Assembly (NCBI GenBank): GCA_012516665.1
Contig: JAAYWN010000095.1
Span: 1 to 42,206, forward strand
DNA from: Erysipelotrichaceae bacterium
GTDB taxonomy: Bacteria > Bacillota_I > Bacilli_A > Erysipelotrichales > Erysipelotrichaceae
Direction of reading: 5' to 3'
DNA length: 42,206 nt
In this document: in pieces, positions 1 through 42,206 of the stretch
Numbering within the stretch: position 1 is the first letter of the stretch
Layout of the letters: each line of letters starts with the position of its first letter
Notes under the pieces: generated by a model
Database searches by the model: none
Seen by the model: only the letters and a program-made list of their open reading frames with translations
Told to the model about the DNA's origin: nothing
Translations under genes and position numbers: made by a program

Positions 1-1
1 A

Positions 2-88
2 GAACGTCGCAAGGGATATGGATATCCGGATGATGAATACTTCTTCCTAAGACTGATGGATGCCAGCAGAAGAAAGCAGATTTACTGA
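2..88 (+). CDS. C-terminal end of an unrecognised protein (partial)
   Basis: An open frame enters from the left edge and ends at TGA 86-88, giving 28 residues that end in DASRRKQIY. The tail is rich in aromatic and basic residues. It is too short to assign to a family, and I do not recognise it. The frame carries no internal stop, and the region after it holds no other ORF before the tRNA, so it is probably the end of a real gene, but coding is not proven. Confidence 0.35.
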   Translation, partial: ERRKGYGYPDDEYFFLRLMDASRRKQIY

Positions 89-157
89 TCACCATCTTAC
101 ACAGAAATTAGTACAGACCCAAAAAAAACCGCTTTTAACCGACTTTTTGTCATTAAG

Positions 158-228
158 AGCAGGCGACGGGAATCGAACCCGCGTATTCAGCTTGGGAAGC
201 TGACATTCGACCATTGAATTACACCTGC
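158..228 (-). tRNA. tRNA-Gly (anticodon CCC)
   Basis: The reverse complement folds as a 71-nt tRNA. The acceptor GCAGGTG pairs with CGCCTGC (one G-U), the anticodon arm is TCAGC-TTCCCAA-GCTGA, and the T loop is TTCGATT. The anticodon at 34-36 is CCC, and the discriminator base is U, as usual for tRNA-Gly. The 3' CCA is not encoded and must be added by the CCA-adding enzyme. The gene lies antisense to the track's mutY ORF start at 214. Confidence 0.95.
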
Positions 229-236
229 GCAGTACT

Positions 237-242
237 ATTATA
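237..242 (-). promoter_or_regulatory. -10 element of the tRNA-Gly promoter
   Basis: A perfect TATAAT on the minus strand sits 8 bases before the mature 5' end of tRNA-Gly, the distance expected for a short tRNA leader. The best -35 at 17-bp spacing (TAGGAA) is weak. Confidence 0.5.
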
Positions 243-273
243 CCCAAAACATGAAGATTTTCCTATTCCAACG

Positions 274-279
274 TATAAT
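274..279 (+). promoter_or_regulatory. TATAAT directly upstream of the mutY start
   Basis: A perfect TATAAT ends 6 bases before ATG 286. Transcription from it would start at or next to the ATG, giving a leaderless mRNA. No Shine-Dalgarno sequence precedes this ATG, which agrees with that reading. No good -35 is visible. Confidence 0.4.
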
Positions 280-285
280 AATTTC

Positions 286-1356
286 ATGACAGCGATGAAA
301 GAAAAAACAGCAGAGGATATTGTTCTCTGGTATACAGCAAATAAACGCAGTCTTCCTTGGCGCGATACAGGGAATCCCTATCACGTTTGGATCAGCGAGA
401 TCATGCTGCAGCAGACAAGGATCGAAGCTGTCAGGCCGAAGTATCTTTCTTTTATGCAAGAGCTTCCTTCAATATCTGCTTTAGCAGAGTGTGAAGATGA
501 TCATCTGATGCGGCTATGGGAAGGTTTGGGCTATTACTCCAGAGCACGGAATCTGAAAAAATGTGCGCTGATCCTTGTACAAAAATATCACAGCCAGCTG
601 CCAATCAGCTTCAATGAGCTGCTGAAACTGCCAGGCATCGGTCCCTATACCGCCGGTGCCATCAGTTCAATCGCATTTGATCAGGCTGTTCCTGCGGTTG
701 ATGGCAATGTACTGCGGGTTCTGGCAAGACTGTTTGCCGTAAAAGAAGATGTTCGCAGCGATGCTGTCAGAAAAGAACTTCTGGATACGATCAATGATCT
801 CTATCAGAAGATACACCCCTCTGGGTTCTTTGCCTCTTTCAATCAGGGACTGATGGAGATTGGGGAGACTGTATGCATGCCAAATGGTGTGCCGCATTGC
901 TGTGAATGCCCTTTGCAGAATACTTGCAGAACACAGAAAGAAAAGCTCTGGGAGAGCATTCCCTACCGTTCTAAGCTCAAGGAAAGAAAGATCATTCACA
1001 GGACCCTGCTGATTCTAAGAGATGGCGATTCTTTTCTGCTCCATAAAAGAGATGAGACAGGACTGCTTGCAGGTCTCTATGAATTTATCGGTATCGACCA
1101 GTTCATAAGTGAAAAAGAGGCACTGAAATATACGGAAAAGATCGGAGCTGTTCCATTGCGGATCTCTCACCTGCCGGATGCGAAGCATATCTTTACCCAT
1201 CTTGAATGGCATATGCATGCATATGAGATACAGGTCGAAGAGATCGAACACTTAAATATCGCAGGCTGTGTCTCGGCAGACAAAAAGGAACTCGCCTCTT
1301 TAGCGATTCCTTCTGCTTTTAAAACATATATTCAATGGTATGCATTAAGAGACTAA
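286..1356 (+). CDS. mutY: Adenine DNA glycosylase MutY
   Basis: MutY excises adenine mispaired with 8-oxoguanine or guanine in base excision repair. The N-terminal half is a helix-hairpin-helix glycosylase: SEIMLQQTR holds the catalytic Glu, LPGIGPYTAGA is the HhH motif, and VDGNVLRV carries the catalytic Asp. A [4Fe-4S] site follows as C-x7-C-x2-C-x5-C (CMPNGVPHCCECPLQNTC). The C-terminal 130 or so residues form the NUDIX-like domain that recognises 8-oxoG. The track starts at 214, but that ATG lies inside the tRNA-Gly gene on the other strand. ATG 286 (or 295) matches the usual MutY N-terminus and gives about 356 residues. There is no clear ribosome binding site. The stop overlaps the stop of the convergent DUF4357-like gene. 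Confidence 0.95.
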   Translation: MTAMKEKTAEDIVLWYTANKRSLPWRDTGNPYHVWISEIMLQQTRIEAVRPKYLSFMQELPSISALAECEDDHLMRLWEGLGYYSRARNLKKCALILVQKYHSQLPISFNELLKLPGIGPYTAGAISSIAFDQAVPAVDGNVLRVLARLFAVKEDVRSDAVRKELLDTINDLYQKIHPSGFFASFNQGLMEIGETVCMPNGVPHCCECPLQNTCRTQKEKLWESIPYRSKLKERKIIHRTLLILRDGDSFLLHKRDETGLLAGLYEFIGIDQFISEKEALKYTEKIGAVPLRISHLPDAKHIFTHLEWHMHAYEIQVEEIEHLNIAGCVSADKKELASLAIPSAFKTYIQWYALRD

Positions 1357-2036
1357 TGTCTTGGCTTCTGCTTAGGATTTGTCTTGATGCTCTGCCCCAT
1401 GCCGGCAAAGCGGACATACGCTGCAGCAGCCACTTTTTCGCCCTCTTTGACTGCTTCATTTCCCTGCGGACGGATGCCGCGCGGATTTCTTGGGTCCCGG
1501 CGCTTGGATGATTTCCCCTTGCTGTAAGGGCTCGTCTTCGTATTGCTGTGAGAAGCAGGCTGTTTTTTATCAGTCTGTTTTTTATTGATCTGCTTTTTGG
1601 TTCCCTTAGTAGATTTCACAGCGACCGGCTTCTTCACTGGATGCTTCTTTTTACTGACCGATGCATTTTCTTCGGATGCAGATGCTTTTTTGGCCGGCTT
1701 CTTTCTCTGTGTTTTCTTAGCTTCTGTCTTATGCCAAGCGGCTGTATTGTCTCCCCCGCGGTGCAATAGGAAACTGGCTGCCTCATTCAGATCACGGAAC
1801 GTATAGTTCTTTGCAAAGCTGGCTCTGCCATTTTCTGTTTCCTCAAGAACACCTTCTTCTTTCAGATGCGTATATACAGCTCTCATCTTTGAAGCTTCTT
1901 TTCCGCCATATGCTTTCATGACTGTTCCTGCAAGCACTTCGGTCTTTCCATCCGAATATACATTGCTTTTTCCATTGACCGTAGGTGTATGTAAAAACAT
2001 GCGAGCAACGGACTCCTCTTTTTCATTCTGTTTCAT
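1353..2036 (-). CDS. DUF4357-like protein with long Lys-rich basic tail
   Basis: This is a 227-residue protein in two parts. Residues 1-100 or so (VNGKSNVYSDGKTEVLAGT ... LNEAASFLLHRGGDNTAAWH) resemble the DUF4357 module, whose pattern is a 'G...VLAGS' core followed by 'AA.fl.G...n....W'. Residues 105-227 are low complexity, rich in Lys, Ser and Pro, and strongly basic, as in proteins that bind nucleic acid non-specifically. DUF4357 is often attached to DNA-related proteins, so DNA or RNA binding is a reasonable inference, but no function is established. The gene has its own promoter (2149-2177) and about 105 bases of 5' leader. Its stop codon overlaps that of convergent mutY. Confidence 0.75.
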   Translation of the reverse strand: MKQNEKEESVARMFLHTPTVNGKSNVYSDGKTEVLAGTVMKAYGGKEASKMRAVYTHLKEEGVLEETENGRASFAKNYTFRDLNEAASFLLHRGGDNTAAWHKTEAKKTQRKKPAKKASASEENASVSKKKHPVKKPVAVKSTKGTKKQINKKQTDKKQPASHSNTKTSPYSKGKSSKRRDPRNPRGIRPQGNEAVKEGEKVAAAAYVRFAGMGQSIKTNPKQKPRH

Positions 2037-2148
2037 CTATATATTCAATATCCTTTCATCGATCATCTGATGGATGATCTTTATTTTCTCCTGAAACTTT
2101 TCTGTCTCGAGAATCTATCTCTGTACTATTGGTACATGCGACTGTCCT

Positions 2149-2177
2149 ATTATAGTTGGCACATCTCTATTTTGCAA
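2149..2177 (-). promoter_or_regulatory. Promoter of the DUF4357-like gene
   Basis: On the minus strand TTGCAA (2172-2177), a 17-base spacer and TATAAT (2149-2154). The rest of the 2037-2307 gap holds the leader of this gene, with a perfect GATCATC/GATGATC inverted repeat about 25 bases before the start codon, and the opposing tRNA promoter. Confidence 0.65.
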
Positions 2178-2260
2178 AAAAGTACAAAGCTCTAAAAATC
2201 TGAACAGATCAGATTGGTGCAGAGATCGATCAAATTTTATCCATCAGAATATGCACATTT

Positions 2261-2290
2261 TTGTTGCGTTTGAGATGGGTACGTGATAAT
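2261..2290 (+). promoter_or_regulatory. Promoter of the tRNA-Glu/tRNA-Trp pair
   Basis: TTGTTG (2261-2266), 18 bases, then GATAAT (2285-2290), ending 17 bases before tRNA-Glu. TATACT at 2290-2295 is an alternative -10. Only one terminator follows the two tRNAs, so they are probably one transcript. Confidence 0.4.
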
Positions 2291-2307
2291 ATACTTGAGC
2301 ACGACAT

Positions 2308-2381
2308 GGCGAGTTGGTGAAGTGGCTTAACACACCGCCCTTTCACGGCGGCATTCACGGGTCCGAATCCCGTACTCGTCA
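2308..2381 (+). tRNA. tRNA-Glu (anticodon TTC)
   Basis: A 74-nt cloverleaf. The acceptor GGCGAGT pairs with ACTCGTC, the anticodon arm is CCGCC-CTTTCAC-GGCGG with anticodon TTC, and the T arm is CGGG-TCCGAAT-CCCG. CCA is not encoded. Confidence 0.95.
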
Positions 2382-2391
2382 CTTTTTTCTT

Positions 2392-2462
2392 AGGGGTATC
2401 GTACAATGGTAGTACATCGGTCTCCAAAACCGCTGATGGGAGTTCGATTCTCTCTACCCCTG
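2392..2462 (+). tRNA. tRNA-Trp (anticodon CCA)
   Basis: A 71-nt cloverleaf. The acceptor AGGGGTA pairs with TACCCCT, the anticodon loop CTCCAAA gives anticodon CCA, and the discriminator is G. It lies 10 bases after tRNA-Glu. CCA is not encoded at the 3' end. Confidence 0.94.
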
Positions 2463-2470
2463 CCTCTAAT

Positions 2471-2493
2471 ACCGCACTAGATGCGGTTTTTTT
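2471..2493 (+). terminator. Intrinsic terminator of the tRNA pair
   Basis: ACCGCA-CTAGA-TGCGGT is a perfect 6-bp stem followed by seven T, starting 9 bases after tRNA-Trp. Confidence 0.85.
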
Positions 2494-2504
2494 ATGTTTT
2501 CTTT

Positions 2505-3005
2505 TCAGTGACTTATCAAATGCAGGATTGTTTCTTTTACCACCGGCGGATCAAGCGGCTTGCTGAGATGGGCATTCATGCCATAGCTCTTTGATCTTTG
2601 AATATCTTCTTCAAAAGCATTGGCCGTCATCGCAATCACCGGAATTGTCTTGGCATCTGAACGCCGAGAGCTCCTGATCTTGGCTGCGGCAGCATAGCCA
2701 TCCATGACCGGCATCATAATATCCATCATTATAAGATCGAACTGTCCAACAGACGAGCCAAGGAACTGATCAACTGCTTCCATGCCATTCTCTGCTCTCC
2801 AGACAGAAGCACCGGCATTCTTCATCATATGTTCAACGATCATAGAATTTATCGCCTGATCTTCGGCAATCAGGACATTTTTGCCTTTCAGATATTCATC
2901 TTGATTTGACCCGATTTTTTTCTTTATGATCAGTGTTTCAAATTCCTCATACAGAGAAGTGCGGAAGATCGGTCCATACATCACCATATCTGCCCCTGCA
3001 TCCAA
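2505..3005 (-). CDS. Receiver-domain part of a split hybrid histidine kinase
   Basis: This 166-residue frame starts with the end of a degenerate receiver (DAGADMVMYGPIF). It continues into a complete response-regulator receiver: acidic pocket VLIAEDQ, phosphoacceptor Asp in LIMMDIMMPVMDG, switch Thr in AMTANAF, and Lys in LSKPLD. No DNA-binding output domain follows. It overlaps the end of the upstream kinase ORF in another frame. Adding one A to the A7 run (3009-3015) fuses the two into a product of about 750 residues reading EEKKYLDAGADM, the normal layout of a hybrid sensor kinase. Separate expression is unlikely because no ribosome binding site precedes ATG 3005. Confidence 0.8.
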   Translation of the reverse strand: MDAGADMVMYGPIFRTSLYEEFETLIIKKKIGSNQDEYLKGKNVLIAEDQAINSMIVEHMMKNAGASVWRAENGMEAVDQFLGSSVGQFDLIMMDIMMPVMDGYAAAAKIRSSRRSDAKTIPVIAMTANAFEEDIQRSKSYGMNAHLSKPLDPPVVKETILHLISH

Positions 3006-4750
3006 ATATTTTTTTCTTCATTGATATCGCTGTCTTGGCAATTAAAGATCAAGGAAGAGGCAGGATACCGCTTTCTGAGTGCTTGGATCGTTTCGGTCTG
3101 CTTTGCCAGCGCTCTGCAAAGAATGACATCATACTGTTTCTCTGCGCCCAGCTGAGAGGACAGAATATCCTCACTGCTGCAGATATCATAAGGATATGCA
3201 TCGTCCGTATGCGGCATACAGATGATCGAACGATCCATCGGTCTATCGCACACCATCAGCAAGGACATTTCCTTTACATCATCAAATTTTTCCAGCATAG
3301 ACGCTTCATCTGCGATGCTAAGCGGAAGCGATACGATAAAAGTTGAGCCCATTCCCTTTTCAGAGATCACTTTGACAGTCCCATGCATCGCACTTACAAT
3401 ATCACGCACAATGGTAAGACCAAGGCCAGTCCCTTCCACGGGATTGACCGTTGTCTTGACTTCTCTGACAAATGGTTCAAATATCTTATTCTGAAGATCT
3501 TTATCAATACCGATGCCCGTATCCGTACAGGACATCGTCAAAAGAGCAGTATGGCCATCCGCAGCTCTTTTTTCTTCTACTTTTAAAATAATCTTTCCTT
3601 CTGAAGGCGTATACTTGACCGCATTGCTGAGAATATTTACCAAGATCTGATGCATCCGCGGCATATCGCCAAGATAGAATTCGTCCTGGATCCCTTCCGT
3701 CTGCAAAGAAAGTTCCTGCTTCTTAGCACTTGCCAATGGCCAGATAATGCGCATTGTCTCTGACAGGAGATCCGGCAGAATAAATTCCGTTTCACTGATG
3801 CTCATTTTTCCGCTTTCGATCATCGATAGATCAAGCACATCATTGACTAAAGAAAGCAGATGCTTTGATGAAGTCTTTACCACATTCAGATTCTGCAATG
3901 CCTGTTTCCGATCGTCTATTTTTTCCATTGCAATATCTGTCATACCGACGATTGCATTGAGCGGTGTCCGTATATCATGCGACATGGAAGAAAGAAAATC
4001 GGACTTTGATGCATTGGCTTTCTCAGCTGCTTTCTTTGCCAGTTCTGTTTCTGCCATGGCTTTCTGGAGTTCATCATTCTTCTGATGCAGTTCGTCGCTC
4101 TGTTCAAGGTAGGAAACAACATAGATGATCAATAATGACAGCGTAATAGCAGGATACAGCAGGACATAATCCTTGACAAAGATCTGCAGAATCGTAGAAA
4201 CAGCTGGGAAAAAGCCATACATGATCAAAGCAATCACATTATTTTCCATCTCTTTGCTTTCAATTGCAATATAGATGATCACAATCAGGATAATGCAGAG
4301 CATGAATATCTGATTGAACACATAATAGGGACCTCTGACATGAAAACCATTCATTGTGCTGAAATAGGAACCATTGAAAATGGACAGAAAATCAAGACAT
4401 ACCGCAGCTGTGCAGATCACGCGGATAGCCGTCCGCAGCCCTATCTTTTGTTTATTGTTTTTCTGTAAAATGGCAAAAGAATATTCACCAAAGAGCTCGC
4501 TCAGGACAGCACCGCCTGCATAGCATACGCCGACAAAGATATTGTTCCACAATGAATATTCCGGCTTGCCATCCACCAGAATATAAGCAATATACGAAAT
4601 AATGATAATCGCATTTAGAAAACCCATCACTCCCAGGAGATGGTTCTTCAGACTGTATTCTGCATGCCGGTTGGCAATCACATTGCATATCTGCAATGTG
4701 ATCGTAATCAGCAGACAGTATAATTCAATAAGAAGATTTGCCTCAGACAT
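2981..4750 (-). CDS. Hybrid sensor histidine kinase, sensor and kinase part (frame broken near 3' end)
   Basis: A membrane sensor kinase. The N-terminal 220 or so residues contain about seven hydrophobic segments. A coiled-coil linker (LHQKNDELQKAMAETELAKK) leads into a HisKA domain with the phosphorylated His in SHDIRTPLNAIVG. A HATPase_c domain follows, with N box ILSNAVKYTP, G1 DTGIGID, F box IFEPF and G2 GTGLGL. After that comes a degenerate receiver lacking a clear phosphoacceptor. The frame then ends early (KNIWMQGQIW) because of the A7 run. The first codon in the track is TTG; ATG 4750, 7 bases after GGGG, is the better start. The signal sensed is unknown. The gene stands alone between the tRNAs and the Gx/NusG pair. 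Confidence 0.85.
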   Translation of the reverse strand: MSEANLLIELYCLLITITLQICNVIANRHAEYSLKNHLLGVMGFLNAIIIISYIAYILVDGKPEYSLWNNIFVGVCYAGGAVLSELFGEYSFAILQKNNKQKIGLRTAIRVICTAAVCLDFLSIFNGSYFSTMNGFHVRGPYYVFNQIFMLCIILIVIIYIAIESKEMENNVIALIMYGFFPAVSTILQIFVKDYVLLYPAITLSLLIIYVVSYLEQSDELHQKNDELQKAMAETELAKKAAEKANASKSDFLSSMSHDIRTPLNAIVGMTDIAMEKIDDRKQALQNLNVVKTSSKHLLSLVNDVLDLSMIESGKMSISETEFILPDLLSETMRIIWPLASAKKQELSLQTEGIQDEFYLGDMPRMHQILVNILSNAVKYTPSEGKIILKVEEKRAADGHTALLTMSCTDTGIGIDKDLQNKIFEPFVREVKTTVNPVEGTGLGLTIVRDIVSAMHGTVKVISEKGMGSTFIVSLPLSIADEASMLEKFDDVKEMSLLMVCDRPMDRSIICMPHTDDAYPYDICSSEDILSSQLGAEKQYDVILCRALAKQTETIQALRKRYPASSLIFNCQDSDINEEKNIWMQGQIW

Positions 4751-4832
4751 ATTCAAGCCCCAATTCTATCTGAAATCTTAAACATCTTTATGAATTGTAT
4801 CATCAGGTGCCATGATCAGCTGCTCATACATC

Positions 4833-4855
4833 AAAAGTGAGAATACTTCTATTCT
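4833..4855 (-). terminator. Probable terminator after the Gx-transporter gene
   Basis: On the minus strand AGAATA-GAAG-TATTCT is a perfect 6-bp stem followed by CACTTTT. It overlaps the stop region of the Gx gene. The stem is AT-rich, so strength is uncertain. Confidence 0.4.
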
Positions 4856-5358
4856 GCTTTTTTTAACGGCTTGACTCTTTCCGTAGTTATCTTGGCAATA
4901 AAGCCCGTTGCTAAGCCTGTCGGAATTGACAATGCCAGAAAATAGGGAAGAATTGCCGCAATCAATGGCTGCATATAGAATAGCATAACGATGATCACCT
5001 GACCGGTACTGTGACCGATAGCGCTCATGACCGAAGTGAACATCAGGGAAGAATGCAGTTTATTCATCAGGATCAGGATCAAAGTGGAGATCAGCACACC
5101 GCCAAAACTGATCCAGAAGGCAGAGCCGAAGATGCGGCCGGAAAGAAGATTGCCTATCATGACACGCATGATATTGACAATGATCATTTCTTTTACACCT
5201 AAGATCTTCAGGGTCACCAAGGCAATGATATTGGCAAGACCGATGCGAAAGACGCCGAAGAGCGGCGGGATCATGGCGGTCTCTAAAAGATTCAGCGTGA
5301 TTGCCATCGCGCTTAAAAGGGCAAGATAGGTAAAATGTCTTGTCTGATTCATGCTCAT
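4849..5358 (-). CDS. Gx transporter family membrane protein
   Basis: A 169-residue, mostly hydrophobic protein with about five membrane segments, similar to the Gx-transporter family (older name 'heptaprenyl diphosphate synthase component I'). The segment PPLFGVFRIGLANIIALV is typical of that family, which resembles the S components of ECF vitamin transporters. Its start overlaps the stop of the NusG-domain-II gene as ATGA, and GGGAGC precedes it, so the two are translationally coupled. The same pairing occurs in many Bacillota and, from memory, resembles the eetA/eetB pair of flavin-based extracellular electron transfer loci. None of the other genes of such a locus is in this window. Substrate unknown. 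Confidence 0.8.
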   Translation of the reverse strand: MSMNQTRHFTYLALLSAMAITLNLLETAMIPPLFGVFRIGLANIIALVTLKILGVKEMIIVNIMRVMIGNLLSGRIFGSAFWISFGGVLISTLILILMNKLHSSLMFTSVMSAIGHSTGQVIIVMLFYMQPLIAAILPYFLALSIPTGLATGFIAKITTERVKPLKKAE

Positions 5359-5786
5359 GAATTGCTCCCGAGATAATTCAAAGCAACATCATATGTGCAT
5401 ATAATGATGTTATTCGGAATACAGGTGATCGGAACCATGTTCGTGCCATCATCCCATCCCATCTGTTCGCAGTTGTGATTCGGGCAGTCTACTTTGGACA
5501 CGCACCATTTATTATCCTTGACCGTGATCGTCATCTGGCCGTAATCGCCGGTCAGTGTGTACATATCATCAACCCCGGAATCGAACCAAAGTTCTGCTTC
5601 ATTGCCATGAATAGCAGCGACCCACTGTCCCTTTGCCTGTTCCGTCGGCATGCCAGAGACTGTTCCGTCTGAAGCCTGTTCATCTGTTTTTGCTTTATTC
5701 TGTGCTTTGACCATATTCATGATCAGGATGGCAGCTGCCGCAGCAGCAGCAATGATCACAATGATCCATATTTCCTTCTTTTTCAT
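5355..5786 (-). CDS. NusG domain II-containing exported protein
   Basis: A 143-residue protein with an N-terminal signal anchor (KKEIWIIVIIAAAAAAAILI) and an extracellular beta-rich domain matching the NusG_II family: WFDSG ... QMTITVKDNKWCVSKVDCPNHNC ... ITCIPNNIIICT. The Cys residues in VDCPNHNCEQMG are characteristic. Despite the name, it lacks the NusG N-terminal and KOW domains and is not a transcription factor. It is the first gene of a two-gene unit with the Gx transporter. An extended -10 (TGATATAAT, 5794-5799) lies only 7 bases before the ATG. GAGGG is 1 base from the ATG, too close for a normal ribosome binding site, so the message may be leaderless. Confidence 0.8.
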   Translation of the reverse strand: MKKKEIWIIVIIAAAAAAAILIMNMVKAQNKAKTDEQASDGTVSGMPTEQAKGQWVAAIHGNEAELWFDSGVDDMYTLTGDYGQMTITVKDNKWCVSKVDCPNHNCEQMGWDDGTNMVPITCIPNNIIICTYDVALNYLGSNS

Positions 5787-5811
5787 GCCCTCGATTATAT
5801 CACATCAGCCA

Positions 5812-5840
5812 TGAAAAACAGTGAACATTGCAGTTCACTG
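5812..5840 (-). terminator. Terminator of the aromatic operon
   Basis: On the minus strand CAGTGAAC-TGCAAT-GTTCACTG is a perfect 8-bp stem followed by TTTTTC. It overlaps the aroQ stop codon. It separates the aro operon from the NusG-II/Gx pair. Confidence 0.85.
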
Positions 5841-6281
5841 CTTCTTAAGTGCTTTTAAGATCTCATCTGCCGCATGGATATACCCCTGTACGCCTTCTCC
5901 TTTGATCTGTGCCAGACAGTACGGTGCTTCATAGGAGATATGCCGGAATTTTTCTCTTGTGCTGATATCGCTGATATGGACCTCTACGACTGGCAGCGGT
6001 GCAACTGCTTTGACGGCATCCGCCAAAGCAATACTGGTATGTGTATAGGCACCGGGATTGATCACCACACCATCATATTTTTTAAAATATGCCTCCTGGA
6101 TCCAATCAACAAGATCTCCCTCATGATTGGACTGTCGGCAATCCGCTTCTGTGCTGCGCTTGGCCAGTTCCTTCTGGATCATAGCTATCATATCTGCGTA
6201 GCTCATTGTTCCATAGATGCCCGGTTCCCGGATCCCTACCATATTCAGATTCGGGCCATTGATGATCATTATCTTTGTCAT
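5835..6281 (-). CDS. aroQ: Type II 3-dehydroquinate dehydratase
   Basis: This enzyme removes water from 3-dehydroquinate to give 3-dehydroshikimate, step three of the shikimate pathway. The 148 residues match the small dodecameric type II enzyme in length and motifs: INGPNLNMVG at the N-terminus, the lid Tyr in GIYG, QSNHEGDLVDWI, the catalytic His region NPGAYTHTSIALADA, and EVHISDISTREKFRHISY. It is the last gene of the operon. Its ATG overlaps the tyrA stop (ATGA), and a strong terminator follows immediately. The loop 'SDISTRE' differs from the common 'SNIHARE' but keeps the Arg. Confidence 0.95.
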   Translation of the reverse strand: MTKIMIINGPNLNMVGIREPGIYGTMSYADMIAMIQKELAKRSTEADCRQSNHEGDLVDWIQEAYFKKYDGVVINPGAYTHTSIALADAVKAVAPLPVVEVHISDISTREKFRHISYEAPYCLAQIKGEGVQGYIHAADEILKALKKQ

Positions 6282-7126
6282 GATTTATCAAACTTCTTTC
6301 TTCTTTCCGTCGATTGGATCATTTTTTCTTTCATGCCTTCTGTATCATTCTCCGCCAAGAGATCGCGGAAACGCAGAAGTTCCTGTGAGAATTCATTGAT
6401 CTCCCGGATCAGATTGTCCTTGTTCAGTTCAAACAATTCGGGCCACATATCTTCATTGATCTTAGCAATCCTCGTCAGATCGCGGAAACTGTCACCGGTA
6501 TAATCCACCAAGTGCGTATTATCACTGACATTCATTAAGGACACAGCAATGACATGCGTCAATTGAGAAAGGAAACCGATCATACGATCATGTTCTTCCG
6601 CCGTCAGCTGCGCGATCTTTGTAAAGCCCAGGATCTCGGCCAGCTGATGCGCTGAAGCAATTGCTTCTGGGGTATTTTCTGCGGTTGGTACAATAATGAA
6701 ATTGGCATTGGCAAAACGTGCTGCATCTGCATATTGGATCCCTTTGAACTCCCTGCCGGCCATCGGGTGACAGGCAATAAATTCCACATCTTCTCTTAAT
6801 TCCGCATTGATATCACGGATGATCTCACGCTTGATGCCAGTCACATCGCTCAGCAGTGCTCCTGTTTTAAAGTATTTCTGATTCTCTTTCACCCACTGTA
6901 CAAACACATGAGGATAGAGGCATGAAATAACGATATCTGCTTTTTGAATAAGAGAACTGTCCGTGCCGCCTTCAGCGATCCAATGATTCTTCATTGCATA
7001 CTGAATTGCTTCTTCATCAATGTCTATACCGATGCAGCAGTATCCTTTTTTTGACAGGGCCTGAACATAGCTTCCGCCCAGGACACCTAAGCCTACAATG
7101 GCAAATTTTGTATCTGGTTCAATCAT
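6278..7126 (-). CDS. tyrA: Prephenate dehydrogenase
   Basis: This enzyme oxidatively decarboxylates prephenate to 4-hydroxyphenylpyruvate with NAD(P)+ and commits the pathway to tyrosine. The Rossmann motif GLGVLGGSY is near the N-terminus, and CHPMAGRE and LSQLTHVIAVSL are the substrate and catalytic motifs, including the His in SQLTH. At 282 residues it has no C-terminal ACT domain and no fused chorismate mutase, so feedback control is more likely to lie elsewhere. It overlaps aroA by 8 bases and aroQ by 4. Confidence 0.94.
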   Translation of the reverse strand: MIEPDTKFAIVGLGVLGGSYVQALSKKGYCCIGIDIDEEAIQYAMKNHWIAEGGTDSSLIQKADIVISCLYPHVFVQWVKENQKYFKTGALLSDVTGIKREIIRDINAELREDVEFIACHPMAGREFKGIQYADAARFANANFIIVPTAENTPEAIASAHQLAEILGFTKIAQLTAEEHDRMIGFLSQLTHVIAVSLMNVSDNTHLVDYTGDSFRDLTRIAKINEDMWPELFELNKDNLIREINEFSQELLRFRDLLAENDTEGMKEKMIQSTERRKKFDKS

Positions 7127-8384
7127 GTATGATCACCCCTGTCTCTGCCAGATCTGCAAAGAAATCTGGATAGCTTTTTCTGACTGCCTCCGCTCCTTCA
7201 ATGGTCACTGGTCCATCTGCAATGGATGCCAAGACAGCCAATGCCATCACAATGCGATGATCCTGATGACCCTGTACCGTGCAGCTGCCCGTTACTTTCG
7301 TCTGGCCTAAGACGGTGACTGTGTCCGCATCAGAAGAGATATCGCAGCCAAGCTTTTTCATTTCTTCTTCCATGCATGCAATACGGTCGCTCTCTTTCAT
7401 GCGCAGTCTTGCACAATGCATGAATACCGTCCTGCCATGGCATTGACTGGCCATCGCAAATAATGCCGGTCCAAGATCTGGACAGTCGGCAAGATCGATC
7501 TTTCCGGCAGTTCTTCCTATCTGACCGGAAATACGATAGCCGCCAGGAATCTCTTTGACCGTACCGCCCATGCTTTCAGCAATCCTAATGATCACATGAT
7601 CTCCTTGTTTGGATGCATGATCCAGATTCAGCAGATCCAATGGGACATGCTGGATCAAAGCTGCTTCTGCAAAGAAAGCCAACTGTGAATCATCACCCTC
7701 GACAGTGCAGTCGATCGGCTGATATTTCTGCTTCCCAGGAATATGGAAATGCAGATCTGTCTGATCGATCCTGATGCCGGAACGCTGCAGAGCCTGGATG
7801 GTCAGACCGACATAGGAAGCAGATTCAAACGGCGGCAGGATCTCTAGATCGCTGTCGTCAGCAAGCAAAGGCAGAGCAAACAGGAGACCGCTGATGAACT
7901 GTGACGATACATCTCCGCGGATCTGATAGGTACCGCTGCTCAGCGGGCCTCTGACCATGATCCAATCGGACTTCTGTTCAAAAACGATGCCTTGTTCGCG
8001 ATATAGATCAGCATATACATTCTGGGGTCTGGCCATCAGTCTGCCATGACCTGAGAAGACCGCTGGCTGATCAAGCAATGAAAACAAAGGGATCAGGAAC
8101 CGCAGCGTACTGCCTGATTCACCGCAGTCTAAAAGCGATCCATCATAATTCATCTTTGAAATACCATGAACGATCAGATCTTTTCCCTTCTGTTCAAAGC
8201 ATGCCCCAGCATGCTGCAGAAGAGAGATCGTTGCCTGGATATCCTCGCTCTCGCTCAGAGAATGAATGACCGACATGCCATCCGCCAAAGCCGCGCAGAT
8301 CAGGGCACGATGCGACAGCGATTTGCTGGAAGGAAGGACGATCTCCGCATCATGGATCCTGCTGGGGACAATGACCTTCTTCAT
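7119..8384 (-). CDS. aroA: EPSP synthase (3-phosphoshikimate 1-carboxyvinyltransferase)
   Basis: This enzyme transfers enolpyruvyl from PEP to shikimate-3-phosphate, step six of the shikimate pathway. The 421 residues have the two-domain inverse alpha/beta barrel signature: SKSLSHRALICAALADG binding shikimate phosphate, DCGESGSTLRFL, GHGRLMARPQ with the PEP-contacting Arg, DVSSQFISGLL, and RMKESDRI near the C-terminus. The glyphosate-contact loop reads GESGSTLRF. Its ATG overlaps the stop of aroF (ATGA). Confidence 0.96.
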   Translation of the reverse strand: MKKVIVPSRIHDAEIVLPSSKSLSHRALICAALADGMSVIHSLSESEDIQATISLLQHAGACFEQKGKDLIVHGISKMNYDGSLLDCGESGSTLRFLIPLFSLLDQPAVFSGHGRLMARPQNVYADLYREQGIVFEQKSDWIMVRGPLSSGTYQIRGDVSSQFISGLLFALPLLADDSDLEILPPFESASYVGLTIQALQRSGIRIDQTDLHFHIPGKQKYQPIDCTVEGDDSQLAFFAEAALIQHVPLDLLNLDHASKQGDHVIIRIAESMGGTVKEIPGGYRISGQIGRTAGKIDLADCPDLGPALFAMASQCHGRTVFMHCARLRMKESDRIACMEEEMKKLGCDISSDADTVTVLGQTKVTGSCTVQGHQDHRIVMALAVLASIADGPVTIEGAEAVRKSYPDFFADLAETGVIIHD

Positions 8385-9400
8385 TGGATATCTCGATCAA
8401 CTGCCTGTGCTACTCTTCTTGCTTTCTTGATCAAAGAAGCAAATCTCTCCGGTTTCAGTGACTGTGCACCATCCGACCATGCCTGATCTGGACAGTCATG
8501 GACTTCAATGATCAGACCGTCGCATCCCGCCGCAATCGCTGCCAAGGATTCTGCTTCCACATATTTCCAATCGCCGGTGCTGTGCGAAGGATCGATCACG
8601 ATCGGCAGATGCGTGCGTTCCTTAATGATAGGGACGACCGCAAGATCCATCGTATTTCTGGTATATCTTTCAAAAGTACGGATCCCTCTTTCACAGAAAA
8701 TAACGTTTGGATTTCCATTGGCCAGGATATATTCTGCGCTCATGATCCAATCTTCAATAGATGCGCTCATACCTCTTTTTAAAAGGATCGGTTTCTGAAT
8801 ATGTCCTACTGCTTTCAGCAGATCAAAATTCTGCATATTGCGTGCCCCAATCTGCACCAGATCAACATTTTCAACAAATTCATCGATCTTATCTGCACTC
8901 ATTAATTCTGAAACGATCGGCATACCAGTCTCTTTTCTCGCTTCAGCCATGTCCAGAATACCTTCATATCCAAGTCCTTGGAACGAATATGGACTTGTCC
9001 TAGGCTTATACGCACCGCCGCGCAGGATCTGGCCGCCTGCCTGCTTCACTTCTTTAGCAATGCGTACGACCTGTTCCTTTCCTTCAACGGAACAAGGGCC
9101 GCCCATAATAACGATCGGCTCCTGTCCGCCGATCTTAATACCGCCGACATCAACGATCGTATCATCAGGATGGAACATTCTGTTTGCCAGTTTATACGGT
9201 GCGGATACACGCTGTACATTGGCGACCCATTCATTGGCTAAAACATCACGTTCATCAAGGGAAGCTGTATCTCCGACCAATCCCCATACATTGAAATCAT
9301 CGCCTTCGATCTCGTGGACTTCCAGTCCGCGTTTTTCAAAAGCATGATGGAGCTTATCAATTTCTTCCTGCGGTGCAGTTTTCTTTAATGTTACGATCAT
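8381..9400 (-). CDS. aroF: DAHP synthase, type I-beta with N-terminal ferredoxin-like domain
   Basis: 3-Deoxy-7-phosphoheptulonate synthase condenses PEP with erythrose-4-phosphate, the entry step of the pathway. Residues 1-70 or so (MIVTLKKTAPQEEIDKL ... EGDDFNVWGLVGD) form the ferredoxin-like regulatory domain known from the Thermotoga enzyme, where it mediates Tyr/Phe inhibition. The TIM barrel follows: GGPCSVEG with the metal Cys, RGGAYKPRTSPYSFQG, QIGARNMQNF, LLKRGM, FCERGIRT and DPSHSTG. Allosteric control here would complement the transcriptional attenuator upstream of aroB. It overlaps both neighbours by 4 bases. Confidence 0.95.
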   Translation of the reverse strand: MIVTLKKTAPQEEIDKLHHAFEKRGLEVHEIEGDDFNVWGLVGDTASLDERDVLANEWVANVQRVSAPYKLANRMFHPDDTIVDVGGIKIGGQEPIVIMGGPCSVEGKEQVVRIAKEVKQAGGQILRGGAYKPRTSPYSFQGLGYEGILDMAEARKETGMPIVSELMSADKIDEFVENVDLVQIGARNMQNFDLLKAVGHIQKPILLKRGMSASIEDWIMSAEYILANGNPNVIFCERGIRTFERYTRNTMDLAVVPIIKERTHLPIVIDPSHSTGDWKYVEAESLAAIAAGCDGLIIEVHDCPDQAWSDGAQSLKPERFASLIKKARRVAQAVDRDIQ

Positions 9401-10641
9401 ATCTCTTCCTCTCCTGCTGCTCTAAGTATCTGATGCGCAGCCTCTTCTAAGCTGGTATTGTTCTTCACAGTCACATCGCTGTATTTCTGATACAGAGGCT
9501 CTCTCTTCTGATACAGCGTCTTCATATATTCTTCATCCCCCGTCAGCGGTCTGCTGTCACTGGCAAACAAATGATCCAGATCTCTTTGGATCCAAACGAT
9601 CAAGCCATTGGCACTGAGCATTTGCATGGCTGCCTGACTGACAACAATACCGCCGCCGCAGGAGATAATGCATCCCTGTTCATTCTGCAGATCTTCTGCT
9701 GTGCTCTGTTCGATCCTGCGAAACTCAGGCTCTCCCTTTAAAGCAAAATAATCTTTGATCGGCATACCGATCTTCTGGACGATCTCATCATCCATTTCGA
9801 TCACTCTGCGATGCGTCATCTGCGACAGAATCCCTGCCAAAGTTGACTTGCCGCTTGTTGGCATGCCAATCAGCACAAGATTTCTCTTCTTCTGAAAGAG
9901 TGCATTCATGCATGCTTGGACCAGAGAAGGATCAAGGTTCTTTTCCGTAAACAGTTCATCCGCTGCAAAGGCCTGCCTGACCAGCATCTCAAACCCGCCG
10001 ATATAGGGGATCCCCATCATCTTTGCCGTGAACATCAGTTTTGTCCGCAGCGGATTGGCAACGATATCAATAACAGTTTCCAATTTTGTGAAGGCTGTCA
10101 GATCGATCGGACATTCATCCATATGCGGTGACATACCGACCGGTGTTGCATTGACAATGCATTGAAACTCTTTTTCTTTCTGATACAGCTGTTCATAATC
10201 AATGCAGCCAGGCTTCTGTCTGCGTGATACCTTCTGGACACGTGCTCCCATTTGCTGAAGTGCATATTCCGCTGCTTTGGATGCCCCGCCTGTCCCCAGC
10301 AGTGCTGTTCTCTTTCCTTTGACTTCAAAATGATCTGCCGCAAGCATCTGAGCAAAGCCAAGGGCATCTGTATTGTATCCCTTCAGTCTTCCATTCTGAT
10401 TGACAATGCAGTTGACTGCCCCAACTGCTTTCGCCGAAGGATCCAGTTCGTCCAGATATGGGATGATTTTTTCTTTATAAGGTATTGTTACATTGATGCC
10501 GTCAAAATCCCTTTTCTGCATGAAGGAAACAAATTCTTCTTCCTTCAGATCCCATTTCTGATATGCTTCATGGATCATGAAAGCATGAATCTCAGGCGAC
10601 CAGGAATGGCCTAAAGGATGGCCGATCAGTCCGAGCTTCAT
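9397..10641 (-). CDS. aroE-aroK: Shikimate dehydrogenase-shikimate kinase fusion
   Basis: One 414-residue polypeptide carries two consecutive pathway enzymes. Residues 1-250 or so are shikimate dehydrogenase: GHPLGHSWSPEIH and NVTIPYKEKI bind shikimate, with the catalytic Lys in the latter; NTDALGF follows, then the nucleotide-binding GTGGASKAAEYAL and SRRQ. Residues 255-414 or so are shikimate kinase: Walker A GMPTSGKST, the shikimate/Mg site IEMDDEI, SCGGGIVV, and the lid Arg in SRPLTGD. The ATG at 10641 follows GGAGATGAAAG and overlaps the aroC stop (ATGA). There is no internal stop or restart, so it is a true fusion. Confidence 0.95.
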   Translation of the reverse strand: MKLGLIGHPLGHSWSPEIHAFMIHEAYQKWDLKEEEFVSFMQKRDFDGINVTIPYKEKIIPYLDELDPSAKAVGAVNCIVNQNGRLKGYNTDALGFAQMLAADHFEVKGKRTALLGTGGASKAAEYALQQMGARVQKVSRRQKPGCIDYEQLYQKEKEFQCIVNATPVGMSPHMDECPIDLTAFTKLETVIDIVANPLRTKLMFTAKMMGIPYIGGFEMLVRQAFAADELFTEKNLDPSLVQACMNALFQKKRNLVLIGMPTSGKSTLAGILSQMTHRRVIEMDDEIVQKIGMPIKDYFALKGEPEFRRIEQSTAEDLQNEQGCIISCGGGIVVSQAAMQMLSANGLIVWIQRDLDHLFASDSRPLTGDEEYMKTLYQKREPLYQKYSDVTVKNNTSLEEAAHQILRAAGEEEI

Positions 10642-11741
10642 CTTTCATCTCCAAAGTACAGAGTGCCATGCCGTTCCAGTAGAAGATCTGTCAGTACAAA
10701 TGCCGTCATCGCATCGACGACGACTCTGGCCCGATGAATGACAGCCGGATCATGGCGGCCGGCAATGGTCAGTTTCTTTTCTTTCATTGCCGCAAAATCG
10801 ACCGTATCCTGCATCTGCGCAATGGATGGGGTCGGCTTGACCGCTGTGCGGAAACGGATCGGCATGCCATTGGAGATACCGCCGTTGATCCCGCCATTGT
10901 GATTTGTTTTTGTAATGATCTTTCCGTGATCAATGGCAAACGCATCGTTTGCCTGGGATCCATACATATCTGCGAAATGGAAGCCTTCACCGAATTCAAT
11001 TCCCTTTACTGCAGGGATTGAAAACATCGCATGGCTCAGCTGCGATTCGATGGAATCAAACTCCGGTTCCCCAATGCCAGCCTCGAGACCGATCACTGCG
11101 GTATCAAGAATACCGCCGATGGAATCCTGCTGTTCACGGCAGGCCATAATGGATGCGATCATTGCTTCAGACTTCTGCGGATCCAATACACCAAATTTTC
11201 TCTGATGGAGAAGTTCTATATCTCTTTTCAAATTCTCTTCATCAAAGGGAATATCTTCGATATCCTTCAGCTTTGCAATATGCGTACCGATCTCGATACC
11301 TTTCGTATTGAGCATATGCATGCATATAGCTCCTGCGGCAACTAACGGAGCTGTCAGCCGGCCGGAAAAATGTCCGCCGCCGCTGGCATCTTCATAGCCC
11401 TGATATTTGATATGCCCCGTATAATCTGCATGTCCAGGACGGGCTGTATCCTTCAGCTGCTCATAGTCCTTTGCCTGTACATTGCCATTGCGGATGAGAA
11501 AGGCGATCGGTGTACCTTCACTGTATCCATCCTTAATACCAGACAGGAATTCCGGCAGATCATCTTCTCTTCTTGCCGTTGAGATCGAACCGGCAGCTCT
11601 TCTTTGATCCATCATATCTGCGATCAATTCATAATCGATCATGACACCGCTTGGCATCCCATCAATAACAGCACCGATCGCTGTTCCATGAGATTCACCA
11701 AACAAGGTCAGTGAAATATGCCTGCCAAATGTATTTTTCAT
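10638..11741 (-). CDS. aroC: Chorismate synthase
   Basis: This enzyme makes chorismate from EPSP using reduced FMN. Motifs: GRHISLTLFGESHG at the N-terminus, QRRAAGSISTARREDD, SGGGHFSGRLTAPLVAAGAI, the flavin-site GGINGGISNGMPI, and the C-terminal GRHDPAVIHRARVVVDAM. The track starts 12 codons earlier, but ATG 11741 forms an ATGA overlap with the aroB stop, has GAGAGG upstream, and begins the conserved sequence MKNTFGRH. From this start it is 367 residues, the usual size. Confidence 0.96.
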   Translation of the reverse strand: MKNTFGRHISLTLFGESHGTAIGAVIDGMPSGVMIDYELIADMMDQRRAAGSISTARREDDLPEFLSGIKDGYSEGTPIAFLIRNGNVQAKDYEQLKDTARPGHADYTGHIKYQGYEDASGGGHFSGRLTAPLVAAGAICMHMLNTKGIEIGTHIAKLKDIEDIPFDEENLKRDIELLHQRKFGVLDPQKSEAMIASIMACREQQDSIGGILDTAVIGLEAGIGEPEFDSIESQLSHAMFSIPAVKGIEFGEGFHFADMYGSQANDAFAIDHGKIITKTNHNGGINGGISNGMPIRFRTAVKPTPSIAQMQDTVDFAAMKEKKLTIAGRHDPAVIHRARVVVDAMTAFVLTDLLLERHGTLYFGDER

Positions 11742-12742
11742 ATTCCCAGCCTCTCTTTCACCTGTGCTAAGCTCCAATCAGCTAAATATCCCCGCCCGAT
11801 CGTGTCGACCTGGACCATAGAGATGTGATCATGATCTGCCTTTTTATCCAGCAGCATCAGCTGGTAGATCTTTTTTGGGTCGCATTGGCATGCCGTCGGC
11901 AGCTGCAGTTTCTGAAGCACCTTCCGCAGACGTTCCTTGAGCTCTGGATCGTTCAGTACGGTCATCATGCCCAGGCCGACACATTCACCATGCAGATAGC
12001 CATCCATGCCGAAGTAAGCTTCATAGGCATGGCCGAACGTATGACCGAAATTCAGCAGTTTTCTTTCTCCGTTCTCTTTTTCGTCTTTTTCTACGATTTC
12101 TTTCTTGATCTTCAGACAGCGGGCAATGATCTCTTCTAAGTGATCTTCCGGCTTTTCTTTTTCAAATACAGCAAACAGACCTGCATCGCAGATCAAGCCT
12201 TCTTTAACTGCTTCCGCAAGACCATTGTGCAGCTGTCTTGGCGGCAGCGTGGCAAGCGTATCAGGATCTGCTAAGACCAGATCCGGCGGCCAAAAAGCGC
12301 CGACCGAATTCTTTACTCCATTGAAATCAATCGCTGTCTTGCCGCCGATCGAAGAATCGATCTGCGACAGAGAGGTTGTTGGAATATTGATATAGCGAAT
12401 GCCCCTCATATAGATAGCAGAGGCAAATCCTGCCATATCTCCGACGACGCCGCCGCCGATTGCAATCAAAGTATCCTGCCGGCTGAGATGCGCTTTCTGC
12501 ATAGCTTTCAGGATCTCCTGCAGAGTCGCAAAGTTCTTGGATGCTTCCCCATTAGGGAAGATATAGACCGCCGCCTGCGGGAACTGTGCCTGCAGCTGAC
12601 GGACCCACTTTTCCGGTACGCCGTCATCAGAAACAATAAAAGCCTGTCCTGACAGATGGATCAGCTGCGATGCTTTTGCCAATGCACCTCTTTCCAGCAC
12701 AACAGCATATTCTGTTTCTTTTGTATGTACAACTATTTTCAT
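11738..12742 (-). CDS. aroB: 3-Dehydroquinate synthase
   Basis: This NAD- and metal-dependent enzyme converts DAHP to 3-dehydroquinate, step two. Motifs: IGGGVVGDMAGF binding NAD, GIRYINIPTTSLSQIDSSIGGKTAIDF, NGLAEAVKEGLI with a metal Glu, and LNFGHTFGHAYE with metal His residues. At 334 residues it is slightly shorter than many homologues. It is the first structural gene of the operon. A near-perfect AGGAGG stands 5 bases before the ATG, directly after the leader terminator, so its expression depends on read-through of that terminator. Confidence 0.96.
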   Translation of the reverse strand: MKIVVHTKETEYAVVLERGALAKASQLIHLSGQAFIVSDDGVPEKWVRQLQAQFPQAAVYIFPNGEASKNFATLQEILKAMQKAHLSRQDTLIAIGGGVVGDMAGFASAIYMRGIRYINIPTTSLSQIDSSIGGKTAIDFNGVKNSVGAFWPPDLVLADPDTLATLPPRQLHNGLAEAVKEGLICDAGLFAVFEKEKPEDHLEEIIARCLKIKKEIVEKDEKENGERKLLNFGHTFGHAYEAYFGMDGYLHGECVGLGMMTVLNDPELKERLRKVLQKLQLPTACQCDPKKIYQLMLLDKKADHDHISMVQVDTIGRGYLADWSLAQVKERLGI

Positions 12743-12751
12743 AAGCCTCCT

Positions 12752-12781
12752 AAAATAAAAACCATACGGCTATCCGTATGG
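12752..12781 (-). terminator. Leader (attenuator) terminator before aroB
   Basis: On the minus strand CCATACGG-ATAG-CCGTATGG is a perfect 8-bp stem, extendable with G-U and A-T pairs, followed by TTTTTATTTT. It ends only 9 bases before the aroB start codon and its T-tract runs straight into AGGAGG. A strong intrinsic terminator between a promoter and the first gene of its operon is the hallmark of attenuation. Confidence 0.85.
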
Positions 12782-12799
12782 CTTGTTTGTTCTCCATTC

Positions 12800-12863
12800 A
12801 GATAACTACTTTGCAAATACGAAACGGCAGTTATCTATAGCTGCCTTGTTATCTAAAGTAGTA
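12800..12863 (-). promoter_or_regulatory. Competing RNA segments of the aro leader
   Basis: On the minus strand, segment 1 (ACTACTTTAGATAAC) overlaps the Tyr/Phe codons and stop of the leader ORF. A hairpin GGCAG/CTGCC follows. Segment 3 is GCAAAGTAGTTATCT. Segment 3 can pair with segment 1 (ACTACTTT:AAAGTAGT) or with the repeat AGATAACT inside the hairpin (AGATAACT:AGTTATCT), and these pairings exclude one another. CGTAT just before segment 3 is complementary to ATACG in the 5' arm of the terminator and is the best, though short, antiterminator candidate. Pairings were found by eye, not by energy calculation. Confidence 0.6.
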
Positions 12864-12887
12864 AAAGAAGAACATCTGTGTTTTCAT
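12849..12887 (-). CDS. Leader peptide MKTQMFFFYYFR of the aromatic operon
   Basis: A 12-codon ORF too short for the ORF track. It starts 12-14 bases after the predicted transcription start and stops at TAA. Six consecutive codons are aromatic (Phe-Phe-Phe-Tyr-Tyr-Phe), half of the peptide. It lies between a consensus promoter and an intrinsic terminator upstream of genes that make the precursors of Phe and Tyr. This matches the logic of pheA/pheST/trp-type leader peptides, where ribosome stalling at scarce charged tRNA chooses between RNA folds. No Trp codon is present, so the expected signals are Phe and Tyr. The ribosome binding site is weak (GGGT about 9 bases before the ATG). Function as a regulatory peptide is an inference, but the codon content is hard to explain by chance. 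Confidence 0.8.
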   Translation of the reverse strand: MKTQMFFFYYFR

Positions 12888-12905
12888 CTGTTTTTACCCG
12901 TTTTT

Positions 12906-12934
12906 ATTGTATCTCAGCCTTGAAAGATTGGCAA
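12906..12934 (-). promoter_or_regulatory. Promoter of the aromatic operon
   Basis: On the minus strand TTGCCA (12929-12934), exactly 17 bases, then TACAAT (12906-12911). It begins 20 bases after the pheA stop codon. The predicted start near 12900 places the leader ORF at the very 5' end of the transcript. Confidence 0.8.
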
Positions 12935-12954
12935 CAGCTTTTCTGTAACAGTTT

Positions 12955-13779
12955 TCAATGAACTGCTGATCGGTAATTTCCAAAGACTTTCATTTCCAGA
13001 CAGCGCGGTCCCAATTCCTTCAGCATTTCCTTAATATCTTTCTGCGCTAGATTTCCTGTAATATCAATATAGAACAGATACTCAAAGACTCTTCCTTGGA
13101 TCGGTCGGCTTTCCAGCTTCAGAATGTTGATGCCTCTTTTGGAAATGATGCCCAATGTATTATACAGAGAGCCCGGCGTATGGCGCAGTACCAGCATCAT
13201 CGAGATCTTATCTGCATCTTTCACTTCATAGTCCTCATGGCTGATCACCAGGAATCTTGTCATATTTGTGGCTGAATCCTGGACGGATTCCGCTAAGGAC
13301 GCCAGCTGATAATACTGTGCTGCGCGCCAGGATCCTAACGCAGCCTTGGATGGATCATTCTGCTGCTTGATATATTCAGCTGACTTGGCCGTATCCTGAT
13401 ATGGAACCGTCTGGATCTGCGGATGTGCTTCAAAGAATGCAGTGCATTGCGATAATGCTTCGGGATGAGAATAGACCTGACGTATCTGATCAATGTCAGT
13501 CACCGGAAGTCCGATCAGATCTTCATGGATCGGCACATTGATCTCACCGATGGCATGAATATCATACTTCTGGAACAGATCATAAGTGCGTGCAATGATG
13601 CCGGTCGTTGTATTCTCTACCGGAAGCACCGCATCGTTCAGAATCCCATTTTCTGTATCCTTCAGGATCGCGGTAAAATTCGGATAGCCGATTGGTTCGA
13701 TCTCTTCGTCCTTATAGTACTCCAATGCTGCAATCTCGCTGAATGTTCCGTGATTTCCCTGGTATCCGACTTTTATCAT
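12955..13779 (-). CDS. pheA: Prephenate dehydratase
   Basis: This enzyme converts prephenate to phenylpyruvate, the committed step to phenylalanine. The 274 residues comprise a catalytic domain and a C-terminal ACT domain: YQGNHGTFSE at the N-terminus, PVENTTTGII, SHPEALSQC, DTAKSAEYI, NMTRFLVI with the conserved Thr-Arg-Phe, then the ACT motifs GSLYNTLGIISKRGINI and LESRP, which bind Phe for feedback inhibition. There is no chorismate mutase domain. GAGGAC precedes the ATG. No terminator follows, so pheA transcripts may read into the aro leader and meet the same attenuator. Confidence 0.95.
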   Translation of the reverse strand: MIKVGYQGNHGTFSEIAALEYYKDEEIEPIGYPNFTAILKDTENGILNDAVLPVENTTTGIIARTYDLFQKYDIHAIGEINVPIHEDLIGLPVTDIDQIRQVYSHPEALSQCTAFFEAHPQIQTVPYQDTAKSAEYIKQQNDPSKAALGSWRAAQYYQLASLAESVQDSATNMTRFLVISHEDYEVKDADKISMMLVLRHTPGSLYNTLGIISKRGINILKLESRPIQGRVFEYLFYIDITGNLAQKDIKEMLKELGPRCLEMKVFGNYRSAVH

Positions 13780-13804
13780 CGCTTTGTCCTCAATTTCTTC
13801 TATA

Positions 13805-13833
13805 ATCTTAATATGTGCGCGAAATTCCTACAA
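13805..13833 (-). promoter_or_regulatory. Probable pheA promoter
   Basis: On the minus strand TTGTAG (13828-13833), 17 bases, TAAGAT (13805-13810). It lies inside the first codons of the divergent membrane protein gene and overlaps that gene's TATAAT (13801-13806), so the two promoters may compete. Confidence 0.4.
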
Positions 13834-14355
13834 CTTGAAAAATGGATCCGCTGTTTCTGCGGCTTTCTTGTCTTCCCTTCCCTGCTTATCTTCGCTCTGT
13901 GCAGTGCAGGTCTGCAGGAATACAATTTCACCGGTCTGCTTGGCATTCCAGCATATCATACCTGGATCCTGCTATCCGCAGCATGCATGCTTGCCTGGTG
14001 CCTCCGCTTTCTTTGGATCATAGCTAGCAAAGAGCTCCTGCCGGCCTCTTCTAAGAAGCAGATCGTCATCCTGCTTGCTCTGTTTGCCATCTGTACAATA
14101 GGTGCTCTGTTCACGCCCTATATTGAAGGTTCCTTTTCAGCAGCTCTGCATCTTCTGTTTGCTTATGGTGCCTTTCTTTTCTTCAATGCTGTCTATTTGA
14201 ATATTCTGAGAACACATGCCGGATACCGTTCCTGTTATTTCGGTATGATCTTCTTTGTATGCCTTCTCTGCTTTACGGCCTCTCAGATCTCCGGCCTGGC
14301 GGAATTGGTTTATGCATGCATGGTGTCTGTTCAGCTGACAATGCTCAGCCTATAA
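13813..14355 (+). CDS. Hypothetical six-helix membrane protein
   Basis: The track ORF begins inside pheA on the other strand. The likely start is ATG 13813, giving 180 residues, most of them in about six hydrophobic segments (e.g. FLVFPSLLIFALCSAG, ILLALFAICTIGALF, YFGMIFFVCLLCF). The overall plan is reminiscent of small DUF998-like membrane proteins, but I cannot assign a family. There is no Shine-Dalgarno sequence. A perfect TATAAT ends 6 bases before the ATG, suggesting a leaderless transcript. Divergent from pheA and convergent with the Lys/Ala-rich gene. Confidence 0.6.
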   Translation: MCAKFLQLEKWIRCFCGFLVFPSLLIFALCSAGLQEYNFTGLLGIPAYHTWILLSAACMLAWCLRFLWIIASKELLPASSKKQIVILLALFAICTIGALFTPYIEGSFSAALHLLFAYGAFLFFNAVYLNILRTHAGYRSCYFGMIFFVCLLCFTASQISGLAELVYACMVSVQLTMLSL

Positions 14356-14378
14356 AAAAGAGCCTGAATCATGCAGGC
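14352..14378 (-). terminator. Terminator after the Lys/Ala-rich gene
   Basis: On the minus strand GCCTG-CATGATT-CAGGC followed by TCTTTTTTAT. It sits in the 34-base gap between two convergent genes and overlaps the stop of the membrane protein gene. Confidence 0.65.
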
Positions 14379-14389
14379 CCTGTTTGTAT

Positions 14390-14857
14390 TTATCTTGTGT
14401 AATACTTTTTGCGTGTTTCTGACAGGTTGTCGCAATAGTAGCGGACTGTCAGACTGCTGCTGACTTTGTCAGCTTCCGCAGGTTCATTCATGAAGGTATC
14501 GCCTTCAAGCATGCATTCAAGGATCGCATTGCATACGTTGCGGATGTTGTTCTTTCCTGCTTCAACTTCTTGAAGCAGATCACCTGCATTCAGCTCAATA
14601 TAGAGCCAATCCATTGCATGTGCTTCACCCTTTTTCCAGTTGATGATGTCAATATAATCCTGAACCGATTTCATATTGGCTGGCGCCGCTTTCTTCACTG
14701 GAGTTTTCTTGACTGCTGCTTTCTTAGCAGGAGCCTTTGCAGCTTTCTTGACAGGAGCTTTTTTCACAGCTTCTTTCTTTGGTGCAGTTTTCTTTACAGC
14801 CTTGCTGACGGATGCTTTTTTCACTGCAGTTTCCTTTACTGTCTTCTTAACTGGCAT
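14390..14857 (-). CDS. Lys/Ala-rich histone H1-like tail protein with unknown C-terminal domain
   Basis: A 155-residue protein in two parts. Residues 1-60 or so are repeats of the type KKAPVKKA / KKTPVKKA, almost only Lys, Ala, Pro, Thr and Val, like the tail of histone H1 and of bacterial H1-like proteins. Residues 62-155 form a compact, predicted globular part (QDYIDIINWKKGEAHAMDWL ... CNAILECMLEGD) that I do not recognise. A strong GGGAGG precedes the ATG and a TATAAT lies upstream at about 14900. DNA or RNA binding through the basic tail is an inference from composition only. The DUF4357-like protein at 1353-2036 also has a Lys-rich tail, but at its C-terminus. Confidence 0.8.
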   Translation of the reverse strand: MPVKKTVKETAVKKASVSKAVKKTAPKKEAVKKAPVKKAAKAPAKKAAVKKTPVKKAAPANMKSVQDYIDIINWKKGEAHAMDWLYIELNAGDLLQEVEAGKNNIRNVCNAILECMLEGDTFMNEPAEADKVSSSLTVRYYCDNLSETRKKYYTR

Positions 14858-14959
14858 ATCATATACCTCCCTCTGGAATACTTATGCAACTTCATTATAG
14901 CATGCTTTCTAAACAGAAAATCATTATTTTTGAAGCATAGAAAGGCCGGCAGTGCTAGA

Positions 14960-16444
14960 ATGACTATGATGAAGAATACCATGAAGATCAATGATGCTGA
15001 CGGCATGCGGCAGAGTGAAAAAACCTCTGGCTTCACTGCTTTAAAATTGATGGAAAAAGCCGGCCGAGCTGCAGCCCAGTATCTGAGAGAAAATATATCG
15101 CTGAAAAGCAGGATCTGTGTTTTGGCAGGATGCGGAAATAATGGCGGCGATGGACTGGTGATTGCACGGCTGCTGAGCAAGGATCATACGGTGTCAGCAG
15201 TGCTTGCGGATGGTCAGCCAAAGACGGCTGAGGCAATGCGGAATCTAAAAAAGCTGGATCCTTCGCTTATCCGTAAGAATGCACGGCAGGCCATTGCAAA
15301 AGCGGATGTGATCATTGATACTGTCTATGGATACAGCTATCATGGAAATCTAAAAAGAGAAATAGCATCTCTGTTTGATCTGATCAACGATCAGAATAAA
15401 ACAGTTTATGCAATTGATATCAACAGCGGATGTGAAGCAGATACAGGCTACTGCGATCCGCATGCGCTGCATTCATCTGTCACTCTTGCGTTGGATTGCT
15501 TCAAGCCATTTCACATGCTTGCAAAAGAACATCAGATGTTTGAACAATGCATCTGTTTGGATCTGGGCCTTGGAAAGAATGACAGCAGCCGGTTTCTGAC
15601 CATGGATGAGGATAGGTTCTTTTCGCTTTTCCCCAAAAAGAGAACATCTGACTATAAAGGCACCTATGGAAAGACTTTGATCATCGGCGGCTGCTTCGGC
15701 ATGGCCGGAGCTGTATCGCTGAATCTGTATGGGGCGAAGACGGTCGGTGCACCGTATATCAGCTGTGCACTTCCGGAAGAGATCTATACAGTGGTTGCTG
15801 CGCAGCATGTCACACCTGTTTTTCATCCCTTCTCGCCAGCCACAGCACTTCAGGTAATTGAGCCTCTGATTGCGGATGCCAAAGCCATAGCTTTCGGTTC
15901 CGGATGTGCATGCATGGAAAAGAAAAATGATATCCTTGACTGCATACTGCAGAACAGTTCTGCCCCGATCATTCTAGATGCCGAAGCGATCCGTTTGCTG
16001 GACCATAATACATGGGTGCTTCACTTCAGCCATGCCCCGATCATCCTGACACCGCACCTGGGAGAATTTGCCGATCTGATCCAGCAGTCTATTGCCTATG
16101 TACAGGAACATAAGATCGAATGTGCTGTCCAGTTCGCCCGCGACAATCATGTCACTGTTGTTCTGAAGGGGCCGAATACGATTGCTGCCTTCCCGAGCGG
16201 AAAGATCTATATCAATCAGTCAGGAAATCAAGCTTTGGCGCAGGCTGGGTCAGGCGATCTGCTGACTGGGATCTTAGCAGGCATCCTGACCTTTGTGCCG
16301 AGTGTCGAAGATGCTGTCTCCATGGGCATATGGCTCCATGGATATCTGGCAGATGAAGGTCTGCATACTTATTCCAAGCAGAACTTTCCTTTATTAAAAT
16401 ATCCTGAGATCATGGATGCTGTATTTCAGAAACATGAATACTGA
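14960..16444 (+). CDS. nnr: Bifunctional NAD(P)H-hydrate epimerase / ADP-dependent dehydratase
   Basis: This enzyme repairs hydrated NADH and NADPH. The N-terminal 200 or so residues are the epimerase (NnrE, YjeF_N): MRQSEKTSGFTALKLMEKAG, VLAGCGNNGGDGLVIARLL, VIIDTVYG and DINSG. The C-terminal part is the ribokinase-fold dehydratase (NnrD): KGTYGKTLIIGG, GMAGAVSLNLYGA, ILTPHLGEFADLI, VLKGPNTIAA and the catalytic AQAGSGDLLTGILAG. The track ORF begins 130 codons too early, inside the antisense Lys/Ala gene. ATG 14960 gives 494 residues, the family length; ATG 14966, 14969 or 14981 are also possible because the ribosome binding site is weak. Confidence 0.94.
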   Translation: MTMMKNTMKINDADGMRQSEKTSGFTALKLMEKAGRAAAQYLRENISLKSRICVLAGCGNNGGDGLVIARLLSKDHTVSAVLADGQPKTAEAMRNLKKLDPSLIRKNARQAIAKADVIIDTVYGYSYHGNLKREIASLFDLINDQNKTVYAIDINSGCEADTGYCDPHALHSSVTLALDCFKPFHMLAKEHQMFEQCICLDLGLGKNDSSRFLTMDEDRFFSLFPKKRTSDYKGTYGKTLIIGGCFGMAGAVSLNLYGAKTVGAPYISCALPEEIYTVVAAQHVTPVFHPFSPATALQVIEPLIADAKAIAFGSGCACMEKKNDILDCILQNSSAPIILDAEAIRLLDHNTWVLHFSHAPIILTPHLGEFADLIQQSIAYVQEHKIECAVQFARDNHVTVVLKGPNTIAAFPSGKIYINQSGNQALAQAGSGDLLTGILAGILTFVPSVEDAVSMGIWLHGYLADEGLHTYSKQNFPLLKYPEIMDAVFQKHEY

Positions 16445-16466
16445 GACGGTCAATGCCGTCTTTTCT
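16445..16466 (+). terminator. Terminator after nnr
   Basis: GACGG-TCAATG-CCGTC, then TTTTCTTTTA, beginning right after the TGA stop codon. Confidence 0.8.
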
Positions 16467-16471
16467 TTTAT

Positions 16472-16496
16472 AAAAAAAGAAGAGCTTCAGCCCTTC
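16472..16496 (-). terminator. Terminator of the FakA-like small gene
   Basis: On the minus strand GAAGGGC-TGAA-GCTCTTC (one G-U pair) followed by seven T and A. It includes the stop codon of the gene. Confidence 0.7.
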
Positions 16497-16744
16497 AGTC
16501 CTTCTTCCTGTCTCTGCATATTTTCAACAACAACATCATAGATATCGCCAATAGACTGTCCATACTCTAAGATGAGCCATGGCTCATTGGTGTGAAAATG
16601 GATCTTGATCAAAGAATCATCACCGACAGCCAGCAGGCAGTCTCCCTTAAAATGGCTTGTAATATACTCATTGATCACATCCTCATCAAGATCATGACCG
16701 TCAATCAGAAGCTGTGTATCAAACTTATACTCTAATTGTTCCAT
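16487..16744 (-). CDS. Stand-alone FakA/YloV-like domain protein
   Basis: An 85-residue protein matching only the middle segment of FakA/YloV (the DAK-like fatty acid kinase): a short 'YKFDTQLLI' strand, then GDCLLAVGDDSLIKIHFHTNEP and LEYGQSIGDIYDVVVENM, which correspond to the 'GDS.vvvGd...KvHvHTn.Pg.vle' signature. The ATP-binding DAK2 domain is absent, so it cannot be a kinase by itself. It is not a broken gene: it has a good promoter, GAGGG 6 bases before the ATG, and its own terminator. It may regulate or mimic the full-length protein, which would be encoded elsewhere. That role is inference. Confidence 0.75.
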   Translation of the reverse strand: MEQLEYKFDTQLLIDGHDLDEDVINEYITSHFKGDCLLAVGDDSLIKIHFHTNEPWLILEYGQSIGDIYDVVVENMQRQEEGLKG

Positions 16745-16768
16745 AGTTTTCCCTCTTTTGATGTGCTT

Positions 16769-16798
16769 ATTATAACATTAATCGAAACGGCTGTTCAA
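16769..16798 (-). promoter_or_regulatory. Promoter of the FakA-like small gene
   Basis: On the minus strand TTGAAC (16793-16798), 18 bases, TATAAT (16769-16774). Confidence 0.7.
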
Positions 16799-16825
16799 TT
16801 CATGCGCTGCGCCGGCTTCACTCTG

Positions 16826-16859
16826 ATACAAAAGACTCTCTGCATCCATGTGCAGAGAG
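16826..16859 (-). terminator. Terminator of the PII-like/antiporter operon
   Basis: CTCTCTGCA-6-TGCAGAGAG is a perfect 9-bp stem. On the minus strand it is followed by TCTTTTGT. It lies 26 bases after the antiporter stop. Confidence 0.75.
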
Positions 16860-16884
16860 CCTTGCCATACTGTACCAAACAGAA

Positions 16885-18054
16885 TTATGCCGCGTGGATC
16901 TCGCCAGCTCTGTTCAGAGCAAACTTTGTCGCAATCGGTCCAATCAATTCATAGATCAACGTTGCCGCAAGGATCACTGTCTGTACCTGTGCACCATAGC
17001 CAGGCAGCTGCTGAAGAGCCAATGTTGCCATACCAATGGCAACGCCTGCCTGAGGCATCAGAGAGAAACCAAGATTCTTTTTGATGACATCCGGCTGCTT
17101 TGTCATTGCTGCACCGATGTAGGATCCGATCCACTTGCCGGTAAATCTAGTAACAACATAGATGATGCCGAGCAGACCGACCTTCGGCAGAGCGCCAAGA
17201 TCCAAAGAAGCACCAGAAATGACAAAGAACAGCATGAACAGCGGATATGTCCAATCATCGATCGACGTCAGGACACGTTCAGAATCTTTATTGCAATTGA
17301 CATACAGGGCACCCATGGCCATGCAGAGCAGAAGAGAGCTCAGCCCCCATTTATCTGCTAATGCAACACCTAAGAAGATCAAGGCAATGGCAATAGACAT
17401 ACGATTTGTATGCGAACGGAAATAGCGATGGCTCAAGCCCAGGATAATGCCAAGCAAGGCACCGATGCCGAGAGCTGCTGCAATCTGCATCAGCGGTACG
17501 CACAGTGTGCTGTAAACAGAGAAAGCTTCATTATTGACCATCGCAATCGCAATATTGATCGATATAGAATAAGCAATCAGACCTGTCGCATCATCAGCTG
17601 CGACTACTGGCAGAAGCATTCTGGTCAGCGGACCATCTGCTTTATACTGTCTGACGACCATCAGTGTTGCGGCTGGTGCAGTAGAAGCAGCCAAAGCACC
17701 AAGGGTCACACACATTGCTTTTGGAAAGCCGCATAGGATCGTGACCGTATCGACTAAAACAACCGCGCCGACAGATTCCAGGACCGTAATGATCAAAGCT
17801 GGTTTGCCGATGCTTTTCAAGGTAGAGAGCTTGAACTGGTCACCAATAGAGAAGGCAATAAATCCCAAAGCAGTACTGGTGATCAGGCTGAAGGATGAAA
17901 CTGCATCCGCATTCAGCAGATTCAGAACACCAGGTCCGATCAATACGCCGGCGATCAGATAAGCAGTTACATTCGGCAGATGGACAAGTCTGGTAAGACG
18001 CGTAAAAAGCAGACCTGCGATCATAGCCAGGCCAAGATACAGTAATATTTCCAT
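16885..18054 (-). CDS. Cation/proton antiporter (CPA2/KefB-like)
   Basis: A membrane antiporter of the Na_H_Exchanger fold that would exchange Na+ or K+ for protons. From ATG 18054 it has 389 residues and about 12 hydrophobic segments, starting with LYLGLAMIAGLLFTRL and NVTAYLIAGVLIGPGVL. The AASTAPAATLMVVRQY stretch and the acidic pair in VVAADDATGLIAYS correspond to the ion-binding core of this superfamily. No cytoplasmic RCK/TrkA domain is attached. The start is fixed by a TAATG overlap with the PII-like gene; the track start 8 codons upstream lies inside that gene. The coupling suggests the PII-like protein takes the regulatory place of an RCK domain. Confidence 0.88.
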   Translation of the reverse strand: MEILLYLGLAMIAGLLFTRLTRLVHLPNVTAYLIAGVLIGPGVLNLLNADAVSSFSLITSTALGFIAFSIGDQFKLSTLKSIGKPALIITVLESVGAVVLVDTVTILCGFPKAMCVTLGALAASTAPAATLMVVRQYKADGPLTRMLLPVVAADDATGLIAYSISINIAIAMVNNEAFSVYSTLCVPLMQIAAALGIGALLGIILGLSHRYFRSHTNRMSIAIALIFLGVALADKWGLSSLLLCMAMGALYVNCNKDSERVLTSIDDWTYPLFMLFFVISGASLDLGALPKVGLLGIIYVVTRFTGKWIGSYIGAAMTKQPDVIKKNLGFSLMPQAGVAIGMATLALQQLPGYGAQVQTVILAATLIYELIGPIATKFALNRAGEIHAA

Positions 18055-18398
18055 TATTTCTCTGCCACGCCTTCCCATCTGGTAATAGGCATTGCAAACA
18101 TAATTCCTGTATTCGGCAGTTTCAGATTGCCGGAAACTTCATGAATAATATCGATGCCCGTCTGTACCTGTTCATCTTTCAATGCCACAATGATCATCTT
18201 ATGCTGCGGACGCTCTGGATTGATCAGCTGGCGCAGACCGCCAAAAATAGCCGGTGCATCTACACTGTCCTCATTGATCTTTGTGAGCATTCCTTCACAG
18301 TCTACGACGGATGCGCCATGGATTCCCTTATCCATCATTTTTTCCATGATCGGTGTCACCACTTCTTCATGGTTTGTAATATGTACTAACAGCTGCAT
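18054..18398 (-). CDS. PII-like signalling protein coupled to the antiporter
   Basis: A 114-residue protein with the size and beta-alpha-beta plan of the GlnB/PII superfamily: MQLLVHITNHEEVVTPIMEKMMDKGIHG, then SVVDCEGML, then KMIIVALKDEQVQTGIDIIHEV and a C-terminal FAMPITRWEGV strand. The canonical T-loop Tyr and the nitrogen-regulation motifs are not evident, so it is PII-like rather than GlnB/GlnK. PII-like proteins next to transporters (for example SbtB with SbtA) commonly gate them in response to nucleotides; the same role here is inferred. AAGGAGG precedes the ATG. The stop overlaps the antiporter ATG (TAATG). Confidence 0.75.
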   Translation of the reverse strand: MQLLVHITNHEEVVTPIMEKMMDKGIHGASVVDCEGMLTKINEDSVDAPAIFGGLRQLINPERPQHKMIIVALKDEQVQTGIDIIHEVSGNLKLPNTGIMFAMPITRWEGVAEK

Positions 18399-18448
18399 TT
18401 TTCTAACCTCCTTAATGAAAACCTGCTGCGGATTTTCAAAACAGAGTA

Positions 18449-18477
18449 ATTATAATACTGCCGTCAAGTCATGTAAA
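18449..18477 (-). promoter_or_regulatory. Promoter of the PII-like/antiporter operon
   Basis: On the minus strand TTTACA (18472-18477), 17 bases, TATAAT (18449-18454). The leader to the ATG is about 45 bases. Confidence 0.75.
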
Positions 18478-18541
18478 ATACATCCCCGTCATTAGAGAAT
18501 CTGCTTTCTTTCTGTGAATACTAAGCATAGAGGAGGTCATT

Positions 18542-19423
18542 ATGGACAGACAGAGTCAGATTGAACAGATCACGCAGCAGCTGGAAAAGGGAGTGCATGA
18601 TGTTTTTGCTTCAGACAGCTATCAGAAATATCTATCATCAATGGCACGCTTTCACACATATTCGGTGAATAATTCGCTTCTGATATGGATGCAGAGACCT
18701 GATGCAACATTGGTCGCAGGATATCAGGCATGGAAGTCGCAGTTCAACCGCAGTGTGCGCAAGGGCGAAAAAGCCATCAAGATCATTGCTCCGATACGGC
18801 GAAAAAAGATGTATGACATAGTTATTGACAACGAGCTGGTAAAAGATGAAGGACCGAAGATCATCGGCTGGCGGACGGTCAGCGTCTTTGATATCCGGCA
18901 GACCTTCGGCGATGAGCTTCCCTTCTACATGCATGATCTGCTGCCCGGCATGGTCAAGGATTACGATCGTTTTGCGCAGGCCATCGTCCTTGCCTGCCCC
19001 GTACCGATCACATATGAAAGTATTTCGTCCGGTGCGCATGGATTCTACCGGCCAAAGGACAATGATATCGTGATCAGCGATTCTCTTTCCCAAGTGCAGA
19101 CCATCAAGACCATGCTACATGAAACAGCTCATGCGCTGCTGCATCATCAGGATGCGAATGATTCACCAGCCTGCCGCTACCAAAGAGAAGTGCAGGCCGA
19201 ATCAGTCGCCTATGCTGTATGTTCCTACTATGGCATCGATACACATGAATACTCTTTTCCTTATATTGCCGGATGGTCATCTTCAAAAGAAATGGAAGAA
19301 CTGAAGGCATCGCTGCAGATCATTCAGGAGACCGTCGATCATCTGATCACTGCCATTGATCGGATCCGCACTCCGGTGCCCTGTACAGTAAAAGAAAGTC
19401 AGAATCTCTCTGACTTTCAGTAA
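18542..19423 (+). CDS. ArdC-like antirestriction protein (ssDNA-binding domain plus metallopeptidase)
   Basis: A 293-residue protein of the plasmid/ICE ArdC type. Residues 1-130 or so resemble the N-terminal ssDNA-binding domain: YLSSMARFHTYSVNNSLLIW, GYQAWKSQFNRSVRKGEKAI and PIRRKK. Residues 150-230 or so carry a zinc metallopeptidase site HETAHALLHH, with a downstream acidic ligand in EVQAESVAY, as in ImmA/IrrE-like domains. ArdC proteins protect incoming single-stranded DNA from restriction. Usually they lie on conjugative elements; here no relaxase, integrase or transfer gene is visible, so this is either a remnant or a domesticated copy. GAGGAGG precedes the ATG. Confidence 0.85.
   Translation: MDRQSQIEQITQQLEKGVHDVFASDSYQKYLSSMARFHTYSVNNSLLIWMQRPDATLVAGYQAWKSQFNRSVRKGEKAIKIIAPIRRKKMYDIVIDNELVKDEGPKIIGWRTVSVFDIRQTFGDELPFYMHDLLPGMVKDYDRFAQAIVLACPVPITYESISSGAHGFYRPKDNDIVISDSLSQVQTIKTMLHETAHALLHHQDANDSPACRYQREVQAESVAYAVCSYYGIDTHEYSFPYIAGWSSSKEMEELKASLQIIQETVDHLITAIDRIRTPVPCTVKESQNLSDFQ
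19388..19418 (-). terminator. Terminator between convergent ardC-like and GH-like genes
   Basis: GAAAGTCAGA-5-TCTGACTTTC is a perfect 10-bp stem inside the last codons of the + strand gene. On the minus strand it is followed by TTTTAC, so it mainly ends the GH-like gene transcript. Confidence 0.6.
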
Positions 19424-19424
19424 A

Positions 19425-21548
19425 CTATTTATCTTCTTTTTCGAAATGGATAGGCGGGATCTTCAGTGTATTCTCATCTTTATGCATAGCCAGATAAGAA
19501 CCGGTAACGATCTCCGGAAGCTCGTCATCCTCTTCGCTCTCATCCTCATCCTCGGCAATTTCTTCTTCAGCTGCCGTTTCCTCTTTTTCAATTTCTTCGC
19601 TGTTCGTTTTTTCTGTTTCCGCTGAAATATCATCGGCTAAAAATTCCGGAATGGAAGAAAAATCCAGATCTTCTTCCGCAGCACCATCCATCAGTTCATC
19701 TTTGATAGATGCAGATGGATCATCCTGTTCTGCATCCGCCGGAACTTCTTCTGGGTCTTTTTCAATCGGCAGCTGCACTGTCTCCGCAAATGCATCCGCT
19801 TCCGGGACAGCTTCTTCCTGCGGTTCCGTTTCCTCGGCAGGTTCTTCAGCTGGTTCGACAGTCTGTTCTTCCTGAGGCAGCGGCATCTCTTCCGTATGAT
19901 TCAGCTCATCCGTTTCATGGATCTCTTCGGTCTCTTGAATCGTATCCGCCGGCTCTGCTTCTTTCGGCTGTTCTTCTGCTATCGGCTCCGGTTCTTTATA
20001 TGCATAGTCTTCTGCTGTCGCTCTGCGCAGGCGGATGGCAAGATACGGCTGCAGCGGCAGTTCTATTTTGAAATGTCCATGAAAGATACCGCAGCGATGG
20101 ATCGTCATCGCATACGTATCAATGATCTCTGCCGTGTAATCTGTATCGTCATCAATATAGAATTCACGATAGGAAGGACGCAGGAAACCAAAGTAATAAA
20201 GATACTGTGTCTTGATCGGTTCGCAGTATTCCGCTTCCGGCACAGCTTCGCAGCAGTCATCCATACCAGATACTGGCGCAAGTCCATTGCCTGGCACTTC
20301 ATTCAGAATCTGCTTCAGGAAGACTGCCCGCTTCCAGCTTTCGCCGTTCAGTGCACCGCCATGCATAGACCAGATATGCTCAGGATCTTTGAGATATGTT
20401 TCGCTGTGGCCTGGATAGCCTCCGCGCACTGCCGTCTCCCAGAATCTTCTTGTCATCTCTTCCGGTGATAGGCTTCCCCATCCATAAGGAAGATTTCCTT
20501 CGCTGCCCAGATCATCCATAATGATCGGTTTATGGAAACGAATGCGATAGGCATTGACATATTCTGCCGAACGATACAGATCATCAATATGGATCGAGGC
20601 ATGGCTGATCCAAGGACGCGTGCAGTCATAGATCTCACGGGCATTATGAATAGATCTCAGATGATGATATGGATCCTTCCGTACTAAGAGATCGGCATAG
20701 TGCTCCCAATCCTGCAGGCTTTTATTCTGATCTGCATCCCAGCCATCTGCTAAGGACCACCAGATATTATGATATCCGGCAAGACGATTCATGACATAGC
20801 TCAGATATTGATCATTTTCTGCTTCGCTCATCGTATCAAAGCCCCATCTGTCATACGGGTGGAACAGGACCAGGTCTGCTTCAATACCTGCTTTGCCAAG
20901 TTCCTGTATGCATGTTTCAAGATGGCCAAAATATTCGGTATTGAAACGAGAATACTGAAAATGATTGTTCTCGCTGCTGCCGGTATATTCTTTATAGTTT
21001 TCTTTGGTCAGTACATGCGTGCTCATGGCCGTTCCTTCATATGGAAAATACTGAGGATCGTCCAAATTGAATTCATCATGATATGGGAAAATACTGAAGC
21101 GCACCTTATTGAAGCCAGAGCTCTTCAAAGTCTGCAGGCTCTGCGCAATATCACCGTCATATTTCAGATGCCATCCCTGAGCAATCGTGCCCACGGGATG
21201 AAAAGCAGTGCCGTCTTCATAAGAGAAATGATATGTATTGGCAGTGCGCACAGGACCATGGTTCCCTGCTTCTGCTTCATTGACTACAAATCTTCCGCTC
21301 AATGTTGTTTCCAGAAAAGATCCCTTCAGAATAAACGAATATCTTCCTGAAAAGGAAGGCATGAAACGGATCCTATAGATTCCCTTTCCGTCATAGAAAC
21401 CTTCGGTAACAACGCTCTCATTCTTGCCGGTGAATATTCCCTGCAGTCTCTGTTCAAGAAATGGATTTCCCTGTGCAGGACCTTCCAGGGAAATCTCAAA
21501 TACATCCCAGCGATTGACTTCAGTCGGATAATCCTGATGATTGCTCAT
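19425..21548 (-). CDS. DUF5060/DUF4038/DUF5605 glycosidase-like protein with acidic C-terminal tail
   Basis: A 707-residue protein without signal peptide. Residues 1-100 or so match the DUF5060 beta-sandwich (EVNRWDVFEISLEGPAQGNPF, YRIRFMPSFSGRYSF). Residues 105-410 or so are a TIM-barrel apiosidase-like DUF4038 domain: FHPVGTIAQGW, FNKVRFSIFPY, LVLFHPYDRWGF, NIWWSLADGWDAD and KPIIMDDLGSEGN. About 450-515 matches DUF5605. The last 190 residues are almost pure Glu/Asp/Ala/Pro/Thr, ending in a short conserved-looking tail (LKIPPIHFEKEDK). Family members usually show 'LANEYD' where this has LADGWD, so activity is uncertain. GGAGGGGG precedes the ATG. Confidence 0.82.
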   Translation of the reverse strand: MSNHQDYPTEVNRWDVFEISLEGPAQGNPFLEQRLQGIFTGKNESVVTEGFYDGKGIYRIRFMPSFSGRYSFILKGSFLETTLSGRFVVNEAEAGNHGPVRTANTYHFSYEDGTAFHPVGTIAQGWHLKYDGDIAQSLQTLKSSGFNKVRFSIFPYHDEFNLDDPQYFPYEGTAMSTHVLTKENYKEYTGSSENNHFQYSRFNTEYFGHLETCIQELGKAGIEADLVLFHPYDRWGFDTMSEAENDQYLSYVMNRLAGYHNIWWSLADGWDADQNKSLQDWEHYADLLVRKDPYHHLRSIHNAREIYDCTRPWISHASIHIDDLYRSAEYVNAYRIRFHKPIIMDDLGSEGNLPYGWGSLSPEEMTRRFWETAVRGGYPGHSETYLKDPEHIWSMHGGALNGESWKRAVFLKQILNEVPGNGLAPVSGMDDCCEAVPEAEYCEPIKTQYLYYFGFLRPSYREFYIDDDTDYTAEIIDTYAMTIHRCGIFHGHFKIELPLQPYLAIRLRRATAEDYAYKEPEPIAEEQPKEAEPADTIQETEEIHETDELNHTEEMPLPQEEQTVEPAEEPAEETEPQEEAVPEADAFAETVQLPIEKDPEEVPADAEQDDPSASIKDELMDGAAEEDLDFSSIPEFLADDISAETEKTNSEEIEKEETAAEEEIAEDEDESEEDDELPEIVTGSYLAMHKDENTLKIPPIHFEKEDK

Positions 21549-21601
21549 AATGATACCCCCTCCAAAATAAAATGATTCTTACTTCTTTATTATAGTAAAA
21601 T

Positions 21602-22264
21602 TCATTGCTCATGACCAGATGCCTGATTTTTTGGTGCCTTCGGCAGCGACCACCGATACTTCGCTGCTAAAAGCCGAATGATCAGAATAACAGCTGCGCC
21701 TATCCAGATGGCAGAAAACTGATTGCCTGCCTGCATCCACAGTACGCATACTTCAGCACCGATAATGGAAGCAAGCGCATAGATATGCTTGCTGAAGATA
21801 TACGGCAATGCATTCACCGTCATATCTCTGAGAAGTCCGCCGCCAACGCCGGTCAGCACACCGGAGAACACACAGAGGAAATGATTCGTTTCTGCCGATA
21901 GCTCCCAAGCTGCATTGACGCCCATGACCGTAAAGATGGCCAAGCCAACAGAATCCATGACAAGCAGAAGCGTACGGAAATTATTTGTCCCTTTTTCGTT
22001 CTTCGGATGAACACCATAATAGATCACCAAAAATACGATCAGCGATGTCAATGCAGCTGCAGCCACATAGATAGGATCTTTAAAAGCAACAGGCGGGAAC
22101 TGCCCCAGCATCACATCGCGTATCACCCCGCCGCCGGTCGCAGTGATAACGCCCAGCACAACGATGCCGAACAGATCCATATGTGCGTTGACGGCGACCA
22201 AAGCTCCTGAAATTGCAAAGGCTACCGTACCGATCATTTCAAGAATCATAATATACTGGCTCAT
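21602..22264 (-). CDS. TRIC-type trimeric cation channel family protein (UPF0126)
   Basis: An integral membrane protein with seven hydrophobic segments and the internal duplication typical of UPF0126/TRIC proteins: GVITATGGGVIRDVMLG in the first half and GVLTGVGGGLLRDMTV in the second, each followed by a proline-containing helix. Bacterial TRIC homologues form trimeric K+/Na+ channels; the role here is unknown. The track starts at 22288, but that ATG overlaps the TATAAT -10 box (22287-22292). ATG 22264, with GGAG 7 bases upstream, is the better start and gives 220 residues beginning MSQYIM. Confidence 0.88.
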   Translation of the reverse strand: MSQYIMILEMIGTVAFAISGALVAVNAHMDLFGIVVLGVITATGGGVIRDVMLGQFPPVAFKDPIYVAAAALTSLIVFLVIYYGVHPKNEKGTNNFRTLLLVMDSVGLAIFTVMGVNAAWELSAETNHFLCVFSGVLTGVGGGLLRDMTVNALPYIFSKHIYALASIIGAEVCVLWMQAGNQFSAIWIGAAVILIIRLLAAKYRWSLPKAPKNQASGHEQ

Positions 22265-22286
22265 AAGTTTCTCCGCATACTTATTC

Positions 22287-22292
22287 ATTATA
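22287..22292 (-). promoter_or_regulatory. -10 box of the TRIC-family gene
   Basis: A perfect TATAAT on the minus strand, embedded in the T-tract of the his operon terminator, 22 bases before the chosen ATG. The -35 is not clear. Confidence 0.45.
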
Positions 22293-22318
22293 AAAGAGAA
22301 GATGCTTTTCGCATCCTC
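22290..22318 (-). terminator. Terminator of the his operon
   Basis: On the minus strand GAGGATGC-GAAAA-GCATCTTC (8 bp, one G-U) followed by TCTTTTAT, immediately after the hisE stop. Confidence 0.75.
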
Positions 22319-22321
22319 TTT

Positions 22322-22645
22322 TTAATAATTTTCAATTGTTTTTCTTTCTGCTTTCAGATTATGCTGCTTTTCAGCTCTTCTCTTCATCTCTGCTTCTACA
22401 TCTTCCAAAGTGATCCCTTTTTCAACCATTAATACGATCACATGATATGCCAGATCGTTGATCTCACCGACCAGATCTTCCTTAGATTGTGACAATGCAG
22501 CAATGATGACCTCTGAGCTTTCTTCTCCGACTTTCTTCAGGATCTTCTCCAATCCCTTATTGTAAAGATACGTCGTATAGCTTCCTTCTTCAGGATTCTT
22601 TTTTCTTTCCAATGCACTGGCGTACTGCTTTTCTAATTCATTCAT
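22322..22645 (-). CDS. hisE: Phosphoribosyl-ATP pyrophosphatase
   Basis: This enzyme hydrolyses PR-ATP to PR-AMP and pyrophosphate, step two of histidine synthesis. The MazG-like all-alpha fold shows [33 protein letters not shown] and [13 protein letters not shown], where the acidic residues bind Mg. ATG 22645 is chosen over the track start because GGAGAAG precedes it and it opens the conserved [15 protein letters not shown]. It overlaps the hisI stop by 8 bases. 107 residues, separate from hisI rather than fused. Last gene of the operon. Confidence 0.93.
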
Positions 22646-22967
22646 TCGTTTCTTCTCCTTCCAATGTGCGATAGAAGCAGCTGTAATGTCCTGTATGGCA
22701 GGCCGCTCCATCCTGCTTCACTTTGATCAGCAGAGTATCCTCATCACAATCGACTTTGATCGACAGTACATGCTGGTAATGACCGGATGTTTCTCCCTTG
22801 ACCCATAGTTCCCTGCGGCTGCGCGACCAATAGGTCGCATAGCCTGTCTCCTGTGTCCGGCACAGGCTTTCTTCATTCATATATGCAAGCATCAGTACCT
22901 GACCTTTTTCATCCTGCACGATGCATGGCACCAATCCATTTCCTTTGGCAAAATCAACTTTGATCAT
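22638..22967 (-). CDS. hisI: Phosphoribosyl-AMP cyclohydrolase
   Basis: This enzyme opens the adenine ring of PR-AMP, step three of histidine synthesis. The 109 residues include [32 protein letters not shown], the Mg-binding DCDEDTLL, and the zinc ligands in [11 protein letters not shown]. It overlaps hisF by 4 bases (ATGA). Confidence 0.95.
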
Positions 22968-23725
22968 AAACGCACCGGAATCCCTTTCTTATTAAGAAAT
23001 GATTTTACGTCTCCTACTGTCAGTTCATCATAATGAAATAATGAAGCTGCCAAAGCTGCATCGGCAGCATGCTTGGCAAATACTTCATAGAAATCCTCTA
23101 AAGATCCGCATCCGCCGGAAGCGATCACCGGGACATTGACCTCTTTCTTTACTGCCTGAAGAAAAGGGATATCATATCCTTTTTTTGTACCATCTGCATC
23201 CATCGAAGTAAGCAGGATCTCACCTGCTCCTTTTCTGACCCCATCTTTGATCCATGTCAGAGCATCGATGCCAGTGTCAATACGGCCGCCATTGATCACC
23301 GTATTCCATCCGCTGCGATCCGGTCTCATTCTGCCGTCGACTGCTAGGACAACACATTGATTGCCGAACTGTTCTGCGCACTCAGCAATCAGGTCCGGAT
23401 CATTGACAGCAGCACTGTTCAGAGAGCACTTATCGGCACCTGCCCGCAGAAGTTTTCGTACATCTTCAGCAGAACGGATCCCGCCGCCTACCGTAAAAGG
23501 AATAAAAATATGCCTAGCGATATCTTCGACTGCTTTGATCATTGTATTCCTGCCATCGCTGGTTGCTGTAATATCCAGAAAGACCAATTCATCCGCTCCC
23601 TGTGCTTCGTATTTTTCTGCAAGTTCAACAGGTTCTCCGACCTGCTTCAGACCGATGAAGTTGATGCCCTTTACGACTTTCCCATTTTTCACATCAAGAC
23701 AGGGAATAATTCTCTTTGTCAGCAT
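22964..23725 (-). CDS. hisF: Imidazole glycerol phosphate synthase, cyclase subunit
   Basis: HisF uses ammonia delivered by HisH to form imidazole glycerol phosphate and AICAR. The TIM barrel of 253 residues carries the two catalytic Asp residues in [14 protein letters not shown] and VLAVDGRM, plus the phosphate-binding loops [15 protein letters not shown] and [12 protein letters not shown]. It overlaps hisA by 7 bases; GGAAGGAG precedes its ATG. Confidence 0.96.
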
Positions 23726-24444
23726 GTTTTCTCCTTCCCTGCTTCAATTGCCTGTTTCAGATCCAGTGTACCGGCATACATTGCTTTGCCGGTGATTGCC
23801 CCATACAGATCCAGAGCCGCAAGGTCTTGAATGTTCTTCAGATCGCGGATACCGCCGGAGGCGATGATCTGCATCGATACTGTCTTCTGAAGTTCTTTCA
23901 GCATGGCCAGATTCGGTCCCTGCAGTGTGCCGTCTTTAGAGATATCGGTAAAGATGACCGTACGGACGCCCATCTGCTCCAAATGCTTGGCAAAATCCAG
24001 ATAATACAGACTGCTCCGGCTGAGCCAGCCCTGGCCCATCGCAAAGCCATCCCGACAGTCCATGCCAACAGCAATATGGCTGCCATAATGTTCCAAGGCA
24101 TTCTTTAAAAGAGCTTCATCATTGATCGCAGCCGTTCCTAAGATCACCCGGTCCACGCCCTGATCCAAATAGTAAGAAATATCTTCCATGGTGCGGATCC
24201 CGCCGCCGACTTCCGCGGGAATGCCGATCTTCTGTACCGTCTCGATGATAATTTCGGCATTTTCTTTGCGTCCGCTTTTCGCTCCGTCGAGATCTACCAT
24301 GTGAAGGCAGTCAGCACCTTCCTCCGCAAACTTCTGAGCTGTATCCAGGACGGAATCTGCGACCGTTTCTTTCTTGGCATAATCTCCCTGATACAGGCGC
24401 ACTGGCCTGCCTTGAATAATATCAATTGCCGGAAGTATGATCAT
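23719..24444 (-). CDS. hisA: ProFAR isomerase
   Basis: This enzyme performs the Amadori rearrangement of ProFAR to PRFAR. It is a TIM barrel homologous to His[21 protein letters not shown] with the first catalytic Asp, [26 protein letters not shown] with the second, and [12 protein letters not shown]. At 241 residues it has the family length. It overlaps hisH (ATGA) and hisF. Confidence 0.96.
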
Positions 24445-25049
24445 TGGAATTCCTCCGCAAAATACTTTAAGATGCGCAAGCCGTCCCGGCCGCTCTTTTC
24501 CGGATGGAACTGTGTCCCCATGACATGCTTCTGCTGCACGATGCCTGCTACTCTGACATTGCCATACATTGAGTATGCAAGCAGGTCCTCATCATGTGCT
24601 TTGGCATAATAGGAATGCACATAGTATACATAAGTCTTCTCCGGCAGTTCTTTTGCCAGAGCAGAGCCATGGTTCCATATCAGATCATTCCAGCCGATCT
24701 CAGGGATCGGTACAGACGGATCATCGATCATCACGACGTTTCCCTTCAGAAGACCAAGTCCCTTTGTCGTTCCTTTTTCTTCGCTTTCTTCAAACAGCAT
24801 CTGCATGCCCAGACATATGCCAAGCAATGGCTTTGCCTGAGATACCTGATCAAGAATGAAAGCATCCAGATGCCTCTGCTGCAGATTTGCCATGCAGTCG
24901 CCGAACGCACCGACGCCCGGCAGGATCAGCCGATCACAGTCCTTCAGGATCTGCGGATCGCTGGAAATGCAGCTTTCCTGCTTGATCTTATATAGGGCAT
25001 TGGATACGCTGGCAAGATTTCCCATTCCGTAATCAATGATGCCGATCAT
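24441..25049 (-). CDS. hisH: Imidazole glycerol phosphate synthase, glutaminase subunit
   Basis: A class I glutamine amidotransferase that supplies ammonia to HisF. The catalytic triad is visible: nucleophile Cys in LLGICLGMQMLFEES, and His and Glu in GTQFHPEKSG. The N-terminus IGIIDYGMGNLASV and LILPGVGAFGDCM are typical. 202 residues. It overlaps hisA and hisB by 4 bases each. Confidence 0.96.
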   Translation of the reverse strand: MIGIIDYGMGNLASVSNALYKIKQESCISSDPQILKDCDRLILPGVGAFGDCMANLQQRHLDAFILDQVSQAKPLLGICLGMQMLFEESEEKGTTKGLGLLKGNVVMIDDPSVPIPEIGWNDLIWNHGSALAKELPEKTYVYYVHSYYAKAHDEDLLAYSMYGNVRVAGIVQQKHVMGTQFHPEKSGRDGLRILKYFAEEFQ

Positions 25050-25627
25050 TCCAGATATCCTTTTGTTGTCGGCAGTTCATTTCCAATGATCTTCACAGCT
25101 TCTGCCAATGCATGTCCGAAGGCTTTAAAGACAGCTTCTGCTTTATGATGATCATTTTCACCATAGAGCAGATTGATATGCAGCGTGATGCCGCTGTTCA
25201 CCGCAAAGGCACGGAAGAACTCCTCAATCATTTCTGTCGACAGCATCCCCAATTGTTCACGGGTGAACTTCACATTGAAAACAAGATACGGACGTCCGCT
25301 GATATCCAAAGATACGCTGGCCAGTGCTTCATCCATCGGCAGCGTAAAGCTTCCATAGCGGGCAATGCCGATGCGATCGCCAAGTGCTTCTTTGACCGCC
25401 GTGCCCAATGCAATGCCGCAGTCCTCTACGGTATGATGATCATCTACATCCAAGTCGCCTTTGGCTTTTAGCGTAAGATCAAGTCTGCCATGAAAAGCCA
25501 TCAGTTCCAGCATGTGATCCAGGAACCCAATACCGGTATCGATATCTGTCTTTCCATTGCCGTCCAGGTCCAATGAAACATGGATCTTTGTTTCCTTTGT
25601 TTCCCGATCGATCTCTGCCGTCCTCAT
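25046..25627 (-). CDS. hisB: Imidazoleglycerol-phosphate dehydratase
   Basis: This Mn-dependent enzyme dehydrates imidazole glycerol phosphate. The duplicated metal motifs are GFLDHMLELMAFHG, DDHHTVEDCGIALG, and near the C-terminus GENDHHKAEAVFKAFG. ATG 25627 is chosen: it overlaps the hisC stop as ATGA and follows GAGGAGG, whereas the track start 12 codons upstream lies within hisC. From this start it has 193 residues. It is monofunctional, without the phosphatase domain of enteric HisB. Confidence 0.95.
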   Translation of the reverse strand: MRTAEIDRETKETKIHVSLDLDGNGKTDIDTGIGFLDHMLELMAFHGRLDLTLKAKGDLDVDDHHTVEDCGIALGTAVKEALGDRIGIARYGSFTLPMDEALASVSLDISGRPYLVFNVKFTREQLGMLSTEMIEEFFRAFAVNSGITLHINLLYGENDHHKAEAVFKAFGHALAEAVKIIGNELPTTKGYLE

Positions 25628-26661
25628 GCGAATTCCTCCTCGTACTTCTTCAGTACCTGCCATACTTTTTCATTCTCTTCGGCATTGCCAATGGTAATGC
25701 GGAAGGTATTCTTTCCCTGATAATTGCGGATCACGATATTTTCTTTGGCAAACATTGCCAGCAGTTCTTCTTTATGATCGCAGCATCCATGCAGGAAATT
25801 TGCCTGACTTGGATAGAACTGGATCGATCTGAGCTTCTTCACTCTTGCATACATCTCATTGCGCCGATCCTTTGTTTCAGCGATCCGCTTCTGGATCTGA
25901 TCGGCATGGCTCAGCACGATCGTCCCAATCTTCATAGAGATACTGTTCAGTGCATAAGGAACAGAAGAAGGAATGATCTGTGCCATATTCTTAACCGAAG
26001 AAATCAGAAAGCCAAGTCTGACACCGGCAAGACCATATGCCTTTGACAGTGTTCTTGTTACATACAGATTATCATAATCTGCTAACAGTGTGAGTGCACT
26101 TGTTTCATCTGAGAACTCAAAATATGCTTCATCGATGACCACCGGTACCGGGGCAAATCCAGCGATGATCTTTCTGATCTGTTCAATACTGAGGCAGTTT
26201 CCCGTTGGATTGTTCGGATTGGAGAACATGACCAGAGATACTTTCTTCTCTCTGCCATGCTGGATAAAGCTTTCAATATCCAAAGACCCATCATAAGGGA
26301 GTGCATATTTTTCGACATCTGCTTCATAGGATGAAGCGTAGTATTCATACATAGAAAAATCAGGATCATATGTATACAGTGATTTTCCTTTGCCCAAGAA
26401 CATGCCGATCAATAGACCAAGCATCTGATCGGAACCATTGCCAGCTAAGACCTGTTCTGTCTGCAGTCCCATCGCTTTGGCATATGCCTTGCGCAGTTCT
26501 ATCTGCGCGGTATCCGGATAGCGGTTGAAAGCAGTATTTTCAACGGCATGCAAGATCTCCTGGATAATATCCTGCGGCAGGTTCTCTGAGCTTTCATTTG
26601 CATTCAGAAGAATGCCGCTCTGTTTCTGCCCGCTGTATGCCTCAATTTTCTTTGCCATCAT
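25624..26661 (-). CDS. hisC: Histidinol-phosphate aminotransferase
   Basis: A PLP-dependent fold type I aminotransferase that makes histidinol phosphate. Motifs: LNANESSENLP at the N-terminus, AGNGSDQMLGLLI, SNPNNPTGNCL, VIDEAYFEF, the PLP Lys in TRTLSKAYGLAGVRLG, and a C-terminal Arg region. In Bacillus the HisC enzyme also transaminates phenylpyruvate and 4-hydroxyphenylpyruvate, so this gene could supply the aromatic aminotransferase missing from the aro operon. Two ATG codons stand in a row at 26661 and 26658; GAGG lies just upstream. It overlaps hisD by about 20 bases. Confidence 0.95.
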   Translation of the reverse strand: MMAKKIEAYSGQKQSGILLNANESSENLPQDIIQEILHAVENTAFNRYPDTAQIELRKAYAKAMGLQTEQVLAGNGSDQMLGLLIGMFLGKGKSLYTYDPDFSMYEYYASSYEADVEKYALPYDGSLDIESFIQHGREKKVSLVMFSNPNNPTGNCLSIEQIRKIIAGFAPVPVVIDEAYFEFSDETSALTLLADYDNLYVTRTLSKAYGLAGVRLGFLISSVKNMAQIIPSSVPYALNSISMKIGTIVLSHADQIQKRIAETKDRRNEMYARVKKLRSIQFYPSQANFLHGCCDHKEELLAMFAKENIVIRNYQGKNTFRITIGNAEENEKVWQVLKKYEEEFA

Positions 26662-27937
26662 CCATCCTCACAAGCACTGCCTGCGCATGCCCCTGCAGTC
26701 CTTCCTGCTTTGCCATAGAGACAATATATTTTCCATATGCATTCACTGCTTCTTTGGTATAGTGCATGAAATAAGATTTCTTAACAAAGGCATCTACCCC
26801 AAGAGCACTGGAGAAACGTGCCGTTCCGCTGGTCGGTAGAACATGATTCGTACCGCCGAAATAATCGCCGATCGACTCGCATGTATAATATCCCAGGAAG
26901 ATCGATCCGGCATTGACTGCTTCGCCTAAATAATTCATCGCATCTTTGACACACAGCTCTAAGTGCTCTGGGGCAATCGCATTGGCAAAAGCAATGCATT
27001 CTGATATCGAAGCGCAGACGATCGCTTTGCCATAGTTCTGCAGGGACTGTTCAACGATCTCTCTCTTCGGCAGAAGAGCAGACTGTCTCTTGAGCTCCTG
27101 ATCGACTTTATCCAAGACACTGCGGGAATCGGTCAGCAGGATAGCGGAGGCCAATGGATCATGTTCTGCCTGTGACAGCAGATCGGCAGCGACATAGCAG
27201 GGATCTGCGTCTTCATCCGCAATTACCAAGATCTCCGAAGGACCGGCGATCATATCAATATCAACTTTTCCGTAAACAAGCTTCTTCGCGGCGGCTACGT
27301 ATATATTGCCTGGACCGACGATCTTATCTACTGCCGGAATCGATTCTGTGCCATATGCCAAAGCACCGATGGCCTGCGCCCCGCCGACTTTGTAGATCTC
27401 TGTCACGCCTGCCAAGCGTGCCGCAAAAGCAATATTCGGATTGATCCCGCCTTCTTTGTTCGGCGGGGTGACCATAACGATCCGCTTGACCCCTGCTGCA
27501 TGAGCTGGGATCGCATTCATCAGTACAGAAGAAGGATACTGTGCGCGACCGCCCGGCACATAGATGCCTACCGAAGCTAACGGCAGCACTCTCTGTCCTA
27601 AGTAGATGCCCATTTCTTTTTCCTGAAGATAGGAATTCTGCACCTGCGCTTCATGGAACGTACGGATATTCGCCGCAGCTCTTCTCATAGATTCCATAAA
27701 GAAAGGATCGCATTTCTTTTCTGCTTCATCGATCTCATCTTCACTGACCCGAAAGTCTTTCAGATCGACACCGTCAAATTTTTTCGTGAATTCAATGAGC
27801 GCCGCATCTTTCTCTTCTCTTACACGATGCAGAATATCTGACACTTTCATCAATACATCCGCATTGATCTCCTGGGTACGGGAATCCAAATACTCTCTCA
27901 GCTGCTTCTGATCTTCTTTTTTTATTTCTTTCAGCAT
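26642..27937 (-). CDS. hisD: Histidinol dehydrogenase
   Basis: This zinc enzyme performs the last two oxidations from histidinol to histidine. The 431 residues include VGIYVPGGRAQYPSSVLMNAIPA, VGGAQAIGALAYGTESIP, DKIVGPGNIYVAAAKK, MIAGPSEILVIAD, QAEHDPLASAIL with zinc ligands, APEHLEL with catalytic Glu-His, and GTNHVLPTSGTARF. The family length is matched. It lies 3 bases after hisG. Confidence 0.97.
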   Translation of the reverse strand: MLKEIKKEDQKQLREYLDSRTQEINADVLMKVSDILHRVREEKDAALIEFTKKFDGVDLKDFRVSEDEIDEAEKKCDPFFMESMRRAAANIRTFHEAQVQNSYLQEKEMGIYLGQRVLPLASVGIYVPGGRAQYPSSVLMNAIPAHAAGVKRIVMVTPPNKEGGINPNIAFAARLAGVTEIYKVGGAQAIGALAYGTESIPAVDKIVGPGNIYVAAAKKLVYGKVDIDMIAGPSEILVIADEDADPCYVAADLLSQAEHDPLASAILLTDSRSVLDKVDQELKRQSALLPKREIVEQSLQNYGKAIVCASISECIAFANAIAPEHLELCVKDAMNYLGEAVNAGSIFLGYYTCESIGDYFGGTNHVLPTSGTARFSSALGVDAFVKKSYFMHYTKEAVNAYGKYIVSMAKQEGLQGHAQAVLVRMDDGKEN

Positions 27938-27940
27938 ATT

Positions 27941-28567
27941 TTATTTCTCACTTTCTCTGAGATCATGCAGAAATGCACTGACCTCATCTTTCTTTAATTT
28001 GAAGCTGACTTTATTTACAATGGCCCGGGCACTGATCCGGCATACTGTATCAAATACAGTCAGCCCATTTTCTCTCAAGGTCGTTCCTGTTTCCATGATA
28101 TCGACAATGCCATCGCACAGGCCCAGTACCGGTCCCAATTCTACTGAGCCATCGATCTTGATGATCTCCGGTTCCATTCCTTTGGCATGGAAATACGAAG
28201 CGGTCACATTGGGATACTTGGTGCCGATCTTGATATGTCCCACCTTTTCCAAAGGATTGTTCCCTGGCAATCCAGCTAAGATGAACTGACAGACCCCTGT
28301 ATTCATATCCAGCAGTTCATAATAATCTTTGCCGCCCTCCATCAAGGTATCTTTTCCAACAATGCCAATATCCGCTACACCATGTTCAACATACGTGATG
28401 ACATCATTCGGTTTTGCCAGAAAATACTGAATATCTTTTTTGGTATCCGGAAAGATCAAGGCTCTTCCTTTATTTTTGAGCCGTTCCACGCCATAGCCGC
28501 TTTTTTCCAGCATCGCTACGGTCTTCTCTTCCAGTCTTCCTTTTGTCAAAGCTATTGATAAGCTCAT
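27941..28567 (-). CDS. hisG: ATP phosphoribosyltransferase, short catalytic subunit
   Basis: This enzyme condenses ATP with PRPP, the first step of histidine synthesis. It is the short form (208 residues) lacking the C-terminal His-binding domain and therefore needs HisZ, encoded directly upstream. Motifs: IALTKGRLEEKTVAML, ADIGIVGKDTLMEGGKDYYEL, and the PRPP loop DIMETGTTLRENGL. It overlaps hisZ by 4 bases (ATGA). Confidence 0.96.
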   Translation of the reverse strand: MSLSIALTKGRLEEKTVAMLEKSGYGVERLKNKGRALIFPDTKKDIQYFLAKPNDVITYVEHGVADIGIVGKDTLMEGGKDYYELLDMNTGVCQFILAGLPGNNPLEKVGHIKIGTKYPNVTASYFHAKGMEPEIIKIDGSVELGPVLGLCDGIVDIMETGTTLRENGLTVFDTVCRISARAIVNKVSFKLKKDEVSAFLHDLRESEK

Positions 28568-29658
28568 ACTTTTCCCTCCTGAACTCTTTCCACCAGTTCC
28601 ACAGCACCTTTAACGCGCATCTGCTTTGCTTTCTTTAAGGCTTCTGCTTCTTTTCCTCTTTCATAATAGAGCTTCGCAATATTTATCTTCTCTTCCGGCA
28701 GAATATCGATCAAGGAATCCAGCTTTACGGAGAAACCGCAGGCAGGAAGATCGCGCCCGAACTTTTTCAGCAGTGAATCATAGCGGCCTCCGCTCAGTAC
28801 CGATGTTCCGACATGGCCGACATATCCTTCAAAAATGATGCCGGTATAATAATCCAGATGCGGCACTTTGCCGAAATCAAAGCGGATCTGCGATCCGTAG
28901 CCAAGCGACTGCAGGTCAGTATACAGATCTTTCAGCGTTTTCACTTCCTCCTTCAGGGAAGATGTAAAGCTGATCTGCTCTGCCTGGAGCAGTGCTTCCT
29001 GTCCGCCGCCAAGCATTGGCAGCTTCAGAAAAAAGTTCCGTGATTTTTCATCCAATGAAAGCGTCATTAAATATTCCTGCAGTTCTACCATAGATTTGCG
29101 GTCGATCAGCTGGGCCAGTCTTCTGTCTGCCTCTTCTGACAATTGTGTCGCATTGCAGGCATTGCGGAAGAATTCACTGTTGCCGATCTCAAGGACATAT
29201 TCTTTGGCGCCGATGGCCTGCATCGTGTCCAATGCCGTGCAAAGGACCTCAAGATCCGAACGGCTGTCGCATCCGATCAGTTCAATGCCGCAGTCCGTCA
29301 CTTCATTTCGCTGTCCAGCAAAAGTATGGCGCACTTTGAATACATCTGAACAATAGCGGAAACGGAAAGGAGGCATTGCATTGCTGAACTTAGAGGCACA
29401 CATCCTGGCAATCGGGACGGTCATATCTGCCCGCAGGACCAGTGTCCTTCCTTCCTGATCAAAGAACTTATACATTTCTTCATCCGCCATATCTCCATAG
29501 CCATTGGCATATGTTTCAAGATATTCAACTGCCGGTGTTTCCAAAGAACGATATCCATACGATGCAAATACTTTTTCGATCCTCGTTTTTAAAGCTTCCT
29601 TTTTCTCACATTCTTCACTGATCAAGTCTCTCATTCCCTGCGGCATTCTGATCTGATT
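28564..29658 (-). CDS. hisZ: ATP phosphoribosyltransferase regulatory subunit
   Basis: A catalytically inactive histidyl-tRNA synthetase homologue that forms a hetero-octamer with short HisG and confers histidine inhibition. The class II synthetase-like fold shows PQGMRDLISEECEKKE, RADMTVPIARM (motif 2-like) and GGRYDSLLKKFG (near motif 3). It lacks the C-terminal anticodon-binding domain of HisRS. ATG 29658, after GGAAGGAG, is used rather than the track start inside the leader terminator; this gives 364 residues. First gene of the operon, directly after the T-box. Confidence 0.93.
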   Translation of the reverse strand, partial: NQIRMPQGMRDLISEECEKKEALKTRIEKVFASYGYRSLETPAVEYLETYANGYGDMADEEMYKFFDQEGRTLVLRADMTVPIARMCASKFSNAMPPFRFRYCSDVFKVRHTFAGQRNEVTDCGIELIGCDSRSDLEVLCTALDTMQAIGAKEYVLEIGNSEFFRNACNATQLSEEADRRLAQLIDRKSMVELQEYLMTLSLDEKSRNFFLKLPMLGGGQEALLQAEQISFTSSLKEEVKTLKDLYTDLQSLGYGSQIRFDFGKVPHLDYYTGIIFEGYVGHVGTSVLSGGRYDSLLKKFGRDLPACGFSVKLDSLIDILPEEKINIAKLYYERGKEAEALKKAKQMRVKGAVELVERVQEGKV

Positions 29659-29684
29659 CATAGTTTTCTCCTTCCAGCAATAAA

Positions 29685-29942
29685 CAAAAAGGCGCCCCAT
29701 ATCGGGACGTCCTGTTATGACGTGATTCCACCTGATTTCACTGAAGCCTCACGGTCTTCAGTCTCATTGAGTACCAACATACTCTTGTGCTGTAACGGGC
29801 ACCGCCGTTTCACCTTACTGTGTTCAGATGAACTGCTCCGGGATGTGTTTTCACTGTACCTTCTGCCCTTCCTTCTCATCAAACGGAAGTTCTCTTTGTC
29901 AGCACGATCCAGCTACTTTTTCCCATCAGCGCTTTATTGATG
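29685..29942 (-). ncRNA. T-box leader of the his operon (specifier CAC, His)
   Basis: The untranslated leader holds the T-box sequence AGGTGGAATCACGTC (29719-29733), a variant of the conserved AGGGTGGNACCGCG. It is followed by the terminator GGACGTCCCG-ATAT-GGGGCGCC with five T (29685-29712). The ACGTC of the T-box can pair with GACGT of the terminator arm, forming the antiterminator. At the 5' end a GGGA/TCCC stem encloses an internal loop with AGTA on one side (29914-29917) and AAACACA on the other. CAC (29845-29847) is followed by a purine, as specifier codons usually are, and fits tRNA-His. Four more hairpins lie between. The 29659-29998 gap contains nothing else but the promoter. Confidence 0.85.
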
Positions 29943-29947
29943 GTTCC

Positions 29948-29975
29948 ATCATAGCATTCCAGATCGACTAGTCAA
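29948..29975 (-). promoter_or_regulatory. Promoter of the his operon
   Basis: On the minus strand TTGACT (29970-29975), 16 bases, TATGAT (29948-29953), placing the transcription start at about 29941, just before the T-box stem I. Confidence 0.7.
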
Positions 29976-29998
29976 GAGAAAATGATACTATTTTCATT

Positions 29999-32479
29999 CT
30001 ATGAAACTTTTTCATTTTTGTGATGCATGAGCAGCCCGCCTCCGGCTGCTGCTATCAGAGCAGCTGCGCCCCCGAACAGCCACAGAGCCTGAGGGACCTC
30101 TTTCTGATCCAGCGAATCCTCCTTCTTTTCCTTGGTCTCCACTTTGATGATCGGCTTCTCTGACGGTTCTTCTGAAGGCATTGCAAAGTCTGTCTCCTCT
30201 CCCGAATCTTTATCCTTAACGAAATAATTCTTTCCTGCTTCCAGCCTTTCCGCAGCGATGGCTTTATTTTCTTCATCTGCCTTCCATGTTTTGATCAGAT
30301 TTCCATCTTCATCACGCAGTTCCATCGTATGGCTGCTTTCACCAAGATTGTCGATCTCGATAGATGCTTTAACGGATGCCGGTTCGATCTGCATGTTCTG
30401 CTGCATAGCTTCCTCCGTTACAATGATCTCTTTTTTTGTACGATAGCAGTGAGGTACTGCTTCACTGATGAACCAATAGGTCCCCGGGGCGATCTTGACA
30501 CTGGCACCTTGTGAAGACAGCAGCATCTCACATGGATTGCCATAAATATCCAATGCTTTTTCTTCCTGTTCGGCATCAAGATAAAGGGCGCCCTTTACAG
30601 TGCTTCTGCCTTCCGTACGCAGCATCAGATCAATGTATGGATCAAAGCTGAATTCTACTGACGGGAGCGTGCTGCTCGCTTCTATCACTGCACTTTGCGC
30701 AGGCTGATACACATACTGTCCCTGGATCTTCTGTACAGAAACTTCATAGGTATGCCCGGCATTGATCCCTTCGCTGATCCAATCGCCGGATGTACTGCTG
30801 AGCGATGCAATGATGCGTCCGTTCTCCTTGATATCATAGATGATCTCCGGCGTACCGCTGCCGTGAACAGTACTGATGATTTCAAGGCCTGCTTTGCAAT
30901 TGTAAAAAGCAAGTTCCGCATCCAAACTGATTGTTCGCTGGCACCGGAGAACGTAATGGTCGGTATTCAAAAAATAGCCAGAGGAGACTTCATTCTGCTT
31001 GGCATAATAAATGCCGTTCGGCATTTCCAATACTGCTTCATCTTCCATGAGCACAGTCTGGGCTGGCATACCATGGCGATCCAGAGCAGGACAGGTACAT
31101 GCTTCATCCTCATACAGAGCAATCAAAGAACCAGCTGCAGCTTTCAAATGCACCATTGTGTATGGATCATGCGGAAAGGAGATCTCATACGTCTGCGGTA
31201 CATCTGAAGATGCGGGAATGACCATCTGCTGATCGCCGGAGCTCTCATACCCCGGCAGACAGGATATTTCATGAAAGATCACCGTCTCGCCTGCCTGAGC
31301 TCTAGATAAAAGATCTCCGGAAGAGCTGCGGATCTCATACTTCATGGCAACCTCTGCACCCGTCTCACGATCGGTCCCCTGTACATGGATGGTGAAAGGA
31401 ACTGCTTTGAATATCACATCCAAGGGCGCATCTGCATCGGCAGGAATAGAGACTGTCTGCGGCTGAAGATGAAAGTACCCGGGATCTTTTGGCTCTGCTT
31501 TGATCTGATACGTCTTTTCCCGCTGCCAGCCGTCTTGGACCTGCTGTTCTTCTTGAAGGCATCTGACATCGGCCGCGATTTCTTTTCCTGATGAAATATC
31601 CAGCACATGTACATGCACTGCCATTTTCTGCAGTTCTGTCTCCACTGCCGTATCCTCACCTGCCTGCACTTTGAATGAGATCATATCGGAAGGCATGCAG
31701 AAAGAAGAAGGCACATCTGTGATCTTCAGATAATATGTCCCAGGCACAAGCATCATTGTCTTTTTCTCTGTTTCACTGACGCCAATTAAATCCCGGCCGC
31801 ACACATCTTCTGCCTTTGCCGTGCCCTGGGCATCCTGATAGATCTGATATCCAATGCCTGGGATGACCGTCTGTCCATCTAAGAAATTGATCACCGCATT
31901 GCCATATTTCTGTTCTTCTGTCTGCAGGATGATCGGATCATTTTTTTCTTGGCGATAGAGAGGTACCTCAACTGAAAGGGGCTTGGCTGACTGATAGCTG
32001 TCTGGCGCAGCTTCATAGGCTGTATAGTGCTGTCCCGCTTCTGCCTGACGGCTTGGAAGCATGGTGCCATCTGCCTGCTTCAGCTGCATTTCTGCTGTCC
32101 GTTCACCCGTATTGAAAACAAAGCGGATCGGCCATAGGGCAAGAGAAAGATCCTTCTTTACAGCAATGACCTGCGGATCCATATAGTATCCTCTGCCTGC
32201 GGTCTTCATCTTCAGAAAGAAAGCCGACGGCAGTTCCATCTGTGCTTCGCCCTTCGCATCTGTTTTCATGATCAATGCTTCCCCTTTTTCATTTACGGCA
32301 GGAAGCAGTGCTTTTTCATCCTGAAAAACTTCGTATACTGCTTCTGCACATGGGAGCGATGGATCTGCCGCTGCATGCACAGAAAGATGGATCATCTGTT
32401 TCCCTTCTTCACCATATACCGGCATCATTCCCGTCGGCAAAAGAAGAAGAGCCAATGCCAAGTGCAGCTTCTTTCTCAT
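29999..32479 (-). CDS. Secreted SpaA/Cna-B-like surface protein with C-terminal membrane anchor
   Basis: An 826-residue surface protein. A signal peptide (KKLHLALALLLLPTGMMPVYG) is followed by several beta-sandwich repeats resembling SpaA/Cna-B pilin-like modules: recurring 'YEVFQDEKALLP', 'YQIYQDAQGTAKAEDV', 'IALYEDEACTCPALD' and 'GALYLDAEQEEKALD' strands, each followed some 30-40 residues later by a 'PGTYYLK' or 'NGIYYAK' strand. The C-terminus has one membrane helix (LWLFGGAAALIAAAGGGLLM) and a short basic tail. No LPxTG-type sorting motif precedes it, so it is probably a membrane-anchored protein rather than a sortase substrate. Its ATG overlaps the SSB stop (ATGA), an unusual pairing. 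Confidence 0.8.
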   Translation of the reverse strand: MRKKLHLALALLLLPTGMMPVYGEEGKQMIHLSVHAAADPSLPCAEAVYEVFQDEKALLPAVNEKGEALIMKTDAKGEAQMELPSAFFLKMKTAGRGYYMDPQVIAVKKDLSLALWPIRFVFNTGERTAEMQLKQADGTMLPSRQAEAGQHYTAYEAAPDSYQSAKPLSVEVPLYRQEKNDPIILQTEEQKYGNAVINFLDGQTVIPGIGYQIYQDAQGTAKAEDVCGRDLIGVSETEKKTMMLVPGTYYLKITDVPSSFCMPSDMISFKVQAGEDTAVETELQKMAVHVHVLDISSGKEIAADVRCLQEEQQVQDGWQREKTYQIKAEPKDPGYFHLQPQTVSIPADADAPLDVIFKAVPFTIHVQGTDRETGAEVAMKYEIRSSSGDLLSRAQAGETVIFHEISCLPGYESSGDQQMVIPASSDVPQTYEISFPHDPYTMVHLKAAAGSLIALYEDEACTCPALDRHGMPAQTVLMEDEAVLEMPNGIYYAKQNEVSSGYFLNTDHYVLRCQRTISLDAELAFYNCKAGLEIISTVHGSGTPEIIYDIKENGRIIASLSSTSGDWISEGINAGHTYEVSVQKIQGQYVYQPAQSAVIEASSTLPSVEFSFDPYIDLMLRTEGRSTVKGALYLDAEQEEKALDIYGNPCEMLLSSQGASVKIAPGTYWFISEAVPHCYRTKKEIIVTEEAMQQNMQIEPASVKASIEIDNLGESSHTMELRDEDGNLIKTWKADEENKAIAAERLEAGKNYFVKDKDSGEETDFAMPSEEPSEKPIIKVETKEKKEDSLDQKEVPQALWLFGGAAALIAAAGGGLLMHHKNEKVS

Positions 32480-32850
32480 GCATTCTGCTCCGCAGGCTTT
32501 TCTTCCGGAACTTTTACATAGCCGAAACCTTTTCCTTTTTCCTCCTTTGGAACACTGACTTCATCTGCAATCACTCGCGTATAGTAGCGGTTCTGCTCAC
32601 CAGCTTTATAAGAACTGACGTTGATCTTGCCTTTCACTGCAATGCGGTCTCCCTGTCCATAGGATTCCTTTACCTGATCTGCCAGATCTTCCCAAGCTGT
32701 CACATAGATCCGATCATAAGAATTCGGCGACTGCAGACGATGGATCTTCATGACAAAATCAATTTTTGATCTGTTTGTATTCTCCGTTTTTTTAAATCTA
32801 GGTGCTTCTGCGATGGTGCCGATTAATTCTGCTGCATTCTGATCATACAT
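32476..32850 (-). CDS. Divergent single-stranded DNA-binding protein (SSB-like)
   Basis: An OB-fold protein with the SSB layout: ELIGTIAEAPRFKKTE at the start, IDFVMKIHR, YVTAWEDLADQVKESYGQGDRIAVKGKIN and YYTRVIADEV. From ATG 32850 (after GGAGG at 7 bases) it has 124 residues; the track start lies upstream of any ribosome binding site. The C-terminus (VPEEKPAEQNA) lacks the acidic DDDIPF tip used by the replicative SSB to recruit partners, so it is probably an accessory paralogue. The main ssb is expected next to rpsF/rpsR elsewhere. Translationally coupled to the downstream surface protein. Confidence 0.8.
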   Translation of the reverse strand: MYDQNAAELIGTIAEAPRFKKTENTNRSKIDFVMKIHRLQSPNSYDRIYVTAWEDLADQVKESYGQGDRIAVKGKINVSSYKAGEQNRYYTRVIADEVSVPKEEKGKGFGYVKVPEEKPAEQNA

Positions 32851-32925
32851 ATGCTTTCCTCCATGAGGGCCTTTCCCCTCTACCCTTCTATTCACAGGAA
32901 ATGCATTGTTTCTCTTTCCAGAAAG

Positions 32926-32956
32926 CAAAAGAAAAGACCGCTAATCAGCAGCGGCC
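32926..32956 (-). terminator. Terminator of the radical SAM gene
   Basis: On the minus strand GGCCGC-9-GCGGTC (one G-U) followed by TTTTCTTTT, directly after the stop. Confidence 0.8.
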
Positions 32957-32960
32957 TGTA

Positions 32961-34478
32961 TTACTGAATATTGTTTTCCTGCTCCGGTGCATTGACATCT
33001 GTATCAATATGCTCTGTGCCATCAGCATGATGGAATCCTGCCAGATCAGCATGTTCACGCTTCTCAGCAGTATAGTTCTCATAAGAAGGCTTCTTATGCT
33101 TTTCTTCAGCCCAGATACGATCTGCGACCGGCTTCCACTTTTCAGCATATGGAATTGTCTTTGCAATCAGATGATCGACTTCTTCCGGTGACTCTTCATT
33201 GGTCTGATGAGCACCTGTAGCAGCTACCATTTCCTTCAGCTGTTCCGGATTCTCCAGCATTGGGCATGGTCTCAGATGATTTCTGTTGAATGGCTGTCCT
33301 TCATGATATGCCATGAACAATGGGGACTTCAGCATCTCTAAGATTGTATGATCTCTGATGTTCGTGTTGGAGAAATGGATGAATACACATGGTTCTGCAT
33401 CTCCGCTGGCATTGATATGGAAATAGTTTCTGCCTCCGGCAATGCATCCGCCGACAAATTCACCGTCATTCTGGAAGTCCATTGGGAAGAATTCAATATT
33501 TGATTCTTCCGTACGGATGCTTCTGATCCGCTTGATCATATATTCTCTCTGTTCGACCGTAGGCATCAGTTCAGGCACACCATTGTTGCCTACTGGCATC
33601 AGATGGAAATAGAAACCATAGTGAGCGCCCTTGCTTGTCAGCAGATTGAAGAATTCATCAGATGTGACAGCCTCAACATTATCCTTTGTATAGCAGATAG
33701 ATGTGCCGAAGATAATGCCATACTGCTTTAAGAGATCCATTGCATGCATTGCTGCAGCATAATGTCCCTTGCCGCGTCTTGCATCATTGGTATCCGGTGT
33801 ACCTTCAATAGAAAGCATGAAGGATAAGTTGCCAAGCTTCTGGATCTTCTTGCACAGTTCTTCATCGATCAATGTTGAATTTGAATAAGCAACAAAGAAG
33901 CAGTCCTGATGTTCTTCACAAAGACGCAGAACATCATTCTTGCGGACCATTGGTTCGCCGCCTGTCAGCATATACAAATGAGCACCGAGCTCTTTGCCTT
34001 CAGTCACGATCTTATTCATCTCATCATATGTCAGAGAAGCCTTATGGCCATATGTTCCAGACCAGCATCCTACACAGTGCATATTGCATGCGGACGTTGG
34101 ATCAAACAGGATCAGCCAAGGAATATTGCAGTTGTACTTCGTACGATTCTCACGGATCGTCTTGGTACCTCTGAAGAATGATTCATAGCCAAGATCCAAG
34201 AGCATCATCTTTGCATAGTTTGGATCTGCATCATCAATAATATGATTGATCATTCTCATCCATCTGTGATTTGGATCAGATACATATCTGCGTATGCCAT
34301 CCATCTTATCTTTGGCTTCCGGATAGAACTTCTCAGCCATATCTACAATCTTTAAATATGTCTCCGTTCTCTCCGCATAATCACCCTTTTTTTTCAGATT
34401 TTTGATCAGCTGATCCGCAACAACTTCAATTGCTTTTCTTTCAGCTGCATGTTTCATCTTTTCGCCTGTTCCTGCCAT
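32961..34478 (-). CDS. Radical SAM protein of unknown substrate
   Basis: A 505-residue radical SAM enzyme. Residues 1-110 or so are helical (AERKAIEVVADQLIKNLKK). The [4Fe-4S] cluster motif is C-x3-C-x2-C in DPTSACNMHCVGCWSG, followed by YMLTGGEPMVRK (the GGE motif) and SIEGTPDTNDARRGKGHY. A C-terminal Cys region (FVGGCIAGGRNYFHINASGDAEPCVFIHFSN, then RPCPMLENPE) resembles a SPASM/auxiliary cluster region. I know this protein as a widely conserved Bacillota family, but its reaction is not established. Start 34478 is set by GGGAGG 4 bases upstream; the track start is 9 codons earlier. Monocistronic by context. Confidence 0.85.
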   Translation of the reverse strand: MAGTGEKMKHAAERKAIEVVADQLIKNLKKKGDYAERTETYLKIVDMAEKFYPEAKDKMDGIRRYVSDPNHRWMRMINHIIDDADPNYAKMMLLDLGYESFFRGTKTIRENRTKYNCNIPWLILFDPTSACNMHCVGCWSGTYGHKASLTYDEMNKIVTEGKELGAHLYMLTGGEPMVRKNDVLRLCEEHQDCFFVAYSNSTLIDEELCKKIQKLGNLSFMLSIEGTPDTNDARRGKGHYAAAMHAMDLLKQYGIIFGTSICYTKDNVEAVTSDEFFNLLTSKGAHYGFYFHLMPVGNNGVPELMPTVEQREYMIKRIRSIRTEESNIEFFPMDFQNDGEFVGGCIAGGRNYFHINASGDAEPCVFIHFSNTNIRDHTILEMLKSPLFMAYHEGQPFNRNHLRPCPMLENPEQLKEMVAATGAHQTNEESPEEVDHLIAKTIPYAEKWKPVADRIWAEEKHKKPSYENYTAEKREHADLAGFHHADGTEHIDTDVNAPEQENNIQ

Positions 34479-34601
34479 AATTCCTCCCTCAACAGTACAT
34501 TTCATAGTATTTCATCAAACATGGGTACTTTACCACTATTTCAGTGTCTCTGTCCAACATTTGGCCCCTGTTTTACCTATACAAAAACGCCAATACGTAA
34601 A

Positions 34602-34643
34602 CGAAAATAAAAGGAATGTCTTCCATCTTGGGAAAGCATTCCT
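34602..34643 (-). terminator. Terminator after the EIIA gene
   Basis: On the minus strand AGGAATG ... CATTCCT with inner TTTCC/GGAAG pairing, followed by TTTTATTTT. It lies 13 bases after the EIIA stop. Confidence 0.75.
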
Positions 34644-34655
34644 AGATCAGAACAT

Positions 34656-35150
34656 TTACTTCTTCAGAAGGGACTGTCCTTTTGTGACAATGCATGGATC
34701 AATGAATGAGATCTTGTGATCGCGGCTGTCGGTAATGATCAGCATGGTGCTCATATCATAAGTCTGCCCCAGCTTTTGGATATCTGCCTCAACGATCGGG
34801 TCACCTGCTTTGACCGTATCTCCCTGTTTCTTTTTGAACAGCCTAAAACCATCGCCTTTGGCATTGACGGTATCGATACCGATATGGACAAGTATTTCAA
34901 CCCCATTGTTCATTGTGATGCCGAAGGCATGCCCCGTCGGGAACAGAACGCTCAGCACGCCATTGCATGGTGCACAGAGAACAGTGCGATCCTGATGATA
35001 GCGAAAGGCAATGCCATCTCCCATCATCTTCTGGGCAAACACCTCATCTTTTACAGATTCAATTGGAAACAGTTCTCCATCGGCAGGTGCTACGATTGCT
35101 TCATCGCTGACACTGACTGCCGTTTCCTTCTTTTTGAACATTTCAAACAT
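34656..35150 (-). CDS. crr: PTS glucose-type EIIA protein
   Basis: A soluble phosphocarrier of 164 residues that accepts phosphate from HPr and passes it to an EIIB. The Glc-family motifs are present: IVAPADGELFPIESVKDEVFAQKMMGDGIAF, CAPCNGVLSVLFPTGHA and the phosphorylated His in GVEILVHIGIDTV. GAGC is about 6 bases before the ATG within AAAGGAGC. Being the only EIIA in the window and close to murP, which has no EIIA domain, it is the natural donor for MurNAc uptake, though it could serve other EIIBC proteins. The stand-alone form resembles Crr of enterics and of some Bacillota. Confidence 0.9.
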   Translation of the reverse strand: MFEMFKKKETAVSVSDEAIVAPADGELFPIESVKDEVFAQKMMGDGIAFRYHQDRTVLCAPCNGVLSVLFPTGHAFGITMNNGVEILVHIGIDTVNAKGDGFRLFKKKQGDTVKAGDPIVEADIQKLGQTYDMSTMLIITDSRDHKISFIDPCIVTKGQSLLKK

Positions 35151-35215
35151 ACAGTGCTCCTTTATTTAAATGCTATCGTAACGCAAATTTCATCGCTTGA
35201 ATAGCTTCATTTTTT

Positions 35216-37234
35216 TCAAGTGATGCGTTTCTGCAGAGCTTCGATCTCTTCACTGTCACGATCTGCATCCAGCAGGCCAAGCGTATCTTCCGCATATTTG
35301 CGATCTTCGGAGCTCTTCGTTGCCTCTGCTCTTTTGAAGACGACATTGATCAAAGAGTAGCCTGCTTTGACAATGGCAGAGTCCTTTGTCACCGGTGTCT
35401 TCGAAGCATTGATCAGTTTGAATTTCTCGGAAGCCATATCCGCTGCCAATGCGCTGAGCTGACTTGATACTTTTGCACTGCTGTCCATACCGATCGACAG
35501 GATCTGCGGAACAAAGCCAAGCGTTGCTGAAGTGTAGCTGCTGCCATCAAACTTATTGGCATTCTTGCTTGGATCCGTGACTGGCGAATTGATCTTGTTT
35601 GTCAGATAGACAACGGCAAGATTGCGGGAAGGATCGATCATCGTGAGCGTTCCTGTCCATCCCTGATGTCCAATCGTATCACTGCTGGATTGCGTGCCAA
35701 AGTACCAGACTCTTTCATCATCTGCTTCACGCCACCAGCCAAGGCCCCAGTTTGCTGCAGTTTCTTTTTTCGGAGCTGTGAAAGTATCCATGATATCCTG
35801 CGAGAAGAAGCTTGTATTGCCATAGCCACCCGTCAGCATCACGGAAGCCAGCTTTGCCAGATCCGTCGCATTTGCAAACAGTCCGGCATGTCCGCTCATA
35901 CCAGCCATTGCATAGTATGCTTTTTCATCATGCACTTCACCCTGGATCGTATCTTTTCTGACGCCGGTGAAATTAATTGCACCATCTCTTGTATTGCCAT
36001 TCAGCTCTGTAGCTGCACAATCGCTCTTAGAGAAACCATTCTTCAGCGGATTGTATGTGATATTCTTCAATCCCATCGGATCCCAGAAGGTCTCTTTCAG
36101 GAAGGTATTCAGATCTTTGCCTACTGTTTTCTCAATGATGAAATCCAGAAGCATGTAATCTACATCGCTGTAGACCGTCTTCGTACCTGGTTCATACATC
36201 AGCGGTGTCATGCAGATGGACTTCAATGTATTCTGCTTGGTCGCCTCGGTCCCATCGCTGCCGCTGTACAGTACATTTGCCGTACCGGAAGAAGCTTTCT
36301 GGGTCGTTTGATCAAAAGCATCATTATGGTACTGCGGATCAGCTGGGAAACCTGCCTGATGGCGCAGAATATCACGGATCGTCAGTTCAGCTTTCCATGC
36401 TTTATTTGTTTCCAGCGATGGATTTTCCTGCTTTGCGTATTCCACTTCAATTGTATCATTGACAAAATCATCGCCGATAATATCAGCGATCTTTGTATCA
36501 AGATCGATCTTTTTATTTGTTACAAGATACTGCAGAGCATAGTTCACCGCATACATCTTCGTATTGGATGCCAGATCATACAATGTATCATTTGTGACAG
36601 CAGCACTGTCTGTTTTTGCAGTGCCATCCTGATTGTATGAATCCAATGCGCCCCAGCAATTCTGATAGACAAGCTTTCCATCTTTTACAACTGCCATCTG
36701 TGCACTTGTAAAGCCATTGTCTACATCCGACTGCACAATGGATGAGATCATATCTGCTGCATCCTGACTGATGCCGGCATCTGCCAGTTTGCCATCGATC
36801 ACAGTTGGATATGGGATTTTTACGGTCACTGCTTTTTCGGCATCGCTTGGTTGTATGTTGGATACCTGCAGTGTATTTGTGCCATTGACAGCTGCCGAAG
36901 AGATATCTACTTTATAGGTACCTGCATCTTTCATGCTGGAAGTATCTACTTCCTGATCATTCACATACATCTTGTAGCTGCTGACACCGTCAGCGACCGT
37001 TACATAGACGCTTCCCTGACCTTCATAATCTTTAAAACTGTACATTGAATTCATGGCCAGAGTATCATCAACATACCCATCCCAATCCGGGAATACTGCC
37101 TGTCCTTTCCAGCCTGTTTCCGTCGGTTCATCCACTTTGGTTCCCTTCAGTGCAGTGGATTCTTTTGCCTGCGCGCATGCGGTCATACTGATCATTGAAC
37201 TTGCGGCAAGCAGCATACTCAGAAGCTTTTTCAT
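35216..37234 (-). CDS. Serine-hydrolase lipoprotein, AmiE/beta-lactamase-like, with N-terminal beta domain
   Basis: A 672-residue exported lipoprotein: signal KKLLSMLLAASSMISMTAC with the lipid-accepting Cys. Residues 25-140 or so form a beta-rich module (SVYVTVADGVSSYKMYVNDQEV). The beta-lactamase/DD-peptidase-like domain follows: catalytic SxxK in LASNTKMYAV, second motif YSDVDYMLLDF, and GHQGWTG as the third. The C-terminal 80 residues are helical. In Bacillus the MurNAc recycling operon contains AmiE (YbbE), a serine hydrolase of this type acting as N-acetylmuramoyl-L-alanine amidase. The same role, producing peptide-free muropeptides outside the cell, fits the neighbourhood here. Start 37234 follows GGGAGG. 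Confidence 0.82.
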   Translation of the reverse strand: MKKLLSMLLAASSMISMTACAQAKESTALKGTKVDEPTETGWKGQAVFPDWDGYVDDTLAMNSMYSFKDYEGQGSVYVTVADGVSSYKMYVNDQEVDTSSMKDAGTYKVDISSAAVNGTNTLQVSNIQPSDAEKAVTVKIPYPTVIDGKLADAGISQDAADMISSIVQSDVDNGFTSAQMAVVKDGKLVYQNCWGALDSYNQDGTAKTDSAAVTNDTLYDLASNTKMYAVNYALQYLVTNKKIDLDTKIADIIGDDFVNDTIEVEYAKQENPSLETNKAWKAELTIRDILRHQAGFPADPQYHNDAFDQTTQKASSGTANVLYSGSDGTEATKQNTLKSICMTPLMYEPGTKTVYSDVDYMLLDFIIEKTVGKDLNTFLKETFWDPMGLKNITYNPLKNGFSKSDCAATELNGNTRDGAINFTGVRKDTIQGEVHDEKAYYAMAGMSGHAGLFANATDLAKLASVMLTGGYGNTSFFSQDIMDTFTAPKKETAANWGLGWWREADDERVWYFGTQSSSDTIGHQGWTGTLTMIDPSRNLAVVYLTNKINSPVTDPSKNANKFDGSSYTSATLGFVPQILSIGMDSSAKVSSQLSALAADMASEKFKLINASKTPVTKDSAIVKAGYSLINVVFKRAEATKSSEDRKYAEDTLGLLDADRDSEEIEALQKRIT

Positions 37235-37394
37235 TTCATTCCTCCCTTGGCATAAAGCCATTTTTAAAAAGACACACACTTAGTGTGAATTTTCCATAAT
37301 GAAAAAATGTATTCACTCTCAACTTCTGTATTTATAAAAGATCCAGGTCCCGAATCATTCATGCATGTATATGCACAGGTACCTTCTAATAATG

Positions 37395-37422
37395 AGTATA
37401 GGTGAATGAATTTTGATTTCAA
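37395..37422 (-). promoter_or_regulatory. Promoter of the serine hydrolase gene
   Basis: On the minus strand TTGAAA (37417-37422), 16 bases, TATACT (37395-37400). The leader would be about 155 bases and includes the palindrome CACACT-T-AGTGTG (37275-37287). No real gene lies in 37235-37507. Confidence 0.5.
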
Positions 37423-37480
37423 TGAATTATGAAGATGTTGAAACAATAGTTCATAGCTTGACTTCAATTGTCATGCATGC

Positions 37481-37514
37481 ATAAATAAAAGAATAAGCAT
37501 ATACTGCTTATTCT
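37481..37514 (-). terminator. Terminator after mupG
   Basis: AGAATAAGCA-5-TGCTTATTCT, a perfect 10-bp stem, followed on the minus strand by TTTATTT. It includes the mupG stop codon. It divides murQ-murP-mupG from the serine hydrolase and EIIA genes. Confidence 0.8.
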
Positions 37515-38563
37515 CGCACTAATGCAAATCTTTGATTTCCCTTAATCAGATCGATCAAAGGCATATCTTCATCCTTTGTCATGCCGATCACATTGACTTT
37601 CTTATCTGCCGGAAGATCTTCCCGCATCAGCTGGATCTCTCCGCAATAGCGGTCATAGAGCATATTGTCCATGGTAATGCTTCCGCGGATCCGCGGCAGG
37701 ATCTGGCCCTGCTTGGCCATTTCTTGGGCCGGCATGCCGAAACCGCGCGATTCCTGAAAACGGATCAGTCTTTTCGGAGAATCAATGCGATTTGTATATA
37801 CTCTGCCATATAAAGATTCATATTCTTTCTGCAGCGTGCATGGGATCTCCATCACATCATCATGAATGTATCTGGCAATACGGCGTTCCTGGAACGAAGA
37901 TACTCCTGGATCGCCAGCAAATACATAATCCACACTGTCATTGAGACATAGATCCGCATATGCCGCAAACAGTGTCCATGTACGATGTTTTTCCAATGTC
38001 GGAAGGCCTTCCTTCAATGGACCGCGCTTATGCTCATCACCGGCAATAAAAGCAATGACCTGCATGCCTGCACGATGAAGCATCTCATTCTGTTCTCGGA
38101 AAGCATCCTCATCTAAGCCTGTTTCCGGGCGCGGATAAAAGTTATGCATTGCCATAACGCATTTTCCTGTTTCTGCCATTGCCTGTGCTTCTGACATAGT
38201 GATCGTTGATGCGTTGACAGCTGTTGGCATAGCAGCGCAGACCCGCAGTACTTCTGAAAGAGAAAACCCATAATCCAAGCGCACGCCCCAAAGATGCAGT
38301 CTCTTTGCCAAGGCAAGAAGATCTGTTTCATGGAACTGAGCGAGGGTCTCCTGTGATACATCAGCTAAAATACGGTAGCCCTTTGCATGCAGGTCATTGA
38401 TCCAATGTTCAGCCCGTTCCGCAAAATCCTGATTGAATTCTTCAGGAATATGCAGAGAAATAAAAATAAGCGAAACGCCTGGTGCAGACGCATCAGGTGT
38501 TTCAAGCTCATTTTCATTTAGATAGGCTGAATGTCCAAGGACATTAAGCTTCGGCAACTTCAT
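37508..38563 (-). CDS. mupG: 6-Phospho-N-acetylmuramidase MupG (DUF871)
   Basis: This cytoplasmic glycosidase cleaves MurNAc-6-phosphate-GlcNAc, the product of PTS uptake of the peptidoglycan disaccharide. The 351 residues match the DUF871/MupG (GH170) family: a TIM barrel with FISLHIPEE, YRILADVSQETL, GVRLDYGFS, MAMHNFYPRPETGLD, GDEHKRGPLKEGLPTLEKHR and YVFAGDPGVS, plus a C-terminal beta domain with YGRVYTNRIDSPKRLIRFQESRG. The context murQ-murP-mupG is the same as in staphylococci and other Bacillota. It overlaps the 3' end of murP by 20 bases, and AAGGATA precedes the ATG. Confidence 0.92.
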   Translation of the reverse strand: MKLPKLNVLGHSAYLNENELETPDASAPGVSLIFISLHIPEEFNQDFAERAEHWINDLHAKGYRILADVSQETLAQFHETDLLALAKRLHLWGVRLDYGFSLSEVLRVCAAMPTAVNASTITMSEAQAMAETGKCVMAMHNFYPRPETGLDEDAFREQNEMLHRAGMQVIAFIAGDEHKRGPLKEGLPTLEKHRTWTLFAAYADLCLNDSVDYVFAGDPGVSSFQERRIARYIHDDVMEIPCTLQKEYESLYGRVYTNRIDSPKRLIRFQESRGFGMPAQEMAKQGQILPRIRGSITMDNMLYDRYCGEIQLMREDLPADKKVNVIGMTKDEDMPLIDLIKGNQRFALVRE

Positions 38564-39986
38564 TATCCTTCACCAAAGCATTGGTAATGATAAAGCCCAT
38601 GATGTAAGAGATCACGATACCGACAGCATAGCAGGCAACAGAAGACACTGCGCCAGTAGGACCGGCTGTCATGACAAAGCACGCCAAGATGCCCGATGGT
38701 CCCCAAGCTGTTGCAGCGACCTGCATTGCCATAACGAAGGCACCGCCGAAACCGGCGCCAAGTCCAGCTGTGATGAATGGTTTTCCCATTGGAAGTGTAA
38801 CACCATAGATCAAAGGTTCGCCAACTCCAAGGATACCGGCAGGGAGTGCACCGCTGATAACAGCCTTCATTCTCTCATTCTTGACTTTTTTAGCCTTCAG
38901 ATAGATTGCAAATGCTGCACCTACCTGGCCGGCGCCAGCCATGCAGAGAGCCGGATACAGTGTGACATAGCCAAGTGTATTCAGCTGAACTGTATACAGA
39001 GCGACTAAGCCATGATGCATGCCCATAGCGACCATAGGCAGGAACAGAGCGGAGGAAATAAAGCCGGCAATGATCCTGACAAATACGTTGGAGCTCATGC
39101 AGATCTCCTGTACGATCCATACCAGGCCCGTTGAAACAAGTCCGCATGCCGGCATGATCAGGAAAATATATGGAATGACACAGATGATCAGTGTAAGAAT
39201 AGGTGTAAATACAATATCCATGGAATCCGGCATTCTTCTGCGGATCCACTTTTCAACCTTGACCATCACATAGACACCAAGGACAGCTGATAAGACACCG
39301 CCTCTGCCGCTTCTTAACAGAGAATCCAATGGAGATCCTTCGTTGAACCAGCCGACCAGCTTAGACAGTGCATTGATGCCATCCAAGCCTGTGATCATAC
39401 CAAGCATGCCGCCTAAGATCGGCGTTCCGCCAAAGCGTTCTGCCGCACGGTAGCCAGCCCAAGCCGTCAGATATGTCATGAAAGCCGTTGAGATCAGACC
39501 AAGCAATGCAACTACGACTGCTAAGAATGTATTCTGGGCATAGTTTGGATTGACCTGTGTGATCAATGTAGAAATGCCTGAGCAGAGGCCTGCCGCAACA
39601 ACGCCTGGGATCAGCGGAATAAAGATCTCACCGAAGATCTTCAGGGCATTGCGGACCGGATTGCTCTTCTGCTTTGATTTTACGGCAGCTTTGTTTGCCT
39701 GCCAGTCATTCTGCGTGCTTGTTGTTCCGGTAGAAGGAATTCCCATATCGAAACAGATGTCTGCACACTTGCGGCTCTTGCCAGGGCCGACAACAACTTC
39801 TACATACTGCGGACGATCGTGGACAGTGCCCAGAACGCCCTCTGTTTTCTTCAATTCTTCTTCATTCAGTTTGGCATCATCTTTCAGATTGATACGCAGA
39901 CGTGTCATACAGTTTGTTGCTGAAACAACATTGTCTTTGCCGCCGACCTGTTTCAAAATGTTCTGTACCAATTCTTCATTTGTCAT
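38544..39986 (-). CDS. murP: PTS N-acetylmuramic acid transporter EIIBC
   Basis: An integral membrane permease and phosphotransfer protein of the glucose superfamily. Residues 1-85 or so are EIIB with the phosphorylated Cys in SATNCMTRLRI. After a linker comes EIIC with about ten membrane helices, including GEIFIPLIPGVVAAGLC, GMHHGLVALYTVQLNTLG and the substrate-loop motif GVGEPLIYGVTLP. No EIIA domain is attached, so it depends on a separate EIIA such as 34656-35150. Context (murQ upstream, mupG downstream) supports MurNAc or MurNAc-GlcNAc as substrate. Start ATG 39986 follows AAAGGGG and gives 480 residues; the track start lies inside murQ. Confidence 0.9.
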   Translation of the reverse strand: MTNEELVQNILKQVGGKDNVVSATNCMTRLRINLKDDAKLNEEELKKTEGVLGTVHDRPQYVEVVVGPGKSRKCADICFDMGIPSTGTTSTQNDWQANKAAVKSKQKSNPVRNALKIFGEIFIPLIPGVVAAGLCSGISTLITQVNPNYAQNTFLAVVVALLGLISTAFMTYLTAWAGYRAAERFGGTPILGGMLGMITGLDGINALSKLVGWFNEGSPLDSLLRSGRGGVLSAVLGVYVMVKVEKWIRRRMPDSMDIVFTPILTLIICVIPYIFLIMPACGLVSTGLVWIVQEICMSSNVFVRIIAGFISSALFLPMVAMGMHHGLVALYTVQLNTLGYVTLYPALCMAGAGQVGAAFAIYLKAKKVKNERMKAVISGALPAGILGVGEPLIYGVTLPMGKPFITAGLGAGFGGAFVMAMQVAATAWGPSGILACFVMTAGPTGAVSSVACYAVGIVISYIMGFIITNALVKDNEVAEA

Positions 39987-40005
39987 ACTATAAATCCCCT
40001 TCTTT

Positions 40006-40905
40006 CTATTCCCCTTGCTTGATTGCCATGCGTACATGGCCATTTGCTTTCTGCAGCCTTGCTTCTGCTTCTTCAGCATCGCAGTCTGCCAAGATCATGG
40101 TGATCGCGGTCTTGCAGCTGCCGCCGGCTTCATCGATCTTTTTCCTTGCCGTAGCAGTATCTGTTCCGGTCGCTTCCACAACGATTTTTTCGGCCCTTGC
40201 ACGCAGTTTTTCATTTGTCTGCTTCACATCGACCATCAGATTCATATAAGCTTTTCCAACTCCTACCATGGAAGCTGTGGAGATCATATTCAGGATCATC
40301 TTTTCAGCTGTTCCTGCTTTGAGCCTAGTTGAGCCTGTCAGGATTTCCGGGCCGACAACCGCATCGATTGCCGCATCCGAGACCTTCCCAATAGCTGAAT
40401 CTTTATTGCAAGAGACAGCCGCCGTATGGCATCCGATCGAATCTGCATATTCCAGTGCACCGATCACATACGGTGTTCTTCCGCTTGCAGCCAAGCCGAT
40501 CAGAATATCTGTCTTCTTCAGTTCATGATCGATCATGTCCTGTTTTCCCTGCTGACGGTCATCTTCAGCACCTTCTTTGGCGCTGATAAAAGCTCCGTTC
40601 CCGCCAGCAATCAGTCCTACGACCTCTTCTGGCGATACACCGAATGTAGGCGGGCATTCCGCCGCATCCAATACGCCAAGTCTTCCGCTGGTCCCTGCAC
40701 CGATATAGATGATCCTTCCGCCGTGCTGCATTGCTTCAATAGCCCAATCCGCTACCTGCGCAATTTTCGGCAGCAGCGGCTGGATGCAGGCCGGGATCTT
40801 CTGATCTTCACGATTCATTTCAGTTACGATTTCCAGTGAAGACATCTGATCCAGATTCATCGTTTCGGGGTTCCGTGATTCTGTTGTCAACTTATCCAGA
40901 TTCAA
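40006..40905 (-). CDS. murQ: N-acetylmuramic acid 6-phosphate etherase
   Basis: MurQ splits the lactyl ether of MurNAc-6-P to give GlcNAc-6-P and D-lactate. The SIS fold protein shows LTTESRNPETMNLDQMSSLEIVTEMN, YIGAGTSGRLGVLDAAECPPTFG, GLAASGRTPYVIGALEYA, GSTRLKAGTAEKMILNMIS and a C-terminal UBA-like helix set. The ORF track begins at an ATG in the leader, but no ATG is near the conserved start. The TTG at 40903-40905, 8 bases after a perfect AGGAGG, opens the family N-terminus MNLDKLTTESRN, so a TTG start is assigned, giving 299 residues. First gene of the murQ-murP-mupG unit. Confidence 0.94.
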   Translation of the reverse strand: MNLDKLTTESRNPETMNLDQMSSLEIVTEMNREDQKIPACIQPLLPKIAQVADWAIEAMQHGGRIIYIGAGTSGRLGVLDAAECPPTFGVSPEEVVGLIAGGNGAFISAKEGAEDDRQQGKQDMIDHELKKTDILIGLAASGRTPYVIGALEYADSIGCHTAAVSCNKDSAIGKVSDAAIDAVVGPEILTGSTRLKAGTAEKMILNMISTASMVGVGKAYMNLMVDVKQTNEKLRARAEKIVVEATGTDTATARKKIDEAGGSCKTAITMILADCDAEEAEARLQKANGHVRMAIKQGE

Positions 40906-40913
40906 TACATTCA

Positions 40914-40919
40914 CCTCCT
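40914..40919 (-). promoter_or_regulatory. Ribosome binding site deciding the TTG start of murQ
   Basis: A perfect AGGAGG on the minus strand, 8 bases before TTG 40905. An out-of-frame ATG lies only 3 bases after it, which may lower murQ translation. Confidence 0.75.
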
Positions 40920-40978
40920 GTATTATCTTTCTTTTGTCATGCCCGGCGCCTTCAGGCATAGCTCTTAAGTGCTATTTC

Positions 40979-41006
40979 ATAGTAAATCGAAATATTTTTA
41001 TTTCAA
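40979..41006 (-). promoter_or_regulatory. murQ promoter
   Basis: On the minus strand TTGAAA (41001-41006), 16 bases, TACTAT (40979-40984). The spacer contains most of the putative MurR operator. Confidence 0.55.
40989..41004. promoter_or_regulatory. Putative MurR operator
   Basis: GAAATA-TTTT-TATTTC is a perfect inverted repeat between the divergent murQ and murR genes, lying between the -35 and -10 boxes of murQ. A regulator bound here would block murQ transcription. RpiR-family regulators commonly bind inverted repeats of this kind; the assignment to MurR is inferred from position. A second, shorter repeat, TTTCA-T-TGAAA (41056-41066), abuts the murR ribosome binding site. Confidence 0.5.
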
Positions 41007-41082
41007 TAACAGGTGATATGTTTGTAACTTTGTTCTATACTTTGGCTAAATGAGATTTCATTGAAAGGAGAATAATAGAGGT

Positions 41083-41922
41083 ATGAAAAATGCATTGATA
41101 CGTTTGCGGGAAGGACGTGATGGTCTCAACCCTGCCGAATATGCGGCTGCCGACTATGTGCTGGCCGATCCTCAGAGAGCGAGTATGCTCAGTGTTCATG
41201 AATTGGCGGATAAAGCTTTTGTTTCTTCTTCGGCGGTAATTCGCATGTGCCGCGACCTCGGCTTTGAAGGATACAAAGATTTTCGCAGCAGTCTGACCGT
41301 GGAGATCGCCCTGCGGGATGAAAACATGAGCCTGTCCCGTGAGGACATTGAAAAAGGGGATTCCATCAGCGAGATCATTCAGAAGATCACCTATAAAAAT
41401 GTGCAGTCTCTTTTAGATACACAGCATCTGATGGATACAGATACCCTGCAGAAATGTGTTGCGCTTTTAGAAAAAGCCAAAAGTGTCATTCTCTTCGGTC
41501 TTGGCGCCTCCTGGCTTGCTGGACGAGATGCCTATGAAAAACTGCTGCGGATCAATAAGCCATGCACGATCAATGAAGACTGGCATCTGCAGCTGCTCAG
41601 TGCGCGGAACAGCACGCGTGACGATGTCGGTGTTGTCATCTCTTACAGCGGCCAGACGACAGAAATGATCGAATGCATGAAAGCAATGAAAGACAATCAT
41701 ACACCGATCATTGTTATTACCCGCTGTGTTGACAGTCCAATTTCAGAATTAGCAGATTATAAGCTGTATACAACAGCCAATGAATCCTTGTTCCGATCAG
41801 CTGCCATGTCCTCACGTATCTCCCAGCTGGATATTATCGATATTCTTTATACTGCCTTGGCCAATGATAATTATGAGAACTGCATTAAGCAGCTGAAGAA
41901 GACGCATATTGTAAAACCATAA
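41083..41922 (+). CDS. murR: RpiR-family transcriptional regulator MurR
   Basis: A 279-residue regulator divergent from murQ. Residues 1-77 form the RpiR helix-turn-helix: NPAEYAAADYVLADPQRASMLSVHELADKAFVSSSAVIRMCRDLGFEGYKDF. Residues 110-279 are a SIS sugar-phosphate-binding domain (SVILFGLGASWLAGRDAYEKLLRI, VISYSGQTTEMIECMKAMKD). MurNAc-6-P is the known effector of MurR, so induction by that intermediate is likely. AAAGGAG lies about 13 bases upstream and a nearer GAGG stands 1 base before the ATG. A bidirectional terminator follows. Confidence 0.88.
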   Translation: MKNALIRLREGRDGLNPAEYAAADYVLADPQRASMLSVHELADKAFVSSSAVIRMCRDLGFEGYKDFRSSLTVEIALRDENMSLSREDIEKGDSISEIIQKITYKNVQSLLDTQHLMDTDTLQKCVALLEKAKSVILFGLGASWLAGRDAYEKLLRINKPCTINEDWHLQLLSARNSTRDDVGVVISYSGQTTEMIECMKAMKDNHTPIIVITRCVDSPISELADYKLYTTANESLFRSAAMSSRISQLDIIDILYTALANDNYENCIKQLKKTHIVKP

Positions 41923-41941
41923 CTGCTCCGCTGTCAGCAAT

Positions 41942-41972
41942 AAAAAAACTTAACCTTGCGTTAAGCTTTTTT
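41942..41972. terminator. Bidirectional terminator between murR and tRNA-Leu
   Basis: CTTAAC-CTTGC-GTTAAG is a perfect 6-bp stem flanked by seven A on the left and six T on the right, so it can end transcription in both directions: murR from the left, tRNA-Leu from the right. Confidence 0.8.
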
Positions 41973-41981
41973 CAATATAGG

Positions 41982-42065
41982 TGCTCCTGGCCGGATTCGA
42001 ACCGGCACGATATTGCTATCGGCAGATTTTGAGTCTACTGCGTCTACCAGCTCCGCCACAGGAGC
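41982..42065 (-). tRNA. tRNA-Leu (anticodon CAA)
   Basis: An 84-nt class II tRNA with a long variable arm. The acceptor GCTCCTG pairs with CAGGAGC, the D arm reads GGCGGAGCTGGTAGACGC, the anticodon loop CTCAAAA gives CAA, and the T arm is CCGG-TTCGAAT-CCGG. The discriminator is A. CCA is not encoded (ACCT follows the stem). Confidence 0.95.
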
Positions 42066-42083
42066 AAAAATAACAGCTAGGTC

Positions 42084-42112
42084 ATTATACAATAACCCTC
42101 TTTTTTTCGCAA
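42084..42112 (-). promoter_or_regulatory. Promoter of tRNA-Leu
   Basis: On the minus strand TTGCGA (42107-42112), 17 bases, TATAAT (42084-42089), ending 18 bases before the tRNA 5' end. Confidence 0.8.
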
Positions 42113-42142
42113 TGAATTCAGGAAGAAAAGGGGCAGTGTGTC

Positions 42143-42187
42143 GTTATCAAGCGATATTGTCATAGAAGTTATCAAGGGAATTTGTCA
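42143..42187. repeat. Pair of imperfect 20-bp direct repeats at the right edge
   Basis: GTTATCAAGCGATATTGTCA (42143-42162) and GTTATCAAGGGAATTTGTCA (42168-42187) repeat with a 25-base period and differ at only a few positions. Multiple short terminal repeats of this kind are found at the ends of IS21-family elements, so this may be the end of an insertion sequence lying beyond the window. No transposase is visible here. Confidence 0.5.
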
Positions 42188-42206
42188 CAAAAGGCAATTC
42201 CTATAG

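Follow-up and report, generated by a model that had tools for sequence, protein, structure and literature searches.

In the his operon leader of enteric bacteria, stalling of the ribosome permits an upstream hairpin, leaving a later strand available as the antiterminator; if translation is completed, pairing between the middle strands allows the terminator to form. T-boxes, TRAP or enzyme feedback are the mechanisms usually invoked for the control of aromatic pathways in Bacillota. Leader-peptide attenuators in this phylum have been documented for hisS paralogs in bacilli (PMC2965389), predicted for His leaders, including those of six Erysipelotrichales species (PMC9413887), and supported genetically for the Leu leader of the Staphylococcus aureus ilv-leu operon (PMC5794164). 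For aromatic amino acids, the available text of a 2021 paper describes the uORFC-13-1 motif, a Phe-codon uORF with a terminator before aroF, from Acholeplasma and environmental sequences only (PMC8632094). The available text of a 2019 survey of five other genomes proposes a regulatory role for Phe/Tyr short-ORF candidates before shikimate genes (PMC6429828, Fig. 6b).

The DNA analysed here, called the window, is a stretch of 42,206 nucleotides from an Erysipelotrichaceae bacterium. Its pheA-aroB gap carries on the minus strand (12934-12746), in this order, a promoter, the leader ORF MKTQMFFFYYFR*, a hairpin, a terminator and the aroB ribosome-binding site. An earlier note on this DNA had reported the promoter, a 12-codon ORF with six aromatic codons, the terminator and the AGGAGG of aroB, and all were found where it had placed them. 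We consider it very probable, from the features listed below and their conservation, that the gap holds a ribosome-mediated transcription attenuator that senses the charging of tRNA-Phe and tRNA-Tyr and controls the aroB-aroC-aroEK-aroF(DAHPS)-aroA-tyrA-aroQ operon.

12955 to 13779, minus strand: pheA, prephenate dehydratase with ACT (Pfam PF00800), upstream of the putative attenuator
12906 to 12934, minus strand: predicted sigma-70-type promoter, TTGCCA-17-TACAAT, consensus score 10/12
12849 to 12887, minus strand: leader ORF, MKTQMFFFYYFR plus TAA, 12 codons, of which codons -7 to -2 before the stop read FFFYYF
12848 to 12854, minus strand: segment 0, AGATAAC, the last sense codon and stop, able to pair with segment 3
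12841 to 12845, minus strand: segment 1, GGCAG, the 5' arm of hairpin 1:2 (from alignment A1 and helix pairing counts)
12826 to 12836, minus strand: segment 2, CTGCC, the 3' arm of hairpin 1:2, with AGATAACT pairing to segment 3
12826 to 12845, minus strand: the whole of hairpin 1:2
12799 to 12806, minus strand: segment 3, GTTATCTG, the putative switching strand, with segment 0, 2 or 4 as partner
12769 to 12776, minus strand: segment 4, CGGATAGC, the top of the terminator 5' arm, the loop and the first 3'-arm base, the putative antiterminator partner of segment 3
12759 to 12784, minus strand: intrinsic terminator hairpin, 11 pairs, T-rich tail from 12761 on
12746 to 12751, minus strand: aroB ribosome-binding site, AGGAGG
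11738 to 12742, minus strand: aroB, 3-dehydroquinate synthase, first gene of the operon, ATG at 12742 (Pfam PF01761/PF24621)
5835 to 11777, minus strand: rest of the operon, aroC, an aroE-aroK fusion, DAHP synthase, aroA, tyrA and type II dehydroquinase (Pfam)

The promoter match (10/12) is weak when taken alone, as about 0.8 such sites are expected by chance, and most relatives have a promoter-like site at this position 5' of their leader ORF. By chance, six consecutive aromatic codons would occur 0.02 times in DNA of the size of the window, and the only other such run there (27914, plus strand) lies antisense to Lys/Glu codons of hisD. Shuffled sequences give 0.1 terminators like the 11-pair hairpin at 12784-12759, and the leader RNA has a much more stable fold than its shuffles (z = -6.1). 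The ORFs that follow aroB are nearly contiguous, almost without gaps, through the type II dehydroquinase, and the products of the operon serve, by Pfam assignment, the synthesis of Phe/Tyr precursors. Shikimate dehydrogenase and shikimate kinase are encoded by one fused ORF (9397-10641, minus strand).

Relatives were collected through aroB orthologs; DNA similarity alone gave few. The genus, taken in the GTDB sense, was covered by 70 genomes, including that of the cultured Lactimicrobium massiliense Marseille-P4301 (Erysipelotrichaceae, Erysipelotrichales), and aroB was found in 42 of them. A covariance model built from 30 elements detected the putative attenuator in 31 of these 42, immediately 5' of aroB in all but one, which lies at a contig edge (G074). 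Among the 11 aroB-bearing genomes without the element, pheA abuts aroB in 8, leaving no gap for a leader. The retention of a Phe/Tyr-rich leader together with the switch in 31 genomes of the genus supports the ribosome-mediated attenuation that the earlier note had proposed, and the comparison of related pheA-aroB gaps that it had called for yielded both conserved Phe/Tyr codons and covarying stems.

The 30 genus elements of alignment A1 all have Phe/Tyr-rich leaders, the sequences of which otherwise differ (FFFYYFR, YFYYYFR, YYYYYVG, FYFYFR and others). From position -7 to position -2 relative to the stop codon, aromatic codons occur in 25, 29, 25, 29, 21 and 26 of the 30 leaders, falling to 3 at position -8 and to none at position -1. 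In most leaders, all six codons preceding the last sense codon encode Phe or Tyr. Trp codons were absent from every curated leader. A search for trpB in the genome of the window found none; one relative (G014) has trpB, yet its leader lacks Trp. Among the non-aromatic residues, no pattern is common to the peptides, Phe and Tyr interchange freely and the N-termini differ. Most leaders have Arg (AGA) as their last sense codon. In four loci (L027, L143, L147 and L151) the frame has slipped and no longer encodes this Arg, but GATAA or AGATA is retained, which indicates that these bases serve the RNA and not the peptide. The comparison turned up no relative with the full element but without its aromatic codons, although two weak matches before aroC, described below, may be decayed remnants.

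Those bases belong to segment 0, one of three conserved partners of segment 3 (consensus GGCATTATCTG) in alignment A1, the others being segments 2 and 4. Across the 30 genomes, 95% of alignment cells are paired in helix 0:3, which joins segment 3 to the leader stop region AGATAA, and 95% in helix 2:3, where it meets AGATAATTGCC in the 3' arm of hairpin 1:2. Helix 3:4, with CGGATAATGCC (the upper 5' arm of the terminator, its loop and the first 3'-arm bases), has 11 pairs and 96% of cells paired. The corresponding values for the same genomes are 85% for helix 1:2, where a gap misplaced by one base in three rows (L010, L011 and L013) lowers the count, and 98.8% for the terminator helix, with compensatory changes in 5 of its 9 pairs. 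When the partner was shifted by 1-3 columns as a control, pairing dropped to 21-44% of cells. Compensatory changes occur in helices 0:3, 1:2, 2:3 and 3:4 as well as in the terminator. The last base of segment 3, for example, is a G in 18 rows and an A in the other 12, with matching partners (C or U) in segments 2 and 4 in most rows, and on the AroB tree this covariation corresponds to about 5 changes (bootstrap range 4-6). The mutually exclusive pairings that the earlier note had suspected were thus borne out, with a better antiterminator than the CGTAT/ATACG that it had given as the only complementarity. In the window, GTTATCTG (12806-12799) pairs with CGGATAGC (12776-12769) over 8 continuous pairs, including two G-U, and it was overlooked because the version of this species is reduced from the 11 pairs (GGCATTATCTG/CGGATAATGCC) found in most relatives. 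The spacing between ORF and switch is also conserved: in 29 of the 30 elements, the first conserved pair of hairpin 1:2 follows the stop codon at a distance of 2-4 nt.

From these parts, with their conservation, compensatory changes and spacing, we infer how stalling, read-through and any dominance of one amino acid over the other might come about. With plentiful Phe and Tyr, the ribosome would reach the stop codon and cover segment 1, whereupon segments 2 and 3 would pair and the terminator would form. With either amino acid scarce, it would stall on Phe/Tyr codons near the stop, covering segment 0 and leaving segment 1 free. Hairpin 1:2 would then form and release segment 3 to pair with the loop and upper 5' arm of the terminator as it emerges, and transcription would continue into aroB. 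In the absence of a ribosome, segment 0 would pair with segment 3 and the terminator would form, making termination the default. The aromatic pathway is probably switched on only under Phe/Tyr shortage.

Folding with the ribosome-covered bases removed, as the earlier note had advised, shifted the structures in the right direction, with an outcome that depends on kinetics. The footprint of a ribosome at the stop codon was assumed to reach 12 nt beyond the first base of that codon, and in the model such a ribosome hides the 5' arm of hairpin 1:2; ribosomes placed on the aromatic codons hide progressively less. While segment 4 had not yet been made, 2:3 formed in 30/30 elements with a ribosome at the stop and 0:3 in 27/30 in free RNA, and 2:3 still prevailed over 1:2 in 28/30 with a ribosome on the last aromatic codon. 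When the transcript ended at the antiterminator partner and the edge of the ribosome lay at the stop codon, 1:2 and 3:4 formed together in 30/30; in a partial transcript with the ribosome at the stop, 3:4 was still allowed in 18/30. The complete leader folded into the terminator in 30/30 with a ribosome at the stop and in 29/30 without one. Since the finished terminator also beats 3:4 at equilibrium in most stalled states (22-30 of 30), read-through would have to be decided kinetically, and we infer this step from the order of synthesis, as in other attenuators. A stall on the first one or two aromatic codons leaves segment 0 free for segment 3 in the model, and stalls at these positions may not produce read-through.

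The start of the leader lies close to the predicted start of the transcript. The distance from the predicted -10 box to the leader ATG is 6-9 nt in 10 of the 30 genus elements and at most 23 nt in 26, after the leader starts of L013, L033 and L046 had been set by hand and the frame of L025 likewise corrected; for L012, L013, L043 and L047, with distances above 30 nt, the promoter finder is unreliable. The leader ORF of the window has a predicted 5'UTR of only about 11 nt. Shine-Dalgarno pairing is weak at the leaders of this genus compared with aroB; in many other genera of the family a GAGG-type site was seen by eye 5' of the leader. Several leaders of the genus may therefore be translated from leaderless or nearly leaderless mRNAs, a prediction based on the promoter consensus only.

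With a second covariance model, the device was also detected in other genera of the family, where it precedes aroB, a DAHP synthase gene or a gene for a TrpX-like transporter. At confident scores, this model gave no device elsewhere in the order and almost none in the samples from elsewhere in the class or phylum. Outside the genus, the gene behind the device is aroB in most cases, DAHP synthase in one (L144) and a gene for a TrpX-like substrate-binding protein in eleven loci (L157, L158, L172, L173, L175, L177, L178, L179, L182, L184 and L185). Several of the latter are weak model matches, accepted since leader, hairpins, terminator and gene all fit, and the two TrpX-like proteins tested match the TrpX model below its equivalog cut-off. 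Leaders at the transporter loci are Phe-only (NISFFFFFR, KSFFFFFS) or Phe/Tyr (YYFYFYFR), and here too the antiterminator strand has the terminator loop and 5' arm as its partner. Such leaders suggest that these TrpX-like ABC transporters carry Phe/Tyr. Of 25 loci outside the genus, 21 showed more complementarity between spacer and terminator than shuffles did (p < 0.05). One locus from a different family of the class (L187) has MLTYQTVSYTYYYFR before DAHP synthase.

Three weak model matches (L156, L180 and L186) lacked the combination of an aromatic leader and a downstream enzyme or transporter gene and were not accepted, and neither were the short, weak matches in G600, G653, G748 and G757 (L167 inspected). 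A possible attenuator with the ORF MPKEVKWQFYFLGL, of uncertain membership, lies before the gene for an amino-acid ABC transporter substrate-binding protein (L174/L176). Two further weak matches lie 5' of aroC (L181 in G055, L183 in G008), with the terminator kept and the leader ORF apparently gone; aroB was not found in either genome, and these loci may be decayed attenuators. Whether all of this amounts to one undescribed family of aromatic attenuators, a regulon device used throughout the Erysipelotrichaceae at the shikimate operon, DAHP synthase alone and the TrpX-like ABC transporter, with genus leaders on near-leaderless transcripts where initiation at the 5' end feeds the sensor, is in our judgement evenly balanced.

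Other explanations of the conserved element deserve consideration. The hairpins could form a plain terminator or constitutive attenuator that just lowers transcription into aroB, without any response to amino acids. Nearly all modelled conditions do end with the terminator as the stable state, but such a reading leaves unexplained the conserved Phe/Tyr codons, the three conserved partners of segment 3 and the recurrence of the device before DAHP synthase and transporter genes, and we regard this reading as very improbable. Control could also be independent of translation, with a T-box, a riboswitch or an RNA-binding protein selecting between terminator and antiterminator and the ORF being incidental. 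T-boxes dominate amino-acid control in Bacillota, and the genome of the window has one. However, this is the only match of the T-box model RF00230 in the window (29700-29938), with none in the related loci, and no Rfam family, T-box included, reached its threshold in the element or ten related loci. The leader is also too short to hold a T-box stem I, and in 30 genomes the Phe/Tyr codons keep an exact position before the stop amid varying sequence, which makes it most unlikely that the ORF is incidental.

The fixed position of these codons is equally relevant to an arrest peptide. TnaC senses tryptophan in the ribosome tunnel, and a short aromatic peptide ending at a fixed distance from the switch might likewise sense free Phe, Tyr or another ligand there instead of tRNA charging. 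Against this, the peptides share no residue pattern beyond their aromatic content, Phe and Tyr being interchangeable and the N-termini variable, and the sole recurring non-aromatic residue, the final Arg, overlies the RNA-pairing AGATA, which outlasts it in the four slipped loci. We therefore give arrest by the peptide itself very little weight compared with stalling for want of charged tRNA-Phe or tRNA-Tyr.

Attenuation by tRNA charging would provide a concrete mechanism by which a large group of Bacillota from gut and rumen could regulate both the synthesis and the uptake of aromatic amino acids. Leaders of this type also permit substrate prediction: Phe/Tyr is a more likely substrate than Trp for a TrpX-like transporter that follows a five-Phe leader. 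A T-box leader lies on the minus strand directly before the his operon (hisZ onward) of the window. The same genome would thus control his through a T-box and aro through a leader-peptide attenuator, allowing a side-by-side comparison of the two strategies.

Among known systems, the proposed switching logic is the same as in the enteric his operon leader (segments A-F; Rfam RF00514). Unlike that leader, with its His codons and his genes, the present element has a stop-codon segment that pairs directly with the switching strand and an antiterminator that targets the upper part and loop of the terminator. The enteric pheA and pheST leaders (Rfam RF01859, Phe_leader) resemble it in combining a Phe-rich leader peptide with an attenuator, whereas here Phe and Tyr are mixed and a shikimate operon would be controlled. 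The RF01859 model scored 22.2 bits against the window (E 0.14), below its 55-bit cut-off, and had no match at E<=1 in six loci of the element. The attenuators of PMC9413887 are of the same leader-peptide type and occur in the same order, but they are specific for His and precede his genes, with no aromatic example reported there. The ilv-leu leader of S. aureus (PMC5794164) is likewise a case of leader-peptide attenuation in Bacillota and differs in its Leu specificity, operon and structure. The uORFC-13-1 motif (PMC8632094), compared by its description in the available text, shares the Phe uORF, the terminator and the DAHP synthase gene; it differs in its host group and in not lying at aroB operons, and that text gives no alternative-pairing model. 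The locus before DAHP synthase in the other family (L187) is possibly of the uORFC-13-1 type. The candidates of PMC6429828, whose available description gives neither host nor structure, are, as here, short ORFs with Phe and Tyr codons at shikimate genes. The novelty claimed in the earlier note holds in part: our literature search found no earlier description of the present Phe/Tyr aro attenuator, but its kind is already in print (PMC9413887, PMC5794164, PMC6429828 and PMC8632094, the last two by their available text). The element likely belongs to this known kind, the ribosome-mediated transcription attenuator, and would be distinguished within it by his-like wiring, a specificity for both Phe and Tyr, and shikimate and transporter targets.
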